This document shows, piece by piece, positions 1 to 64,000 of a DNA stretch of 64,000 bases. Position numbers and translations under genes: made by a program. This DNA is from Natronolimnobius baerhuensis. Its GTDB lineage: Archaea; Halobacteriota; Halobacteria; Halobacteriales; Natrialbaceae. Below the pieces are notes generated by a model. The model ran no database searches and was not told the DNA's origin. It saw nothing but the letters and a program-made list of their open reading frames with translations. Within the stretch, counting starts at the first letter, position 1. Each line of letters begins with the position of its first letter. Where the stretch lies: NCBI RefSeq assembly GCF_002177135.1, contig NZ_MWPH01000003.1:310001-374000 (forward strand), read 5' to 3'.

Positions 1-236
1 AAAAGGAGTATCCGAAAGCCATCGGCGCGAACCAGATCGAACGCATCGCCCGCGGTTCGGGAACGAGCGAAGAGAAGGTCCGCCAACTGCTCCAGCAGTA
101 CAAGATGATGGAAAAGACCATCAAGCAGTTCCAGGGCATGGGCTCCGATCAGGAGATGCAACGCATGATGCAACAGATGCAACAGGGCGGTGGCGGAGGC
201 GGCGGTGGCATGGGCGGCATGGGGCCGTTCGGCTAA
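1..236 (+). CDS. srp54: Signal recognition particle protein SRP54, C-terminal fragment
   Basis: This is the last 78 codons of a gene that starts before the window; the frame begins at base 3 and the stop is TAA at 234-236. The residues match the end of the SRP54 M domain, which binds 7S RNA and signal sequences: an [13 protein letters not shown] segment, a helix with [16 protein letters not shown], then a Met/Gln-rich stretch and a Gly/Met-rich tail ending GPFG. Haloarchaeal SRP54 proteins typically end in such a glycine-methionine tail. SRP54 is the GTPase that targets nascent membrane and secreted proteins to the translocon. The N and G domains are outside the window. Confidence 0.93.
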
Positions 237-374
237 TCGACCACAACCTCAAATTTTCAGGTATTCCTCGAGTTGTTTTTCACCGAGAGACAGACCTCTC
301 TCCGACCATGATTGTGCTGTTCGCGTGACAGTCCGGTCGTCACGTTAAAGAGAGCCGAGACGAACGCTCGAGTC

Positions 375-1343
375 ATGAATCGTCGACAGTGTCTCGCCCG
401 TGGCGGTGCCGGGCTGGGCGTCGTTACACTCGCAGGTTGTCTCGGAACGCTTACTGGGGATGACGAGGGCCACGAAGTCGCGGATCGGACCGGCGAACGG
501 GCGCTCTCTCGAGCCGTCGGCGAACTGAACGACGCCGCACTCGCAATCTACGAGGCGGACCTCGATGCGGCCGACGCCGATGACGTCGAGTTCGACGCCG
601 CTGCACCGCAAGCGCATCTCGAGCAGGCGGCGGACTACCTCGACACCGCCGAGTCCGAACTGGACGGTCGAGACGCCGACCTCGCGGAACTTCGCGCCTA
701 CGCCGACGTGCTCGCAGTCGTCGTCGAGACGACCGCCGTTGTCACCGACGGGGCGCTTACTGACGAAATCGAGCAGGTCAGCGCCGCACTCGAGGCCGAG
801 GGCGACGACGACCTCGCAGACGCACAGGAGACGATTGACCAGCGAACGTCGACGCTCGAGGCTGCAGGGGCGGAGTTTGCCGAGGCGACCGCCGAGTTGG
901 CGGCGCTTGAGGAGGATCGTCTTTCGGATCTCGCGGTCATCGCCCTCGAGGAAATCGAGTCCGGCGTCGACGAGTTGGAGTCGGTGCTCGAGGCCCAAAC
1001 GGCGCTTGCCGCCGGCTACGATGTGTTACTGGGCGGCTACGACCATCTCGAGACTGGCCGCGAGTACGCTGACGACGAGGACCACGAGGCCGCGGCGGCT
1101 GCGTTCCGTGAGGCAAAACAGGAGTTCGAGGCCGCAACCGAGACGTTCGAATCGCCAGACGAAGACGCGCCGTCGAATCTGGCTGAGGCCTTTGACACCG
1201 CACACTGTCAGAGCCACAATCTGACCGACGCCGCAGCCAACTTTGCGGCGGCAGCCGACGCATCGAAGGAGTACGATCTCAGCACCGCACAACAGCGCCA
1301 GTCCGAGGCTGAAGACGCACTCGAGGCTGCTCGAGCGTGTTAG
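375..1343 (+). CDS. Secreted Tat lipoprotein, alpha-helical, unknown function
   Basis: 322 residues from ATG 375; a longer frame opens at TTG 312, but the signal sequence fits the ATG. The N-terminus has a twin-arginine motif (NRRQCLARGG), a hydrophobic stretch and a lipobox (TLAGC), so the mature protein should be a lipid-anchored extracellular protein starting at Cys21. The rest is very acidic and rich in Ala, Glu and Leu, with a pattern of repeated amphipathic helices (TPR-like or coiled-coil), for example around residues 80-180 and 230-320. No enzymatic motif is visible. Function unknown. Convergent with the UPF0201 gene. Confidence 0.8.
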   Translation: MNRRQCLARGGAGLGVVTLAGCLGTLTGDDEGHEVADRTGERALSRAVGELNDAALAIYEADLDAADADDVEFDAAAPQAHLEQAADYLDTAESELDGRDADLAELRAYADVLAVVVETTAVVTDGALTDEIEQVSAALEAEGDDDLADAQETIDQRTSTLEAAGAEFAEATAELAALEEDRLSDLAVIALEEIESGVDELESVLEAQTALAAGYDVLLGGYDHLETGREYADDEDHEAAAAAFREAKQEFEAATETFESPDEDAPSNLAEAFDTAHCQSHNLTDAAANFAAAADASKEYDLSTAQQRQSEAEDALEAARAC

Positions 1344-1444
1344 ATTGAGCCGTTTGGCAGTCTCCAGACGGCTGTGTACCGGTATCCACTAAACTGACGC
1401 TTTGGAAGAAGGGAATCGTTCGGTGTTCCGTGTCGGCGCAGCGC

Positions 1445-1858
1445 TTACTTCTCAACCGGTCTGCCGTCCTCTGTCGGCGGTGCGATGTGGTCGATATACT
1501 CCTCGAGCGTTGGCTCGTCGACGCGGACGCGGACGCTGATCTCCCCGAGTTCGTCGGGTTCGCCGACCGAGAAGTTGATTCGATCCTCGAAGGCCGCTTG
1601 TTTCTTGAGCGCGAACGAGAACGTCTGTCCGTCGCGGTTCGCAAAGAACTCGCCGCGGGCTGTATCGAGGATTTCCTGCTGGTGAAGCAACTCCGAGACG
1701 TGGTCCAGTGCGTGGGCCTCGGCGCGGATCTCGCCGAACTCCTCGCTGATCTCTGCGTTGGGGAAGATGTTCCCGACAGCGTCGGCGACACGACTCGTTA
1801 CCTCGGTGTCGTAAATCGGTGCCGTGATCTCTACGTCGACACGGTAAATTTCTGTCAT
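1445..1858 (-). CDS. UPF0201 family RNA-binding-like protein
   Basis: 137 residues starting MTEIYRVDVEITAPIYDTE. The pattern matches UPF0201 (COG1325), small archaeal proteins with a fold related to ribosomal L5/RNA-binding proteins and often described as predicted exosome-associated. Length is normal for the family. It lies directly downstream of the UPF0200 kinase-like gene on the same strand with a 5-base gap, so the two are very likely co-transcribed, an arrangement also common in other haloarchaea. Family membership is a recognition from sequence; the molecular role is not established. Confidence 0.82.
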   Translation of the reverse strand: MTEIYRVDVEITAPIYDTEVTSRVADAVGNIFPNAEISEEFGEIRAEAHALDHVSELLHQQEILDTARGEFFANRDGQTFSFALKKQAAFEDRINFSVGEPDELGEISVRVRVDEPTLEEYIDHIAPPTEDGRPVEK

Positions 1859-1863
1859 GGGTG

Positions 1864-2457
1864 TCAGTTGTTCTCGGGCTGCTCGAGTGTCGTCTCGCTC
1901 TCGCCATCAGTCGGTCCGTTGCGGATCACGCGCCGCACTCGCTCGTGGAACGCCTCGAGCGAGTCCGTGTTCTCGATGACCACATCCGCGCGATCCATCG
2001 CGTCGTCCATCCCGAAGCCGCGTTCGCGCTCGTCGCGGGCCTCGAGCGGTTCGCCGCCGTCGTCCGCGCTCGCATCGCGCCCGCGGTCGTCGATTCGCTC
2101 CGCGCGGAGATCGAAGGGGGCTTCGATGCTGACGAGTGTGAAGTACTCGCCGAACGCGTCTTCGAAGGCGTCGAGTTCGGTTCCCGAGCGCAGGCCGTCG
2201 ACCAGGACGGTCTCGTGGCTCTCGAGTCGGTCCTCGATCATCGGCAGTGATCGCTCGGCGATCGCCGCCGGGCCGTTTTCCTCGCGCAGCGCCTGGGCGA
2301 CGGTCCCGTGGTCTTTCGTCGGGTCGAGGCCGCGGTCGGCCGTCTCCTGGCGGACGACATCGCCCATCGTCACCACCGGGATTCCGTCCTCGCGTGCGAC
2401 GGTGGCCGCCTCGCCCTTGCCGCTGCCCGGGAGGCCCACCGTTCCGATGACGTGCAT
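1864..2457 (-). CDS. UPF0200 family nucleotide kinase-like protein
   Basis: 197 residues. The N-terminus MHVIGTVGLPGSGKGE carries a Walker A P-loop (GLPGSGKG), followed by a TMGDVVRQE segment and a VLVDGLRS strand, as in the dephospho-CoA-kinase-like P-loop family UPF0200 (COG0237-related). It probably phosphorylates a small substrate or nucleotide; the substrate is unknown and I do not assign it as the archaeal dephospho-CoA kinase, which belongs to another family. The C-terminal ~25 residues are acidic and low-complexity. First gene of a likely two-gene operon with the UPF0201 gene. Confidence 0.82.
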   Translation of the reverse strand: MHVIGTVGLPGSGKGEAATVAREDGIPVVTMGDVVRQETADRGLDPTKDHGTVAQALREENGPAAIAERSLPMIEDRLESHETVLVDGLRSGTELDAFEDAFGEYFTLVSIEAPFDLRAERIDDRGRDASADDGGEPLEARDERERGFGMDDAMDRADVVIENTDSLEAFHERVRRVIRNGPTDGESETTLEQPENN

Positions 2458-2578
2458 CGACTTGAGGTAACAGTGTTGCGTGCTTAAGGACTGTGGGTTC
2501 GCTATCGTGTTCGCGTTCGCACTCGAGGATGGCCGTTCCGGAACGCTATTGCTGGTCGGTTGATACGTTGTGCTCGAG

Positions 2579-3106
2579 ATGGGACTTCGAATCCGGCTTG
2601 GGTCGGATGACGACGACGATGACGGCTACGACGAGCCAGCGTGGGCGAGAGACGAGGATGCGGATGACGACGAGACGCTGCGGGAGTGGGCGGTTAGCCC
2701 ACCCGATCTGGGTGGTCTGTTCGTTCGAGCCGCACTCGTCTGTCTCGTGGTGACTGTGCTGTCGATGCTCGCGCTCGTCGTAGAACTCATCGCGGCGTCT
2801 GATGAGTTGTTCGTGGATCAACCGCATCTCGAGGACCCGATCACTGCGTGGGTGTGGCTGTTCGCGCTGACGGGGACTGCGCTCTCGATCACCGGCTACG
2901 CCGTCTGGTCGGCCTGGAAACAGCGCCAGCTGAAACGGCAGATTGCAGGTCCCAGCCAGCCGACGCTCGGCGGGGCGCTCAGTAAGTTGAACGCGGACAG
3001 CAGCGAGTGCAACGCCTACGAGGAACAGGTGAAAAAGACCGTGATGGCGCTGGTCTTCGCTGTCATCGTCGGGAATCTCCCCGCCCGGATACTGCTTCCG
3101 CTCTAG
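2579..3106 (+). CDS. Haloarchaeal membrane protein of unknown function
   Basis: 175 residues from ATG 2579; a GTG three codons upstream at 2570 is an alternative start. The N-terminal third is extremely acidic (runs of Asp) and probably cytoplasmic. Transmembrane segments are visible at about residues 48-70, 88-110 and 152-172, with a basic KQRQLKRQ stretch after the second. The last segment (VMALVFAVIVGNLPARILLPL) ends the protein. No known catalytic motif. Conserved hypothetical proteins with this layout occur in haloarchaea, but I cannot name a function. Confidence 0.7.
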   Translation: MGLRIRLGSDDDDDDGYDEPAWARDEDADDDETLREWAVSPPDLGGLFVRAALVCLVVTVLSMLALVVELIAASDELFVDQPHLEDPITAWVWLFALTGTALSITGYAVWSAWKQRQLKRQIAGPSQPTLGGALSKLNADSSECNAYEEQVKKTVMALVFAVIVGNLPARILLPL

Positions 3107-3190
3107 GGCTGCGCGCTCGAGGGCGTGGCGACTGTCGCTGCCGTGTCCTGACCCTGGCCCTCTTTGGCGCTCGAGGGCGAGCGTGTTCGT

Positions 3191-3331
3191 ATGCGCCTGT
3201 CCACGACAGTCATCGCCGTCGCCCTCCTGTTGATCGTCATCCCGATTCCGGTGGTGCCGCCGTTCGTCGGGACTGCGATTGGTATTTTGGTGTTACTGCT
3301 CGGATTGTTCCTGCGGTTTCTCGGGGTGTGA
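3191..3331 (+). CDS. Small hydrophobic membrane protein (46 aa)
   Basis: A 46-codon frame beginning MRLSTTVIAVALLLIVIPIP and ending at TGA 3329-3331. Two hydrophobic segments separated by a PIPVVPPF turn give a hairpin membrane topology with a single basic residue at each end. Haloarchaea encode many such 40-60 residue membrane proteins. It follows the preceding membrane protein by 84 bases on the same strand and may share its transcript. Function unknown; the call rests on composition and topology. Confidence 0.55.
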   Translation: MRLSTTVIAVALLLIVIPIPVVPPFVGTAIGILVLLLGLFLRFLGV

Positions 3332-3406
3332 GTGTCGGCGCTTGTGTGCCGTTCTGAGGCGACAATCCGCACTGTTTATGCCAATCGGTCGTTGAAGTAG
3401 TCTCGA

Positions 3407-3510
3407 GGGCACGTAGCTCAGTCCGGAAAGAGCGTCGGACTTCTATCCTCGCCGCGTTTGCGGTGGGGGAAGACATCCGACGGTCGTGGGTTCAAATCCC
3501 ATCGTGCCCG
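3407..3510 (+). tRNA. tRNA-Arg (anticodon UCU) with an intron
   Basis: Acceptor strand GGGCACG (3407-3413) pairs with CGTGCCC (3503-3509), discriminator G3510. The D stem is GCTC/GAGC, and the T arm contains GGTTCAAATCC. The anticodon stem TCGGA (3435-3439) pairs with TCCGA (3476-3480) and the loop reads C-T-TCT-A plus A3475, giving anticodon TCT for Arg. A 29-base intron (3446-3474) sits after position 37, the standard archaeal site, and can be cut by the bulge-helix-bulge endonuclease. The mature tRNA would be 75 bases; CCA is not encoded. Its 3' end is duplicated downstream, the signature of an integration site. Confidence 0.92.
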
Positions 3511-3611
3511 TGAAGCCGCCGAGTACTACGAGGCGTGCTGAACGCAGCACGCAGGGGATTTGAATCAGGGAGCTGCTTGCTGCGACCGTGGTTCAAATCC
3601 CATCGTGCCCG
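3489..3611 (+). repeat. att-like direct repeat of the tRNA-Arg 3' end
   Basis: A 22-base sequence covering the tRNA T arm and acceptor end (3489-3510) is repeated exactly at 3590-3611. Between them lie an 8-bp hairpin (3533-3540 with 3545-3552) and a GGGATTTGAA/TTCAAATCCC inverted repeat (3555-3564 with 3592-3601). Such 3'-tRNA duplications are left by tyrosine-integrase elements that integrate into tRNA genes. Only about 80 bases separate the copies, so any element once between them has been lost, or the second copy belongs to the AT-rich island that follows. No integrase gene is visible. Confidence 0.75.
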
Positions 3612-3965
3612 AACCGTTGTGAACGGGTTTCACCGTTTATTGGAGACTGGCCTCGAGCGTACGTCTATTCTGCTTTTACCAAGAAGCACCGTAATCTGTT
3701 TGAGAACTTCAGGTGTTGATTTGTACTCGAGGGCGGGGTTGCTGGGTCAATCTCGCTACCCCGCTGCGAGGCCGGTTCAATCTGGGAAAATGCTCCTTCC
3801 CGGGTGTCCTAAGGAAACAAAGCCGAGAAATACATCGCCCCGCTCCACCTTCGTATTCAACTTTCCAGTTGAATCATATGAAATATAGGAAAAACATCAC
3901 TATGTGGCTTACAGCAATAAAATAGTGCGGGTTATTTTCCCACTTTAAAATTTGAGTTAATACTG
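3612..3965. other. Intergenic, AT-rich transition with no gene
   Basis: About 350 bases between the second att-like repeat and the stop of the AlbA_2 gene. Base composition changes along it from normal genome GC to strongly AT-rich after about 3850. Short frames here have no codon bias or start signals. It is probably degraded island DNA. Confidence 0.5.
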
Positions 3966-5312
3966 CTATTCTACCCTGTCGTCAATCAAATACCTCAATT
4001 CATCCAGTTTATTTTCAATTTGGAATAGCTTTCTATTAGGGAGACTCTCTTCAAACTGTTCCCAGTCATATCTGTCTACCACTATGTTCGCGATCTCTTC
4101 ACTATAAAATTTACTAGTCATATATCCATTATAGTCTTGCTCTGGATATGCAAATTCTGTAGACATTTGGATTGACCCAGTAATTGTTCTCTTTGACCCA
4201 TCGACTCTCTCATGTGGGTTTCCTGTATTTGATTTAGATTCAGGATGCTCTTCAGGTAACCCTGTTTGGCTACTATGCCAGTTTATCTTTAGTACAATCT
4301 CGAACTCATTTTCCAAATATATATTTATTTCTGATATATCTTCGGAGACCTCCACTTCCCCACCTTTTGGAATAAACAAGCCAGTCTTATCTTGGTCTGT
4401 GAAATATAGATCTTCATTTAATTCAGACAAGCATTCCTCAAAGTCAAATCCGATTTCATCAAGTAGTACCTCATCTTTTATTTTCAATGTACTCAGGTCA
4501 TAGCTCTCAAACTCATATCCTTTGTTTATATCTATATCACTTACCTTTTCATTAATTGATTTCTGCATTTGATCATGGGATCGAATATTCAATCTATGTA
4601 GTATGGATATAATCAAAGCTCTTCGGAATAATGCATGATACATAGTATAGCCGCTTTCCGGATCATCCAGAACTTTTGCTATCTCTTCACTGAAGTTAGA
4701 AAGATAGTCATATAAATCGTTCATTCTTAGGAAATATATCGGAGTTGGCGAAACGCTCAACGGTTCATAATCGTGAGTATGGAAATATTTAACAAGAGAT
4801 GAAGTTTCAAGTTCTAAGTCAGGGTTTTCGTGGAAAAGCGAGACTAACTCTCCGTCAGTAACCAAGCGGGTTGAGTCGCCCGATCTTATCCTATATTCTC
4901 TTTTCCTAATATTTCCATCTGAGCGCTCAGTGACAGCAATTGGTGGAGAATTTGCCCTTTGTAAGACATTTAACACTAACACACATCCCGCAGATAAATC
5001 ATTGCTTTGATTTGAATAGAAATTATGAGAAAAATCCACTGTTGGACTACACCTAGCATTCGCTATTTCAGAGATTGTGCTGAGACATTCACTTTCGATT
5101 AAATTGACGCCTTCAGGTTCTCTATCGTCGTCTACGCCAAATATGATTTTTCCACCGCGATGGTTCGCAAAGCCAGCAAGATGTTTTGCTATCTTATATC
5201 TATTTTCCCCATCAGGATTCGTCAGCAATTCTGAACTTTTGAAGTCTACTTTATCATTCTCATCATGCTGCAGCAAATCCCACAACTTTTCATTGTTTAT
5301 GAGTACCGACAT
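3966..5312 (-). CDS. AlbA_2 (Schlafen-type DNA-binding) domain protein
   Basis: 448 residues. The N-terminal ~130 residues show the AlbA_2/Schlafen pattern: VDFKSSELL, then KHLAGFANHRGGKIIFGVDDD and a PEGVNL segment, followed by a strand pair ending in a VL(V)LNV element. This domain is found in predicted DNA- or RNA-binding regulators and in some phage-defence genes. The C-terminal ~300 residues show no family I recognise; in particular I see no HATPase domain. Base composition is far more AT-rich than the flanking genes, with codons such as ATA and AGA that are rare elsewhere here, which indicates horizontal transfer. It lies next to a tRNA integration scar. Regulation or defence are both possible roles. 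Confidence 0.78.
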   Translation of the reverse strand: MSVLINNEKLWDLLQHDENDKVDFKSSELLTNPDGENRYKIAKHLAGFANHRGGKIIFGVDDDREPEGVNLIESECLSTISEIANARCSPTVDFSHNFYSNQSNDLSAGCVLVLNVLQRANSPPIAVTERSDGNIRKREYRIRSGDSTRLVTDGELVSLFHENPDLELETSSLVKYFHTHDYEPLSVSPTPIYFLRMNDLYDYLSNFSEEIAKVLDDPESGYTMYHALFRRALIISILHRLNIRSHDQMQKSINEKVSDIDINKGYEFESYDLSTLKIKDEVLLDEIGFDFEECLSELNEDLYFTDQDKTGLFIPKGGEVEVSEDISEINIYLENEFEIVLKINWHSSQTGLPEEHPESKSNTGNPHERVDGSKRTITGSIQMSTEFAYPEQDYNGYMTSKFYSEEIANIVVDRYDWEQFEESLPNRKLFQIENKLDELRYLIDDRVE

Positions 5313-5528
5313 ATTGGTGTATTCGTAAGGTCAATACAAAAACATTAGGATGATTGTGTTATAAACCCCATTCTCCAGTATCTGGGTTCTCGGTGTCGGA
5401 TGTTGGCAAAACACGTTTCTCGAATATATACTCTTGTACCCGGTGCTCTCATCCAACCCACTAGCTATTCTGGGACTGCTGTTTTTATACAGAAGAAAGC
5501 ATATATGTAATCCGTCTTTGATGAACAT

Positions 5529-6083
5529 ATGTTACGTCGCCAGTTTTTCACAACGGCAACTCTCTGCGGGATTGTTGGAACAGTCGGCTGTCTAAGCGGG
5601 AACAATGGTGACGAAACCACTGACACCAACGACAGCGATTCGGAATCTGATCAAGAAACTGACGACGAGGATGACGAACCCGAACACTGTGAGATTGCGT
5701 CCAGAGACGAACAGGGAACTGCCGATCCAATCGAGGAATCAGCCACCGTCGACGCGGATGAAGTCGATTCAGCAGCGTGTGGAACGAAAAGTGCTGAAGC
5801 CGCACTTACGGAATTAGACGACCAACTCGAGATCAGCATTGCGGGCGAACCCTGGGTTGATCCGCAGTTTATGCAACGGGATGGCGAGGAACTCGCGGTG
5901 GTTTCTGTGTCGACAGTTGGCTCTGGTGGTGAGAAAACGATCTGTCCAGATCCAGACTGGGATTTTGATAAGGCGCTTGCGGTGTTGCCTCGAAAAGTCA
6001 CGCTCAATGTATCTACTGCTACTGAGACCAGCGAGTGTACGTTTGAGACGAGGCTGCAACAACAGGAACTGTGGGAGGGCTAA
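5529..6083 (+). CDS. Tat lipoprotein, unknown function
   Basis: 184 residues. The N-terminus MLRRQFFTTATLCGIVGTVGC has a twin arginine, a hydrophobic core and a lipobox Cys21, so it should be exported and lipid-anchored. A long Asp/Glu/Ser/Thr linker (about residues 26-50) is followed by a globular region of ~130 residues with four cysteines (around HCEIAS, AACGTK, TICPDP and SECTFE) that could form disulfides outside the cell. No known domain recognised. TATA-like sequences lie just upstream in an AT-rich stretch (5480-5510). It belongs to, or borders, the low-GC island. Confidence 0.72.
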   Translation: MLRRQFFTTATLCGIVGTVGCLSGNNGDETTDTNDSDSESDQETDDEDDEPEHCEIASRDEQGTADPIEESATVDADEVDSAACGTKSAEAALTELDDQLEISIAGEPWVDPQFMQRDGEELAVVSVSTVGSGGEKTICPDPDWDFDKALAVLPRKVTLNVSTATETSECTFETRLQQQELWEG

Positions 6084-6160
6084 CGAGAGTCTCGTTTCTG
6101 AGTGCCTATCAAGCACACCTCCCTGACAGCAGATACTGTTTTCTCCCTGCCCGTGAACCG

Positions 6161-6280
6161 TAGATATAAGTCACAACATGACAATAAAACAACCGGAAGC
6201 CAAACCGGGCATGAGTGAAATGCCCCGGGTGTTAGAGGCACCCGAGACGGCTTCCAAAACCCGCTCCGGGTTTTGCAAGC
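6161..6280 (+). ncRNA. Candidate structured small RNA with its own promoter
   Basis: A TATA-like box (GATATAAG, ~6163-6170) is followed about 25 bases later by a compact fold. P1 pairs 6195-6201 with 6249-6255 (GGAAGCC/GGCTTCC, 7 bp). Inside it are P2 (6207-6212 with 6220-6225, GGGCAT/ATGCCC, 7-base loop) and P3 (6227-6231 with 6239-6243, GGGTG/CACCC, 7-base loop), forming a three-way junction. P4 (6256-6262 with 6268-6274, AAAACCC/GGGTTTT) follows directly and could act as a terminator. No protein frame fits the region. It could be a free small RNA, a structured leader of the gene at 6375, or the end of a lost mobile element. Confidence 0.45.
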
Positions 6281-6374
6281 ATGATTCCGTTCATTCTACC
6301 GGGACATAAACATCCCGCACGACAGTTGAATCGCTCCCCTCGAGAGAGCCATCCACACCCAGCGGCAACAGCCG

Positions 6375-6716
6375 ATGGCCGCTGATCGCGATGGGGAACC
6401 GGACTGTGGCACAAATGTAGACGCCGACGGCGGAACAGACTCGGACGCCGGTGAGAGAACTGACTCGAGGCCCGACACGGACACAGACTCCGACACGGAC
6501 GCAGACGACTCCAACACGGACGCCAACCCAGACACGGACACCAACCCAGACTCGAGTCAATCCCAACCGCTCTCGAGGACGCCCTCGAGTTGCCCCTGCC
6601 CGGCCTGTGACGGCCGCATTGCGGGCGTGACGGTTCTCGGGCCGACAACGGCGTTCGCCCGCCCCTGTGGCTGTCGGGTGGCACCGGAGGTGTTGCACCA
6701 ACTCGACGAGGACTGA
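6375..6716 (+). CDS. Acidic low-complexity protein with a Cys-rich tail
   Basis: 113 residues. The first ~70 are dominated by Asp, Thr, Ser and Asn with DTDTDSDTD-type repeats, typical of disordered halophilic linkers. The last ~40 residues are quite different: CPCPACDG, then a hydrophobic segment with VTVLGPTTAFARP, then CGCRV. Five cysteines in this arrangement suggest a small metal-binding (probably zinc) module. The gene lies 86 bases upstream of sufU on the same strand. The conserved-looking tail supports a real gene; function unknown. Confidence 0.6.
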   Translation: MAADRDGEPDCGTNVDADGGTDSDAGERTDSRPDTDTDSDTDADDSNTDANPDTDTNPDSSQSQPLSRTPSSCPCPACDGRIAGVTVLGPTTAFARPCGCRVAPEVLHQLDED

Positions 6717-6802
6717 ACCCACGGCAAACGGGGACGCACTCGAGTCTGCGACACACAACCCCGGAACCCTTTTACAGCAGACAGCCGTATCCGTGTGCAA
6801 CG

Positions 6803-7234
6803 ATGGGACTGGGCTCGGATATGTACCGACAGCAGATCCTCGACCACTACAAAAACCCGCGTAACTACGGGCAACTCGAGGAGCCGACGTTTACCCACAT
6901 CGGCGAGAATCCAATGTGCGGCGACGAGATCCGCATGGATGTCACACTCGCCGACGAGGACGACGGCGAGACACAGACAATCGAGCGCGTCGCCTTCTCC
7001 GGCGACGGCTGTGCGATCAGCCAGGCCTCCGCGAGCATGCTCTCGACGAAATTGCAGGGGAAAACGCTCGAGGAACTGCTCGAGATGGATCGCGACGATA
7101 TCATCGACATGCTCGGTGTCGACATCTCCCCAATGCGAGTCAAGTGTGCGGTGCTCGCCGAGAAGGTCGCCCAAGATGGCGCAGAGATCTATCAGGGCGA
7201 ACTCGACGTGGAGAAGACGACGACTGAAGACTAA
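6803..7234 (+). CDS. sufU: Iron-sulfur cluster scaffold, SufU/IscU family
   Basis: 143 residues. The protein begins MYRQQILDHYKNPRNYG after six residues, a signature of IscU/SufU scaffolds. The three cluster- or zinc-binding cysteines are present: Cys39 in NPMCGD (with Asp41), Cys70 in GDGCAIS and Cys115 in VKCAVL. The spacing between Cys70 and Cys115 fits the SufU type rather than the shorter IscU. Proteins of this family assemble Fe-S clusters, or accept sulfur from the SufS desulfurase, in the cytoplasm. The other suf genes are not in the window. Confidence 0.92.
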   Translation: MGLGSDMYRQQILDHYKNPRNYGQLEEPTFTHIGENPMCGDEIRMDVTLADEDDGETQTIERVAFSGDGCAISQASASMLSTKLQGKTLEELLEMDRDDIIDMLGVDISPMRVKCAVLAEKVAQDGAEIYQGELDVEKTTTED

Positions 7235-7358
7235 CGGCTTGTTCTCGAGTCGTCATCTGTTCTCACTGATTAGCACTGATCCGACGTATCGTACTGTCGT
7301 CTACTCGCTGTGTCTGCGGCGTACGAACCAATCAGTAACAGCTGGTTCCTATAGACGA

Positions 7359-7664
7359 TTATCCGACGACGCCATGCGTAGTGAGCACCGTGGTGAGTGC
7401 GGCTCCGAGTCCGACGCTGACCGTGATCCGCAAAGCGGCTGTCCGGGACAGTGGCGTCACTCCGTACAGGAGCAATCCAATGGGAACCGATGCTAGCGCA
7501 GCGGCAATCCAGTCAGGAAGCGCGGCGAACAGATCGAGCCGGAAATAGAGCACAGTGAGTCCAAGCCCGGCGAGAACGGCTCCGATACGAGTCCACTGCC
7601 ACTCGGTCCACGTCGCTAACTCGAGCCCACGTTCCTCACCGAGAAAATCACGCTTAGAAACCAT
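7359..7664 (-). CDS. Small membrane protein of unknown function
   Basis: 101 residues with an amphipathic, charged N-terminus (MVSKRDFLGEERG) and three predicted membrane spans at about residues 25-45, 50-70 and 76-98. The N-terminal pattern with TEWQWTRIGAVLAGLGL is typical of small haloarchaeal integral membrane proteins. No catalytic or transport motif is visible. It stands alone between sufU and radA; the 165 bases upstream contain no other gene. Confidence 0.6.
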   Translation of the reverse strand: MVSKRDFLGEERGLELATWTEWQWTRIGAVLAGLGLTVLYFRLDLFAALPDWIAAALASVPIGLLLYGVTPLSRTAALRITVSVGLGAALTTVLTTHGVVG

Positions 7665-7829
7665 CGCTCGAGTATCGTCTATCAGTCCATTTATGTTTTT
7701 CGTGTGTTATCTAGACACCGATCTACTACATCAACTTGCACCAACGCTGATCGCAGTCTTCCCACGAATTTCCGACTGCAAAACAAAAATCGAATGGAGA
7801 GCGGTTACTGCGGTTACTGGTGCCGTCGA

Positions 7830-8861
7830 CTATTCGGGCTTCAGACCGCCGTCCTGGACGCGCATGACAGCCTCGCCGTCGGCGAGGTTCGGTGCGTCGA
7901 CGAGGCGGACGATCCGCTTGTCGCCTTTGGACTTGCGCAGGTACATTCGGAACGTCGACTTGTGGCCGAGGATGTTCCCGCCAATTGGCTGCGTTGGGTC
8001 GCCGAAGTACGAGTCGGGGTTCGACGCGACCTGATTCGTCACGATAACGGCGGCGTTGTAGAGGTTGCCGACCTTATCGAGATCGTGAAGGTGCTTGTTG
8101 AGTTTCTGCTGTCGGTCCGCGAGTTGGCCACGACCGACGTACTCCGCGCGGAAGTGCGCGGTCAGCGAGTCGACCGCGAGCAGGCGAATCGGGTACTCGC
8201 TTTCTTCGTGTTCGCTTGCCAGTTCCTGTGCCTTCTCAGCGAGCAGCATCTGGTGGTTTGAGTTGAACGCCTTTGCGACGTGGATCTTATCGAGGATATC
8301 GTCGACGAGTTCGTCGACCGCTGCTTCGTCGCCAGCCGAGCCTTCGATTTCGCGGTCCTCGAGCGTGGCGTCAATTACGTCGTCAGGCAGCCCACGGACC
8401 ATGTCGTCGATTCGCTCTGGGCGGAACGTGTCCTCGCTGTCGATGAACATCGAACTGCCGTGGAGGCCGCCGACTTCCTTGGGTAACTGGACGTTGACGG
8501 CCATCTGGTGGGTGACCTGGGACTTCCCGGAGCCGAACTCACCGTACACTTCGGTGATCGACTGGGTTTCGATGCCGCCACCAAGCAGGTCGTCGACCTC
8601 GTCGATCTGCCAGGAGAGCTTGCCGATTTCGTTTCGCCGCTCGAGCACGGTCGAACCGGTTTCGAAGCCACCGATGTCGGCGGCGTCACGGGCGGCGCGA
8701 ACGATATCTGCAGCGGTCGATTCGCCAACATCGGCTGTGTTCGACAGTTCGGAGGGTGAGGCAACGGCGAGGCTCTGGAAGGATTCAAAGCCTGCTTCCT
8801 GCAGTTTTTCGGCGGTTGCTGGGCCAACTCCGGGGAGTGTCTCGAGGTCTGCGTCAGGCAT
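7830..8861 (-). CDS. radA: DNA repair and recombination protein RadA
   Basis: 343 residues from ATG 8861; a frame extending nine codons upstream is unlikely because the family starts with a [13 protein letters not shown]-type sequence. The N-terminal helix-hairpin-helix domain ([12 protein letters not shown]) is followed by the RecA-like core with Walker [10 protein letters not shown], the [11 protein letters not shown] Walker B region and the VTNQV segment. RadA is the archaeal Rad51/RecA homologue that forms filaments on single-stranded DNA and performs strand exchange. Length is normal for haloarchaea and no intein is present. A second recombination gene, hjc, lies 7 kb away. Confidence 0.97.
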
Positions 8862-9068
8862 ACTTCTCCGTTGTGGTGGCCACCCCATAAAGCCTCGTTA
8901 ACAGGGGAGTGAAAGTGAAACTCGAGTCCGACATGCGACTTTCCTGGATCCAGAGCGGGCCGCTTTCGGCTGGTTTCTCATTGAGTCGCAGTTACTGGTT
9001 GTTGGAATTGATCGAGAAGTTGGCCTGTGAATATAACAATTTATTACACTGTGAGTCAATCACACTCT

Positions 9069-10754
9069 ATGCGAGTCTGGAGGGGGGTTGGCGTTCTGAT
9101 CGCTGTTGTCGTGCTTGCGGGCTGTGCGGGCGGTTTCGTCCCGGACGGGTCGGTATCCGACGACGAATTGTCGGACCCGACCGCTGACGACTACGCCTTT
9201 AGTGACGTCAGCGAGACCGTCGGCCTCGAGTACGAGTCGATCAGCATTGGGGCAATCAACGGGAACGACGGCGTCTATACGACCGACTACACGAACTCAC
9301 TCGAGACGGACGTCCTCGCAATCGGGGGCGGCGGGCCGGTTTTATTCGAGAATCGCGGCGGTGAGTTCGAGCGCGCTGACGCATTGCCGCCGATCAACGG
9401 CACGGTTCAGGGCGCGCTCTTTTTCGATCATGACAACGACGGCTGGGAGGACCTCCTGCTTTTGCGCCGGGGCAACACACCAATTTTCCTCGAGAACGAT
9501 GAGGGGACGTTCCACGAGCGCGACGTGGGCTTCGACGAGTCGTTCGTCGTTCCAACGTCGGCGAGCGCGGCGGACGTGACCGGAAACGGCTGCGCGGACG
9601 TGTTCATCGTCGATTACAACGACTGGCTCGACGAGCAGCCGATGGGGTGGCACCACTACCTCAACCTCACCGCACCGGAGGACAACGGCCAGCCAAACGC
9701 GCTCTATACGAGCGACTGCACGGAGTTCGAGCGTGCGACGGACGCCGGAATCGAGGGTGATGGCGACCACTGGAGCATGGCCACGAGTATCGTCGATCTG
9801 ACGGGTAATGGCCACCCCGATATCCACGTTGCAAACGACTTTTTCGAAGACGAGTTGCTCACCAATCAGGGCGATGGGACGTTCGAGCACGCCTATCTCG
9901 GCGAGGCCACGGACCGAAACGGCATGTCCTCGCGCGCGGTCGATGTTACAGGCGACGGGCACCTCGAGATTTTCGTGACGAACATCCACTTCCCGCGGGA
10001 TCGGTGGGCTGACCTGCCGGATACGCAGCGCCAACTCTTCGTCGACTTCATGAACTCGAGAATCGGTGATCGAAACCAGGGCAATAACCTCCTCGTCTGG
10101 ACTGGCGACGGGTTCGAGGATCAGGGGGCTGCCCGCGGACTCAACGAGAGCGGCTGGGGTTGGAGCGGCGCACTCGAGGATTTCGACAGCGACGGACGCA
10201 TAGATATCTTCCACACGACGCAGTTCGAAGCCCGCTTCGAGGGTGGTGAGCCGACGTTCGTCGAACCAATGTTGTTCGCACAGGGCGACGGCGAGTTCCA
10301 CCGACTCAACGCGAGCGAGGTCGGTCTCGAGGAACTGGACGAACGGGGAGCGAGCGCGCTGGATTACGACACCAGCGGGTCGATGGACGTCGCCGTTGCC
10401 GGAAACAACGCTCGATACCGGCTCTACAGCAATGACGCACCACAGGGCAACAGCCTGCAGGTGGTCGTCGGCGGCGCGAGCGACCTCGAGTACACGACAC
10501 TTGGGACGACGGTCGAAGCGACTGCTGATGGCGAGACGCAGTATCGCGTTCGAAACGCGAAGGCCGATTACCAGTCACAGGACACGCGAACGCTCCACTT
10601 TGGTGTCGGCGACGCAACCGCTGTGGACGAACTCCACGTCACCTGGCCCGACGGCACCGAGCGGACGTTCGATGATGTCGACACGGGGCAGCGACTCCTC
10701 GTAACGCCTGATGGAATCGAGACGCAGCGATCATACACGGCCGACCAGCAATGA
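9069..10754 (+). CDS. CRTAC1-like FG-GAP/VCBS-repeat lipoprotein (ASPIC/UnbV tail)
   Basis: 561 residues from ATG 9069. A Sec-type lipoprotein signal (GVLIAVVVLAGC) places it outside the cell on a lipid anchor. The body is a seven-bladed-propeller type repeat with Ca-binding FG-GAP motifs such as DHDNDGWED, DVTGNGCAD, DLTGNGHPD, DVTGDGHLE and DFDSDGRID. The C-terminal ~80 residues match the ASPIC/UnbV domain, with WPDG near the end. The stop overlaps the start of the haloperoxidase-like gene by four bases (ATGA), so the two are translationally coupled. CRTAC1-like proteins often neighbour vanadium haloperoxidases. Ligand unknown. Confidence 0.85.
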   Translation: MRVWRGVGVLIAVVVLAGCAGGFVPDGSVSDDELSDPTADDYAFSDVSETVGLEYESISIGAINGNDGVYTTDYTNSLETDVLAIGGGGPVLFENRGGEFERADALPPINGTVQGALFFDHDNDGWEDLLLLRRGNTPIFLENDEGTFHERDVGFDESFVVPTSASAADVTGNGCADVFIVDYNDWLDEQPMGWHHYLNLTAPEDNGQPNALYTSDCTEFERATDAGIEGDGDHWSMATSIVDLTGNGHPDIHVANDFFEDELLTNQGDGTFEHAYLGEATDRNGMSSRAVDVTGDGHLEIFVTNIHFPRDRWADLPDTQRQLFVDFMNSRIGDRNQGNNLLVWTGDGFEDQGAARGLNESGWGWSGALEDFDSDGRIDIFHTTQFEARFEGGEPTFVEPMLFAQGDGEFHRLNASEVGLEELDERGASALDYDTSGSMDVAVAGNNARYRLYSNDAPQGNSLQVVVGGASDLEYTTLGTTVEATADGETQYRVRNAKADYQSQDTRTLHFGVGDATAVDELHVTWPDGTERTFDDVDTGQRLLVTPDGIETQRSYTADQQ

Positions 10755-12145
10755 CTGACTCCCAGCCTTCCGACGACCGAGTCGATAAGCGAGATCGAGC
10801 ACAACAGTACCCAGTGGCCGACACTCGAATCCGCTCGAGCCACTCCTCGCAAGCGCCACCGTCGACCGCCCGTCGCCGCCAGTTTCTGGCGCTGGGTGCA
10901 AGTGCGGTGGCCGGTTCGCTCGCGGGTTGTCTCTCCCTTCGCGGACCGGCCGCCGACCCGGCAACGGACCCGGTTTGTCGCTGGAACGAGCAGTTTATCG
11001 AGGAAATTCAGCACTTTCGGGGAGGCAACTTCGCGCCCACACGCCGCGGTGCACTGCTCAACGTCGCGATGTTCGACGCAGTCAACGGGGTCGTGGCTGC
11101 AGCGGACGAAGACCACTTCGAGCCATATTTTGCCGATCCAACCGATGCACCTGCAGACGCCCCGCCGCTTGCAGCACTCGCCGGTGCAGCCGACGAGGTT
11201 ATGACCACGCTGTACGGGAGCGAGTTCGACGAGACACTCGAGGCGACGCTTGTAGCTGCAGACGGTGGCGACGCTGGCGCTGGCGAGGCGTGGGGTCGGC
11301 GCGTTGCAACGGACCTGCTCGCACACCGCGACGACGAGTACACGACGGGCATCTACGTTCCCTGCGAGGAGGCGACCCAGGCCGGCTGCTTCCGACGTGA
11401 CTGGAATCCGGTGTACGCGACCGTCCGCCCGTGGACGCTCGAGTCGCACGAGCAGTTCCGCCCCGATGGCCCACCGGCACTCGAGAGCGAGGCTTACGCC
11501 GCTGACTGGCACGAAGTGTACGAGCAGGGCCGCGCTGGCGGTGATCGACCACAGGAACACGTCGACATCGCCGCGTTCTGGCGCGGGGCACCGGGGTCGC
11601 CACGGCCACCGAACATGTGGAACGTCATTACGCAGACGCTCATGCTCGAGGACCCACTGCCCGTGCTCGAGGAGGTGCGACTCTTTGCCCTCTTGAGCCT
11701 GGCGCTGGCTGATGCGGGAATTGCGGGGTCGGACGGCAAAGCCGAGTACGGTTTCTGGCGGCCCAGAACGGCGATCCATCACGCAGATCGGGATGGGAAT
11801 TCGGACACGCACGCCGATCAGTCCTGGGAGCCGCGTGCAACTGGCGGCTCACCCGAGTATCCCTCGACACTCGCTGCCTACGGTGGTGCGGGCTGTGCCG
11901 TTCTCGAGGGTGTGCTCGGCCGTGGCGACTACGCCTTCGAGTTCGGCGGCGATATCCGAACTGGGACGACCGGCGAAGACGAAGGCATCACTCGCTCGTT
12001 CGACAGTCTTGAGGACGCACTCGAGGAGTCACTCGATAGCCGGATCTACGTCGGCAATCACTTTCGATTCACGATGGATGACAGCTGCGAGATGGGCGAA
12101 CAGATTGGCGAGTGGGTGCTCGAGAACTATTTGCGGCCGGTCTGA
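10751..12145 (+). CDS. Vanadium-dependent haloperoxidase-like secreted protein (PAP2 superfamily)
   Basis: 464 residues. A Tat signal with lipobox (RRRQFLALGASAVAGSLAGC) follows a ~40 residue N-terminal extension. The all-helical body ends with the vanadate/phosphate site of the PAP2 superfamily: KAEYGFWRPRTAI (Lys and Arg ligands), PEYPST and SRIYVGNHF (Arg and the vanadate-binding His). The usual PSGH or PSTH motif reads PSTL, so the acid-base histidine is replaced by leucine. Known members oxidise halides with peroxide or hydrolyse phosphates; with that residue missing, activity is uncertain. Coupled by ATGA overlap to the upstream CRTAC1-like lipoprotein. Confidence 0.82.
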   Translation: MTDSQPSDDRVDKRDRAQQYPVADTRIRSSHSSQAPPSTARRRQFLALGASAVAGSLAGCLSLRGPAADPATDPVCRWNEQFIEEIQHFRGGNFAPTRRGALLNVAMFDAVNGVVAAADEDHFEPYFADPTDAPADAPPLAALAGAADEVMTTLYGSEFDETLEATLVAADGGDAGAGEAWGRRVATDLLAHRDDEYTTGIYVPCEEATQAGCFRRDWNPVYATVRPWTLESHEQFRPDGPPALESEAYAADWHEVYEQGRAGGDRPQEHVDIAAFWRGAPGSPRPPNMWNVITQTLMLEDPLPVLEEVRLFALLSLALADAGIAGSDGKAEYGFWRPRTAIHHADRDGNSDTHADQSWEPRATGGSPEYPSTLAAYGGAGCAVLEGVLGRGDYAFEFGGDIRTGTTGEDEGITRSFDSLEDALEESLDSRIYVGNHFRFTMDDSCEMGEQIGEWVLENYLRPV

Positions 12146-12162
12146 GCGACGGGAACGTCCGC

Positions 12163-13266
12163 CTAGTGTTCGTCAGTAGTCCACGTCAGACAGTGGAGTC
12201 GCCCATCTACGCTGCCAACGAACAGCTGTTCCTCGCCGACGGCGGGCGTGTTCGCAATTGCACTCGAGTCTTCGGTACCGAAGTGCCAGAGATGCGAGCA
12301 GTCGTCGGTGAGATCGAGGCCGTACAGCGAGCCGGTTGTATCCCCGACACAGACGACGTCGCCGATCACGACCGGATTCGCCTGGACTTCACCATCGAGT
12401 GCGACGCCTTTCTTTGCAAAGAGCCAGCCTCGGAGTTTGCGTCGACCGAAGGTCGTATCGGTGATGTGGAGATAGCCGTCTGCCGCGCCGATAAATGTCG
12501 ATTCTTCGTCGGGGAGCACTGTTGCAGACGAGGTGAACGCGTCGCGAATTTCGTAGGAAAACCACGTGCGCCCCGAGTTGGTATCGAGTGCAAGCAACGT
12601 TCCGTCATCGTCGCCGACGTAGACGCGCCCGTCTGCGACCGTTGGGCTGGCGGTCACGACGCCGTCCGACGGCGCAGTCCAGACGTTTTCGCCGTCGTCG
12701 ACAGCCAGAGCGACGACCGTTTCGTTCTCGAGGGGGGCGAACACGCGCGAGTGCTCCCACTCTCGATCACGGACGCGAGCATCGGCGATGACGGGTGCGG
12801 TGACGACGGGCGCGTCGGTTTCGTGGGTCCACCGCACGTCGCCGGTGTCGGCCTCGAGCGCGGAGAGGCCGTCCGCGTGGCCGACGTAGAGCTGTCCCTC
12901 ATCAAGCGTTGGCGTCGTTACTCCCCTCGAAAGCGATGTTTCCCACTCGAGATCGCCTCTTGCGGGGTCGACGGCCGTGAGCGCGTCGTCGCTGGCGAAG
13001 ACGAGTCGCTCGCGGGTAACGACCGGCGTCGCGTCGGTCGCAGTGAGCGTGTCGTACGTCCATCGGCGTCGGCCCGTCTCGCGGTCGAACGCGTATATGT
13101 TTCCACGCTCGGTTCCGACGAAGACCGTATCGCGGTCGAGTACTGGCGAGCCGACTGCACCCGAGAGGTCGACTGTCCAGTCTGTCTCGAGTCGCTGTGG
13201 TCCCTCGAGATCACGTCGATGGCCGGTGTGCTGTGGGCCGCCGTTGTATTGGGTCCACTGTGTCAC
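12163..13266 (-). CDS. PQQ-type beta-propeller protein
   Basis: 367 residues with about eight repeats of the PQQ/quinoprotein blade, each with a W or F at the end of a strand and segments such as VFVGTERGNIYAFDRETG, LYVGHADGLSALEADTG, VYVGDDDGTLLALD and LFVGSVDGRLHCL. No signal peptide is evident at the N-terminus MTQWTQYNGGPQHTG, although that sequence resembles the first blade of secreted haloarchaeal PQQ proteins. It may be a scaffold like BamB rather than a dehydrogenase, as no catalytic residues for PQQ binding were recognised. Convergent with the haloperoxidase-like gene. Confidence 0.8.
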   Translation of the reverse strand: MTQWTQYNGGPQHTGHRRDLEGPQRLETDWTVDLSGAVGSPVLDRDTVFVGTERGNIYAFDRETGRRRWTYDTLTATDATPVVTRERLVFASDDALTAVDPARGDLEWETSLSRGVTTPTLDEGQLYVGHADGLSALEADTGDVRWTHETDAPVVTAPVIADARVRDREWEHSRVFAPLENETVVALAVDDGENVWTAPSDGVVTASPTVADGRVYVGDDDGTLLALDTNSGRTWFSYEIRDAFTSSATVLPDEESTFIGAADGYLHITDTTFGRRKLRGWLFAKKGVALDGEVQANPVVIGDVVCVGDTTGSLYGLDLTDDCSHLWHFGTEDSSAIANTPAVGEEQLFVGSVDGRLHCLTWTTDEH

Positions 13267-13477
13267 TGCCCGGGGCTACTCAGTGGACTGGTATAATGGA
13301 TACGACACGCACGCGAGGCTGTTGGAAGCCAGTGCGACAACGCCACAGAAAGGGGAGGCGTTGGTGGTGGGTGAACGGTACGACAGGAGCAAATGGATGT
13401 ATGGCGCAGCGGTGTGTGACGATGCGGTATCCTCCTGTCGCATGCTTTGCTAGCGGTGCCAGCATCAAACCACTACT

Positions 13478-13493
13478 CCCAAATATATTTGGG
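13478..13493. promoter_or_regulatory. Perfect 16-bp AT-centred palindrome
   Basis: CCCAAATATATTTGGG is a perfect palindrome 18 bases beyond the pspAB stop, in the 245-base gap before the PQQ-propeller gene. It could be a dimeric regulator site or part of a terminator; there is no T run after it. It is about 210 bases from the next gene start. Confidence 0.35.
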
Positions 13494-13511
13494 TCGCGCG
13501 CGAAATGGTCC

Positions 13512-14120
13512 CTACTCCCAGGGATGGGTCCCGCCCGTACTCGGCCAGAGTGGGTACCAGTACTCTTTCTCGCGTTCGATTTCGAGTTCGCCATCGAGTG
13601 CCGACTCGAGTTTGAATTCCGTACTCGAGTCACGTTCGCGACCGGATCGGGGGGCAAAGGGATAGAATCGCCCGCGGCGGAATGAGTAAATCCAGTAGGC
13701 TGGCTGGCCCGCTCGGTCCTCGTAGGCAAAGACGGCCGCGAGCAGCCGTGAGCCGTAGTTGTGTTCGACGAACGTATCGGCAGCGAAGTGCAGGCTCGTA
13801 ATCAGATCCTCGGGATCGCTATCCTCGAGAATCACCCAGTGATAGCCGTGGTCGTCCTCCGAAACTGAAAAGTCGGTGCCGGTCTCTTGCTGGCCCGCCT
13901 CGAGAATGGCTTCGACTTCGTCGACGGCTTCGCGAAAGCTGTGTGAGTCGACGCCGGAGAAACAGAGCGCGCCGATATCGAGCGCGTCGTAGCCGAGTTC
14001 GGCTTCCATCGTCAGATAGGCAGTGCTCATCCCGAACAGATCCTCGGGATCGGCATCACGTTTGGCGTCGGCTTCGGCCCGCAACCCGAGGGCGGCACGA
14101 AGTCCGTCCAGCAGTCCCAT
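13512..14120 (-). CDS. pspAB: PspA-associated protein PspAB
   Basis: 202 residues beginning MGLLDGLRAALGLRAEADA, with LFGMSTAYLTMEAELGY, CFSGVDSHSF, HGYHWVILED and the conserved YWIYSFRRGRFYPFAPR and YWYPLWP segments. This is the haloarchaeal family annotated as PspAB, often found near phage-shock-protein A homologues. Its mechanism is unknown; a role in envelope stress is inferred from that association only. No pspA gene is present within the window. Length is normal. Confidence 0.78.
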   Translation of the reverse strand: MGLLDGLRAALGLRAEADAKRDADPEDLFGMSTAYLTMEAELGYDALDIGALCFSGVDSHSFREAVDEVEAILEAGQQETGTDFSVSEDDHGYHWVILEDSDPEDLITSLHFAADTFVEHNYGSRLLAAVFAYEDRAGQPAYWIYSFRRGRFYPFAPRSGRERDSSTEFKLESALDGELEIEREKEYWYPLWPSTGGTHPWE

Positions 14121-14254
14121 ACGCCATGCAACGGGGCCAACCTCTTAGAATTCACGTCTCTCGACTCGAGATTCGAATAGTCGCCTCCGCGAGCACCCAC
14201 ATAGTGATGTAGCGCGTACCCGTATCATCGGCCGTGTCTCGGGTATCCAGTACG

Positions 14255-14689
14255 ATGACGAGAGTCGCTCGAACGGTCGAAACCCGCGTCGTGAACCCAC
14301 TCGTCTGTTGGCTCCTGCGATCACCATTCCACTGGCTTGCCAGTTTTGCACTCGTTCTCGTCACGTACCGAGGACAAAAGAGCGGCCGGGTGTACACGAT
14401 CCCCATCGCGTACGCTCGCGCGGACGGGGTGCTCGTCGCTGTGACGCCGAAAGCGGAGACGATCTGGTGGACGAACGTTCGCGAGCCAACTGCGTGTACG
14501 CTCCACGTTCGCGGCAACCGACGACCTGCAGAAGGGGAACTCATCGAGGACGATGCCGAGCGCGCCGAACTGCTTGCAGCGTACGCCGGACAGCGGCGTG
14601 TTCTCGCCCGACTGGTCGGGATCGACACCGCGCGACCCACCGCCGAAAACGAACTCGCAGTCGTCCGGTTCACGCTCGAGGATCAGTGA
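14255..14689 (+). CDS. Deazaflavin (F420)-dependent nitroreductase-family protein
   Basis: 144 residues from ATG 14255; a GTG at 14234 is also possible. The core shows LVTYRGQKSGRVYTIPI, VAVTPKAETIWWTNVRE and a C-terminal DTARPTAENELAVVRF, which resembles the F420H2-dependent quinone reductase/nitroreductase (DDN) split-barrel family. Members reduce quinones or nitro-aromatics using F420, a cofactor haloarchaea make. Function is inferred from fold family; substrate unknown. The gene stands alone, with pspAB diverging upstream. Confidence 0.7.
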   Translation: MTRVARTVETRVVNPLVCWLLRSPFHWLASFALVLVTYRGQKSGRVYTIPIAYARADGVLVAVTPKAETIWWTNVREPTACTLHVRGNRRPAEGELIEDDAERAELLAAYAGQRRVLARLVGIDTARPTAENELAVVRFTLEDQ

Positions 14690-14829
14690 CCGATTGCCGC
14701 TCACAGTGACGTTAGAATAGCAGAGTTACAGCCGATCTAACGTCCGCCGAGTCCGTTATACGCCTCGAGAACCTACTTTTAGATGAACCGCCTGCCAACC
14801 GAATCTACCCGCAGACACCCGATGCACTC

Positions 14830-15501
14830 ATGAACACAACCGCATCACCGAAAGCACCGCTTCCCGTTCCGACAGCGTCTCACCTCGAGGAGCGCTCGCG
14901 CCGTGCACGCACCGACGCCATGTCGGTGCTCGCACTGGGCGATGGGCTCTACGAGGTCGAATCAGCCAGCGACAGCACCTATCTCGTCGATCTCGAGGCA
15001 GGCCGGTGTACCTGTCCGGATCACATCTTCCGCAACGTCCGCTGTAAGCACATTCGTCGCGTCGCCATCGAGATTACGGAGGGGCGGACCCCACCGCCAG
15101 GAAAAATCGCCGTCGCCTGCCACGACTGCGGTGCGTCTGTCTTCGTCCTCGAGGACGAGCCAGCCCCTCACTACTGCGCCGAGCACACGCTCTGGCCGGG
15201 CGACACCGTCCGGGACCGCGAGACTGGCGACCGGCTCACCGTTGTTGATATCTCGGAGTACCGCGCCGATGCCGTCCGGATTGACGCCGCCAACTGCACG
15301 GTCGCCGAGTACGCGACGAACAGCGAGTACGAGCCGGACGTCCCAGTTGTCGGTGCAATCTACCCGCACGCGAGCGTTCGCGCGAACGGCGTCGTTCCCT
15401 CGTCGCTTCGCGTCTACGTCTTCCCGCGGACGCGCCTCGAGCGCGTGTCGCCTCGAAACAGTCCCACAGATCGCGCAGAAATCCGGTCGGTCGCTGACTG
15501 A
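14830..15501 (+). CDS. SWIM zinc-finger protein
   Basis: 223 residues. A SWIM motif is visible at residues ~57-74: CTCPDH, then CKH (CxC...CxH), preceded by a YLVDLEAGR strand. A second pair, CHDCG and HYC, may form a small zinc ribbon at residues ~97-117. SWIM domains bind DNA or partner proteins and occur in haloarchaeal proteins of unknown role, sometimes near recombination genes. Nothing else is catalytic. The downstream gene on the opposite strand encodes a CBS-pair protein, with hjc beyond. Confidence 0.82.
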   Translation: MNTTASPKAPLPVPTASHLEERSRRARTDAMSVLALGDGLYEVESASDSTYLVDLEAGRCTCPDHIFRNVRCKHIRRVAIEITEGRTPPPGKIAVACHDCGASVFVLEDEPAPHYCAEHTLWPGDTVRDRETGDRLTVVDISEYRADAVRIDAANCTVAEYATNSEYEPDVPVVGAIYPHASVRANGVVPSSLRVYVFPRTRLERVSPRNSPTDRAEIRSVAD

Positions 15502-15531
15502 TCGAAGCGCCGGTCAGCGCCCGTCTCGCGC

Positions 15532-15906
15532 TTATGAGTGGTGCGCTGCGATATCCGTCGAGGAGATCATCCCGACGTAGTCGTCGTCGACGACGGGCAG
15601 GTGTTTGATTCCGTACGTCGTCATCATTGCGGCGACTTCCTCCATGTACAGGTCCGGCGCGGCAGTTTCGACATCGGTTGTCATCACGTCGCTCACCTGC
15701 ACCTCCGTCGTATCCTGGCCCTCTGCGACGGCCTCGAGGACGTCCGTGCTGCTGATGATCGCTCGCGGCGTCGTCCGGACGACGAGCGCGTTGATATCGT
15801 GTTCGCGCATCTGCTGTGTTGCCTCCATCACCGTGGCATCCTTGGCAACGGTCTCGAGTGGTGTCGACATTACGTCCTCGACGGTCGTTCGGTCGTCAGA
15901 AGTCAT
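15532..15906 (-). CDS. Two-CBS-domain protein
   Basis: 124 residues made up of two CBS repeats: VEDVMSTPLETVAKDATVME...HDINALVV...ISSTDV and VSDVMTTDVETAAPDLYMEE...YGIKHLPVVDDDYVGMISSTDI. Such stand-alone CBS pairs bind adenosine nucleotides such as AMP, ATP or SAM and act as energy or ligand sensors. No effector domain is attached, so it probably regulates a partner protein. The first repeat lacks the usual VVD motif. The hjc gene lies just upstream on the same strand. Confidence 0.88.
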   Translation of the reverse strand: MTSDDRTTVEDVMSTPLETVAKDATVMEATQQMREHDINALVVRTTPRAIISSTDVLEAVAEGQDTTEVQVSDVMTTDVETAAPDLYMEEVAAMMTTYGIKHLPVVDDDYVGMISSTDIAAHHS

Positions 15907-15975
15907 ACGCTGAGTGTGTGCGCCTATAACTTGAGTCTATTCCTACATCGACGGTGTGTCGGGGCTCTCGCCAAC

Positions 15976-16497
15976 TTACTCGAGCATTGTCGCGGCTTCT
16001 TCGACGTCCATGATGCCCTGCTCGACGGCATTGAGAACCCGCAAAATGTCCTCATCGGGGCCGTCATCGTCATTCTCGCCGAGTTCGTCTAAGGTCACTT
16101 TCTGGCTCGTGCCGACGAACTCGTCGAAGTCGATTCCCTCCGCAATGGCGGTCTCTTTTTTCACGCGATAGTTCCCGCCGTCGGTGACGTAGAGGTCGCC
16201 AGGATGGAAGAAGTACCAGTCCTCACGGTCGAATCGGATGCCGATCCGCGGTTTCGCGCCGAAGTTCTGTGCGAAGTAGATGAGGGCTTCGACCTCCTCG
16301 CCAGTCAGATAGATGGGGTCGCCCGAACTCGATTTTGCTTCGATTGCATAGAAGTGTTCGCCGTCGCCAGCCAGCACGTCGGGAAGTTCCCGTTCCGTGG
16401 CCGACCCGCTCGCGGGGGCGCGCATCACCGCAAAGCCGGCCTCGTCAAGTGCGTTGACGAGTTCGCGTTCGCGGCGATCACCCTTCGCCTGAGACAT
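15976..16497 (-). CDS. hjc: Holliday junction resolvase Hjc
   Basis: 173 residues. The N-terminus [15 protein letters not shown] and the nuclease residues Glu12, Asp40 (LPDVL), Glu53 and Lys55 (IEAKSS) match the archaeal Hjc endonuclease, which cuts four-way DNA junctions as a dimer. The C-terminal ~50 residues (after FDEFVG) are an acidic extension beyond the ~120-residue core typical of other archaea; haloarchaeal Hjc proteins often have it. It may work with RadA (7 kb upstream) in recombination. Confidence 0.92.
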
Positions 16498-16566
16498 ACC
16501 CTGCTCTCACGTGCGGGTGCTAATAAAGCACCGGACGTCGGCGCGGTCGTCCTCTGTTGAAAACCA

Positions 16567-17403
16567 CTACAGCGGGACGACCGCAAGGATATCTGCGAGT
16601 AGTGACGTCGCCATCTCTTCGTCTAAGCCGTAGACCATCGAGATGTAGAGGATGACGAACTGGAAGGCGTTGAGCGCGGCGTGGGCGGCGGTCGGCACCA
16701 ACAGGTTGTCGGCTTTGACGTAGACGTAGCCGAAGATGACGGAGCCGCCGAACATGATGACGAGCGAGGCAGCAGTCGCAACCATCGAGCCGGAAAGCAT
16801 GTACATCGGGAAGTGGACAATCGCGAAGATGACGCTCGCGATCAGCACCGCCTGCATCGGGGAGAACGCCTCATAGAGACGTTTCTGGATGATGTTCCGA
16901 AAGAGGAACTCCTCTGCCGGCGCGTTAAAGAAAAGGACGATGGCGATCATGAGCAACACCATCGTCTGGTCGTCGGCGATAATCTCGATGATCTGGCTCT
17001 CCTCGGCGGGAACGCCGAGGACGGCATAGAGATTGCTAATGACGAGCAGGAAGACGATGCTCCCGACGCTGCCCGCGAGAATGTACTTCCAGTCTCGCAT
17101 CGTCGGAACGCGCAGGTCGATCCACGACAGCCCGCGATCAGTCCATAGCAGATAGGCGATGCCAGCCAGGGCCATCCCGACGAAGTTCAGCGCCAGCATG
17201 AGCGTTCGACCCCAGAGCGACACCTCGCCATACTCTCCGGTCTGGCCGGCCTCGAGCAGTGCTGGATCGGCCAAAAATGCCGGAATCGTCGTTACCTGTG
17301 GCACGACGACGAGGCCGAAAACCGTCAGTCCGAGTGCAACCAGCATCGACCGGATTGGCGCACCGTTGCGCTCGATGTCGGCCGAACGGGAGGGTGTTTC
17401 CAT
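16567..17403 (-). CDS. CPBP-family intramembrane metalloprotease
   Basis: 278 residues with about seven to eight membrane spans. The CPBP/ABI signature is present: EEFLFRNIIQKRLYEAF (EExxxR), then IFAIVHFPMYM (FxxxH) and a late AAHAALNAF histidine. These residues form the metal site of the Rce1-like protease family, whose members cut CAAX-type or bacteriocin-related substrates. In archaea the substrates are unknown. The start codon is at 17403 and there is no signal peptide. No obvious operon partner. Confidence 0.85.
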   Translation of the reverse strand: METPSRSADIERNGAPIRSMLVALGLTVFGLVVVPQVTTIPAFLADPALLEAGQTGEYGEVSLWGRTLMLALNFVGMALAGIAYLLWTDRGLSWIDLRVPTMRDWKYILAGSVGSIVFLLVISNLYAVLGVPAEESQIIEIIADDQTMVLLMIAIVLFFNAPAEEFLFRNIIQKRLYEAFSPMQAVLIASVIFAIVHFPMYMLSGSMVATAASLVIMFGGSVIFGYVYVKADNLLVPTAAHAALNAFQFVILYISMVYGLDEEMATSLLADILAVVPL

Positions 17404-17789
17404 GCACGGGTCCTACGCCGTCACTCCCCTTGGGCGTTCCTTTCTGTTTCTGACCGAGAAGGCACGCCCTCGAGTCCGGCCACGACGGCGTTTCTGTGGT
17501 GTCTGGCTGTGGCTACGCCACACTCCATGTTGTGATCACTCGAAAAACGATATGTGTCGCTCGAGCGCTTTCGCCGTGGTATTAACTGTCACGGATGCAC
17601 ATTCGAGCCGTCAGGTTGGAACGCGTCTCGCCTCGAGGCGCTGTTGCCAGCGGGACTCGCACAGCCGTTATCCACTGATGCCTCCAGCGACAGCGACGTC
17701 ACACGCTGACCATGTCTGCTCATCACTATCGGGAACTAATTTCCATACTCTCCAGTATGTATTTATATTTTGATTCGGTACTGGTGTGT
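17404..17789. promoter_or_regulatory. Divergent intergenic region upstream of the first hydrolase cluster
   Basis: 386 bases without a gene between the CPBP protease and the GH5 glucanase. Near its right end a 6-bp inverted repeat CATACT/AGTATG (17744-17749 and 17754-17759) abuts a TATA-like stretch (ATTTATATTTT, 17761-17771), about 20 bases before the ATG at 17790. The repeat is a plausible operator or activator site for the glucanase promoter. Nothing else is recognised. Confidence 0.45.
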
Positions 17790-19235
17790 ATGGGAAGAAA
17801 GCGCGAACACAACGAATCGGGCCGCGTCGAGCCAACCGAGATGCAATCGCTTCGACCGACGCGACGCTCGTTCGTCAAAGCAGCCGGAATCGGCGCTGGT
17901 GGCCTCGCACTCGGCGGCTTGCCGGGAACTGTCGCCGCAGCCGAGGAGCCGTTGCCCCGCCTCGAGACCGAGGGTAAGTGGATCGTCACCGAAGACGGCG
18001 AGCAGGTGCGACTGCGTGGATTCGCCACGGCCTCGCTCGATTTCATGGACTACGATTTCTTCCCCAAGACCCAGACCGAGGTCCTAGAGCGCGGGACTGA
18101 TGGCGAAAAGTGGCACCCAAACGTGGTCCGCCTCCCGATCACCGAAGACGCGGTCCACGAGCAGGGAATGGACTACGTCATCGACGACTTGCTCCGGCCC
18201 GCAGTGGATCTGCTGGCCGAACGGGGCATGTACGCGATGATCGACCTGCACCTGATCCGACCGTACATCGACACGCAGGCACAGGCCGAAGGCATGGTCG
18301 AGGATGGCTGGGCGGACAGCCTCGATGAGTTGGGGTTCAACCCCTGGGTCGAGACTGACGACCTCCTCGAGGAGTTCTGGAGCGCCGTTGCACCGGCGTT
18401 TGCCAACGATACGAACGTCCTCTACGAACTGTACAACGAACCGACGCTGCCGGTGACGTGGTCGGAATACGGCGAGTACGGCTCCGGCGTGACGAGTCAG
18501 GAAGACGAGTGGCTGCTCTGGCGCGACGAAGCCCAGCCGTGGGTGGATACGATCCGCGAGCACGCCCCAGAGACGCCGATCATCATCGGCTCGCCCGATT
18601 GGACCTCCCGCACCGCGTACGCGCCGGAGTACCCATTCGAGGGCGAGAACCTCATCTACGCCAGTCACATCTACCCCGACAATGGCGTTCCCGAGGAGTT
18701 CGACGACGAGTACGGCGCACCCGCCGAGGAGGTGCCCGTCGTCTGTACCGAGTTCGGCTGGGATCCCGACGAGGAGTTCGAAGAAACCGTCGAGTACGGG
18801 ACAACGAGCGAATGGGGCGATCCGTTCCGCGAGTGGGTTGACTCCTACGAGAACATGGGCTGGGTCGCGTGGTGTTTCGACGACTCGTGGGCACCCACCT
18901 TCTTTGACTCGCCCGACGAGGGGACCGGCGAACCGTGGGAACTGAAAGACGACTACGAACAGATGGGGTGGTACATCCGTGAGTGGCTCGAGGAGGAAGC
19001 TGACGACGGAAACGGCGAGTCGATTACTGTCGGCGAGTACGAAACGACAGACACCACGAGCGACGGCTTACACAACGATTTCACTGGGGACGGCCAGACC
19101 AGCCACGACGACGTCACGGCCTTCTTCGAAAACTTCGAAGCCGATGGCGTCCAAGACAATCCGGAGGCGTTCGACTTCGCCGAGAACGACGACCTCGGCT
19201 TTGCGGATGTCGTCGAACTGCTCCGGCAGGTGTAG
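17790..19235 (+). CDS. Tat-exported GH5-type glucanase with C-terminal dockerin module
   Basis: 481 residues from ATG 17790. A Tat signal (TRRSFVKAAGIGAGGLALGG) is followed by a GH5 TIM barrel (about residues 60-390). The acid-base Glu is in YELYNEPT and the nucleophile Glu in VVCTEFGWD. An Asp/Asn/Gly-rich linker leads to a ~60-residue dockerin with the EF-hand-like loops DFTGDGQTSHDD and DFAENDDLGFAD. GH5 enzymes hydrolyse beta-1,4 (and other) glucans or mannans; a cellulase or beta-glucanase is likely. It is the first gene of a plus-strand hydrolase cluster, and the promoter lies just upstream. Confidence 0.88.
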   Translation: MGRKREHNESGRVEPTEMQSLRPTRRSFVKAAGIGAGGLALGGLPGTVAAAEEPLPRLETEGKWIVTEDGEQVRLRGFATASLDFMDYDFFPKTQTEVLERGTDGEKWHPNVVRLPITEDAVHEQGMDYVIDDLLRPAVDLLAERGMYAMIDLHLIRPYIDTQAQAEGMVEDGWADSLDELGFNPWVETDDLLEEFWSAVAPAFANDTNVLYELYNEPTLPVTWSEYGEYGSGVTSQEDEWLLWRDEAQPWVDTIREHAPETPIIIGSPDWTSRTAYAPEYPFEGENLIYASHIYPDNGVPEEFDDEYGAPAEEVPVVCTEFGWDPDEEFEETVEYGTTSEWGDPFREWVDSYENMGWVAWCFDDSWAPTFFDSPDEGTGEPWELKDDYEQMGWYIREWLEEEADDGNGESITVGEYETTDTTSDGLHNDFTGDGQTSHDDVTAFFENFEADGVQDNPEAFDFAENDDLGFADVVELLRQV

Positions 19236-19246
19236 CGACCAGGGGT

Positions 19247-19257
19247 TATTTTTATAT
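19247..19257 (+). promoter_or_regulatory. TATA element for a leaderless gene
   Basis: TTATTTTTATAT lies about 25-32 bases before ATG 19280, the normal haloarchaeal spacing from TATA box to transcript start, so the mRNA should begin at or very near the ATG. This supports the short start of the next protein. Confidence 0.45.
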
Positions 19258-19279
19258 TCTCTCGGGTTAATTATTTTCT

Positions 19280-19999
19280 ATGGCAAACACTGAAAATTAC
19301 AACACAGTCGCTGCCGAGACGGCGACGCTCGTGCAGGCACAGTCATCGCAGACCGTCCTCGAGACGTTTGACTCCTGGCCCGGCGGGAACAGCCTCAATG
19401 AGTTCTCGAGTGCGGGCGCGTTTGAAAACGGTGATGGAAGCGGCGAGGTCGTCGACGGCGCATTGCGACTTGAGTACGACGATACGGGCTGGTTCTGTAG
19501 CAACGTTCGCGCGGATCGCTCGGACGACACCCACCTGGAACTGGTCGTCCGCGGCGACGACGGCGGCGAAGAGGATGAGGTGTACCTCGAGATCGACGCG
19601 GTTGAAGCACCGTTGTCGGACCTGACCAGCGATTCCATTGGCACCGAGTTCGACACCGTTAGCGTCGACCTCGAGGCCGCGGGTGTCGAGACAGCGTCTG
19701 TACAGGACGTCTGGCTCACGTTCTGGGACGCCGGGAGTGGGGCACTCGAGATCGAGGAGATTCGGTTTGTCGACCGCGGCGACCCGATCTCCGTCGGCGA
19801 CTACGACACGCGAGATACGACGGGCGATGGTCTCCACAACGACTTCACCGGTGACGGACAGACCAGCCACGACGACGTCACGGCTTTCTTCGAGAACCTC
19901 GAGGCAGACGAGATTCAGGACAATCCCGAGGCGTTCGACTTCGCCGAAAACGACGACGTCGGCTTCTCGGATGTCGTCGAACTGCTCCGAGGCGTCTGA
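19280..19999 (+). CDS. CBM-like plus dockerin protein without a visible signal peptide
   Basis: 239 residues. Residues ~28-165 form a beta-sandwich-like module (LETFDSWPG, LRLEYDD, LELVVRGDDGGEE, LEIEEIRF) that closely resembles the N-terminal module of the next protein and looks like a carbohydrate-binding module. A dockerin of the shared type follows (loops DFTGDGQTSHDD and DFAENDDVGFSD). The N-terminus has no hydrophobic segment, and an in-frame TAA lies four codons upstream, so no longer start exists. It may be a cytoplasmic relic whose signal was lost, or be exported in an unknown way. No catalytic domain. Confidence 0.75.
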   Translation: MANTENYNTVAAETATLVQAQSSQTVLETFDSWPGGNSLNEFSSAGAFENGDGSGEVVDGALRLEYDDTGWFCSNVRADRSDDTHLELVVRGDDGGEEDEVYLEIDAVEAPLSDLTSDSIGTEFDTVSVDLEAAGVETASVQDVWLTFWDAGSGALEIEEIRFVDRGDPISVGDYDTRDTTGDGLHNDFTGDGQTSHDDVTAFFENLEADEIQDNPEAFDFAENDDVGFSDVVELLRGV

Positions 20000-20216
20000 G
20001 GCGATCTCCTGTCAGTCAATACCGCCGCAGTCGGGAACCTGCTCCGAGTGCGGTGGCACACAGTTACAGTAGTCCGTCTGAGCGATCAGGGAAGGTCGTG
20101 GCGCTCGAGTTTCCCTCGTGAGACGAGACGCACATAGCATGACGACCTGTTCCTGACTTTCTTTCCTTCAACAGCTAGTGAAAATATTTATTATATTCTG
20201 TGTGTATTATTTGTAT

Positions 20217-21917
20217 ATGGTTAACCGACGAAACGTACTCAAAGGTGGACTTGCCGCCGTCACTGCCGGCGCAGTCGGCATGAGTGTGACTGGTACCAGT
20301 GGCGCACAGTCAGGCAACGATGGCGTGCTCGTCAACGACTTCGAGTCCGACGGCTATCCCGGCGCAAATGCCGTCAATGAATGGGCAAATCACGCTGCAT
20401 TCGACGACGCGGCACTCGCAGACGGCGCGCTCCGCCTCGAGTACGACGACGGCGGCTTCTTCGGCAGCGTTCTCCTGACGGACGTCTCGGCGTATGAACG
20501 CCTCGAGTTGGTCGTCCGCGGAGACGACGGCGGCGAAGAAGACGACATCGACCTGCGCGTCGGCGACGTGCGCGCGCAACTATCGGAACTGACCGACGAT
20601 TCGATCAGCACCGAGTTCGACACCGTCAACATCGACCTCGAGGATGCAGGCGTTTCCCGCTCGGCCGTCAGGCAGCTTCGATTCGGCTTCTGGCACGGCG
20701 CAAGCGGCGCAATCGAACTCGAGGAAATCGCGTTCGTCGGCGACGGTGACGGCAACGGCGGCGAGGAGCCACCGCAGGTCGTCACCGAGGAGATGACGCT
20801 GCTCGAGTACTACGAGGACTACGAGTACGGCGGCTACGGCGACGCCGTCGAGATAGACGAGTACTTCCCGGGCGACCTCGGCGACGGCCACGGCGACCAC
20901 GACCAGGTTAACTGGTCGGACGAAGAGAAGGCCGATCACTTCAACGTCGACCTCGACGCCATCCGTGACGGTGCCCGCGACGGTTCGGTCACGTTCGGCG
21001 AGATGGGTGACGCCGTGATTGACCACGTCAACCAACTCGAGGCGGAAGGATTCCCGCGCCAGGCCATCGTCCAGTTGCTGCCGCGGCTGATCTTCCTGCC
21101 CGAAGAAACTGAAGAGCTGACGCTGCACAATGGGCCGCCGAACTACTGGGACGAAATCTACGGGCCGCAAGAGGCGACGAACGATCCCGACACGCTCATT
21201 CAGGATCCGTGGCCGCCGGATGCGCGGTCGTACGATCCGGATGAGGTGGCGATCCGTGATCGCGCCCACGACCAGCCCCAGCACGAGGATCAGGAAGGCT
21301 GGACCACGGCCGACCGACTGCCGGATGATCGGTACTACGACGACGACAACCCGATTCACCTCCTCGGCGATGGTATCCATCCGGCAACGGAGGAACCACT
21401 CGGTGGCGACGGCTTCACCGCGAACGCGCCGATGGACTGTCGTGCGACCGTCCACGAGGAGAGCAACGCCTGGTGGTACCAGATCCTCGAGTTCGAGAAT
21501 CTGAGCCCGGTTCCGTACCACCTCAATGCCGCGGTCATCATGTGGATCGGCCCCTCGGGCGCAAACGGCGACCTCCGGACGGGCCACTACAACAACGAAC
21601 AGCGCCCACAGCCGGGCTGGGGCCACCCTCAGCGCGACGTGATCGAGGTCATGTACGACGAAGAGCAACAGCTCTCGGCCTACGCGGTCCGCATCGCGTT
21701 CCACGACGAGCCGTACAACATGCGAACGGCCTACCCGAACCAGCGTTGGTCACTCGAGATCGGCATGAGCGCGAACGACCACTTCGATGACGAGGCCTCT
21801 CGCGAAGAACTCGTCCAGACGATGGTCGAGTCCTGTCACGTCGAGGTCGAGACGGATATGGACCGCAACGACGACCTGCTCGATGCGTTGGACCTGCGTA
21901 ACCGGATGACGAACTGA
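20217..21917 (+). CDS. Tat-exported CBM-like protein with a large unknown C-terminal domain
   Basis: 566 residues from ATG 20217. The Tat signal NRRNVLKGGLAAVTAGAVG is followed by a CBM-like module (residues ~38-190) similar to the one in the upstream protein. A Gly/Asp linker leads to ~360 residues that I cannot place in a known family, with many aromatic, His and Asp residues, such as NGPPNYWDEIYGP, HLLGDGIHP, SNAWWYQILEFENLSPVPYH and HPQRDVIEVMYD. There is no dockerin. Its position between a glucanase and a mannanase suggests a role in polysaccharide use, possibly a new hydrolase, lyase or binding protein. Confidence 0.8.
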   Translation: MVNRRNVLKGGLAAVTAGAVGMSVTGTSGAQSGNDGVLVNDFESDGYPGANAVNEWANHAAFDDAALADGALRLEYDDGGFFGSVLLTDVSAYERLELVVRGDDGGEEDDIDLRVGDVRAQLSELTDDSISTEFDTVNIDLEDAGVSRSAVRQLRFGFWHGASGAIELEEIAFVGDGDGNGGEEPPQVVTEEMTLLEYYEDYEYGGYGDAVEIDEYFPGDLGDGHGDHDQVNWSDEEKADHFNVDLDAIRDGARDGSVTFGEMGDAVIDHVNQLEAEGFPRQAIVQLLPRLIFLPEETEELTLHNGPPNYWDEIYGPQEATNDPDTLIQDPWPPDARSYDPDEVAIRDRAHDQPQHEDQEGWTTADRLPDDRYYDDDNPIHLLGDGIHPATEEPLGGDGFTANAPMDCRATVHEESNAWWYQILEFENLSPVPYHLNAAVIMWIGPSGANGDLRTGHYNNEQRPQPGWGHPQRDVIEVMYDEEQQLSAYAVRIAFHDEPYNMRTAYPNQRWSLEIGMSANDHFDDEASREELVQTMVESCHVEVETDMDRNDDLLDALDLRNRMTN

Positions 21918-21956
21918 GCGAGCCGACCACCACCCACCACAGATTTCTCACTTCCA

Positions 21957-23489
21957 ATGAGACCACACAACACATCAGCAGACGGTACAGATTCCCACTC
22001 AGCACAGCCTCAAGCGAGCCGCCGCGGCGTGATGAAAGCGATTGGCGCGGGCGCTGCAGCGGCCACGCTCGGCATCGCCGGCGTCTCGCCGGCCGCAGCG
22101 ACGCCCGATGTTTCCTTACCGACCGACGAGTTCGTCGAGACGGATGGAACGGAGTTCGTCATCGACGGCGAACCCGTCTACTTCAACGGCGCGAACAACT
22201 TCTGGATCACTCACGAGTACGACGGCACCACGGACCGCATCGATGATGTCCTTGACCTCTATACCGATCTCGGCATCAATCTCGTGCGTATCTGGGCTCA
22301 CGGCGAGGCCAAAGAGGGGCCGTTCTCCCTCCAACCCGAACCCGGCGAGTACAACGAGGACGCACTCGAGAACCTCGATTACCTGATCGAAGCAGCTCGA
22401 GAACGCGGAATCAAGATCATCGCGACGCTGGTCGACAACTGGGACCACGAAGGCGGCATGCTCCAATACGCCGAGTGGGCCGGCGCGGAGTCGCGCTACG
22501 AGTTCTACACGATGGACGAGACCCGCGAGATGTACCGCAACCACGTCGAGACCATCCTTACCCGCGAAAATCACATTAGCGGCCTCGAGTGGCGCGAAGA
22601 CCCCACAATTGCGATGTGGGAACTCGCGAACGAGCCTCGCCTCGAGCAGGATGACGTTCCTGAGGATATGGACAATCTCGAGCCGCCGGAACATCAGGAG
22701 ATTCTCGGCGAGTGGATTCAGGAGATGTCCGCCTACATCAAGGACCTCGACGATACCCACCTCGTCTCGACGGGGTCGGAGGGCCACTACTACGGCCACT
22801 GGGAGGACGACTACCCGGACGACGACTGGGACGGCCAGGACTACATCGAGCACCACTCTTACGACACGATTGACGCTGCCTCGTTCCATCTGTATCCGGA
22901 CCACTGGGGCGACAACCCGGCTGATCCGGACGACCGGCTCTCCCTGCACGACGGCGCGGACTACATCACCGAGCGCGTCGAAGACGCCCACACCGAACTG
23001 GGTATTCCGGCCTACCTCGGCGAGTTCAACGTCAACCTCCACGATCACGACCTCGAGACCAGACACGAGTTCTTGGAGGAGTGGTACGACGCCGCTGACG
23101 CGGTCGACTGTAACGCCGTTCTCCCGTGGCAGGTCGTCCTCGAGGACACGGAGGACCACGACGGATTCCAGCTCTATGCGAGCGATTCGGGTTACATCAT
23201 CGAAGACTACGCTCAGGTCGTCGCCGAGAAAAGCGGTGACTGGGACGGTGACAACGGGAACGGCGATGAAGAGACGATTGCAGTCGGCGAGTATAATACA
23301 ACTGACACCACAAGCGACGGCCTACACAACGATTTCACGGGTGATGGGCAGACCAGTCACGACGACGTGACCGCCTTCTTCGAGAACTTCGAAGACGACG
23401 GCGTCCAGGACAACCCCGAGGCGTTTGACTTCGCCGAGAACGACGAACTCGGCTTTGCGGACGTCGTCGAACTGCTTCGACAGGTGTAG
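21957..23489 (+). CDS. Tat-exported GH5 endo-beta-mannanase with C-terminal dockerin module
   Basis: 510 residues. A Tat signal (SRRGVMKAIGAGAAAATLG) precedes a GH5 barrel that resembles the mannanase subfamily GH5_7: VYFNGANNFWI near the start, acid-base Glu in WELANEPR and nucleophile Glu in AYLGEFNV. The predicted reaction is random cleavage of beta-1,4-mannan. A short linker leads to a dockerin almost identical to the one on the GH5 glucanase at 17.8 kb (DFTGDGQTSHDD, DFAENDELGFAD). The gene is 39 bases downstream of the unknown-domain protein and probably co-transcribed with it. Confidence 0.88.
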   Translation: MRPHNTSADGTDSHSAQPQASRRGVMKAIGAGAAAATLGIAGVSPAAATPDVSLPTDEFVETDGTEFVIDGEPVYFNGANNFWITHEYDGTTDRIDDVLDLYTDLGINLVRIWAHGEAKEGPFSLQPEPGEYNEDALENLDYLIEAARERGIKIIATLVDNWDHEGGMLQYAEWAGAESRYEFYTMDETREMYRNHVETILTRENHISGLEWREDPTIAMWELANEPRLEQDDVPEDMDNLEPPEHQEILGEWIQEMSAYIKDLDDTHLVSTGSEGHYYGHWEDDYPDDDWDGQDYIEHHSYDTIDAASFHLYPDHWGDNPADPDDRLSLHDGADYITERVEDAHTELGIPAYLGEFNVNLHDHDLETRHEFLEEWYDAADAVDCNAVLPWQVVLEDTEDHDGFQLYASDSGYIIEDYAQVVAEKSGDWDGDNGNGDEETIAVGEYNTTDTTSDGLHNDFTGDGQTSHDDVTAFFENFEDDGVQDNPEAFDFAENDELGFADVVELLRQV

Positions 23490-23578
23490 GCACCGCCTAT
23501 CCCCTCACACTCCGGCGTGGTTTGACTGACGGCGCGTGACGGCCCAACTCATTTTGGCGCGCCAGACGTTTCTCGAGC

Positions 23579-23776
23579 ATGCGCGGAACGTACAGATGCA
23601 ACGCCTGTACCGCCCATTTCAAGGCAACTCGGCGACAGTGTGGCGTCTGCGGGACGAGCGGGGTTGAGACGGACCGAAAGCGGTGTCTACGTTGCGGTAC
23701 GAGCTACGACGATTCGACGCATCAGCGCTGTCAGCGCTGTGGCTCGACCGACGTCACACTGCTCGAGCGGGCGTGA
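23579..23776 (+). CDS. Small zinc-ribbon protein (65 aa)
   Basis: 65 residues containing four CxxC pairs: CNAC, CGVC, CLRC and CQRC, enough for two zinc-binding sites. Many basic residues surround them. Such tiny zinc-ribbon proteins are common in haloarchaea and some act in regulation or stress responses, but individual functions are mostly unknown. The ATG is preceded by a normal intergenic sequence and the DUF389 gene converges from the other side. Confidence 0.7.
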   Translation: MRGTYRCNACTAHFKATRRQCGVCGTSGVETDRKRCLRCGTSYDDSTHQRCQRCGSTDVTLLERA

Positions 23777-23811
23777 GTCGAGACGAGGCGAGGAATCAAA
23801 CGGGGCGGAGA

Positions 23812-25167
23812 CTACGTCGCCGGAATATCGTCGTCAGTTTCGGTCGGTTGATCGAGTTCTGCGCCGCCGGTCGTGATGAATCGAACCTGTACCTCGGTTT
23901 CACCGCTCGTGTGGGCGTTAATCCGTTCCTCGAGCGTCGTGACGACCCCCTCATCGTATGCACCCGGTGGACCACCGACTTCGATAATGACGACGTCGAT
24001 CTGTTGTGTCGCATCGAGCGAGCGATCAAGCGGGAAGCCGCCGCCGTGGACTTCGACCTCGACCTCGAGCAACGAGAGGGCGTCTTCGCTCTCGAGGACG
24101 GATTCGGCTTCTCCGGCTGCCGTGCCTTCGAACTCGGAGACCTGATACGAGGCGAACGTCGTCCCGGCCAGAAACAGCGAGAGGATGGTGATGACGGCGA
24201 CGAAGACGGCGACCTGTTTGACGAACTTCGTGTGTGCCGTCGATATTTCGAACCAGCTGTTGGGTCGATAGCCCATGTAGCGAAGCGTCAGCAGCCCCGA
24301 GAGGTTGACCCCGAGGAGATTGACGAGGACGAGGACGGTCGAGCCGAGTGCGGCGACGGGTAGCCCGTAGGCGAGGGCAATTCCGGCAGCGGCCATCGGC
24401 GGAACGAGCGCGGCGGCGATCATCACGCCGACGATGGCAATCGAAAAGCCGGTTGCGAGGCTGAGAATCCCCGCTGCGCCCGCGCCGAGTGCGACCGGTA
24501 ACAGAAGCAGTTCGGGGGCGATGCGCTCCGCTATTTCGTCGATTTCGGTAATCTCCGCGCCGGGCGGGACGAGAAACAGCGATTGGAAGATCCACGCGAC
24601 GACCGCTGCGGCGATGATCCCACCGAAGACGCCGGTGAACTGATAGCGCATCCCGTCCATGAACACCTCGCGATCATTGACGACCGTCCCAATCGACGCA
24701 CTCAGTGCAGGACCGATCAGCGGTGCGATCACCATCGAGCCGACGACGACGGCCGGCGAGTCGAGCATGAGCCCAACCGTTGCGACGATGGCGCTGATCA
24801 CCGTCATCGCGAGGAACACGCTGAACGTCGGCGTGAGTTCGTCCGCTCGAGTCAGGAGTTCCTGCCTCGAGATCTGTTCCTCCTCGACGGTTTCGGTGGC
24901 GTACTCTTCTTGAAGTTGGTCGAACTGCCGTGAGACGACGGTTTCGGCGTCGAGGACGACGGTGTGGGCGTCGTCGTCGATCCCGGCGTCTTGCAGTGAG
25001 TCGAGAATAGGCTCGACAGCGTTTGTCGGCACCGGAAACGAGACGACCGCGTCGTACTCGCGCGAACTGGTCTCATCGGTCACGACGTAGTCGATTCCCT
25101 CGTCATCTAAGAGAGCAAGCAGCGCCTTTCGCTTTCCAATCGGAATCGTGACCTGAATGTGGCGCAT
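23812..25167 (-). CDS. DUF389 / TIGR00341-family membrane protein
   Basis: 451 residues from ATG 25167 (MRHIQVTIPIGKRKALLALL); a frame opening 15 codons upstream is less likely. An N-terminal cytoplasmic domain (~120 residues) is followed by six or seven membrane spans carrying the DUF389 signatures SPAVVVGSMVIAPLIGPALS and ATGFSIAIVGVMIAAALVPP, then a C-terminal soluble domain. Function is unknown for the family; transport is inferred from topology. Length is typical for haloarchaeal members. Confidence 0.88.
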   Translation of the reverse strand: MRHIQVTIPIGKRKALLALLDDEGIDYVVTDETSSREYDAVVSFPVPTNAVEPILDSLQDAGIDDDAHTVVLDAETVVSRQFDQLQEEYATETVEEEQISRQELLTRADELTPTFSVFLAMTVISAIVATVGLMLDSPAVVVGSMVIAPLIGPALSASIGTVVNDREVFMDGMRYQFTGVFGGIIAAAVVAWIFQSLFLVPPGAEITEIDEIAERIAPELLLLPVALGAGAAGILSLATGFSIAIVGVMIAAALVPPMAAAGIALAYGLPVAALGSTVLVLVNLLGVNLSGLLTLRYMGYRPNSWFEISTAHTKFVKQVAVFVAVITILSLFLAGTTFASYQVSEFEGTAAGEAESVLESEDALSLLEVEVEVHGGGFPLDRSLDATQQIDVVIIEVGGPPGAYDEGVVTTLEERINAHTSGETEVQVRFITTGGAELDQPTETDDDIPAT

Positions 25168-25257
25168 CCACAGTGAGTCATCGGCCGTCCTCAAAGACGC
25201 TGGGTCGGACACTGCTTGCTCGTGGACTCTCGCGGGCGCTCGAGGCCGGCCCCAACG

Positions 25258-26187
25258 CTACTCAGCGTTGGAAAACGGAATCTCGAGGACGTCGCCATCG
25301 TCGGGGGCGATCACCTCGTGATCGGCGATTTCCCGTGCCTGCTCGAGGTGGTCGTCGACGTGGCCGGCGTAGCGCGAGGAGAGATGGACGAGTGCGAGGC
25401 GGTCCGCGCCGGCGCGATTGGCGATTTCGGCGGCCTGTCTGGCCGTCGAGTGAGCCGTTTTTGCGGCCCGCTCTGCCCGGTCGTCCGCGAACGTCGCGTC
25501 GTGAATCAGCAGGTCGGGTTCGTCGGCGACCTCGAGCGTTTCGACCGTCGGGCGGGTGTCGCCCGTGTAGACGATGGTGCGGCCCGGCCGCGGCTCGCCG
25601 ACGACCTGCTCGGGGTCGACGACGGTGCCGTCCTCGAGTTCGACGGCCTCGCCGTTGTGGAGCCTCGAGAATTTCGGGCCGACGGGGACGCCGAGTTCTT
25701 CGGCGTGCTCGCGGTCGAAGCGGCCCTTGCGGTCGTCCTCGACGAGGGCGTAGCCGACCGAGCGGGTGTCGTGGTCAGTGTTGAAGACGCGGACCTCGTA
25801 CTCGTCGGCGCGGTAGGCGACATCGCCGCCGCCGATCTCGTTGATGTGCACGGGAAACGAGGGGCTGTTGTCCAGTGCGGTGACGAGGTTTCTGAGCGAC
25901 TGTCGGGTGCCCTGTGGCGTATGAATCGTCAGCGGCGCGTCGCGTTCGTTGAACGCCATCGTCTGGAGCAAGCCGGGAATTCCAAGGACGTGATCGCCGT
26001 GGAGATGCGTGACAAACAGATTTGAGATCGAAAAGCCGGTTCCAAACCGCATCATCTGTCGCTGGGTTCCTTCGCCGGCGTCGAACAGCAACTCATCGCC
26101 CTCGCGGGCAACGTAGAGTCCGCTTGGATTCCGCTCCGTCGTCGGCACCGCCCCAGCCGTCCCCAGAAACGTCACGCGTAGTGGCAT
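25258..26187 (-). CDS. rnz: Ribonuclease Z (tRNase Z)
   Basis: 309 residues. The N-terminus MPLRVTFLGTAGAVPTTERNPS and the metal motif THLHGDHVLGIPG are diagnostic of the short-form tRNase Z, a zinc-dependent metallo-beta-lactamase-fold endonuclease that removes 3' trailers from tRNA precursors. Further motifs include YTGDTRP, HDATFADD and a C-terminal HLSSRY. Length matches the short form. It lies 90 bases downstream (on the same strand) of the DUF389 start region but reads as an independent gene. Confidence 0.95.
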   Translation of the reverse strand: MPLRVTFLGTAGAVPTTERNPSGLYVAREGDELLFDAGEGTQRQMMRFGTGFSISNLFVTHLHGDHVLGIPGLLQTMAFNERDAPLTIHTPQGTRQSLRNLVTALDNSPSFPVHINEIGGGDVAYRADEYEVRVFNTDHDTRSVGYALVEDDRKGRFDREHAEELGVPVGPKFSRLHNGEAVELEDGTVVDPEQVVGEPRPGRTIVYTGDTRPTVETLEVADEPDLLIHDATFADDRAERAAKTAHSTARQAAEIANRAGADRLALVHLSSRYAGHVDDHLEQAREIADHEVIAPDDGDVLEIPFSNAE

Positions 26188-26466
26188 CTGTCCGTAGTCG
26201 ACGGCCCGCGGCTAAACCGGCTTCGGATCGATGCGCCGTCTTTGCCCGTTTTGCCCTCGTTCGAACAGTAATTCGGCCAGCTGAATTCGGCTCAATACAT
26301 CCGTTTTGATTGTTCATCTCCCCTCGAGTCACCCATGAGTCGCCGTTTCTCGAGTTTCTGTGCCCGGCTCGGGTGCCCCATCTCTTCGGCTCCGAATCCT
26401 GCGAACAAACTACGCGTTTTACGTTGCCTGAGCCCCAATGTCTGCTATCGACACATCTGAGTGCCA

Positions 26467-27669
26467 ATGAGTTCGAGATCGACCCTGGGTACGATCAAGC
26501 GAGTCGCCGCAATCTTGATCGCTATCGCGATTGTCCTCGCTGCGGGAATTCTCGTCGGCCAGGCACCGGCCATCTTCGGCGTCGAGGAGGATCCAGAGGC
26601 ATCACTCGCGTTCGAAGATCAAGAGGGCGACGGGACGAACGTGACCGTTGACAACGTCTCGCTGTCGGAGGGCGGTTTTATCGTTCTCTCCGATAGCCAG
26701 TCTGAGACGCTCGTCGTCTCCGATTATCTCGAGGATGGGAGCCACGAGAACGTCACCATCGACATCGAGGAGGACGAGGAACCGGTCTTGATCGGCCGCC
26801 TGACGGCGACCGTCCATCAGGATACGACTGACGACGAGACGTACGCCTACGACGAGACTGACGGCGCAGAGGACCATCCATACCTCGAGAACGGATTCCC
26901 GGTGAGTGAGACGGCAACGGTGACGACGACCGACGACGACGGCGTCACTGACTCGTTCGTCGTCGACTCAGTTGATGCGCCATCGACAGCCACGACAAAC
27001 GAAACGGTCGACGTCGTCGCCGAAATCAGTAACCCGACTGACTTCCAGACCCAACAGCTGGTCGACTTCCGCGTCGATGGGGCCGTCCTCGAGCAACAGC
27101 TGATTGATCTCGAGCCGGGTGAGGTTCGCGAGGTAACGTTCGAGGTCAACACGCAAGGATCGGAGCCTGGAGAGCAGACCTACGGCGTCTACACCGAAGC
27201 CGACGGCAGCCTCCATACCGTCGAACTCGAGTTCCACGCAACGCCAACAGTGACCGTCACCGACGCGACCGACGACAGCGTGACGGTCGATGCCGCACTC
27301 CCCGAGGACGGCTTCGTCGCCATCGAGGACAACGAAACGCTACGCGGGACGAGCGAGGCCCTCGAGTTTGGCGAGTACGAGAACGTCACCATCGACCTTG
27401 ACGACATGGAGAACGTGACGATTGAACTCGAGGACGACGACATCGACTCCGTCGAGGAAGACGACGAACTCACGGCGGTCCTGTACAGCGGCGACCCCGA
27501 TAACTACGAGAGCGAGTCACCCATCGAGTACAACGGCGAACCGGTCGATACGACGTTTACGCTCGAGGAGGCGATGTCCGAGGACGATGAGTCGGCTGCG
27601 GGTGATAGCGACGACAACGAGGGCGACAACGGCGACGAAGTTGCCGAGGGCGAAGACGACGACCAGTAG
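26467..27669 (+). CDS. Membrane-anchored extracellular protein with DUF7282-like repeats
   Basis: 400 residues from ATG 26467; GTG 26461 is possible. An N-terminal hydrophobic segment (VAAILIAIAIVLAAGILVG) acts as a signal or anchor. The extracellular region has two similar ~100-residue segments (GGFIVLSDSQSETLVV... and GFVAIEDNETLRGTSE...), which resemble the haloarchaeal DUF7282 domain. A CARDB-like segment (NETVDVVAEISNPTDF) lies between them. The C-terminus is an acidic low-complexity tail. Probably a cell-surface protein; role unknown. Confidence 0.72.
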   Translation: MSSRSTLGTIKRVAAILIAIAIVLAAGILVGQAPAIFGVEEDPEASLAFEDQEGDGTNVTVDNVSLSEGGFIVLSDSQSETLVVSDYLEDGSHENVTIDIEEDEEPVLIGRLTATVHQDTTDDETYAYDETDGAEDHPYLENGFPVSETATVTTTDDDGVTDSFVVDSVDAPSTATTNETVDVVAEISNPTDFQTQQLVDFRVDGAVLEQQLIDLEPGEVREVTFEVNTQGSEPGEQTYGVYTEADGSLHTVELEFHATPTVTVTDATDDSVTVDAALPEDGFVAIEDNETLRGTSEALEFGEYENVTIDLDDMENVTIELEDDDIDSVEEDDELTAVLYSGDPDNYESESPIEYNGEPVDTTFTLEEAMSEDDESAAGDSDDNEGDNGDEVAEGEDDDQ

Positions 27670-27717
27670 CGCGCACAATCGACCGATTCTTACCCATCCC
27701 GTTCGTAGCGTCCGTCG

Positions 27718-28722
27718 ATGGACGCGCCGCTGTGGACTGATACCTACGCGCCCGAGTTGGCCGAGTTGCCACAGGACGACGCCCGCGAATACCTAGAGCG
27801 GGCAGTCGAGGAGCCGCTTAACCTCCTGTTGCAGGGCCCGCCGGGAAGCGGCAAGACCGCAGCGGCACGCGCACTCGCTCGAGAGGCACACGCTGACCCC
27901 GATAACGACCTCGTCGAGATCAACGTCGCGGACTTCTTCGGGCGAACGAAAACCGAGATCAAGAACGATCCGCGCTTCTCGCAGTTCCTCGTAGGCCGCT
28001 CCTCGATGTCCAAACGCGACATGATCAATCGCGTGCTCAAGGAATCGGCGAGCTACTCCTCCGTCTCCGGCGAGTACAAGACGATTCTACTGGACAACGC
28101 CGAGGACGTCCGAGAGGACTTCCAGCAGGCGTTGCGTCGGATCATGGAGAAACACCACCAGACAACCCAGTTTGTTATCGCGACGCGCCAGCCGACGAAA
28201 CTCATCCCGCCGATTCGCTCGCGCTGTTTCCCCGTCTCCTTTCGCTCGCCGACGACCGACGAAACCGTCGCCGTCTTAGAGCGCATTCTCGAGGCCGAGG
28301 CTGTCGAGTACGACGCGGACGGCCTCGAGTTCGTTTCGAACTACGCCGGGGGCAACCTCCGCGAGGCGATTTTGGGTGCCCAGACGACGGTCGAAGCCGA
28401 AGGCCAACTCACGATGAACGCGGCCTACGAGACGCTCGGAGAAGTCGGCTTAGACGATGACCTCGAGTCGATGCTTGATGACGCTGAGGAAGGCGAGTTT
28501 ACCGACGCTCGAAAGACGCTTGACGATCTGCTGGTCGATGAGGGCTTAGACGGCGAGGAAGTGCTCGACGGCATCTTGCGGATTGCGCGGAAACGCTACC
28601 AGGGCCCGCAACTCGCTCGCATTCACCGCCTCGCCGCAGATGTCGAGTTCGAACTCCACGAGGGAACGAGCGACCGGATTCACGTCTCGCACCTGCTGGC
28701 GGAGCTGGGCCGAGACGCGTAA
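27718..28722 (+). CDS. rfcC: Replication factor C small-subunit paralogue (RfcC)
   Basis: 334 residues. Walker A (GPPGSGKTA) is intact, the SRC motif is SRCF, and the C-terminal helical RFC domain is present. The Walker B box, normally DEAD, reads LLDNAED, so the catalytic Glu is Asn. It matches the haloarchaeal third RFC subunit (RfcC) rather than the canonical small subunit. RFC loads the PCNA clamp; this subunit is probably ATPase-weak and structural. It is followed by the acyl-CoA thioesterase gene on the same strand. Confidence 0.88.
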   Translation: MDAPLWTDTYAPELAELPQDDAREYLERAVEEPLNLLLQGPPGSGKTAAARALAREAHADPDNDLVEINVADFFGRTKTEIKNDPRFSQFLVGRSSMSKRDMINRVLKESASYSSVSGEYKTILLDNAEDVREDFQQALRRIMEKHHQTTQFVIATRQPTKLIPPIRSRCFPVSFRSPTTDETVAVLERILEAEAVEYDADGLEFVSNYAGGNLREAILGAQTTVEAEGQLTMNAAYETLGEVGLDDDLESMLDDAEEGEFTDARKTLDDLLVDEGLDGEEVLDGILRIARKRYQGPQLARIHRLAADVEFELHEGTSDRIHVSHLLAELGRDA

Positions 28723-28810
28723 GCGCGAACTCGCTCGAGGCGAGGGCCTCGTCTATCGCGAAAACCGCCCGATGGCAAAGCTTCTTTGCGGTCTCGAGGA
28801 ACACGAGCGT

Positions 28811-29248
28811 ATGCCAACTGTCCTCGATACTCATATCGAGAATCGCTTTCGCGTTCAGCCGAATCACGCGAACAACAACGACTCGCTGCACGGCGGGAAC
28901 CTGATGAAGTGGCTCGACGAGATTGGGGCAATGTCCGCGATGCGCTTTGCCGGCGAAACCTGTGTCACCGCGCAGGTGAACGAACTCGCCTTCGAACGGC
29001 CGATCAGAATCGGCGATACGGCGCTGGTCGAGGCCTACGTCTACGACGCGGGACGGACGAGCGCCCACGTCGCACTCCGTGCCTGGCGCGAAGAACCCAG
29101 AAGCGGCGAGACTGAGAAGACGACTGCCTCCTCGTTTACGTTCGTCGCAATCGATGAGGATGGTTCGCCGGTGCCGGTCCCTGATCTCACCGTCGACAGC
29201 GAGCGAGGCGAAGCACTCCGTGAGCGGGCGCTCGACGCCGAGTACTAA
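28811..29248 (+). CDS. Hotdog-fold acyl-CoA thioesterase
   Basis: 145 residues from ATG 28811; an in-frame ATG at 28772 is an alternative start. The sequence has N-terminal RVQPNHANNNDSLHGGNLMKWLDEIGAMSAMRFAG, split here by convention: the pattern of an Asn/His segment, GGNLMKWLDE and a central helix is typical of 4-hydroxybenzoyl-CoA thioesterase/YciA hotdog proteins. Segments CVTAQVNELAFERP and ALVEAYVYDAG form the sheet. It hydrolyses acyl-CoA thioesters in the cytoplasm; chain-length preference is unknown. Confidence 0.85.
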   Translation: MPTVLDTHIENRFRVQPNHANNNDSLHGGNLMKWLDEIGAMSAMRFAGETCVTAQVNELAFERPIRIGDTALVEAYVYDAGRTSAHVALRAWREEPRSGETEKTTASSFTFVAIDEDGSPVPVPDLTVDSERGEALRERALDAEY

Positions 29249-29272
29249 CCGAAATCGCGTGTCAGAGACGCG

Positions 29273-30319
29273 CTACTCGAGCACCAGCACGTACCGCGTC
29301 AGCGACCGATGCACGCGCCGTTCGAACGTGGCCTCGAGTTCCCAGCCTGCCGCCTGCGCTTCGTCTTGCCACGACCGATCAGCGACGACGACGGCTCGTG
29401 ACGCGACGCGGCGGGCTTCGGCGAGCGCGCCGGCAACGAGGTCCTCGAGGCGGTGGGTTTCAATCTTCGACTGGCGGCCGTAGGGAGCGTCGAAGACCAC
29501 GCCGTCGACGGCGTCGTCGGCGAGCGGCAAGCGGGTTCCGTCACCGCGTCCGACGTGCCAGGAGCCGCGGTCGACGCCCGTCGGCGAGAGGTTGGGGGCG
29601 TCGAGAAAGTGCTCGAGATTCGTCCGTGCGCCTGCAGCCATCTTTTCCTGAGCGTCGGTGCCGATCACGTCCGCGCCGACGAGACCAGCCTCGACGAGCA
29701 CGCCGCCGGTGCCACACATGGGATCGAGAATTGTCGCGCCTGAGCGTGCGCCGGCGACGTTGGCGACGGCGCGAGCGAGCAGCGGGTCCATGCTGCCGGG
29801 CTGGAAGAAGGGCTTGTCTGTCGGTGCGCGCGTCCCGAAATCGCGGACGCTCTCGGCGGCGAGCCAGCCGAGCGCACAGACGGAGTCCTGTTCGCTTTCG
29901 GCGTCGGTGCTGCCGACTGAACCGGCCGAAAACACCGCACGCAGAAGATGATCCGGATCGTCGAGATCAACCGAAAAGCCGCGTTCGACGAGCACGCGCC
30001 CGAGTTCGCGTTCGGCGCGTTCGGTATCGATGCCCGTCGCGCCGTGGACATCCGTTGCGCGGACAGCGATTGATCCATCGTCGCGCTCGAGCGTGGCGGC
30101 CTCGAGTAACGCCTGTGCGCTCTCGAGGTCGGCGTCGGTTCGGCCGAGTAACCCACTCGCGCGGTGGGTGTAGGCCAGGCCGCGAACGCGTTCGGGGGCG
30201 ATCCCACGGGCAACGGCGAGGCCGGGTGCAATCGGTCGCACGCCAGTCGCCGCACTTTCTGCCTCGCGGGCTGCGAACGCATCGTCCTCACCACCGAGCT
30301 CGAGCAGGTACACAGCCAT
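29273..30319 (-). CDS. trmG10: tRNA (guanine10-N2)-methyltransferase, Trm-G10 family
   Basis: 348 residues. An N-terminal THUMP-like region (residues ~50-150) is followed by a Rossmann methyltransferase domain with the SAM loop DPMCGTGGVLVEA and the catalytic DAPYGR (DPPY-type) motif. The family (TIGR01177) makes N2-methyl- or N2,N2-dimethylguanosine at position 10 of tRNA. The DAPYG form of the motif is normal for this family. Upstream, the divergent gene encodes TBP; the two share a ~155-base promoter region. Confidence 0.9.
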   Translation of the reverse strand: MAVYLLELGGEDDAFAAREAESAATGVRPIAPGLAVARGIAPERVRGLAYTHRASGLLGRTDADLESAQALLEAATLERDDGSIAVRATDVHGATGIDTERAERELGRVLVERGFSVDLDDPDHLLRAVFSAGSVGSTDAESEQDSVCALGWLAAESVRDFGTRAPTDKPFFQPGSMDPLLARAVANVAGARSGATILDPMCGTGGVLVEAGLVGADVIGTDAQEKMAAGARTNLEHFLDAPNLSPTGVDRGSWHVGRGDGTRLPLADDAVDGVVFDAPYGRQSKIETHRLEDLVAGALAEARRVASRAVVVADRSWQDEAQAAGWELEATFERRVHRSLTRYVLVLE

Positions 30320-30440
30320 GTGTCGCTGGGGCGCTCCTATGAGCCTACCGCTTTCTCGAGTCGGCTCCGGTCCGATTTCGGGGAGACTCTCCTTGGGCAG
30401 AGTGTCGACATACCGGATATATCATGCGGCGGCACCAACC

Positions 30441-30448
30441 TTTATAAA
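30441..30448 (+). promoter_or_regulatory. TATA box of the TBP gene
   Basis: TTTATAAA is centred about 30 bases before ATG 30476, so the transcript should be almost leaderless. Nearby purine-rich bases are consistent with a BRE. The promoter of the gene that encodes the TATA-binding protein itself is a canonical TATA sequence. Confidence 0.55.
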
Positions 30449-30475
30449 CCTTAAATACGTCTTTTTAAGCGACTA

Positions 30476-31036
30476 ATGACGGACCCGAAGGATACCATCA
30501 ATATCGAAAACGTGGTAGCGTCGACCGGTATCGGCCAGGAACTCGATCTCCAGAGTGTGGCGATGGACTTAGAGGGGGCCGACTACGACCCTGAGCAGTT
30601 CCCCGGTCTCGTCTACCGCACGCAGAATCCAAAGTCCGCCGCACTGATTTTCCGCTCGGGGAAGATCGTCTGTACCGGCGCGAAAAGCACTGACGACGTC
30701 CACGAGAGCCTTCGTATCGTCTTCGATAAGCTCCGTGAACTCCAGATTCAGGTCAACGACGACCCTGAAATCGTCGTCCAGAACATCGTCACCTCCGCGG
30801 ACCTCGGTCGCAACCTCAACCTGAACGCCATCGCAATCGGCCTCGGCCTCGAGAACATCGAGTACGAACCAGAGCAGTTCCCGGGTCTGGTCTACCGTCT
30901 CGACGAACCCGAAGTCGTTGCCCTGCTGTTTGGCTCCGGCAAACTCGTCATCACCGGCGGCAAGAAGCCAGAAGATGCCGAACACGCCGTCGACAAAATC
31001 GTCTCGCGTCTCGAAGACCTCGGTCTGCTCGAGTAA
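30476..31036 (+). CDS. tbp: TATA-box-binding protein
   Basis: 186 residues comprising the two direct repeats of TBP: INIENVVASTGIGQELDL...FPGLVYRTQNP...ALIFRSGKIVCTGAKS and VQNIVTSADLGRNLNL...FPGLVYRLDEP...LLFGSGKLVITGGKK. TBP binds promoter TATA boxes and recruits TFB and RNA polymerase. Haloarchaea usually encode several TBPs; this one has the standard length and full conservation. Its promoter is described separately. It diverges from the Trm-G10 gene. Confidence 0.97.
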   Translation: MTDPKDTINIENVVASTGIGQELDLQSVAMDLEGADYDPEQFPGLVYRTQNPKSAALIFRSGKIVCTGAKSTDDVHESLRIVFDKLRELQIQVNDDPEIVVQNIVTSADLGRNLNLNAIAIGLGLENIEYEPEQFPGLVYRLDEPEVVALLFGSGKLVITGGKKPEDAEHAVDKIVSRLEDLGLLE

Positions 31037-31236
31037 GCCGCTGGGTTGAGATCGGTTGACGCTCGATTGACGCGCAATCGATGAGACCGACGATGCTCGT
31101 TTCTGTTCGTTCCCGCTCGTCCGCGCCGTTCGGACGACGGCCGACCTATAGTGTCCTGTGACTGTCGCCGACCGGTGGGTATTGACCACTGTGCCGGCCA
31201 TTTGTTGACAGTCGTCCAGGACGTACCGTCCAAGAA

Positions 31237-32262
31237 ATGCAACCGCTGTACCTGTTTGTGGGCCTCGCGATCCTCGTCACGGTGATCATCGATATCCTCT
31301 GGACGACGCTCTGGGTCGATGGTGGTGCTGGCCCGGTTTCGGGGCGGTTGGCGGCCAAACTCTGGCGCGGTCTTCGCGCCATCAGCCGTGGCAACTCGCG
31401 TTTGCTCAGCCTCGCCGGGCCGCTCATTCTCGTGTCAACGCTTGCGCTGTGGATCGCCCTCTTGTGGATCGGCTGGACGCTGCTGTTTGCGGGCGGCTCG
31501 GTCGCGCTCGTCAGTGCCCACACCGGCGAACCCGCTTCCTGGTCGGGCTATATCTACTACGTCGCCTACACGATGTTTACGAACGGAAACGGCGACTACA
31601 CGCCCACGAGCGGGACCTGGGAAATCGCCAGTTCGTTCACGACGGCGACGGGGATGGCGTTCGTCACGCTCGGCGTCTCCTACGTCCTCTCGGTGATGGG
31701 AGCCGTTTCCGAGAAGCGCGCCTTTGCGAGCGACGTGACCGGGCTTGGCCATCGCAGCGAGGCGTTCGTCCGCGCAAGCTGGGACGGCAGAGACGATGCC
31801 ACAAGTAGCCAGTTCCGCGGCGTCGAACTCCCGCTCGAGTCGGTGTCCTCTCAACTCTCCCGACTTGCCAAACAGCACAAATCGTACCCGATCTTGCATT
31901 ACTACCACAGCGACCCCGGCGATGAGGCGTCGGCGATGGCCGTCCCGATTCTCGATGAGGCGCTGACGCTCTATCGCCACGGCGTTCCCGCAGACGACCA
32001 GTTGAATCCGACGCTGATCGAGGCTACCCGCTCGAGTGTTGATGACTACCTCGAGACGCTTGGCACGGCGTTTATCGAGCCTGCCGATGACGTTCCGCCT
32101 GCTCCTGACCTGGATCGGCTTCGCGAAGACGAGATTCCGACAGTCTCGGATCAGGAGTTCGACGACTCTCTCGAGGAGTTGACTGAACGCCGACGGAAAC
32201 TCCTCGGCATCGTCCGAGCCGATGCGTGGGACTGGCCACCGCTTGAAGACGAATATCGGTGA
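31237..32262 (+). CDS. Ion-channel family membrane protein
   Basis: 341 residues. Membrane spans are visible at about residues 5-24, 58-88 and 128-155, with a pore-helix-like segment YYVAYTMFTNGNGDYTPTS between the second and third. This resembles the two-transmembrane potassium channel layout, but the selectivity filter reads TNGNGDY instead of the usual TVGYGD. The C-terminal ~180 residues are cytoplasmic and acidic. Ion selectivity is uncertain; such channel-family proteins are common in haloarchaea. Confidence 0.7.
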   Translation: MQPLYLFVGLAILVTVIIDILWTTLWVDGGAGPVSGRLAAKLWRGLRAISRGNSRLLSLAGPLILVSTLALWIALLWIGWTLLFAGGSVALVSAHTGEPASWSGYIYYVAYTMFTNGNGDYTPTSGTWEIASSFTTATGMAFVTLGVSYVLSVMGAVSEKRAFASDVTGLGHRSEAFVRASWDGRDDATSSQFRGVELPLESVSSQLSRLAKQHKSYPILHYYHSDPGDEASAMAVPILDEALTLYRHGVPADDQLNPTLIEATRSSVDDYLETLGTAFIEPADDVPPAPDLDRLREDEIPTVSDQEFDDSLEELTERRRKLLGIVRADAWDWPPLEDEYR

Positions 32263-32296
32263 GCAAGAGAGGGTCGTCCTGAAACGCCGCTATCGC

Positions 32297-32545
32297 TTAG
32301 TTGGACTTCGCTTCGAGGTGGTTTCGCCCGGTCGAAGTAATGCCGTAGACGTCCGCCGAGAGCCGCTGAATGTGGCCTTCTGTGTGTAGTTGTTCGCAGT
32401 GTGTCGTCACTGTCAACGGATGAACCTCGAGTTCGGTTGCCAGTCGTGTAACCCGCAGTGGCCCCTGGTCGTCAAGCACCGATAGGACTGCGTGTGCTGG
32501 ACAGTGCATCTGGTTCGACTGATAGCTATCACTCCCAATAACCAT
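32297..32545 (-). CDS. Small winged-helix transcriptional regulator
   Basis: 82 residues in a single winged-helix domain: ILSVL-type N-terminus (HAVLSVLDDQGPLRVTRLA), recognition helix around TELEVHPLTVTTHCEQLHTEG and wing QRLSADVYGITSTGRNHL. It resembles haloarchaeal PhiH1/MarR-like minimal repressors. No ligand or dimerisation domain is present beyond the HTH. Target unknown; it is convergent with the ion channel gene and lies 75 bases downstream of the hisG stop. Confidence 0.72.
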   Translation of the reverse strand: MVIGSDSYQSNQMHCPAHAVLSVLDDQGPLRVTRLATELEVHPLTVTTHCEQLHTEGHIQRLSADVYGITSTGRNHLEAKSN

Positions 32546-32620
32546 TTCGTAACAGGACGGGATACTGAAAGGAACACAACTCAGTTCCGAGTTGTGAATG
32601 CGGCTCGTACTCGATTTCGA

Positions 32621-33478
32621 TTACTCGACGAGGCGCTCGATTTCAGTAACGAGGATGTCGCTCGCGCCGGCCTTCTTGACCTCCGTGATGGTCTCGAAGA
32701 CGTCGCTCTCGTCGACGACGGCGTGGACGGCGACTTTGCCGTTGCCGTTCTCGTCGGCGATATCCATGATCGTCGGCCCGCCCATGCCCGGAATCACGTC
32801 GCGGACGGCCTCGAGTTCGGATTCGGGGACGTTCATCATCAGGTAGCGTTTGCCGTCGGCCTGTTTAACCGAGGCGAGTGCGGTGCGAACTTCCTCGACT
32901 TTCGTGTTTTCGACGACGTCATCGCGAGCAAAGAGTCGGACGGAACTCGCGAGGACCTCGTCGACGACGGCCAAGCGATTCATTTTCAGCGTCGTGCCGG
33001 TGCTCGTAATATCGACGATGGCATCGGCCATCTCGACGTGGGGCGTGAGTTCCGTCGCGCCAGATACTTCCACGATGTCGGGTTCGACGCCGGTGTCGGC
33101 GAAGAAATCCGCCGTGATGTTCGGGAACTCGGTCGCGACGGTTTTCCCCGCCAGATCGGCTACCTCCTCGATGTCGCCATCCTCGGGCGCAGCGAGGACG
33201 AGTCGACAGCGGCCGAACTCGAGGTCGAGCAACTCAGAAACGGTCTCGACGCGGGCTTCTTGGACCTGATCGTAGCCGGTGATACCCATCTCGGCTGCGC
33301 CGTCGGCGACGTACTCCGGAATGTCCGCTGCGCGAGCGAACAGTACCGATACGTCGGGGTCGACGGTATCGGCGTAGAGTTTCCGGTCGGCACCGTTCTC
33401 GAGATGGAGTCCCGCCCGCTCGAGAAGGTCGATTGTCGGCTCGTGCAGGCGGCCCTTGTTGGGAACGGCGATTCGCAT
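32621..33478 (-). CDS. hisG: ATP phosphoribosyltransferase (long form)
   Basis: 285 residues. The first step of histidine synthesis joins ATP and PRPP. Motifs are typical: [15 protein letters not shown] at the start, the PRPP-loop region [15 protein letters not shown] and the C-terminal regulatory ACT-like domain ([25 protein letters not shown]) that marks the long form, which is feedback-inhibited by histidine and needs no HisZ. It stands alone; other his genes are not in the window. Confidence 0.95.
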
Positions 33479-33579
33479 TGGGCGAATAATTGGGTTGGGA
33501 GGGCAATTGTCTTTTCATGTCGCCCTCGGAAACCGCCGGAACCACGGCACTTTATTGGGCGACCAGCGTTGTGCTGTGT

Positions 33580-34347
33580 ATGACGATCACTCACGATGGG
33601 CTCACCGTCTCGTGGCTCGGCTACGCAACCGCACGTCTCGAGGCCCCCGATGGAACCGTCGTCTACACCGATCCCGGCCGCTACGGCACACTCGAGGGGA
33701 CCTGGGCGGACCAGTACGGCGATGCACCACATCCAAGCGGCCCGGCCTACGACGCCCAGGATGGCGACGTCGTCGTGGTCACACACGACCATCACTACGA
33801 CAGCGACGGCGTCGAGCGCGTTGCCAGCGAGGACGCGACGATTGTCGTCTACGAGGACGTCTCGGCCGAGCGGATTACCGACGGCGGCCGCGATGTGGTC
33901 GAACCGGAGTCGCTGCCCTACGACATCGAGCGCGTCGGCTACGGCGACACCCTCTCTGTTGCGGGCGTCGACATCGACGTGATTCCGGCGTACAACCTCC
34001 CCGATGGCCCGAACGCACCCAACGGCGAGCCAATCCATCCGGAAGGGCTTGGCTGTGGGTTCGTCCTAACACTCGAGGGCACGCGCTGTTTCTGGACGGG
34101 CGACTCCGACGTCATCGACGAGCAGCAGGACCTCGAGGTGTCGCTGTTCATGCCCTCTATCGCCCAGAACTACACGATGGACCGCCACGACGCGGCCGAC
34201 CTCGCCGAGACGCTCGAGCCGGATCTCGTGCTGCCGATTCATTACAACACGTTCGCGGAACTCGAGGCGGATTCGACGGCGTTCGCCGGCGACGTCGCGA
34301 GTCGTGGCATTCCGGTCGTGCTCGACGAAGGCTCGCTCGAGCACTGA
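33580..34347 (+). CDS. Metallo-beta-lactamase-fold hydrolase
   Basis: 255 residues from ATG 33580, which is the best start (an in-frame extension to 33490 overlaps the region upstream of hisG). The metal site is VVTHDHHYDSDGVER (HxHxxDG type), with CFWTGDSDVIDE and VLPIHYNTF further down. This matches the UPF0173-like MBL hydrolases, which are predicted metal-dependent hydrolases of unknown substrate. It diverges from hisG. Confidence 0.85.
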   Translation: MTITHDGLTVSWLGYATARLEAPDGTVVYTDPGRYGTLEGTWADQYGDAPHPSGPAYDAQDGDVVVVTHDHHYDSDGVERVASEDATIVVYEDVSAERITDGGRDVVEPESLPYDIERVGYGDTLSVAGVDIDVIPAYNLPDGPNAPNGEPIHPEGLGCGFVLTLEGTRCFWTGDSDVIDEQQDLEVSLFMPSIAQNYTMDRHDAADLAETLEPDLVLPIHYNTFAELEADSTAFAGDVASRGIPVVLDEGSLEH

Positions 34348-34602
34348 CGAGGGTCCGCGTCTCTGTCTCCGCGTCGATCAGTCCGGTCACTGTGGCGAGA
34401 ACTCGGTTTTCGTCACTGTCGTAGAATCCACTCTTATTCGCTGTTCTTCCGGATAACCATCGCTTCGTGACCGGTCTTTCCAGCGTCCGTCGAATACCTA
34501 AAGGTGTATTAAGAGAATAAGCGTTCCCACCTACAATATAACTATTTGGTCTGTCTAATAAATAGGCTTATACACCGTCGACTGTCCAGCTATTGGTAGA
34601 AT
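34348..34602. other. Intergenic region upstream of the nitrate transporter
   Basis: About 255 bases without a convincing gene. The right half is AT-rich with several TATA-like elements (around 34534-34545 and CTTATAC ~34567-34573). The last one lies about 30 bases before a small ORF that starts at 34603. Confidence 0.4.
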
Positions 34603-34710
34603 ATGACTCAGTTCGTTGGGGCTAGAGCGGAAAACGATGGCAGTTGTGGAGTAGATCTGCGAACGGCATGCAATTCGGACAGACACAGGGCCGTCGGTGA
34701 GAGTGCATGA
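34603..34710 (+). CDS. Candidate 35-residue leader ORF coupled to narK
   Basis: A frame starting ATG 34603 ([13 protein letters not shown]...) runs 35 codons to TGA 34708-34710, which overlaps the narK start codon in an ATGA arrangement. A TATA-like box about 30 bases upstream would make its mRNA leaderless. Overlapping stop and start codons allow translational coupling, so it may be a leader peptide. It has no recognisable domain, one Cys pair separated by 8 residues, and no independent support, so it could also be chance. Confidence 0.3.
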
Positions 34711-36032
34711 TCCCCGGCAAGTGGAAGAACCTGCTGTTGGCGACGGCGATGTTCAACCTCGGCTTCGTCATTTGGTTCTCGTTCGCACCGTTTACCGGCG
34801 AGATCGCCGACGAATTCGGACTCTCGGTTGCCCAACTGGGGATCGTCTCGAGTGCAGCCGTCATCGCGGTGCCGCTCGGACGAATCATCATCGGCCCGCT
34901 GACGGACAAGTTCGGTGCGCCGATCACCGCCAGTGCGACGCTGATCGTCGTCGGCATCTTCTCGATCATCAGCGCCTACGCTCAGACCTACGAGGTCTTT
35001 ACCGTCTCGCGGGTGATCGCCTCGCTCGCGGGAATTACCTTCGTCATTGGCATCCAACACGTCGCCCAGTGGTTCGAAGAGGAGAATCTGGGACTGGCCG
35101 AAGGGATCTTCGCCGGCGTTGGTAACGCTGGCGCAGGACTTGGGGCGTACTTTACGCTCCCGCGGATTTTCGGTGAGGGCTACGTCGGCCCGCTGTTCGA
35201 TGCGAACTGGCGTGCCGCGTTCTTCTACACTGGCGTGATCGCCATCCTGCTGGGGATCATCTACCTCGTCTTCGGTCAGGCCGCAAAAACAGACGAGCGA
35301 CGCCAGGCGTCAAAGCAGGGCGTGACGTTCAAGCAGTGGCTCTACATCGCCACGCGCCACGGCGCAGTCGTCCTCTCGGCAGCCTACGTCATGACCTTCG
35401 GCCTCGAGGTTGCAATGAACGGCTGGCTAGGAACGTACTACCGCGAAGGGTTCGGGCAGGGCGATATCGTGATCGCGGCGACGTTCGCAGCGACGTTCTC
35501 GATTGCGGCTGGCTTGCTCCGTCCGCTTGGGGGCTACATCAGTGACGTGGTCGCGCGCAAGGAGATGGAAATCCTGCCGTGGTTCGACGGCCGCTACCGC
35601 GAACAGTGGACGTTCGCGACGATGGCGTTCGTCGCGCTTGCGCTGGTCGGGATGACCGCTGCCGGTCTGACGGGGAACATTTACCTCGCCGTCGCTGCCG
35701 GCTTCCTCGTCGGCGTCGGCTGTGCGTTCTCCGAGGGCGCGATCTTCGCCCAGGTGCCCGCGATGTTCCCGAACAACTCCGGGACCGTTGCGGGCGTCGT
35801 CGGTGGCATCGGCACAGTCGGCGGCTCGATCTACCCGTTGATCTTCGCCGCGCCGTTCCTGCCGAACCTCCACGTCGGCTACGCACTCGTCGCCCTGACG
35901 ATGATCCCAATCCTTGCACTCACCGCCTGGGTCTTCCAGCCCCAGATCGCCGAGAACGCAACCGAAGATGGCTGGCTCGTTACCGACGACCCTGCTGTTG
36001 CGACACAGAACGTTGCCTCGAGCGACGATTGA
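34707..36032 (+). CDS. narK: NarK-type nitrate/nitrite MFS transporter
   Basis: 441 residues with twelve predicted membrane spans. Features of the nitrate/nitrite porter family are visible: [14 protein letters not shown] (the glycine-rich nitrate signature), [15 protein letters not shown] between helices 2 and 3 and [15 protein letters not shown] in the second half. It should import nitrate or exchange nitrate for nitrite. No nitrate reductase gene is in the window. The start overlaps the small upstream ORF by ATGA. Confidence 0.85.
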
Positions 36033-36191
36033 GCCATCTCGAGGCCGGAGTTACGTTCTGTACGTTCGGGCAATTACCTCTCCATATACGGAGAAAAGTA
36101 GACGGTCAAACAGGTTCTGGTGGACTGATCGCTTCCACATTTGAGAACTGCTGCGGAATCTATTTAATTGGGTAGCACCCTGCATGTACCG

Positions 36192-36899
36192 ATGCGGCTC
36201 TCTACGGGCGTGCCCGGCTTCGACCGGTTGGTTAGCGGCGGGCTGTTGCGAGATCGCCTCTACATCGTCAGCGGCCCGCCCGGAAGCGGCAAGACGACGC
36301 TCTGCTCGCAGTTTCTCACCAAAGGGGCGTTCAACGGCGAAACCGGCCTCTACGTGAGCATGCACGAATCGCAGTCGGAACTCGCTCGAGACATGTCTTC
36401 GTTTCAGTTCGGCTTCGAGCAGGCGGTCAACGCGGGCCAGCTGAAGTTTATGGACGTCTTCGAGACCGAGACCAAGCGCTTTTTCGCCGGCTCTCGAGGC
36501 GCGGGCGACGGCCCCGATAGCGTCGAAGCCCTCTCGACCAAACTCGTCTCCTTTATCGACGCCAACGACATCGACCGCGTCGTCGTCGACTCGACGATGA
36601 TCCTCGAGTACTTCTTTGCGAACGCACTCGAGGAACTGATCACGTTCATCACGACGCTCAAACGCGCCGACGCGACGGTGCTCGTCATCTCGGAGATGAC
36701 CGATCCGACCTCCTACTCGGACGCCCAGTATCTCGCCCATGGGGTCCTCTTCATGCACAACTACCTCGAGTCCGGCGGCATGACTCGCGGCGTCCAGGTC
36801 ATCAAAATGCGTGGCACCGAAATCGACTCGACGATCCGCCCACTCGAGTTTACCGACCGCGGACTGCGAGTCGACCCTGATGGGGAGGTCCAATCCTGA
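36192..36899 (+). CDS. RAD55/KaiC-like RecA-superfamily ATPase
   Basis: 235 residues from ATG 36192. The single RecA-like domain has Walker A SGPPGSGKTT, a Walker B strand RVVVDSTMIL and a GFDRLVSGGLLRD N-terminus typical of haloarchaeal RAD55-family (single-domain KaiC-like) proteins, which are often signalling ATPases rather than recombinases. The stop overlaps the next gene (TGATG), so the two are translationally coupled. A TATA-like element (~36159-36167) lies about 28 bases upstream. Confidence 0.83.
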   Translation: MRLSTGVPGFDRLVSGGLLRDRLYIVSGPPGSGKTTLCSQFLTKGAFNGETGLYVSMHESQSELARDMSSFQFGFEQAVNAGQLKFMDVFETETKRFFAGSRGAGDGPDSVEALSTKLVSFIDANDIDRVVVDSTMILEYFFANALEELITFITTLKRADATVLVISEMTDPTSYSDAQYLAHGVLFMHNYLESGGMTRGVQVIKMRGTEIDSTIRPLEFTDRGLRVDPDGEVQS

Positions 36900-37327
36900 T
36901 GTACGACCGCACCTTCGGTACGGACTGGGAAACACTCGAGGATGGCGACGAGGTGCTGCGCCGAGCGTTCACCCTTGGCGTTGCAGAGACACTTGGCGAG
37001 CGCCATCCCGAGGAGTTCGACCGCCTCGAGGACACTCTCGCCACGGCTTCTGATCGCCAGTTCCTCGAGATTGCCTACCAGCAGGGGATTCAGTACGTTC
37101 GCCAACTCGAGCCACAGGTCGACGACGAACAGCAGTTACGGACGTTCCTGGCCGACGAACTCGCCGAGATCGATCCCCTCGACAGATCGGAGTTGGAGTT
37201 CGAGTTTGACGAGAACGACGAGGATGAGAGCACCAACGGACTTCCTGACTCGCTGCGGGGATTCCGGATGGATACTCGTCCCGACGACAGCCGTGATCGA
37301 GTGCGACGGCCCGATCTGCTCGAGTAG
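36899..37327 (+). CDS. Partner protein of the RAD55-like ATPase, unknown function
   Basis: 142 residues. Start ATG 36899-36901 overlaps the stop of the RAD55-like gene. The first ~90 residues are probably helical (residues ~20-80), followed by an acidic linker (FEFDENDEDES) and a C-terminal segment. I recognise no domain. Tight coupling with the ATPase suggests they act together; conserved gene pairs of this kind occur in haloarchaea. Function is not established. Confidence 0.65.
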   Translation: MYDRTFGTDWETLEDGDEVLRRAFTLGVAETLGERHPEEFDRLEDTLATASDRQFLEIAYQQGIQYVRQLEPQVDDEQQLRTFLADELAEIDPLDRSELEFEFDENDEDESTNGLPDSLRGFRMDTRPDDSRDRVRRPDLLE

Positions 37328-37374
37328 CGGCGGCCTGACTTGCTCGAGTAGCGGCGACGTGGAACGAACCGATT

Positions 37375-38484
37375 TCAATCGTTCGGAATCGGGGTGGTTG
37401 ATCGAACGTCACCCTCGAGACGTTCCGCGTAGTCGAGTCGACACTGACGCGCTTTTGAGGGAGTGACCACCTCGTCGTCAAAGTCGTCTGTGAGTGGCTC
37501 GTAGGCTGTGACGTCGAAGCCCATCCGCTCGAGGTACGCCCGAACTGCAGCCGATGACAGGCCGTCTCGAATCGCAGCGTCGACGTACTCCTGGACCGCG
37601 TCGAACTCGGGCAGGACGAACTCGTCGTCGGTTATCCGGCCGTTGTCACCCTCGATGCGGACCTCGGCGTCCAGCAGCCGTTCGACAGTGTCTGCGAGAT
37701 CGCCAGCCAACTGGACGACGTGACTCGGAAGCGCCGTATCGGGTGAGCGCCATTCGACTGTCGAAAACTCGTTCCGAAGTTGGACTGGCGTCCAGACCGC
37801 GCTCTCCGGCTCGAAGTTCGACTCGATTGTCGCTCGGTCACTGCCCGCCTCGAGCGCTGCCGTCACGAACTCCTCATACCGATCCTCGAGTCGCTGGTTC
37901 CAGTCGGCAGTATCGTCGACGTACGGCCACAGCCGCCCTTGATGCGGGAGCGAGTCATACGCCATCCAGCGGTACAGTTTCGAGCGGGCACCAGTCGCGA
38001 GGTGTCGCCCTTGGAAGTACGGTGAGGAGTTGACGAGCGCCAGCGCGGGGTCAAGCGCGATGAGCGTATTCAACTGCTCGGCCGCTCGGCCCGGTTGCTG
38101 TTCGACGTGGATGTGGGTCCCCGCACAGTGGCGGACGTATTCGAACGGCTCGCCAATGACGCGGTTCTGGATCTGCGTTCGATCACTCTCGAGTTCTTGG
38201 ATCTCCTCGCGAGTGATCGGCGTTGCGAGCGGAACGAGTCCTTTTCCCACCTCGTCCGCGCACTGCAGTACCCGACTGATTCGCTCGAACAGTTCCTCGC
38301 GCAGTTGCGCCGTCGTCTCACACGGCGTTGTTTTGATCTCGAGTACCGGCTCGACGAACTCCCGTTCAGCGCCCGGTGTTGCGTCGACAAGTGCTCCCGG
38401 TTCCACCAGCCGACCCTCGTCGTCGATGACCCAGTACTCGACTTCGATGCTCCGACGTATTGGGTTCGATTCAGTACGTGACAC
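37375..38484 (-). CDS. gshA: Glutamate-cysteine ligase (haloarchaeal GshA family)
   Basis: 369 residues. GCS2-family features are clear: IEVEYWVID near the start, CAGTHIHVEQQPG, NSSPYFQGRHLATGARS and TVEWRSPDTALPS. This enzyme joins glutamate and cysteine to gamma-glutamylcysteine, the main low-molecular-weight thiol of haloarchaea, which lack glutathione. Length is normal. The gene converges on the RAD55-like operon and lies upstream (divergent) of the copper ATPase, another redox and metal-related gene. Confidence 0.87.
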   Translation of the reverse strand: MSRTESNPIRRSIEVEYWVIDDEGRLVEPGALVDATPGAEREFVEPVLEIKTTPCETTAQLREELFERISRVLQCADEVGKGLVPLATPITREEIQELESDRTQIQNRVIGEPFEYVRHCAGTHIHVEQQPGRAAEQLNTLIALDPALALVNSSPYFQGRHLATGARSKLYRWMAYDSLPHQGRLWPYVDDTADWNQRLEDRYEEFVTAALEAGSDRATIESNFEPESAVWTPVQLRNEFSTVEWRSPDTALPSHVVQLAGDLADTVERLLDAEVRIEGDNGRITDDEFVLPEFDAVQEYVDAAIRDGLSSAAVRAYLERMGFDVTAYEPLTDDFDDEVVTPSKARQCRLDYAERLEGDVRSTTPIPND

Positions 38485-38610
38485 GGTCTCTCTGTGCTTT
38501 CAGTGGCGGTTTTATCAGTTTCTGCCGCCCGCTGTTAGGGTCTGTTCGTGACTCACTTGTCGCCGACCATTTGGTATGTTAACACTAGTCACGTTTGATG
38601 GGTATATACG

Positions 38611-38629
38611 CCACAATAAAAATTTGTGG
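38611..38629. promoter_or_regulatory. Inverted repeat upstream of copA
   Basis: CCACAA (38611-38616) and TTGTGG (38624-38629) form a 6-bp inverted repeat with a 7-base AT-rich spacer, next to a TATA-like sequence (GGTATATACG, 38601-38610). It lies in the 240-base gap between the divergent gshA and copA genes, about 95 bases before the copA ATG. Possible operator of a metal-responsive regulator; inference only. Confidence 0.3.
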
Positions 38630-38724
38630 TTAGCTGTGATTTTTGATCGCCACTCGAGCAGCGGACATCGGGTCTGCCGGGAACGCCCGACACCGGTTTG
38701 AACGTGGGTCACCTCGGTTCTCGT

Positions 38725-41349
38725 ATGACGAGACGTGCGCACCTCGAGATTACGGGGATGTCGTGTTCGACGTGTTCGGGGACTGTCGAGGACGCGGTGG
38801 GCGACCTCGAGGGCGTCGAGGAAGCGAGTGCGAACTACGCGACTGACGAGGGGACGGTGGCGTACGATCCAGAGCGAGTGTCACTGGCTGATATTTACGA
38901 CGCCATCGAGGAGGCAGGCTACGAGGCCGCTGCTGAGACGGAGTCACTGACCGTGATGGGAATGTCGTGTTCGACCTGCTCGGAGACTGTCGGTGAGGCC
39001 ATCTCCGATCTTCCGGGCGTCATTCGGTCCGACGTGAACTTCGCTTCTGACGAGGCCCGCGTCCGGTACAACCCGTCCGACGTATCACTCGGCGAAATTT
39101 CTGCAGCCATCGAGGAGGCGGGCTACGACCCAGTCCGTGACGACCTCGAGGAGACCCAGGGCGCGAGCCAGCGCGAGCGGGCCGTTGAGAAAGAGCTTCG
39201 TCGACAGCGCCGGCTGGTGATCGGCGGTGGCCTGTTGACGCTGCCGTTCGTCCCGATCATGCTCGCAATGTTGGGGCTGATGGAACTTCCCCACCTGGGA
39301 ACCGTCGATCTGGGCGTCGTGACGGTCTCCGCGATGGGACTGGGAGAGTTCGTCCTCGCAACAGCCTTGATGGCCACGCTGGGCAAGGAGTTCCTCGTCG
39401 GTGCCTACCGGGCATTCTCGCACAATCGGCGCGCGAATATGGACACGCTGGTCGCGCTCGGCACCAGCGCGGGCTACATCTATAGCACGGCCCTGCTGTT
39501 CAGCTTGATCGCCGGCGCGGGGCTGTACTTCGAGGCCGTCGCCTTCATCCTCTGGTTCATCACGCTCGGCAACTGGCTCGAGGTGCGTTCGAAGGCCCGT
39601 GCAGGCAACGCGTTGCGGGAGTTGCTACAAATGGAGGCAGACGAAGCCACCATCGTCGTCGACGGAGAGGAACGGCAGGTGCCACTCGAGGACGTCGAGC
39701 CGGGCGACGTGTTGAAGGTCCGGCCGGGCGAAAAGATTCCGACGGATGGCGTGGTCGTTGACGGCCAGAGTGCGGTCGACGAGTCGATGCTGACAGGCGA
39801 GTCCGTCCCAGTCGAAAAAGGCGACGGCGACGAGGTCGTCGGCTCGACGATCAACGAAAACGGCGTGTTGCTCGTGGAGGCGACGAACGTCGGCTCCGAG
39901 ACGGCCATCCAGCAAATCGTCGACCGGGTCAAGGAAGCCCAGTCGCGCCAGCCCGAAATTCAGCGCCTAGTCGACACGGTCAGCGCCTACTTTGTGCCTG
40001 CAGTGATCGTTAACGCCATCTTCTGGGCGCTGCTATGGTTTGCCTTCCCCGACGCACTGTATGGCGTCTCCGCCGCGCTCGGCTCGTGGATTCCGATTCT
40101 CGAGCCAGTCGGCGGCGGCCCCGTCGTGGGCGGCGTGCCCGTCCTCGAGTTCTCGGTGATCGTGCTCGCGTCGTCCTTACTGATCGCCTGTCCCTGTGCG
40201 CTCGGGCTGGCGACGCCCGCAGCGACGATGGTCGGTTCGACGCTTTCGGCGACGAACGGTGTGCTGTTCAAAGGCGGCGACGTCCTCGAGCAGGTTCGCG
40301 GCATCGACACCATCGTCTTCGACAAGACGGGGACGCTGACCCATGGCGAAATGACGCTCACTGACGTCGAACTCGTCGGAGAACAGGCAACACCCGACGG
40401 CGGCGTCGTTACCGAAGCGGATCGAGACGACGACCTCGAGTCATTGGTCCTCGGTGCGGCGGCGACCGCCGAATCCGGCTCCGAGCACCCAATCGCGCGG
40501 GCAATCGTCGATGGTGCGACTGATCGCGACGTTACCGTCGGCGAGGTCAGCGAGTTCGAGAACGTTCCCGGCCACGGCATTCGCGCTGAAACCGAGCGTG
40601 GAAGCGTTCTGATCGGCCGCCGCAAACTGCTGGCAGACGCGGGAATTGACACCGAGCCAGCGGAAGAGACGTTGACGCGCCTCGAGCGCGAGGGGAAGAC
40701 GGCGATGCCGGTTGCGGTCGACGGCGAATTACTGGGTGTGCTCGCAGTCGCCGACGAGGTCCGCGAGAGCGCGACGGAAACGGTTGCAGCCCTGCGCGAG
40801 CGCGGCACCGAGGTCGTGATGCTCACCGGCGACAACGAGCGCACGGCGAAAGCGGTCGCCGAGCAGGTCGGAATCGACCCCGAAAACGTCCGTGCCGAAG
40901 TGCTACCGGAGGACAAAGCGGATCACGTCGAGGACCTGCAAGCGGGTGGCAGGCGGGTGATGATGGTCGGCGATGGCGTCAACGACGCGCCCGCGCTGAC
41001 CACCGCGCAGGTCGGCGTCGCCATCGGCTCCGGCACTGACGTCGCAATCGAATCTGCCGACGTAACGCTGATGCGAGACGATCCCGCCGACGTCCTGAAA
41101 GCCGTCCGAATCTCGGAGGCGACGATTTCGAAGGTCCGCCAGAACCTCTTCTGGGCGTTTATTTACAACATGACGCTCATTCCAATCGCCTCGCTCGGGC
41201 TGCTCAATCCCGCACTCGCCGGGCTAGCAATGGCTGCCTCGAGCGTGAGCGTCATGGCAAACAGCCTCTCGTTCGCAAACTACGACCCCCACGAGGAGTA
41301 CCGCCCGCTCGTGTTGCGCCCGCTCGCGTGGATTCGCGGTGGCCGCTGA
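38725..41349 (+). CDS. copA: Copper-exporting P1B-type ATPase
   Basis: 874 residues from ATG 38725. Two N-terminal heavy-metal-binding domains carry CSTC motifs (Cys14/Cys17 and Cys82/Cys85). The membrane and ATPase parts include TGES, the copper-coordinating CPC in the sixth helix ([14 protein letters not shown]), the phosphorylation site [10 protein letters not shown] and the hinge [12 protein letters not shown]. This set is diagnostic of P1B-1 type Cu(I) pumps. It removes cytoplasmic copper using ATP. A copper chaperone gene is not visible next to it. Confidence 0.95.
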
Positions 41350-41378
41350 GAACGCGATCATACGACCCAGTTGCGGTC

Positions 41379-42488
41379 TCAGGGCAGTTCCGGGCCGGTT
41401 CCGGCACCATTCTCGAGTTGTGCTTCGAACAGTGCCTCGAGCAGGGCTGGCGTCACGTAGGCTTCGACGAACGCCGCGAGGACGAGCAAGAGCCACGCGA
41501 AGAGGACGAATGCGACGGTTCGAGCGACGTAGGGTTTCGTAAAGAATTGCTCTCGAGAGCCGACGAGGCGCTGGCCAAAGCGATAGACGATCTGGAAGCC
41601 GACACCGCCGGCGATGAAGATTGCCGGGAGTTCGAAGATGCCGTGGGGGGCAATCCCGATGATGATGAAGTCGATCCCAATCTCGTTGGCCGCGGACGCA
41701 CCGATGTTACCGAGAATGACGCCGTTGAAGATCATCACGAACGCGGTCAGCAAGCCGACCGTCAGTGCGCCTGCGATGGCCATCAGGAACGCCTGCGTGT
41801 TGTTGACGATGAAGAAGGTCGCGGTAAGTTCGAGTTCACCCGTCTCCTCATCGGCTTCGGGGAAGAGTTCTTCCTCGAACTCCTCGATCAACTCGGCGAC
41901 CATCTCGAGTAAGTCGAATCCTGCGGCGAGCAGCGCAACGCCGATGAGCGTCCCGAACGCGAACAGGCCGGTCGCGAACCAGACGGCGCGTCGGTTTTCC
42001 GCCCAGCCCCTCGAGAGTCGCCGGATGAGGTCGTTGTTGCCGGTCTGGGGCAGGGCAGCGAGTGCGGCAAAGACAACGCCGAGGACGGCTGAGCCAAGCG
42101 CCGGCTCGAGTGCGCGATCACCCTCGAGCGTCACCAGGATGAACAGGGTTGTCGCGAACGAGACGGCTGCGAGAGTGGCGAACATCGCCGTCCAGTTTCG
42201 AATCGCGTTCGGGCCGGGGTCCGGTCCGGGCTCGGGTGCTGTCTGCTCCGGGTCGCGACCAGGTGGTCCGCTCACGTCAGTATCGGAGCGGTCCTCGAGG
42301 TCCATCCGAATTCGGTCCGACCGATCTTCGCGTTCCTCGGCCGACTGCCCGGTGGTGTCGCCTGCGCGTGACTGTTCATCCGGTGGCTGTTGGTCGGGTC
42401 CGAACTCGAACCCACCCGCGTCATCGGAGCGGCCACGGTCGTCTCTCTCGTCTCCGCCCGTGTCATCTCCATTCCCGGCTCCGTTCAT
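41379..42488 (-). CDS. SpoIIM/DUF95-family membrane protein
   Basis: 369 residues. An acidic, disordered N-terminal ~95 residues precedes about six membrane spans. The signature APHGIFELPAIFIAGGVGF marks the stage II sporulation protein M/DUF95 family; the family is named from Bacillus but is widespread in non-sporulating archaea, where its role is unknown. The C-terminus ends in a span and short tail. Convergent with copA. Confidence 0.85.
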   Translation of the reverse strand: MNGAGNGDDTGGDERDDRGRSDDAGGFEFGPDQQPPDEQSRAGDTTGQSAEEREDRSDRIRMDLEDRSDTDVSGPPGRDPEQTAPEPGPDPGPNAIRNWTAMFATLAAVSFATTLFILVTLEGDRALEPALGSAVLGVVFAALAALPQTGNNDLIRRLSRGWAENRRAVWFATGLFAFGTLIGVALLAAGFDLLEMVAELIEEFEEELFPEADEETGELELTATFFIVNNTQAFLMAIAGALTVGLLTAFVMIFNGVILGNIGASAANEIGIDFIIIGIAPHGIFELPAIFIAGGVGFQIVYRFGQRLVGSREQFFTKPYVARTVAFVLFAWLLLVLAAFVEAYVTPALLEALFEAQLENGAGTGPELP

Positions 42489-42540
42489 ACACCCTCATTG
42501 GACAAAAGAACGAATAAATCCGCCGACCGGTTTCAGAACC

Positions 42541-43581
42541 TCACTCGAGCAGGCGGCGACACTGTCGCCAGAGCTGTTCCCGGCCGCGGGTGCTGCGGGC
42601 GACGTGTGCGTAGTTTGCCAGCGATTGAGCGAGCCACAGACCCTTGTACCAGCGAAGTTGACGGCCCATTTCGTCCGTGACATCGAGTGGCCCCTTGCGT
42701 GCGTAGCCCTCACGAAACTGCTGGCGGAGCCGAGCACGCTCCCCTCGCTTGAGTCGACCGGCACTCCACTCGAGGTCGACGAATCGACACTCGGCGCGGG
42801 CAAGTGCGTACGCTGCGTGGGTGATGTGGGCGTTTCCCCAGTCGAGGACGCCCGTTATCGTCCCTGTATCATCGACGAGCAGATTGCTCGGCTGGTAGTC
42901 GCCGTGCGTGAGCACCGCCAGACAGTCGACATCGCCAGCCAGCGGAACCGAAACCCGACTGCAAAGCGCCTCGAGCGCCCCGCCAGAATCCATCGCATGC
43001 CAGCCGTCGGGAGCGCAGACGGTGAGGCCCCCGCCGGATGCTCGAGCGATTCCGCCAACGTCGACGTCCGTGGCTGTTGTCGTCTCGAGTCCAAACGATT
43101 CTTGCGGCGTTGCGTGCAGTCGGCCGAGCAGTCTCCCAGCGTTTGCGACGAATTGGTGACGAACTGCGGGCTCGAGGTCGCCCTGGTCTGGACTCTCGCC
43201 CTCGAGATGCTCGTAGAGCGCCCAACGTTCTGGTTCGCCGTCCTGATCGGTGCCTGCGAGCGAGCCCCGCGCCAGCACCTCGGGGACGGGAAGCTCGGTT
43301 GCGGCGGCGACGCGCTCGCAGACGAACGGTTCGATCACGTCGCCGGTCCAGACGCTCGCGCCGCCGCGCTTGCAGACGACGCGGTCCGGAACGGGAGAGT
43401 CGGCGTCGGCAGCGAGTTCCAGCACGGCAGTGTCGGCGACCGAGCCGGCTCGTGGTCGCCGCAGTGACTGGACCTCAGCCTCGAGTACGGTGTCGACGAT
43501 TCGCTCGAGTACGGGCGGAACCCGGCTGTACCCGGCCCGCGATTCGTCGCCTGTCACGTCCGTTCCTATTTCGGGGCGCAC
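42541..43581 (-). CDS. Aminoglycoside phosphotransferase-fold kinase
   Basis: 346 residues from GTG 43581; a TTG start at 43617 is possible. Kinase motifs of the APH family are intact: HGDYQPSNLLVDD (HxDxxxxN catalytic loop) and LDWGNA (the metal-binding Asp). Substrates of haloarchaeal members are unknown, as the family phosphorylates many small molecules besides antibiotics. It diverges from the FkbM methyltransferase gene with a short gap. Confidence 0.82.
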   Translation of the reverse strand: MRPEIGTDVTGDESRAGYSRVPPVLERIVDTVLEAEVQSLRRPRAGSVADTAVLELAADADSPVPDRVVCKRGGASVWTGDVIEPFVCERVAAATELPVPEVLARGSLAGTDQDGEPERWALYEHLEGESPDQGDLEPAVRHQFVANAGRLLGRLHATPQESFGLETTTATDVDVGGIARASGGGLTVCAPDGWHAMDSGGALEALCSRVSVPLAGDVDCLAVLTHGDYQPSNLLVDDTGTITGVLDWGNAHITHAAYALARAECRFVDLEWSAGRLKRGERARLRQQFREGYARKGPLDVTDEMGRQLRWYKGLWLAQSLANYAHVARSTRGREQLWRQCRRLLE

Positions 43582-43645
43582 CGTAGCCGTTTGGACCCTT
43601 CTCGAGCGAACGTACAACTGGCTCGAGCGCGTACAATCCTCGAGT

Positions 43646-44431
43646 ATGGCGAGCGCTCCCCCCGAGTCAGCGACGACCGCGTTCTACGTTGCCCGCGGGC
43701 TCGTCTTTCGGGCCTATCACCGCCTCACGCGGTCGAACTACGAGTACGGCTGGCTTGTTCGGGAAAACGAAACGCCAGCAGGTACGTTTCGGTGTTACGA
43801 ACCGCTCACTCGCCACGGCGACGACGAAATGCTCGCCGAACTGGACGCCGCTTGCGGCCCGTCGGACGTGATCTACGACATCGGCGCAAACATCGGCGTC
43901 TACGCGCTGGCGCTGACGGTTGATGAACCCGACCGCCGATGCATCGCGTTCGAGCCAGTTCCTACGACCGCCGACCGACTGCGGGCGAACGTCCGACTCA
44001 ACGACCTCGAGAACCGGATCGACTACCGCGTCTGTGGACTCGGCGACGAAACCGGCGAGCAGCGATTCTATCGCTCGAGCAACCCCGAACTGTCCTCGTT
44101 CGACCGCGAGAGTGCCCAGCGCTGGGGTGCAACTGTGTCCGCAGCGGAGACTGTCTCGAGCTATCGACTCGACGATCTCGTCGCTGGTGTCGGCGATTCC
44201 GTTGACGACGTGGCGCCACCCGACGTGCTCAAACTCGACGTCGAAGGCACCGCACCCGACGTACTTCGCGGCGCTCGCGAAACCCTCGAGACGTCCCAGC
44301 CGCTCATCTTCGTCGAAATTCACGCAGACGGACTCGAGCGCAACGTTCCAGGCGAAACGAGGGGGGTGCTCGAGGAGGCAGGCTATGACGTTCGGGAACG
44401 AGACGGCTACTGGCGCTGTTCCCCAGCGTAG
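43646..44431 (+). CDS. FkbM-family methyltransferase
   Basis: 261 residues from ATG 43646. SAM-binding motif VIYDIGANIGVYAL, followed by CIAFEPVPTTADRL, a conserved KLDVEGTAPDVLRGA segment and IFVEIHADG. The FkbM family methylates hydroxyl groups of sugars or antibiotics; in archaea it often accompanies glycan or glycolipid synthesis. No glycosyltransferase is adjacent, so the substrate is unknown. The divergent neighbour is the APH-fold kinase. Confidence 0.88.
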   Translation: MASAPPESATTAFYVARGLVFRAYHRLTRSNYEYGWLVRENETPAGTFRCYEPLTRHGDDEMLAELDAACGPSDVIYDIGANIGVYALALTVDEPDRRCIAFEPVPTTADRLRANVRLNDLENRIDYRVCGLGDETGEQRFYRSSNPELSSFDRESAQRWGATVSAAETVSSYRLDDLVAGVGDSVDDVAPPDVLKLDVEGTAPDVLRGARETLETSQPLIFVEIHADGLERNVPGETRGVLEEAGYDVRERDGYWRCSPA

Positions 44432-44488
44432 TGAGTCTCGAGGGGGTGTTGTTCCGGTCCGGCTCTGTCGCCGATGATCCGATAGCCA

Positions 44489-44497
44489 TTATATAAG
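44489..44497 (+). promoter_or_regulatory. TATA box upstream of mtaD
   Basis: TTATATAAG is centred about 29 bases before ATG 44522, so the transcript is expected to begin at or near the start codon (leaderless). Confidence 0.55.
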
Positions 44498-44521
44498 TCC
44501 CACCAGCGAGAAATCCCGGCA

Positions 44522-45823
44522 ATGACGACGCTTGCGATTACCGGCGGGCAGGTACTGCATCCGGATATCACTGTCTCGCGCGCGGACGTGTTGATCGATC
44601 AGGACAGTGGCGAAATCCTCGAGATCGGTGCCGATCTCGCTGGCGACGCGGACGAGACGCTGGATGCGTCAGACTCGCTCGTAACGCCCGGATTCGCCAA
44701 TGGCCATAGCCACGTCGCGATGACGTTGCTTCGGGGCGTTGCCGACGACAAACCGCTGGATGCGTGGCTGCAGGAGGATATCTGGCCGGTCGAGGCCGAA
44801 CTGACGGCCGAGGACATTCGTGTCGGGACCGAACTCGGCATCCTCGAGATGATCAAATCCGGCACGACCGCGTTTTCGGATATGTACTTCGAGGTCGACG
44901 AAATCGCCGCTGTCGTCGAGGAGGCCGGCGTCCGCGCCGTCCTCGGGCACACGGCGATCACCGTCGGCAAAGACGACGACGGCGCACACGCGGATCTAGA
45001 ACAGAGCCTCGAGGTTGCAATCGACCTCGACGGGGCGGCTGACGGGCGAATTTCGACGACGTTCCAGCCCCACTCGCTGACGACCGTCGGCGGCGAGTAT
45101 CTCGAGGAGTACGTCCCGAAAGCGCGGGAAGCGGGCCTCCCGATTCACTTCCACGCGAACGAGACCGAACACGAGGTCTCGCCGATTGTCGACGAACACG
45201 GCGTTCGCCCGCTCGAGTATGCCGTCGAGAAGGGCCTACTCGAGTCCGAGGACTTCATCGCACACGGCGTCCACGTCGATGAGACCGAGATCGAACTCCT
45301 CGCCGAAACCGGTGCGAGCGTGATTCACTGTCCGGCCTCGAACATGAAACTCGCAAGCGGAATGGCACCGGTCCAGCAACTGCGCGATGCGGGCGTCACG
45401 GTCGGCCTCGGCACTGACGGCGCGGCCTCGAACAACGATCTCTCGATGCTCGATGAAGCCCGCGATGCAGCGATGATCGGCAAACTCGCGGCCGACGACG
45501 CGAGTGCGGTTCCGGCCGACGCCGTCGCCGAGATGATGACCCAGGGGAGCGCCGACGCGATGGGTCTCGAGAGCGGCCGACTCGAGGCCGGTGCGCCCGC
45601 GGACCTGGCGGTGATCGACCTCGAGACGCCGCATTTGACGCCGCGTCACGACCTCGTAAGCCATCTCGCGTACGCGGCCGCGGCAGCGGACGTGAAACAC
45701 ACGATCTGTGACGGGCAGGTGCTCATGCGCGACCGCGAGGTGCTGACGCTCGATGCGCAGGCGGTTCGTGAGCGCGCACAGGAGACCGCCGAGTCACTGC
45801 TGTCGCGTGCGAATTCGGCCTGA
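44522..45823 (+). CDS. mtaD: 5-methylthioadenosine/S-adenosylhomocysteine deaminase-type amidohydrolase
   Basis: 433 residues. Metal-binding motif GHSHVAMTLLRG, then HFHANETEHE, HGVHVDETE, HCPASNMKL and GTDGAASNND, matching the MtaD/ATZ-TRZ branch of the amidohydrolase superfamily. It deaminates S-adenosylhomocysteine or methylthioadenosine to the inosyl forms. The ahcY gene 1.2 kb downstream on the same strand handles the same metabolite pool, which supports the assignment. Length is normal. Confidence 0.9.
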   Translation: MTTLAITGGQVLHPDITVSRADVLIDQDSGEILEIGADLAGDADETLDASDSLVTPGFANGHSHVAMTLLRGVADDKPLDAWLQEDIWPVEAELTAEDIRVGTELGILEMIKSGTTAFSDMYFEVDEIAAVVEEAGVRAVLGHTAITVGKDDDGAHADLEQSLEVAIDLDGAADGRISTTFQPHSLTTVGGEYLEEYVPKAREAGLPIHFHANETEHEVSPIVDEHGVRPLEYAVEKGLLESEDFIAHGVHVDETEIELLAETGASVIHCPASNMKLASGMAPVQQLRDAGVTVGLGTDGAASNNDLSMLDEARDAAMIGKLAADDASAVPADAVAEMMTQGSADAMGLESGRLEAGAPADLAVIDLETPHLTPRHDLVSHLAYAAAAADVKHTICDGQVLMRDREVLTLDAQAVRERAQETAESLLSRANSA

Positions 45824-45977
45824 ACAGTTCGGTCGTCACGCCCGATTTGCAAACGAAATCTAAACACTCTCAGCAGTTTATGAACGCTTATACTGTTTCT
45901 CTACCGGTCCTTTTACGGTCGAACTGGTGAGAACGTCCGGGCGGGTTTATCCTCGGAAAACGGGACTGTCAGCCCGG

Positions 45978-46733
45978 ATGAGGAGATCAAAACTCTGTGC
46001 TGTGACGTTGGCGATTGTGATGGCCCTGTCCATCCTCACCCCGGCTGGAGCAGTGGTGGCTGACCCGGCCGTCAACGACAGCGACGAGCTATCAGTGAGC
46101 GCCGACGGCGAACTCGTCACGGTCACGGCAGACGAGACGCCGGTCGAGAACGCAAGCGTCGCGGTCGAACCCGTCGATGAAAACGCGACGTACACGGGAA
46201 CAGGCGAGTATCGAACTGACGAGAACGGTACGGTGACACTCGAGTCAGCGACTACCGACTCCGTCGAACTCGAGATCACGGCAACCGTCGATGGTGTGTC
46301 TGAGACGACGACGGTGACGCTCGAGGCTGCGGCGGATAGTTTCGGCGCGCTGGTCTCGCAGTTCGTTTCCCAGCAACAGGCTGAAACGAACAGCTCGATT
46401 GGACTCTCGGTTGCGAATTTCGTCCTCGAGAATAACCCTGGCAATGCGCCGGCTCACGCTGGTCCCCCAGAACATGCTGGTCCGCCGAGTGACAGTGATG
46501 GCGAGCGCACGCAGGGGCCACCGGCACACGCGGGACCGAACGGGAACGATGCTGACGGTGAGGATGCTGACGATTCGCCGGCCAACACTGGCGGCCCGCC
46601 GGCACATGCGGGTCCGCCGAGCGAATCCAGTGATGACGATGACACTGACGACAGGGACGACATGGAATCCACCGACAGCGGCATCAACGACGACAACGGC
46701 GGCGGCCCACCGGACCACGCTGGCCCGAACTAG
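45978..46733 (+). CDS. Secreted protein with proline/histidine (PPxHAGP) repeats
   Basis: 251 residues from ATG 45978; a GTG-initiated extension to 45927 is possible but the signal peptide fits the ATG (MRRSKLCAVTLAIVMALSIL...AVVA). A Big_1/CarboxypepD_reg-like module (residues ~35-110) is followed by an unusual tail with repeats of the type PPEHAGPP, PPAHAGPN, PPAHAGPP and PPDHAGPN, separated by acidic stretches. The tail is probably extended and may bind metals via its histidines. Function unknown. Confidence 0.72.
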   Translation: MRRSKLCAVTLAIVMALSILTPAGAVVADPAVNDSDELSVSADGELVTVTADETPVENASVAVEPVDENATYTGTGEYRTDENGTVTLESATTDSVELEITATVDGVSETTTVTLEAAADSFGALVSQFVSQQQAETNSSIGLSVANFVLENNPGNAPAHAGPPEHAGPPSDSDGERTQGPPAHAGPNGNDADGEDADDSPANTGGPPAHAGPPSESSDDDDTDDRDDMESTDSGINDDNGGGPPDHAGPN

Positions 46734-46828
46734 CGTGTCACGGCGGCTGCCCCACAGCTGATACCGGCTGACGACTTCGGCACCGACTGTCAGAGGCACG
46801 GCCCGTCACCGGTATCGATGCGGCGTGT

Positions 46829-46910
46829 ATAGGAGCTATTGAAAGTCAATGCACACCTGATCGCAGGATGGCGTTGCGATCAGTGTGTAAATCGTTTCAA
46901 ACGCTCCTAT
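46829..46910. repeat. MITE-like palindromic element (82 bp)
   Basis: Terminal inverted repeats ATAGGAGC (46829-46836) and GCTCCTAT (46903-46910) are perfect. TTGAAA/TTTCAA pairs lie inside them, and a core hairpin pairs 46852-46865 with 46875-46887 around a GGATGGCGT loop with one bulge. No protein is encoded. A diverged half-copy lies at about 57414-57454. It looks like a miniature inverted-repeat element or a mobile hairpin (REP-like). Confidence 0.6.
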
Positions 46911-47027
46911 CCGAACACAGGAATCGGATCGGCTCGAGATCGACACCAATTCACCCCCACTTCGTTTTGCAACCACTGGTAGCACTGCTTCGGTAGCGTT
47001 TTGGCCCCGCTTGCACTCACTGTAGCT

Positions 47028-48317
47028 ATGACCGAATCTGCGTACCCGCCGATCAGCGACCAACTCGAGGAACTCGAGTCGGCACAGGAAGAGGGCCGAC
47101 GGAAGATGGACTGGGCGACCCAGCACATGCCGATTCTCGAGGCCGTCCGCGAGGAGTTCGTGGCCGACCAGCCCTTCGAGGGCGAGCGTATCGCGATGGC
47201 GATGCACGTCGAAGCGAAGACGGCAGTGCTCGTCGAGACGCTCGCGGAGGGTGGCGCGGAGGTCGCCGTCACCGGCTGTAATCCGCTCTCGACCCACGAC
47301 GACGTAAGCGCGGCACTCGACACGCACGAGAACATTACGTGCTACGCCAAACGCGGCGTCGACGACGAGGAATACTACGAGGCTATCGAGGCCGTCATCG
47401 CTCACGAGCCGACAGTGACGGTCGACGACGGCATGGACCTCGTCGCCGCGATCCACGAGGACTACCCCGAACTGATCGACGGTATTGTGGGTGGCGCTGA
47501 AGAGACGACGACTGGTGTGCACCGCCTGCGCGCGATGGACGAGGATGGCGCGCTTGACTACCCAGTCTTCGCGGTGAACGACACGCCGATGAAACGGCTG
47601 TTCGACAACATCCACGGCACCGGCGAGTCCTCGCTGGCGTCGATTGCGATGACCACGAACCTCTCGTGGGCCGGCAAGAACGTCGTCGTCGCCGGCTTCG
47701 GCTACTGTGGCAAGGGCGTTGCCCGAAAAGCGTCGGGCCAGAACGCGAACGTCATCGTCACCGAAGTCGAACCTCGGAGAGCGCTTGAGGCCCACATGGA
47801 AGGCTACGACGTGATGCCGATGGCTGAGGCGGCCGAGATTGGCGATGTCTTCCTCACGACGACGGGCAATCGGGACATCATCGTTGAGGAGCACTTCGAG
47901 GCCATGAAAGACGGCGTCCTGCTCGCCAACGCGGGCCACTTCGATATCGAAATCGACCTCGAGGCCCTTTCGGACCTCGCAGTCGACACCTACGAGGCTC
48001 GTGACGGTGTCGAGGCCTACGAGATGGACGACGGTCGACGGCTGAACGTTATTGCCGAGGGGCGACTCGTCAACCTCGCCGCACCCGTCTCGCTTGGCCA
48101 CCCCGTCGAAGTCATGGACCAGAGCTTCGGCATTCAGGCCGTCTGTGTGCGCGAAATCCTCGAGAATCCCGACGAGTACGATGCGGGCGTCCACGATGTG
48201 CCGGACGAACTCGATAAGGAAATCGCCGAGATCAAACTCGCAGCCGAAGGCGTCGACTTCGATTCGCTGACCGATACCCAGCGCGACTACATGGGCAGCT
48301 GGGACCACGGAACATAA
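47028..48317 (+). CDS. ahcY: Adenosylhomocysteinase
   Basis: 429 residues from ATG 47028. Motifs include MAMHVEAKTAVL, TGCNPLSTHDD, NDTPMKRLFDN and the NAD-binding VVVAGFGYCGKGVA. The enzyme reversibly splits S-adenosylhomocysteine to homocysteine and adenosine, keeping SAM-dependent methylation running. Length is typical for archaeal forms. It lies downstream of mtaD, separated by the secreted repeat protein and a MITE-like element. Confidence 0.95.
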   Translation: MTESAYPPISDQLEELESAQEEGRRKMDWATQHMPILEAVREEFVADQPFEGERIAMAMHVEAKTAVLVETLAEGGAEVAVTGCNPLSTHDDVSAALDTHENITCYAKRGVDDEEYYEAIEAVIAHEPTVTVDDGMDLVAAIHEDYPELIDGIVGGAEETTTGVHRLRAMDEDGALDYPVFAVNDTPMKRLFDNIHGTGESSLASIAMTTNLSWAGKNVVVAGFGYCGKGVARKASGQNANVIVTEVEPRRALEAHMEGYDVMPMAEAAEIGDVFLTTTGNRDIIVEEHFEAMKDGVLLANAGHFDIEIDLEALSDLAVDTYEARDGVEAYEMDDGRRLNVIAEGRLVNLAAPVSLGHPVEVMDQSFGIQAVCVREILENPDEYDAGVHDVPDELDKEIAEIKLAAEGVDFDSLTDTQRDYMGSWDHGT

Positions 48318-48387
48318 GGCTAGACGAGACACCGACCTGACACGGACGGCCACTACGCTGAAACCGGGTCCCCGAGATATCCAATCG

Positions 48388-49122
48388 ATGGGTGAACGGG
48401 TTACAGCTGTGGGGGACACCGGTGATGAACCGGGGGAGTTTCCGATCTCGCCGTTACTCGAGCGGTCGTCGATCAATGACAACGGCCACCTCGAGATCAG
48501 CGTGTCTGCTGTCGGTCGCGATCCACTCGATGCGAACGAACTCGATGTCTTTCTCAGACAGTCTCGAATCGCACCCGGTGAGCGAATCGAACTCGGCGTG
48601 TTTGTCGCGTCGGAGGCGATTGAGCACACGGATCTCGACGTCTTTTCCGATCACGACGATATCATCGACCTCGAGGATCCGGGGACGGTTCGACGACGCT
48701 CGAGCGAGCAACCGGCTGGTGGCGATTCCGATGGCGAGGCACACGCCGGTGAGCGACTCGAGTCGCAGGTGACTGGGACTGAGACGGACACGGACACACG
48801 GGCGGCCATCCATACGGCCGTTGGTGAGACTGACCACGAACTCACCCACAAGCCACTGGGCGGGACTGGCGCGGGCGGGCCGGGCTATATCCTCGAGATT
48901 AACACTCGCTCGACGGCTCCACCGGGGGCGTACTCGCTGCCGATTGTCTTTACGTACCGCTCGAGTGATGGCATCAAGCAGGTCAAAGAACAGCGGACGG
49001 TACACGTCAAGACACGCCGCCAGCAGTGGGAGCCGTGGGTTACCCGCGTTATCATTGTACTCGTTAGTCTGGCTGGGTTGGGAACGGTGTTCCTTCTCGA
49101 GCCAGCGCTATTCGTTTCGTAG
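48388..49122 (+). CDS. Membrane-anchored protein of unknown function
   Basis: 244 residues. The N-terminal ~190 residues are acidic and beta-rich (HLEISVSAVG, YILEINTRSTAPPGAYSLPIVFTYRS), with a low-complexity Asp/Thr segment in the middle. A single C-terminal membrane span (ITLVS-type, WVTRVIIVLVSLAGLGTVFLL) anchors it. No signal peptide; it may be tail-anchored facing the cytoplasm. Not recognised. Convergent with the PAS protein gene. Confidence 0.65.
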   Translation: MGERVTAVGDTGDEPGEFPISPLLERSSINDNGHLEISVSAVGRDPLDANELDVFLRQSRIAPGERIELGVFVASEAIEHTDLDVFSDHDDIIDLEDPGTVRRRSSEQPAGGDSDGEAHAGERLESQVTGTETDTDTRAAIHTAVGETDHELTHKPLGGTGAGGPGYILEINTRSTAPPGAYSLPIVFTYRSSDGIKQVKEQRTVHVKTRRQQWEPWVTRVIIVLVSLAGLGTVFLLEPALFVS

Positions 49123-49140
49123 CAGCAGTTCCAACAGTAG

Positions 49141-50013
49141 TTAGCGCGGCTCAGAGCCGGCGTCGGTCGACGCTGACTGCTCCGAGTCGCCGTCGCGCTC
49201 GGTTGCGACAAAGATGAGACTGCCGTCCTCGAGGCCGCCGAGGCGGATGTGGACTGGCACTGGCTCCCCGGATTTCTCGCGGCCGGTACAGTGGCCGGTC
49301 CAGCGCCAGCCATCGGTGACGGTCGCAATCGCCGTCGACTCGAGGTGGGAAACGGTTTCGTCGCTGAAACACGTCTGCCAGGGCTGGCCCTCGAGTTCGC
49401 TGGGGCTGTAGCCAAACTGCATTGTATACCGCCGCGTAACGTGTTCGAAGGTTCCATCTGGCGCGACGATTGCGAGTGGTTCCTCTGTTAGTTCGACGGC
49501 AGCCAATGATCGGCTCACGATTCCATCGAGACGGTGATGGTCGACGAGGTCGGTTACGCGCTGTCCGATCCGCTCGAGGTCGGCCGACTCGTCGTGGGCG
49601 CTGATCGGGACGTGGACGGTCCAGCGCTGTGTGTGTGCAGCAGTTGCCAGTTCCGTCGCCGTCTCGCTGTCGGGATCGGTCGTGACCACGACGACTGGAA
49701 ACGCCGGCGCGTAGTTTCTGAGGCGATCTAGGACGTCGACGCTCGCGGTGGTCGTCTCTCCGGCGTTCTCCGTCTCGTCAGCAACGAGTACGAGACAGTC
49801 TGTCGCCTCGAGTCGTTGCAAGACTGCCCCAGTCGATGTCGCGTTGGAAACCTCGAGTCCCGACTCGCTCTCGAGATGGGACTCGAGTGATGGCGGGAGC
49901 GAGTCGTCCGGTGTGAAGAGGAGGACGCTGCGGTTCGTTGGTCGCGCTATCGCGTCCGTCTCAGGTGCCAGTGCTGTCTCAGCGCTCGAGTCGGGAGAAT
50001 CGGATGGATGCAT
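49141..50013 (-). CDS. PAS-domain sensory protein without a kinase domain
   Basis: 290 residues from ATG 50013. Residues ~25-130 resemble a degenerate receiver (SVLLFTPDDSL, DCLVLVADET, PVVVVTTDP). Residues ~165-280 form a PAS domain (LAIVAPDGTFEHVTRRYTMQFGYSPSELEGQ, WRWTGHCTGREKSGEPVPVHI). There is no histidine-kinase or output domain, so it probably works with partners. It belongs to a cluster of sensory genes with a HalOD1 protein and a giant Bat-type regulator. Confidence 0.78.
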   Translation of the reverse strand: MHPSDSPDSSAETALAPETDAIARPTNRSVLLFTPDDSLPPSLESHLESESGLEVSNATSTGAVLQRLEATDCLVLVADETENAGETTTASVDVLDRLRNYAPAFPVVVVTTDPDSETATELATAAHTQRWTVHVPISAHDESADLERIGQRVTDLVDHHRLDGIVSRSLAAVELTEEPLAIVAPDGTFEHVTRRYTMQFGYSPSELEGQPWQTCFSDETVSHLESTAIATVTDGWRWTGHCTGREKSGEPVPVHIRLGGLEDGSLIFVATERDGDSEQSASTDAGSEPR

Positions 50014-50106
50014 TGTTACCAAACGGGTCGAGTCGCAGTCGATGATACTCGAGGCGTGTGCGAAACGACTGTAATGCCCGTCGCCGCCGTTGCCTGTACG
50101 GTGCGA

Positions 50107-50376
50107 TCAGTTATCGCCATGGGCGTAGACCGAGCCATCGACGGCAATCGATCCGTCACCGCGGACCTGAACGTCGTGTCCATCGTAGACGAACTGGACA
50201 CTGAGATGGTCGACCTGATCGCCGTCGCTGTTGACAATCTGATCCAGCGCTTCCGGATCGACGACATTGTAGAGCGGGTCGAGATCGAGCGGGTCGGTAT
50301 CAGTGACAGCAGCGAGTGCATCGACGATGCGAAGGCTTGGCGAGTCGTGGTGGTAATCGAGTGTCGTTCCAGTCAT
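50107..50376 (-). CDS. HalOD1-domain protein
   Basis: 89 residues from ATG 50376. A single HalOD1 output domain: SLRIVDALAAVTDTDPLDLDPLYNVVDPEALDQIV followed by VQFVYDGHDVQVRGDGSI (shown in pieces as the family pattern). HalOD1 is a haloarchaeal domain found at the C-termini of signalling proteins and as single-domain proteins, with unknown biochemistry. Located between the PAS protein and the divergent giant regulator. Confidence 0.82.
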   Translation of the reverse strand: MTGTTLDYHHDSPSLRIVDALAAVTDTDPLDLDPLYNVVDPEALDQIVNSDGDQVDHLSVQFVYDGHDVQVRGDGSIAVDGSVYAHGDN

Positions 50377-50643
50377 CCTGTTTGGAGACACGCCAACGAT
50401 GGGTATCCCCCTGTCCATTATACACGTAGCTTCCGCGCTGTAGCGGTGCTATATGTGTAGTGTCATCAGCAAAACCGCATGCAGGCGTCGCGTTCCATCT
50501 GTCTCCTCTCGTGTGGGTCCTTTCCATGGTTCTTGTGAACTCGCACCATGAGGTGAATTATCGTCCTGGGCTGTGGCTTTCATTCATGTATCAAAAGACT
50601 GTCGTACCAAACGGATAATTTTGTTCGGCCGTGTATGTGACCT

Positions 50644-53600
50644 ATGTTCGGTGACTGGGCGCAGCGACTGACAGAGCGTCAGTTGGCTGCCCGAAAACAT
50701 CGACGTCGCCCCCGGTATCACGGCTCTCTGGCAGTCCTCTGTTGCTGCCTCGTTGTGGGCGTCTTGCTCTCGAGTCAGAGCCTCGATAGCGCGGTCGCAC
50801 TTGAGGCGAGTGATGGCCCGATACCGTTTGTCCCGCTCATTTTCGGTCTCGCAGCAAGCGGTGACCGACGCGATACCCTCGAGCGACTGACGGCTGCCAT
50901 CGAAACGTATGCGGATCGACTCGGGCAGGAGACGGTGACCGACCTGACAGAGACCGACCGGAGCCATGGGTTCGGACTCGAGACTGAGTCAGGTGAAACC
51001 AAGGCCCCACCTGAGCTACTCACGGACCTCGAGACGGTCGCCAGCGACCGGGATGACGAACTCGGCCACCTGTCGGCTGCAGTCGAGGAGTTAGTGTCGA
51101 CGATACAGACCCGCGAGCAGTGTCTCGACCGGCAGCGAACGGTTACTGCCGACATACTCGATACTGTTCCCGACCTGATCTACGTTCTCGACGCTGACGG
51201 TGACCTCCGCCGGTGGAATCAAAGTGTGGGCGATGTCACGGGCTATGACGATGACTCCATCGCAGAGATGCACGCCATGGAGTTCTTCGACGAGAGCGAC
51301 CGTGCGGCCATTGAAACGGCAATCAACGATGCACTCGAGGAGGGAACCGTCCGTGTCGAGGCGGTCCTCCGTACTGCCGAGGGCGAGCGAATCCCCTATG
51401 AGTTCTCTGCGAGCGCACTCGAGGATCCGGATGGGAACACGGTCATTGCTGGGATCGGCCGTGACATCGCGGAACGAACGGGATACGAACGCGACCTCGA
51501 GCGGACGACGCAACTGTTAGCACAGGTCCAGCGACTGTCGACTGTTGGTGGCTGGGAACTGACCGCAGACACGAGCGACGATACTCGAGAGCCAGACTCG
51601 ACTCCAGAGCGTGACGACCCTCGTTTGTCCGAGTGCGATCTTCGCCTGACCGATGAAACTGCCCGCATTCACGGTTTCTCTCCCGATGCTGATCCCACTC
51701 TCGAGGCAGTCCTCGAAACCTATCACCCGGACGACCGGCCGCGCGTTCGAACTGCACTCGAGCAGTCGCTCGCGAACGGAACGGGGTACAATCTCGAGGT
51801 TCGATTGGCTGCTGGCGATGGAACGCGCTGGGTTCGAGCCACTGGCGAACCGGTCCAGACGGACGAGACGGCCGCTGTCGTGCGTGGCTCCGTCCAGAAT
51901 ATCACCGACCAGAAGGCGCGTGAGCGACGTCTCGAGGCGACGTCTGCACGACTCGAGGCGCTGTTCGAACACTCGCCGGATATCATCGACGTCATCGATT
52001 CGGAGGGCACGATTCTCGAGGTGAACCAGCGCTTCTGTACGGAACTTGGCTACGACGACGCTGACGTGGTTGGGACGAAAATCTGGGAGCACGACGCACT
52101 GTTCGATGCCGACGCGGTCAAATCGATGCTTGCGGACCTCGCAGTCGACGAGCGCCGGAAGTTCGAAGGTCGATTCCAGCGGGCTGACGGCTCGACGTTC
52201 CCCGTCGAAGTGCATCTGATCCACCTCGATCTGACTCGAGATGCAGTCCCAACGGATACCACTCCGGAGACCGTCACTCGGTATCTCGCGATCTGTCGCG
52301 ATATTTCGTCCCGAAAAGCCCGCGAACAGGACTTACAGGAAACGAAACGCCGACTCGAGCTTGCACTCGAGGGAGCCGATGCGGGGATTTGGGAGTGGCA
52401 GATCGACTCCGATGACATCGCCTGGAACGAGACGCTTGAACGACTGCTCGGGCTTGAGCCGGGCGGGTTCGAAGGGACCTACGAGGGCTTTGCCAGCCGG
52501 GTCCATCCGGACGATCTCGAGCGTGTCGAGCAGGCGCTTCAGGAGTCGGTTGCGACAGGCGAGTCCTATCGTGCAGAGTTCCGTATGTTCCATGCGGAGG
52601 GGGATGTGCGGTGGTTCGTCGCCCGTGGCCGACTCATCGATGAGGCCGATCCGAGTGCTGCAACGGACGATACTGCCAGTGCAGCCAACGGGACCAGACG
52701 AATGCTCGGCATCGTCAACGACATCACACAGCGAAAGCGCAGTGAGCGTCGACTCCGCGACCGAGAGCGCGACCTCGAGCGGTACAGAGCCTATACGAGC
52801 GATATTATCGATGCCATCGACGACGTGGTCTACGTCCTCTCTGCGGAGTACGAACTCCAACGCTGGAACGCGAGTTTTGCGGCTGTCACCGGCTGTAGCG
52901 ACGCGGAACTCGAGGCGATGGATGCCCTCGAGTTCATCGCGCCTGAGGACCGTGAGACTGTTCGAACAGGTCTCGACGAGATCGAAGAGCTCCATGGCGT
53001 GCCACTCGAGGCGGACATCATCTCTGCAACTGGCGAGCGCATTCCCTACGAGTTCGTCGCTGCGCCGCTGTCGGATCCCGACGGCGACCGGGTCATCGCA
53101 GGTGTTGGCCGAGACATTAGCGAGCGACTCGAGACGGAACGACAGCTTTCGCGGCTGATTAGCAACGTGCCTGGATTCGTTTACCGCTCCAGAAACGAAC
53201 CCGGGTGGCCAATCGAATTCGTCAGCGATGGTGTCGCCGAGATCACCGGCTATGAACCGGCTGCACTCGAAGATGGCGACGTGCGATGGGGCGACGATAT
53301 CGACCGTAGCGATGGAATCTGGACTGACGTCCAGACCGCACTCGAGAACGGTGAGTCGTTCAGCCTGGTGTATCCAATCGAAACCGCAGCTGGCGAGCGC
53401 CGGTGGCTCAAAGAACAGGGCAGTGGTGTGGGAAACGGTGGCTCACCTGACCTGATTGAAGGCGTCATCATCGACATCACCGAGCGCATCGAGTACGAAC
53501 AGGAACTCGAGCGGACGACTGATCTTCTTGATCGAACCCAGGGGCTGGCAGGCGTCGGTGGCTGGGAACTCAACATGCAGGATGACCCGCGAACAGCCAC

Positions 53601-55647
53601 CTGGACCGACGAAATGTATCGTATTCACGATGTCTCGCACGATGTAACCCCAACCCTCGAGCGTACGCTCGAGTGTTACCATCCCGAGGATCGCTCGGCT
53701 GTCCGCGAGACACTCGAGACGGCGATTACGACTGACTCGAGCTACGAACTCGAGGCTAGACTCCAGACTGACGCTCACGGAACGATCTGGGTGCGAGCCA
53801 TCGGCGAACCGATTCTCGATGACGGTGATCTCGTGACGTTCCGGGGTGCCATCCAGGATATTACCGAGCAAAAAGAGCGCGAGCAGGCGCTCGAGGCGCT
53901 CACCGAGACTGCACGGAATCTACTTCACGCCGAAACGGAGCAGGCAATCGCCGAACTGGTCGCCGAGAGTGCAACCGACGTCCTCGAGTCGGTTGGGGCT
54001 GCGGTCTACGTTCTCGATGGCGAAACGAATCAGTTCGAACCGATTGCACACACTGCTGAGTTTGTCACCGCGGACGAGACGCTGCCATCGATTCCGGTCG
54101 GCGATAGCGACTCCATCGTCTGGAACGCCTATGTCGCTGGCTCACAGATGGTCATCGACGCTGGAAGCACGGATACCCACTCGCTGCTGTTCGAGGACGG
54201 CGGGCTAGTCGCCCCAATCGGTGATCATGGCGTGTTCGTCCTCGATACGCCGCCGACCGCCATCGACGACGACATCCGCCAACTGTTTGAAACACTCGTT
54301 GCAACGACCGAAGCCGCCTTCGACCGACTCGAGAGCGAAGCCAGTCTGCGCGAACGTGACGCCGAACTGGAAGCGCGCAATCGCCGGCTGCGACGCCAGA
54401 TCGAGATCACCGAACTCATCAGACGGATCGATCAGTCACTCATCGGCGCAGCAAGCCGAGCTGAGATCGAACAGGCAGTTCCCGAACGCCTCGTTGAGTC
54501 CGACGCGATTGATTTCGCCTGGATCGGGACCGTCGACACCAGCGCAACCACACTCGAGGCCCAGACCTGGGCGGGCGCACACGGCGAGTATCTGGATGCC
54601 GCCGCACTCGACCTGGAGGGCGGAGGGGGTGACACCAATTCGGATATCACGACGGTCGAACCGGCCGTTCGAACGGCACACACGGAACAGCCAACACTCG
54701 TCGAGAACATCGTCGAACGGCTCCAGCAGGACGACTGGCGGCGAACCGCTGTCGATGCTGGGTTCCAGTCTGCGCTTGCCGTTCCGCTCTCGTTCGACGA
54801 CTACACCTACGGCGTCCTCGCGATTTACGCCGACGAACCCGGGGCGTTTACCGACCTCGAGCGGACGGTCCTGCTGGAACTCGGTGAGACCATCGCCAAC
54901 GCGATCAACGCAGTGAAAACTCGAGCAGCACTGCACGCCGAAACGTTCGCCGAACTCACACTCGAGATACCTGGCGCGGCTGGGAGCGGACCGGGCGATG
55001 ATATTCTCTCGAGACTTGCCGCAACGACTGGCGGGACAGTCACCTATGAGGGATTAGGCTCCGTCTCGGCCGACCGAACGGTGCTGTTCGTCGAACTCTC
55101 CGGTGTCGATATCGACGCTGTCGAGACCACCCTCGAGACCCTCGTCGCTGTCACGGACTATCGCCAGATTCGAGCGACAGACGAGACCTGTCTCGTCGAA
55201 CTGACGGTTGCCGGTGACACACTCGCCTCGAGACTGGTCCGCTACGGCGGGAGTCCACGCTCGATTACGGCAGATGGGGCAATGACAACCGTCTCCGTCG
55301 ACGTTCCGATTGGCACGGACGTCCGCGAGTTCATCGAGATGCTTCGTGATCACTACGCAACTGTCGACCTCCAGTCCCAGCGCCACGTCGAACGGGAAAC
55401 CCAGACGCGACAGGAACTGGTCACGTCGCTGTTCGAACCACTCACCGAGCGCCAACTCGAGGTGCTCCGGACGGCGTATCTCGCCGGCTTTTTCGAGTGG
55501 CCACGCGAGAGCACCGGCGAGGACATCGCTGAGATGCTCGAGGTGACCCAGCCGACGGTCAATCGCCATCTTCGGGTCGGCCAGCAACAACTGCTTGCGC
55601 AACTGTTCGACGAACAGGCGCTCACACTCGAGGGTGACCTGTCGTAG
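50644..55647 (+). CDS. Giant multi-PAS/GAF Bat-type transcriptional regulator
   Basis: 1667 residues. A possible N-terminal membrane span (LAVLCCCLVVGVLLSSQ) is followed by seven PAS domains (starting about residues 168, 294, 437, 571, 717, 836 and 960), two GAF domains (~1085-1235 and ~1255-1425), a Bat-type region (~1435-1590) and a C-terminal HTH-10 DNA-binding domain (LTERQLEVLRTAYLAGFFEWPR...TVNRHLR, ~1599-1667). Bat relatives control bacteriorhodopsin and many haloarchaeal responses. PAS 1 and 5 and PAS 2 and 7 are similar pairs, pointing to internal duplication. It ends 18 bases from the convergent pectate lyase gene. Confidence 0.88.
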   Translation: MFGDWAQRLTERQLAARKHRRRPRYHGSLAVLCCCLVVGVLLSSQSLDSAVALEASDGPIPFVPLIFGLAASGDRRDTLERLTAAIETYADRLGQETVTDLTETDRSHGFGLETESGETKAPPELLTDLETVASDRDDELGHLSAAVEELVSTIQTREQCLDRQRTVTADILDTVPDLIYVLDADGDLRRWNQSVGDVTGYDDDSIAEMHAMEFFDESDRAAIETAINDALEEGTVRVEAVLRTAEGERIPYEFSASALEDPDGNTVIAGIGRDIAERTGYERDLERTTQLLAQVQRLSTVGGWELTADTSDDTREPDSTPERDDPRLSECDLRLTDETARIHGFSPDADPTLEAVLETYHPDDRPRVRTALEQSLANGTGYNLEVRLAAGDGTRWVRATGEPVQTDETAAVVRGSVQNITDQKARERRLEATSARLEALFEHSPDIIDVIDSEGTILEVNQRFCTELGYDDADVVGTKIWEHDALFDADAVKSMLADLAVDERRKFEGRFQRADGSTFPVEVHLIHLDLTRDAVPTDTTPETVTRYLAICRDISSRKAREQDLQETKRRLELALEGADAGIWEWQIDSDDIAWNETLERLLGLEPGGFEGTYEGFASRVHPDDLERVEQALQESVATGESYRAEFRMFHAEGDVRWFVARGRLIDEADPSAATDDTASAANGTRRMLGIVNDITQRKRSERRLRDRERDLERYRAYTSDIIDAIDDVVYVLSAEYELQRWNASFAAVTGCSDAELEAMDALEFIAPEDRETVRTGLDEIEELHGVPLEADIISATGERIPYEFVAAPLSDPDGDRVIAGVGRDISERLETERQLSRLISNVPGFVYRSRNEPGWPIEFVSDGVAEITGYEPAALEDGDVRWGDDIDRSDGIWTDVQTALENGESFSLVYPIETAAGERRWLKEQGSGVGNGGSPDLIEGVIIDITERIEYEQELERTTDLLDRTQGLAGVGGWELNMQDDPRTATWTDEMYRIHDVSHDVTPTLERTLECYHPEDRSAVRETLETAITTDSSYELEARLQTDAHGTIWVRAIGEPILDDGDLVTFRGAIQDITEQKEREQALEALTETARNLLHAETEQAIAELVAESATDVLESVGAAVYVLDGETNQFEPIAHTAEFVTADETLPSIPVGDSDSIVWNAYVAGSQMVIDAGSTDTHSLLFEDGGLVAPIGDHGVFVLDTPPTAIDDDIRQLFETLVATTEAAFDRLESEASLRERDAELEARNRRLRRQIEITELIRRIDQSLIGAASRAEIEQAVPERLVESDAIDFAWIGTVDTSATTLEAQTWAGAHGEYLDAAALDLEGGGGDTNSDITTVEPAVRTAHTEQPTLVENIVERLQQDDWRRTAVDAGFQSALAVPLSFDDYTYGVLAIYADEPGAFTDLERTVLLELGETIANAINAVKTRAALHAETFAELTLEIPGAAGSGPGDDILSRLAATTGGTVTYEGLGSVSADRTVLFVELSGVDIDAVETTLETLVAVTDYRQIRATDETCLVELTVAGDTLASRLVRYGGSPRSITADGAMTTVSVDVPIGTDVREFIEMLRDHYATVDLQSQRHVERETQTRQELVTSLFEPLTERQLEVLRTAYLAGFFEWPRESTGEDIAEMLEVTQPTVNRHLRVGQQQLLAQLFDEQALTLEGDLS

Positions 55648-55665
55648 CGGGTGCGTGGAACGTCC

Positions 55666-57249
55666 TTAGACGCGCCGCAGCAGATCGGCCACGTCCGCAA
55701 AGCCGACCTCGCCGTTGCCAGCGAAATCGAAGGAGTCAACGTTATTCTGTACCGCGTCATCCTCGAGATTCTCGAAGAAGACCGTTACGTCGTCGTGGGT
55801 CGTCTGGCCGTCGCCAGTCAGATCGTTGTACGTGCCGTCCCCGTCCGGATCGGTTGGTCGCGTACCACCGATTTCGGGCGGCCCCGACCCGCCCTCTCCA
55901 GGCGGTGCCTCGCCGAGTTCAACGGCCCGTGTGTGCTGGACGAGCCAGTTCGTCACGTCGCCATCGGGTATCTCGAGGTCACGCGTCGCCGACTCGAGGT
56001 CGGGATAGCCGCCGACGTCGTCTTGGCTGTCGATGATCGTGCCAGTGCGATTCTCGACGTCAGCAAGGATGCGCTCGTCAATCTCGGTCCGGTCGGCCGG
56101 GCGCGCGCCAGCGTGCAAGCGAACCTGATCGTAGGGATCGCCGTCGATTGGCATGAAGTCTGCGGGCCAGTACTCGTCGATCCGGTCGGACTCGAGTTGC
56201 CACGGCGCGTCGGGTTCGACCAGCGTATACCCATCGTCGAAGACGTTGTTCGACGTATGGAGGGAAATCGTTGGGTCGCTCTCGTCGTGTGCGGTGTAGA
56301 CGATTGGGCGGTCGGTATCCGCGTCGGGGCCGTCGCGGTAGTGGTTGCCGACGACGTTGATGTAGTTGGGTTCGTCTACGTCGCCACCGATCCGCATGCC
56401 GCGTTCGAAGTTGTACCAGACGTTGTTCGCGACCGTGACCTCTGTGCCACCCTTGAGGCGCGGATTACGACTCCACGTGTGGGCGTAGAGATTCCCTAGG
56501 ATTGCCGTTCGGTCGGCACCGTTGCCGACCAGGCTCCCATAGGCGCGCTGATCGTCGCCGCCGTGGGCCGGCGAATCGAACAGTCCCTCCGCGATGAGAT
56601 TGTTGCTGAAGGTGATGTCCTCGGAGTGGTCGCTCGCGTTGACCGACATCGACTCCTCGCTGCCCCAGCTCACGCTACAGTGGTCGAAACAGACGTTGAA
56701 GCCGTTATCACCGACGACCATCGAATCCGACGGCCCGCTGATCTCATCGCCCGGTCGCGAGCGGATGTGCTGGACGAACTGATTCTCCTCGTCGAACTCG
56801 AGGCCGGGTGCATCCACTCGGATGAGCGTGATCCCCGGCGACGGCGCGGTCTGACCGGCGACGTAGATGTTCTTTCGCTCGGCCTGTATATCCGTATTCT
56901 CGAGGTCGATGACGCCGCCAACTTCGAAGACGATCAGTCGCCGCCCGATGTCTTCGGCGTTCAACTCGTCGTAGCCCACTTCGCAGGCCCACTTGAACGA
57001 CCCTTCGCCGGTTGCATCGAGATTCGTCACCCGGACGACCACGAGTGGCCCCTCCTCGAGCCACCTCAGATCGGCGAAGCCGTCGTCGGGTGCAATCGGT
57101 GAACTCGGAGAGACCGCGCCGACGTTTTCGAGTGTGACGACCTCGCGGCCATCTCTCGTCTCTTGGGCGGTGACAGTCTGTGTACTTCCAAGCGTCGCTG
57201 CGCCAAGGCTCGCTGCTCCCACAGCGTGCAGGAAATTCCTTCGTTCCAT
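55666..57249 (-). CDS. Tat-exported PL1-like pectate lyase with C-terminal dockerin module
   Basis: 527 residues from ATG 57249; the Tat signal MERRNFLHAVGAASLGAATLG fixes the start. The right-handed beta-helix has segments GRRLIVFEVGGVIDL, FDHCSVSWGSEE and ANNVWYNFERG, typical of bacterial PL1 pectate lyases, with an Arg-rich NPRLKGG region near the active site. A linker with EGGSGPPEIGG leads to a dockerin (DLTGDGQTTHDD, DFAGNGEVGFAD). Predicted to cleave polygalacturonate by beta-elimination with Ca2+. It is the promoter-distal gene of the minus-strand cluster as seen here. Confidence 0.85.
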   Translation of the reverse strand: MERRNFLHAVGAASLGAATLGSTQTVTAQETRDGREVVTLENVGAVSPSSPIAPDDGFADLRWLEEGPLVVVRVTNLDATGEGSFKWACEVGYDELNAEDIGRRLIVFEVGGVIDLENTDIQAERKNIYVAGQTAPSPGITLIRVDAPGLEFDEENQFVQHIRSRPGDEISGPSDSMVVGDNGFNVCFDHCSVSWGSEESMSVNASDHSEDITFSNNLIAEGLFDSPAHGGDDQRAYGSLVGNGADRTAILGNLYAHTWSRNPRLKGGTEVTVANNVWYNFERGMRIGGDVDEPNYINVVGNHYRDGPDADTDRPIVYTAHDESDPTISLHTSNNVFDDGYTLVEPDAPWQLESDRIDEYWPADFMPIDGDPYDQVRLHAGARPADRTEIDERILADVENRTGTIIDSQDDVGGYPDLESATRDLEIPDGDVTNWLVQHTRAVELGEAPPGEGGSGPPEIGGTRPTDPDGDGTYNDLTGDGQTTHDDVTVFFENLEDDAVQNNVDSFDFAGNGEVGFADVADLLRRV

Positions 57250-57413
57250 CAAATAAATACAAGAGATACAATATAGAAATATATGTGTGCCCCCGAATCG
57301 GCTGCCGGTTAGCGTAGCACTACATGCCTGCAGTCCCGTTACAGGAATACGCACTCTCGTTCTCTCATCGTCGCCGCTGTTCTCAGTAGTGACATCGTGT
57401 TCCGCTCATAGAC

Positions 57414-57454
57414 AGCTATAGTAGCCACTGGAAGTCAGTGTACACCTGATCGCA
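57414..57454. repeat. Diverged half-copy of the MITE-like element
   Basis: CTATAGTAGCC at the left and GAAGTCAGTGTACACCTG with CGCA (57431-57454) match the left half of the 82-bp element at 46829-46910 with several changes. The right half is missing, so this copy can no longer fold fully. It lies in the 280-base gap between the pectate lyase and GH12 genes. Confidence 0.5.
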
Positions 57455-57529
57455 CTCGTAACTGCTCGACTCATCTTCGAATCTCGGGCAAAAATCGCAC
57501 TCGAGGGTGTGACTCCGAACTCGGGGCTG

Positions 57530-58714
57530 TTAGACGCGCCGGAGCAAGTCGACCACGTCCGCAAAGCCTATTTCATCGTTGCCGGCGAAGTCGAACGCGT
57601 CCGGATTGTTCTGGATGTTTTCGTCCTCGAGGTTTTCGAAGAAGGCGGTCACGTCGTCGTGGCTGGTCTGCCCGTCGCCGGTAAAGTCGTTTTGCAGGCC
57701 GTCGTCGGTGGTATCCTGCGTTTCGTACTCGCCGACCTCGATGGCTCCGGGTTCTGGATCCGAGCCGTTTCCAGCATCGCTGCCGCTCTCGTAGGTCGTG
57801 CCGTTGACCGTCACGTCGAGGGTGTTGTAGGTCACATCGCCCTGAACGCCCTCCCAGTACTCATTGCCGACTTCGATGCCGCTGACCCACAGGTCTTGAC
57901 TGAGGCCGTAGCGCTCGGTCATGAAGTCGATAATCTCGGTCAGGTCAACCTGTCCGGTCGTCAGCCCACCGTTGACGCGGAAGATGTGGAATGCGGCGTC
58001 CGTGCCGCCGCCACCGCCGTAGACCGTCCAGTAGTCGATTTCGTTGCCGAACTGATCGGTCCAGACACCCGGCTCGTCGACCCCGCCGTGGCTGTGTTCT
58101 GCGCCCCACTCGAGGACGAGCATGATTTCGTGCGTGTGGGTTTCGATCTGCTGGTCGGGCGGCTGTTCCATCAGCCACCACTCTTCGGCGAGGTTCCACT
58201 CGCCGCCAGAGACGTCGAGGTCGATATCGACCTCGAGGGTCAACTCGTCGACGTCGCCGCGCTGGATCGGGAACGAGTCGGCCCCGCTGTCGTCGCCCCA
58301 GGGTTTGGTGCCGAGTAAGACCTGCGGATAGTTCGGCTCGCCACCGGCGGGGCGGGAGGTCCACTCGTAGCCGTAGCTGCCGTCCTCGGCGAGCCAGCTA
58401 CACATCTCGAAGCCGTGGTCCTCGACGCTCGCGCCCCAGTCGTTGTTGATCAACAGGAAGTCGCCGTCGCCGATGTCGATTTCGCCGAAAGACTCACAGG
58501 TCTCCTCGAGTGGCTGTGCACCGGCGATGCCGGTGCCACCAAGTGCGAGTGCGCCCGCCGTTGCACCGGTTGCCTGGACGAACCGCCGCCTCGAGAGTGC
58601 GCGGCTGACGCCGTTGTTGTCAGAACTCGCCGTCTCGTCTGGGTCACGCTGTGAGTGGTCGGTCGTCTCGGTTCGGTCACCGTCTGTGTCGTCCGTGTCT
58701 GGATTCGAATTCAT
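57530..58714 (-). CDS. Tat-exported GH12-like endoglucanase with C-terminal dockerin module
   Basis: 394 residues from ATG 58714. A Tat signal (SRRRFVQATGATAGALALGG) follows a ~40-residue extension. The beta-jelly-roll catalytic domain (residues ~75-290) shows the GH12 nucleophile region HEIMLVLEWG and a second Glu in WVSGIEVGNEYWEG. GH12 enzymes cleave beta-1,4-glucan or xyloglucan. A Gly/Ser linker leads to the dockerin (DFTGDGQTSHDD, DFAGNDEIGFAD). It lies between the pectate lyase and a GH5 gene on the same strand. Confidence 0.82.
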   Translation of the reverse strand: MNSNPDTDDTDGDRTETTDHSQRDPDETASSDNNGVSRALSRRRFVQATGATAGALALGGTGIAGAQPLEETCESFGEIDIGDGDFLLINNDWGASVEDHGFEMCSWLAEDGSYGYEWTSRPAGGEPNYPQVLLGTKPWGDDSGADSFPIQRGDVDELTLEVDIDLDVSGGEWNLAEEWWLMEQPPDQQIETHTHEIMLVLEWGAEHSHGGVDEPGVWTDQFGNEIDYWTVYGGGGGTDAAFHIFRVNGGLTTGQVDLTEIIDFMTERYGLSQDLWVSGIEVGNEYWEGVQGDVTYNTLDVTVNGTTYESGSDAGNGSDPEPGAIEVGEYETQDTTDDGLQNDFTGDGQTSHDDVTAFFENLEDENIQNNPDAFDFAGNDEIGFADVVDLLRRV

Positions 58715-58749
58715 GGCTGTCTGTTGTGGAGGGTGCTCGAGTGCGATGC

Positions 58750-60369
58750 TCAGACCCGTCGAAGCAGTTCGGCCACGTCTGCGAAGCCGACCTCGTTGTC
58801 GTCGGCGAAGTCGAACGCATCGGGGTTTTCCTGAATGCCCGCATCCTCGAGATTCTCGAAGAAGGCGGTCACGTCGTCGTGGGTCGTCTCGCCGTCGCCG
58901 GTGAAGTCGTTGTGCAGGCCGTCGCCTGTCGTGTCTTCGGGTGTGTACTCGCCGACCTGAATCGGCTCCGGCTCCGAGCCGCCGCCGTCGCCCGGAAGCC
59001 CATCGTCGCGATAGGCCTCGAGGTGTGCTTTGACGTACTCGCCGGCGAACTCGTCGCCGCCGAGGAGGTCCCACTCACAGGGCAGGTCCTCGCAGTGGAC
59101 GGGAATCTCGTCTTCGTAGGGGTGGCCGATGGAGTCGGTATCCTCCGGTAGCGTCGGATCTTCGTCGAGAAACGCTCGCGTGAACATAACCGGTCGCCAG
59201 ATCGGATCGGCACACCAGGCCGTCCAGTGAATCGCCTCGCTCGACTCGAGCCACTCGAAGAACGGGTCGGCGAAGTCGCTCGTGCGCCCGTAGAGTTCGG
59301 TCGCGCCGGCGTGGGTCGCCTCCCAGCCGAACTCGGTGACGAACACCGGGACCTCCTCGTAGACGCCGTCGGTACCCATCCCGTCGATACCGACCTCGTC
59401 CCAGGCTTCGTCCTGGCTGACGACGTGGCCTGAGTAGATGTGATACGCGTAGGCGAGATTCTCGCCCTCGAAGGGCTCGATGTAGTAGCCCTCCGGGTTC
59501 TGGCTCCAGCTTGGCGAGCCGACGATGACGATGTTGTCGGCGTGTTCGCGGATCGTATCCACCCACGGCTGGGCCAACTCCTTCCACAGCCGCCAGTTGT
59601 CTCTGACCCACTGGCGGTCGACCTCGGCCCACATGCCGGGTTCGGTCGGCTCGTTGTAGACCTCGTAGAGGACGTGGTCGTCGTCGGCGTACCGCGGCGC
59701 GACGATCTCCCAGAACATGTTGACCTCTTCTTGCAACTCCTCGTTGATCGTCCCCGTCTCACTGTTTCCCCACTCGCCGTCCCAGCCGTCTTCGGCGTCG
59801 TTGTCCGTCCAGTGGCGGTGGAAATCGACGATGGCGTAGACGCCCAACTCGCCTAACTGCTCGATGATCGGATCGTAATGCGTCTCGAGATACTCCTCGA
59901 GTTCGGCTTCGGTGAACGCGACTGGATCGGGCGGGCCGCCGGTGTGGCCGGGTTCGTGCTCGCCGATATCGACCGGCTGGGCGGGTACGCGGATGACTCT
60001 GGGATACCAGCCCTGGCTCTCATCCGTGAGGAGGTCGACGACGTGTTCGGCGGCTTTCCCGCGTGCCGGTGCCGTCACGTTCAGGCGCTTCGGATCAGCG
60101 ATGTTGAGTCCGCGGAGCGTGACGGTGTTTCCCTGCGGGTCTTTGATCAGGTTCCCCTCGACATGGAGCCGTGGCGTTGGGATGCCCGTCGTGGCCGCCG
60201 AAACCGTCCCTGCTGACCCTGCGCTGAATCCGGCCGCAAGCGCTCCTGTCGCAGCCGCTGATTGGAGAAATCGCCGTCGGGTCGGTGCCCGTTTGTCGGT
60301 GGCTCCGCGCTCGAGGCGAGTTACTGACTGGTCGTCTGTCTGCTCGTCTGTCGATGATGCGTGTTTCAT
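58750..60369 (-). CDS. Tat-exported GH5 glucanase with C-terminal dockerin module
   Basis: 539 residues. A Tat signal (TRRRFLQSAAATGALAAG) precedes a GH5 barrel with acid-base Glu in YEVYNEPTEPG and nucleophile Glu in VFVTEFGWEA. A conserved N-terminal stretch (LRGLNIADPKRLN, GWYPRVIRVPAQPVDIGEH) is shared with the next GH5, so both belong to the same subfamily. A dockerin follows (DFTGDGETTHDD, DFADDNEVGFAD). The stop is 35 bases from the GH12 start, so the genes are probably an operon. Confidence 0.88.
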   Translation of the reverse strand: MKHASSTDEQTDDQSVTRLERGATDKRAPTRRRFLQSAAATGALAAGFSAGSAGTVSAATTGIPTPRLHVEGNLIKDPQGNTVTLRGLNIADPKRLNVTAPARGKAAEHVVDLLTDESQGWYPRVIRVPAQPVDIGEHEPGHTGGPPDPVAFTEAELEEYLETHYDPIIEQLGELGVYAIVDFHRHWTDNDAEDGWDGEWGNSETGTINEELQEEVNMFWEIVAPRYADDDHVLYEVYNEPTEPGMWAEVDRQWVRDNWRLWKELAQPWVDTIREHADNIVIVGSPSWSQNPEGYYIEPFEGENLAYAYHIYSGHVVSQDEAWDEVGIDGMGTDGVYEEVPVFVTEFGWEATHAGATELYGRTSDFADPFFEWLESSEAIHWTAWCADPIWRPVMFTRAFLDEDPTLPEDTDSIGHPYEDEIPVHCEDLPCEWDLLGGDEFAGEYVKAHLEAYRDDGLPGDGGGSEPEPIQVGEYTPEDTTGDGLHNDFTGDGETTHDDVTAFFENLEDAGIQENPDAFDFADDNEVGFADVAELLRRV

Positions 60370-60472
60370 GCCCTTTCACTGCTCGTTCTGTGTGCTGACA
60401 GATTTCAAATAGTGGTGAAAATGTGTGCCAGCAGCGTGTGGTTGGAAATCGATACTGGTCTGCGGCTGCAGC

Positions 60473-62617
60473 TTACAGCTGACGCAGCAGTTCGGCGACG
60501 TCCGAGAAGGTAACGTCACCGCTCTCGGTGAAGTCGAACGCTTCGGGGTTGTCCTGGATCCCGTCGTCTTCGAAGTTCTCGAAGAAGGCCGTCACGTCGT
60601 CGTGGGTCGTCTCACCGTCACCGGTGAAGTCGTTGTGCAAGCCGTCATCGGTCGTATCTTGGGCTGTGTACTCGCCGACTTGAATGCCCTCCGAGCCGTT
60701 GTAGAGGTCCGGATCGTCGTGGCCGGGCTCGGTCGTTCCCAGATCGAACGGCACCATATCGTCGCGGTGGACCTCGAGTTGCTCTTTGATGTACTCGCCG
60801 CTGTGTTCGCCGCCGAGGAGATCCCACTCGCAGGGCTGGTTCTCCACGTCGGGACACGGTGCGCCGTTCGGCAGCGCCGCCCAGATGTCCTCGAGATCGG
60901 TGTCGTAGAAGTTGTCGTTGACGAGGACGTCGCCGATGAGGTCACCCTCGTCAGGCCCTTCTGGGAACTCGAACATCGTCGGGTACCAGCGAACGTCGGC
61001 ACACCAGGCGATCCAGCTGATGCGGTCGTCGGCTTCGATCTGGTCAAAGAACGGAATGCCGTACTCCGGCAGCGTCCCCTGGCCGGTGGTCGTCCCGCGC
61101 AGCCAGTGAGCGACTTCCGGGTCGTTGATCCAGCCGAACTCGCTGATCGAGATGTGATGGAAGTCCATCGCATCCTGCAGGCCGGCGGCCTCGTAGCCTT
61201 CCCAACCGTAACACGAGTCGTCGTAGACGTCCTGTTCCGGCTCGATGTATGGGTCAGTCAACTCACCCTCAGTCTCTGCGGCGATGTCTTCGTGCCAGCG
61301 GTAGTTCGTGTCGTTGAACCAGTTGTTGAGTTGGCTCACGTCGTGGCCGGCGTAGTTGTGCCAGGTGACGGCGATGTTGTCGTAGCCAGCGTCGTTGAAG
61401 TCATACCAGTACAGTCCCTGCAGCGACTGACACCAGCCGGGGACGCCGACCAGCAGCACCTGTTCGGGCTGGTGCTGTCGGATTTCGTCGATGATCGGTC
61501 CCATGAAGTCGTCGACGAACGTCTCCCACAGCGGCTCCTGTTTGAGCGCGCCACAGCCCTCGACTGGTCCCCAGATACCCGGGGCAGTCGGCTCGTTGTA
61601 CGGCTCGAAGACCACGTGCGGTTCGTCGGCGTACCGGTCGGCGACGACGCTCCAGAACAGGAGTGCCTCCTCGAGCAGTTCCTCGTTGACCTGCCAGTTT
61701 TCGTAGGCGTATGGCGTACCAGGGATGTCTGCCGGTGAGTCGACGCCGGCCCACTCTCCCTGTTCGCCGTCGTGATCTCCCTCGTTGATGTACGTCGAGT
61801 CGACGTAGCCCCACGAACTGGGCGTCGTTTCGTCGAAGGTAACGTTCGGCCCCGAGAACGTGTTGTACGCCCAGTAGTTCGTGTACGGACTGTCGTAGGG
61901 CAGGTGGTTCTCCGCCGCGCCGGGGGCTTCCGTTCCTGGCGGCTGTTCGTGCCAGTGGCGGTGGAAGTCGACGATGGCGTAGACGCCTCGTTCCTTACAG
62001 CGCTCGACGAGTGGGTCGTAGTAGTTCTCGAGATAGTCCTCGAGTTCGGCTTCGGTGAACGCGACGGGCTGTGGCGGCTGCATCGCCCGGCGGTTGTCGC
62101 GAATCGCGTCCGGATTCTCGATGTCTGGTGCCTCTGGACGCAGGTTGCCGTTGTCGTCGAAGTACTCCGGACCGGCGTGTCCCATCGGGTGTTCGCCGAT
62201 GTCCTGTGGCTGGGCGGGCAGGCGAATGGCGCGTGGATACCAGCCCCGGTCGTTGTTGGTCATCATGTCGAGCAACTGCATCGGGGTTTTCCCGCGCAGT
62301 TGGCTCGTCCGGTCGAGTCGCTTCGGATCGGGAATGCTGACGCCCCGCATCTTGAACGGCTCGCCCGACTCGTTGACGATTCGGTTCTGGCTATCGATTG
62401 TCAGGTCGTCGAACTCGCTGATGTTGCCGGCGACGCTGCCGGTAATGCCTGCACCCAGTCCGAGCGCGGCCATGCTTGTACCAGCCGTTGCTCGCATCAT
62501 CGACCGGCGCGACATGTTGATCGTCGGTCGCTCACTCGCACGGTCTAACGCGCGTCGTCTTGCGCTTTTGTTCGTCGATTCGCCCGTCTGCTGTCTGCTG
62601 TCGTTGTTGTCGTTCAT
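60473..62617 (-). CDS. Tat-exported large GH5 glucanase with C-terminal dockerin module
   Basis: 714 residues. A Tat signal (SRRSMMRATAGTSMAALGLGAG) follows a 34-residue extension. The GH5 barrel has acid-base Glu in FEPYNEPTAPG and nucleophile Glu in ISISEFGWIND. It is paralogous to the GH5 at 58.8 kb (shared DPKRLDRTS and GWYPRAIRLPAQPQDIGEH segments) but has insertions totalling ~150 residues, for example after PEYFDDNGN and within LPYDSPYTNYWAYN. A dockerin ends the protein (DFTGDGETTHDD, DFTESGDVTFSD). An AT-rich promoter region lies upstream. Confidence 0.87.
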   Translation of the reverse strand: MNDNNDSRQQTGESTNKSARRRALDRASERPTINMSRRSMMRATAGTSMAALGLGAGITGSVAGNISEFDDLTIDSQNRIVNESGEPFKMRGVSIPDPKRLDRTSQLRGKTPMQLLDMMTNNDRGWYPRAIRLPAQPQDIGEHPMGHAGPEYFDDNGNLRPEAPDIENPDAIRDNRRAMQPPQPVAFTEAELEDYLENYYDPLVERCKERGVYAIVDFHRHWHEQPPGTEAPGAAENHLPYDSPYTNYWAYNTFSGPNVTFDETTPSSWGYVDSTYINEGDHDGEQGEWAGVDSPADIPGTPYAYENWQVNEELLEEALLFWSVVADRYADEPHVVFEPYNEPTAPGIWGPVEGCGALKQEPLWETFVDDFMGPIIDEIRQHQPEQVLLVGVPGWCQSLQGLYWYDFNDAGYDNIAVTWHNYAGHDVSQLNNWFNDTNYRWHEDIAAETEGELTDPYIEPEQDVYDDSCYGWEGYEAAGLQDAMDFHHISISEFGWINDPEVAHWLRGTTTGQGTLPEYGIPFFDQIEADDRISWIAWCADVRWYPTMFEFPEGPDEGDLIGDVLVNDNFYDTDLEDIWAALPNGAPCPDVENQPCEWDLLGGEHSGEYIKEQLEVHRDDMVPFDLGTTEPGHDDPDLYNGSEGIQVGEYTAQDTTDDGLHNDFTGDGETTHDDVTAFFENFEDDGIQDNPEAFDFTESGDVTFSDVAELLRQL

Positions 62618-62639
62618 TGTCGCCTCATCTGGTTTGTCG

Positions 62640-62735
62640 CTGGCTGTCCCGCGTTCGCTGCGAAGACATTCAATATTACAGTATAGATTATATTAAAACT
62701 AACTACTACAAAGTGAAATAATATTGGCAAAGGGG
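62640..62735 (-). promoter_or_regulatory. AT-rich promoter region of the large GH5 gene
   Basis: An AT-rich stretch of about 60 bases with TATA-like sequence (ATATAATCT on the minus strand, around 62686-62694) sits 65-75 bases before the ATG at 62617, so this mRNA probably has a leader, unlike many genes here. Confidence 0.4.
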
Positions 62736-62774
62736 GTGACTCAGCCCGCCCCTCTGAGCGCCGCTATACTCGTT

Positions 62775-64000
62775 CTACACGTCGTAAAGCAGTTCGACGA
62801 CGTCCGCAAAGCCGACCTCGTCGGTACCAGCGAAATCGAAGTCCGCCCAATTCTGCTGGATCGCATCGTCCTCAAGGTTCTCGAAGAAGGCGGTGACGTC
62901 GTCGTGGGTCGTCTGGCCGTCACCGGTGAAGTCGTTCCGGAGGCCATCGCCGGTCGTATCCTCGGGTGTGTAGTCGCCGACGACTGGGTCGTCGTCGCCG
63001 TTTCCGTCGCCATCGACTGTGAGTTCCAACTGCACGGGCCCGTCGGCGTCGGTCACGGAGACCTGCTGGGTCGCCGACTCGCCGTTGACAGTGACAGTAA
63101 CCTCGTGGTCCCCGTGGAACACAGCTGTCTCGAACTCGCCGCTGGAATCGGTCGTGCCGGACTCGTCGGTCCACCACTCGTCGAAGACCAGATCGACGTA
63201 CTCGTCGTAAGCCGGCTTTTCGGTCCAGTCCTCTTCGTACAGCGGCGCGTCCGGATCGTCGCCCATTTCCGGGCCCCAGTGGACTGGATCCCAGTGGCCC
63301 CACATGAGGAAGTCCTCGGCTTCGGGATGGCTGAAGAACGTCTTGAGGAACCGGTGGAGGTAGTCGGCCTGCATCTGTCGGTCCCAGCCGTCGCCGAACA
63401 TATCGAACTCGGTGACCTTGAGGCCGGCACCGTACTGGGCGTACTCATCGAGCCGGGTCATCATCTCGTCGTAGCTGATCCGCTCGTCGGCGTAGTGGTG
63501 GGACTGCATCCCGATGCCGTCCAGATCGATCCCGCGCTCGTTCATCAGATAATCGATCTGGTCGTGGTACTGGTCGCGGGCGTAGCCGTGGTTGCCGTTG
63601 AGCGTGTTGTAGTCGTTGACCGCAATGTCGATGTCGTACCGGTCGGCGACCTCTTCACCGAACTCGTACCAGTCGCCCAGGATTTCTGCGGTCTCCGGAG
63701 TGGTTCCCTGCCCTTCGATGGCTTCGATCATCGCTGGCTCGTGGAAGACCTCATTGACGATCTCCCACTCCGTAATGTCGTCGCCGTAGTGTTCGATGAT
63801 CGTCTCGATGTGATCCATCGACTCCTCGACGACGTAGTCGGGGTCGTGATCCGGCTCACCAGCTTCTTCCCAGTCTTCACCCATCGCTTCGACGACCCGC
63901 GGCGGAATCGCGTGCGCGTCGATGTTCCCCCACAGTGCGACGTGACCGCGCACGTCCATATCCCGCTCGCGAGCCCACTCGACCGCCTCGTCGGCGATCT
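62775..64000 (-). CDS. GH10-like endo-xylanase with C-terminal dockerin module, partial
   Basis: The gene runs off the window edge; 408 codons are visible, beginning in frame with ADEAVEWARERDMDVRGH. GH10 motifs are present: the acid-base Glu in WEIVNEVFHEP and the nucleophile Glu in LKVTEFDMFGDG, with HVALWG upstream. Predicted to hydrolyse beta-1,4-xylan. After the barrel comes a ~60-residue beta module (FETAVFHGDHEVTVTVNGE) and the dockerin (DFTGDGQTTHDD, DFAGTDEVGFAD). The N-terminus and signal peptide lie outside the window. Confidence 0.88.
   Translation of the reverse strand, partial: IADEAVEWARERDMDVRGHVALWGNIDAHAIPPRVVEAMGEDWEEAGEPDHDPDYVVEESMDHIETIIEHYGDDITEWEIVNEVFHEPAMIEAIEGQGTTPETAEILGDWYEFGEEVADRYDIDIAVNDYNTLNGNHGYARDQYHDQIDYLMNERGIDLDGIGMQSHHYADERISYDEMMTRLDEYAQYGAGLKVTEFDMFGDGWDRQMQADYLHRFLKTFFSHPEAEDFLMWGHWDPVHWGPEMGDDPDAPLYEEDWTEKPAYDEYVDLVFDEWWTDESGTTDSSGEFETAVFHGDHEVTVTVNGESATQQVSVTDADGPVQLELTVDGDGNGDDDPVVGDYTPEDTTGDGLRNDFTGDGQTTHDDVTAFFENLEDDAIQQNWADFDFAGTDEVGFADVVELLYDV

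What the first reader, a model, noticed from the sequence alone, without database searches (positions are those of the whole stretch)
6161..6280. Candidate small RNA with three-way junction beside the AT-rich island
A TATA-like box is followed ~25 bases later by a three-helix junction and a separate 7-bp hairpin (pairs given in the feature entry), all with perfect stems, in a region with no plausible protein. It may be a novel haloarchaeal small RNA, a structured leader for the acidic Cys-rich protein at 6375, or the end of a lost transposon.
Basis: partly seen in the sequence, partly recalled or inferred. Interest (0 to 1): 0.6.

Follow-up and report, generated by a model that had tools for sequence, protein, structure and literature searches.

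The report
Haloarchaeal start-codon RNA switch family
A folded RNA in front of a small zinc-protein gene turns out to be one copy of an undescribed RNA family found across the salt-loving archaea, and covariation shows it can take either of two mutually exclusive shapes, one of which ties up the sequence next to the start codon, so it is probably a gene switch.

Summary
The promoter, three-way junction and hairpin at 6161-6280 belong to a multicopy family: 4 close copies in this genome, 6 in the sister species, and matches in 268 of 391 Halobacteria genomes (77 of 86 genera). None of about 200 other genomes of the phylum matched. Covariation proves the fold: across 95 sequences all six helices covary. 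New finding: the bases just before the start codon (6281) repeat the 5' strand of the junction's closing helix. The helix's 3' strand can therefore close the junction or pair next to AUG, not both. In distant relatives this second pairing covaries too. Downstream lies not "no protein" but a short ORF (6281-6385) whose stop overlaps the start of the Cys-rich zinc-ribbon gene at 6375 (55 of 56 copies). A further hairpin sits just after AUG. Other copies precede SWIM zinc-finger, PadR, TFIIB-repeat and other genes, including on small plasmids. No Rfam family matches. Most likely it is a translational RNA switch, a riboswitch or protein-bound leader. The signal, the direction of switching and transcription itself are untested. 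Structured leaders were reported as not typical in haloarchaea.

The parts
6163..6170 (+). TATA-like box GATATAAG (promoter of the leader transcript)
   Evidence: Same 8-mer with at most 2 mismatches in 142 of 149 close copies, at 32 nt before P1 in 137 of them. Conserved among paralogues while the flanks diverge. Transcription itself not measured.
6195..6201 (+). P1 5' strand, GGAAGCC (closing helix of the three-way junction)
   Evidence: Fold; P1 97.3% paired in close relatives, 93.3% class-wide with all 9 pairs changing on both sides somewhere.
6207..6225 (+). P2 hairpin (6207-6212 with 6220-6225) with conserved AA in its loop
6226..6244 (+). P3 hairpin (6226-6231 with 6239-6244), stacked directly on P2
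   Evidence: 99.5% of cells paired, 99.3% class-wide
6249..6255 (+). P1 3' strand GGCTTCC: the switching strand, pairs either with 6195-6201 or, through 6250-6253 and 6255, with 6275-6280
   Evidence: Fold of both states; covariation of both pairings
6256..6274 (+). P4 hairpin (6256-6262 with 6268-6274), core of the alternative start-adjacent hairpin
   Evidence: All 7 pairs change on both sides among relatives
6275..6280 (+). Pre-start segment GCAAGC: AAGC (6277-6280) repeats P1 5' sequence and pairs with 6250-6253 in the alternative state
   Evidence: 154 of 155 close copies can form at least 4 pairs here; mean 5.4 against 2.8 with the segment shuffled. Covariation in distant relatives.
6281..6385 (+). 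Short ORF (34 codons, MIPFILPGHKHPARQLNRSPRESHPHPAATADGR), first codons overlap P5; stop lies inside the start of the zinc-ribbon gene
   Evidence: AUG kept in 153 of 155 copies. First in-frame stop overlaps the zinc gene's start in 55 of 56 copies, against 2 and 0 of 56 in the other two frames.
6300..6317 (+). P5 hairpin (6300-6304 with 6313-6317) 19 nt after the start of the AUG, followed by ACGA
   Evidence: 98.6% paired; 91.3% class-wide with all 6 pairs changing on both sides
6375..6716 (+). Small acidic zinc-ribbon protein gene (CPxC ... PCGCRV), second cistron
   Evidence: Paralogue downstream of nearly every close copy. No Pfam family.

Best explanation
It is a cis-acting translational RNA switch in the 5' leader of a bicistronic mRNA, and a copy of a class-wide haloarchaeal RNA family. 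Transcription starts about 25 nt after the TATA box. The leader first folds into a three-way junction (P1-P2-P3) followed by P4. In that state the six bases before the AUG at 6281 are free, so the short ORF is translated and the zinc-ribbon gene is reached by termination-reinitiation (stop and start overlap). If P1 opens, its 3' strand pairs instead with the bases directly before AUG, making P4 a long hairpin that abuts the start codon and blocks initiation. A signal shared by many genes (a small ligand, a metal ion, or an RNA-binding protein recognising the junction) decides between the two states. Shown here: the fold, the second pairing and its covariation, the fixed position before AUG, the promoter, the overlap of the two ORFs. 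Inferred: that the RNA is made, that P1 formed means ON, and that translation is the step controlled. Unknown: the signal.
For: Multicopy family. Class-wide distribution with 0 of about 200 non-halobacterial genomes of the phylum as control. Helices covary. The second pairing is near universal in close copies and covaries in distant ones: in 53 distant copies the mean uninterrupted Watson-Crick run is 5.13 against 3.84 when the pre-start segments are dealt out anew (largest of 1000 dealings 4.40), with 37 copies of 5 or more against 12. The same holds in 22 further copies: 5.45 against 4.03, largest of 2000 dealings 4.91. Examples of all three strands changing together: L070 GGAAAC/GGTTTC/GAAACC, L311 GGATTC/GAATCC in this very genome, L250 GCCTTCT/AGAAGGC, L257 GGTCTTC/GAAGACC, L261 GGGTTC/GAACCC. 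Both states have close energies: -52.0 and -47.1 kcal/mol here, mean gap 5.0 over 150 copies. Promoter spacing and the stop/start overlap. Independently annotated starts of a hypothetical protein and a SWIM protein coincide with the AUG of plasmid copies.
Against: No transcript, TSS or expression data were available for any copy. The second pairing is short (4-9 bp) and a few copies do it poorly (L302, L295, L273, L276, L278). Part of the pre-start similarity within close relatives is shared ancestry. Unrelated downstream genes do not name a ligand. One subtype has a P1 sequence that differs from the start-adjacent hairpin (L246, L285, L328), where the exclusivity is less clear.
Confidence: 0.77

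Rival explanations
1. The leader is a constitutive structural element (mRNA stability, ribosome standby or fixed damping of translation). The similarity of the pre-start bases to P1 sets a fixed equilibrium and nothing is sensed.
For: The junction is favoured by about 5 kcal/mol in most copies. Downstream genes are diverse.
Against: Mutually exclusive pairing kept by covariation through independent sequence changes, and a class-wide conserved core (P3 closing UG/CA, AA in L2, C in J3/1), are more than a fixed leader needs.
Confidence: 0.12
2. The leader is bound by a protein, for example autogenously by its own zinc-ribbon product or by one shared RNA-binding protein, rather than by a small ligand.
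For: 26 of 28 zinc-ribbon genes in four genomes sit behind a copy. Many other downstream products carry Cys/His metal motifs: 15 of 29 first ORFs against 6 of 52 window ORFs, though the families are not independent. This is a version of the best explanation with the signal named.
Against: Downstream families are unrelated (zinc ribbons, SWIM, PadR, TFIIB repeat, integrase), so simple autogenous control by each own product is hard to generalise.
Confidence: 0.35
3. The transcript is processed and the junction acts as a free trans-acting small RNA.
For: Compact, stable, multicopy RNA with its own promoter.
Against: AUG invariant, pre-start pairing, P5 inside the ORF and a gene behind each copy; loops are variable, with no conserved seed.
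Confidence: 0.06
4. It is the end of a degenerate transposon or another mobile repeat.
For: Multicopy. Some divergent copies sit on small plasmids next to integrases, one precedes an integrase-like gene, and a few genomes carry near-identical duplicates.
Against: Similarity in the copies is confined to promoter, leader and gene, with unrelated flanks. Sequences have diverged under structural constraint. No transposase, no repeat boundary.
Confidence: 0.03

Closest known systems
Translational riboswitches (bacterial, start-site sequestering; in archaea the fluoride riboswitch of Thermococcus kodakarensis, reported in PMC8241225 as the only experimentally determined archaeal one)
   Same: Conserved receptor-like junction in the 5' leader, a strand shared by two exclusive helices, one of them at the initiation site.
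   Different: No ligand known, no Rfam class matches, no Shine-Dalgarno is masked (the bases directly before AUG are), a second hairpin lies after AUG, and the family is limited to Halobacteria in these searches.
Ribosomal-protein and other autogenous protein-binding leaders
   Same: Structured leader before the gene of a small, possibly nucleic-acid-binding protein.
   Different: Controls many unrelated families rather than one; binding untested.
brz-brb and bp4-OE2447F bicistrons of Halobacterium salinarum (PMC3184054, PMC2253796)
   Same: A small basic ORF overlapping the gene of a small acidic CPxCG zinc-finger protein in one transcript (7-bp overlap for bp4-OE2447F).
   Different: In bp4-OE2447F the published TSS lies about 134 nt before the zinc gene, leaving no room for a 90-nt leader before the 45-codon ORF. 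Those genes are next to bat-like genes; the window copy is next to nifU-like and lipoprotein-like genes.
Haloferax C(P)XCG zinc-finger micro-proteins (PMC11241148, PMC6562870)
   Same: Same broad kind of small Cys-rich product.
   Different: This subfamily has one CPxC and one PCGC motif and a dedicated RNA leader; no Pfam family matches the window protein.
Termination-reinitiation gene pairs (PMC6728339)
   Same: Overlapping stop and start; coupling was shown for 9 of 9 Haloferax volcanii pairs tested there.
   Different: Here the upstream ORF is tiny and itself sits behind an RNA switch; coupling not tested.

Membership tests
Riboswitch | Conserved structured receptor domain supported by covariation | tested here: met
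Riboswitch | Lies in the 5' untranslated leader of the gene it serves | tested here: inconclusive
   Promoter-like box at fixed distance and AUG at fixed place; no mapped transcript available
Riboswitch | Expression platform with mutually exclusive pairing | tested here: met
Riboswitch | Direct binding of a small ligand or ion without protein | not testable with these tools
   Needs in-line probing or ITC
Riboswitch | Ligand-dependent change of gene expression | not testable with these tools
   Needs reporter assays
Any described RNA family (Rfam 15) | Covariance-model match at the gathering score | tested here: not met
   No match in 6161-6330 or in 20 distant loci; none with E up to 5 in 5900-6800
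bp4-OE2447F-type bicistron | Small ORF overlapping the start of an acidic zinc-finger gene | tested here: met
   55 of 56 copies
bp4-OE2447F-type bicistron | Located beside a bat/boa regulator gene | tested here: not met
   Window neighbours are a NifU_N protein at 6803-7234 and an unrelated ORF at 5529-6083
Transposon end | Repeat boundaries or a transposase, gene-independent insertion | tested here: not met
   Copies are aligned over promoter, leader and gene with unrelated flanks
Free trans-acting sRNA | Discrete transcript independent of a downstream ORF | not testable with these tools
   No RNA-seq; invariant AUG and the downstream genes argue against it

The most novel reading that the evidence does not exclude
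This is a new class of natural riboswitch, the first widespread one in haloarchaea, whose three-way junction directly senses a small molecule or ion (a metal such as zinc is one guess, given the zinc-binding products of many controlled genes) and frees or seals the start codon of dozens of unrelated small-protein genes per class.
Probability: 0.3. Interest if true: 0.95.

Novelty: new variant of a known kind. Interest (0 to 1): 0.86.

Why it matters
[quoted passage not shown] Only one archaeal riboswitch was said to be experimentally established (PMC8241225). Here is a leader RNA in about two thirds of sampled Halobacteria genomes, often in several copies, with covariation for two exclusive structures at the start codon. 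If it switches, it is a large unrecognised layer of gene control in archaea, it gives a native part for expression control in salt-loving hosts, and it gives a handle on the function of many uncharacterised zinc micro-proteins. The question is directly testable with simple reporter mutants.

Tried and rejected
Rfam, on the window, at relaxed threshold around the element, and on 20 distant loci: nothing. Pfam and NCBIfam for the window zinc protein and the short peptides: only low-complexity Asp/Ser noise. Literature search for the conserved peptide or DNA string: none. Published structured-RNA surveys and riboswitch reviews: no haloarchaeal motif of this kind found in the held library. I considered that the conserved block after AUG reflects a conserved peptide (GYK[HR]PAR), but third codon positions are frozen (GGA TAT AAA) and distant copies keep the hairpin with other codons, so it is RNA structure. 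I considered the second TATAAA at 6303 as an internal promoter: not needed, it is the P5 loop, though not excluded. K-turn, H/ACA and C/D box readings of P2 were rejected by inspection (no conserved GA/AG tandem). Phage records: no DNA match. A viral contig scan for the close-family string gave one hit, not followed up. A peptide query to the genome collection was too short.

Full report
WHAT IS THERE. The interval reads exactly as reported. A TATA-like GATATAAG lies at 6163-6170; a three-way junction occupies 6195-6255; a 7-bp hairpin follows at 6256-6274. The fold is strongly better than dinucleotide shuffles (z -4.8). Directly behind, an AUG at 6281 opens a 34-codon ORF, and its stop (6383-6385) lies inside the start of the Cys-rich gene at 6375.

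IT IS A FAMILY. The DNA is present four times in this genome and six times in the one other genome of the genus held. Aligned copies share promoter, leader and the following gene and differ outside. An exact-pattern scan of named genomes gives Natrinema, Natrialba, Halopiger, Natronorubrum, Natrarchaeobius and Halostagnicola, so the window is from the same family, Natrialbaceae (inference from kinship labels). The scan also returned one Paraburkholderia contig, L124, presumably a chance match to the 19-mer.

CLASS-WIDE DISTRIBUTION. A covariance model from 59 copies (R1) finds matches in 109 of 391 Halobacteria genomes. A second model built from close and distant matches (R2) finds them in 268 of 391, in 77 of 86 genera and all sampled families with more than a few genomes. 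In a phylum-wide sample of 247 genomes, all 27 matches were in the same order and none of the roughly 200 other genomes matched at E 0.001. This is the control for chance matches. E-values of these models are rough.

COVARIATION. In 96 distinct close copies, 93.5% of pair cells are standard pairs, 18 of 34 pairs have changes on both sides, and 209 cells show such changes against 57 in shuffles. In 95 class-wide sequences the figures are 90.1% against 64.6%, 33 of 34 pairs and 639 cells against 190, with a covariation score of 0.488 against 0.132. Sliding partners by one to three columns drops the score to 0.05-0.09. All six bracketed helices take part, including P5 behind the AUG. These alignments were fitted to the model's structure, which leans them towards it; the slid control and the hand-read sequences make me confident all the same.

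THE SECOND STATE. The bases before the AUG repeat the 5' strand of P1: GGAAGCC and GAAGCC, GGAAGC or GCAAGC. Hence the P1 3' strand GGCTTCC can pair upstream, closing the junction, or downstream, extending P4 to the AUG. In 154 of 155 close copies the isolated downstream segment folds with at least four such pairs (mean 5.4, shuffled segment 2.8). The strong test is distant relatives, where P1 has other sequences. In 53 copies whose AUG was chosen without regard to pairing, the mean longest Watson-Crick run is 5.13 against 3.84 when the pre-start segments are dealt out anew (largest of 1000: 4.40). In 22 further copies found only with R2 or on plasmids it is 5.45 against 4.03 (largest of 2000: 4.91). 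Individual cases show the strands changing together, for example L250 GCCTTCT/AGAAGGC, L257 GGTCTTC/GAAGACC, L323 GGGTCGT/ACGACCC, L070 GGTTTC/GAAACC, and L311 GGATTC/GAATCC in the window's own genome. Neither model contains this second pairing, so the test is not circular, although R1 and R2 carry a weak sequence preference there. Predicted energies of the two states differ by 4.9 kcal/mol in the window and 5.0 on average.

DOWNSTREAM ORFS. In close copies the first in-frame stop of the short ORF overlaps the zinc gene's start (by 1 to 14 nt) in 55 of 56 cases, against 2 and 0 in the other frames, although the ORF's tail varies freely in length and sequence. This is the arrangement for which coupling by termination-reinitiation was shown in Haloferax (PMC6728339). 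The zinc genes encode a family with the consensus LPxCPxCGxPVxxVTVxGPxxAxAxPCGCRVxP. A profile search in four genomes finds 28 members, and by my matching of coordinates 26 lie just behind a copy of the RNA; for the other two (G001:C4:516930, weak; G009:C2:88917) no listed RNA match is near. In other families of the class the leader directly precedes different genes: SWIM zinc fingers, TFIIB-repeat and PadR proteins, several uncharacterised Cys-rich families, and in one case a short ORF followed by an integrase-like protein. Cys/His pair motifs are frequent among the first downstream ORFs: 15 of 29 against 6 of 52 ORFs of the window. These families are not independent samples.

PROMOTER. GATATAAG or a near variant lies 32 nt before P1 in 137 of 142 close copies where it was found. 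With usual archaeal spacing (established knowledge: start about 25 nt behind the TATA box) the transcript would begin just before P1, so the RNA would be a 5' leader of about 90 nt. No transcript data were available.

MECHANISM. I propose a translational switch. The junction folds first and is the more stable state, leaving the start region free. Opening of P1 lets its 3' strand seal the bases next to AUG. The junction is the natural site for a ligand or protein; conserved class-wide are the UG/CA pairs closing P3, AA in the P2 loop and a C before the P1 3' strand. Fold, exclusivity and place are shown; transcription, direction, step and signal are inferred or unknown. Because downstream genes are unrelated, a shared signal is more likely than separate autogenous control by each product.

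KNOWN OR NEW. No Rfam family matches. The held literature has no such element. It does record that structured leaders are thought atypical in haloarchaea (PMC4983044) and that one archaeal riboswitch is experimentally established (PMC8241225), with a c-di-AMP-like one predicted in Halobacterium salinarum. The bicistron resembles bp4-OE2447F of that species (PMC3184054), but there the mapped start leaves no room for the leader. I therefore call it a new family of a known kind, riboswitch-like leaders, without claiming it is a riboswitch.

Noticed in passing
L336:34046-34163 (Natrialba phage PhiCh1, AF440695): Weak R2 match (E 0.009) between the rep gene (ORF48) and ORF49. It has P1, P2, P3, the GCCTTC/GAAGGC exclusive pair and a P5-like hairpin GCGGGCgaattaacGCCCGC, but the frame after its GTG stops at once. 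Possibly a viral relative with lost or altered ORF.
   Followed up: partly
L331-L335 (plasmids of Halalkalicoccus jeotgali B3, Halorientalis litorea, Halomarina sp. BCD28, Halalkalicoccus sp. FCH27): The leader occurs on plasmids down to 9-11 kb, there before a 55- or 62-codon gene followed by a site-specific integrase gene. On the 7-kb Halalkalicoccus jeotgali plasmid 6 there is a blastn-level similarity that the R2 model did not report.
   Followed up: partly
L327 (G015:C1:1342351-1342493): Leader, then a 30-codon ORF overlapping (ATGA) a gene with a phage-integrase SAM-like domain: the same bicistronic layout with a recombinase as second gene.
   Followed up: no
window 3407-5312: A tRNA gene interrupted by an apparent intron (3407-3510; Rfam finds it, ARAGORN does not) is followed by an AT-rich island holding a SLFN/AlbA_2 protein (3966-5312, minus strand), which looks like an integrated foreign segment.
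   Followed up: no
upstream of distant copies, e.g. L255, L256, L291, L293, L302: Many distant copies have repeated or palindromic sequences around the TATA box (for example CAATTGCTA...TAGCAATTG-like pairs), suggesting operator sites for a DNA-binding regulator in addition to the RNA leader.
   Followed up: no
L077 and L037: Tandem second copies about 500 bp away look degenerate: one lost its AUG (ACG) and neither is followed by an intact zinc gene, i.e. decaying duplicates.
   Followed up: no
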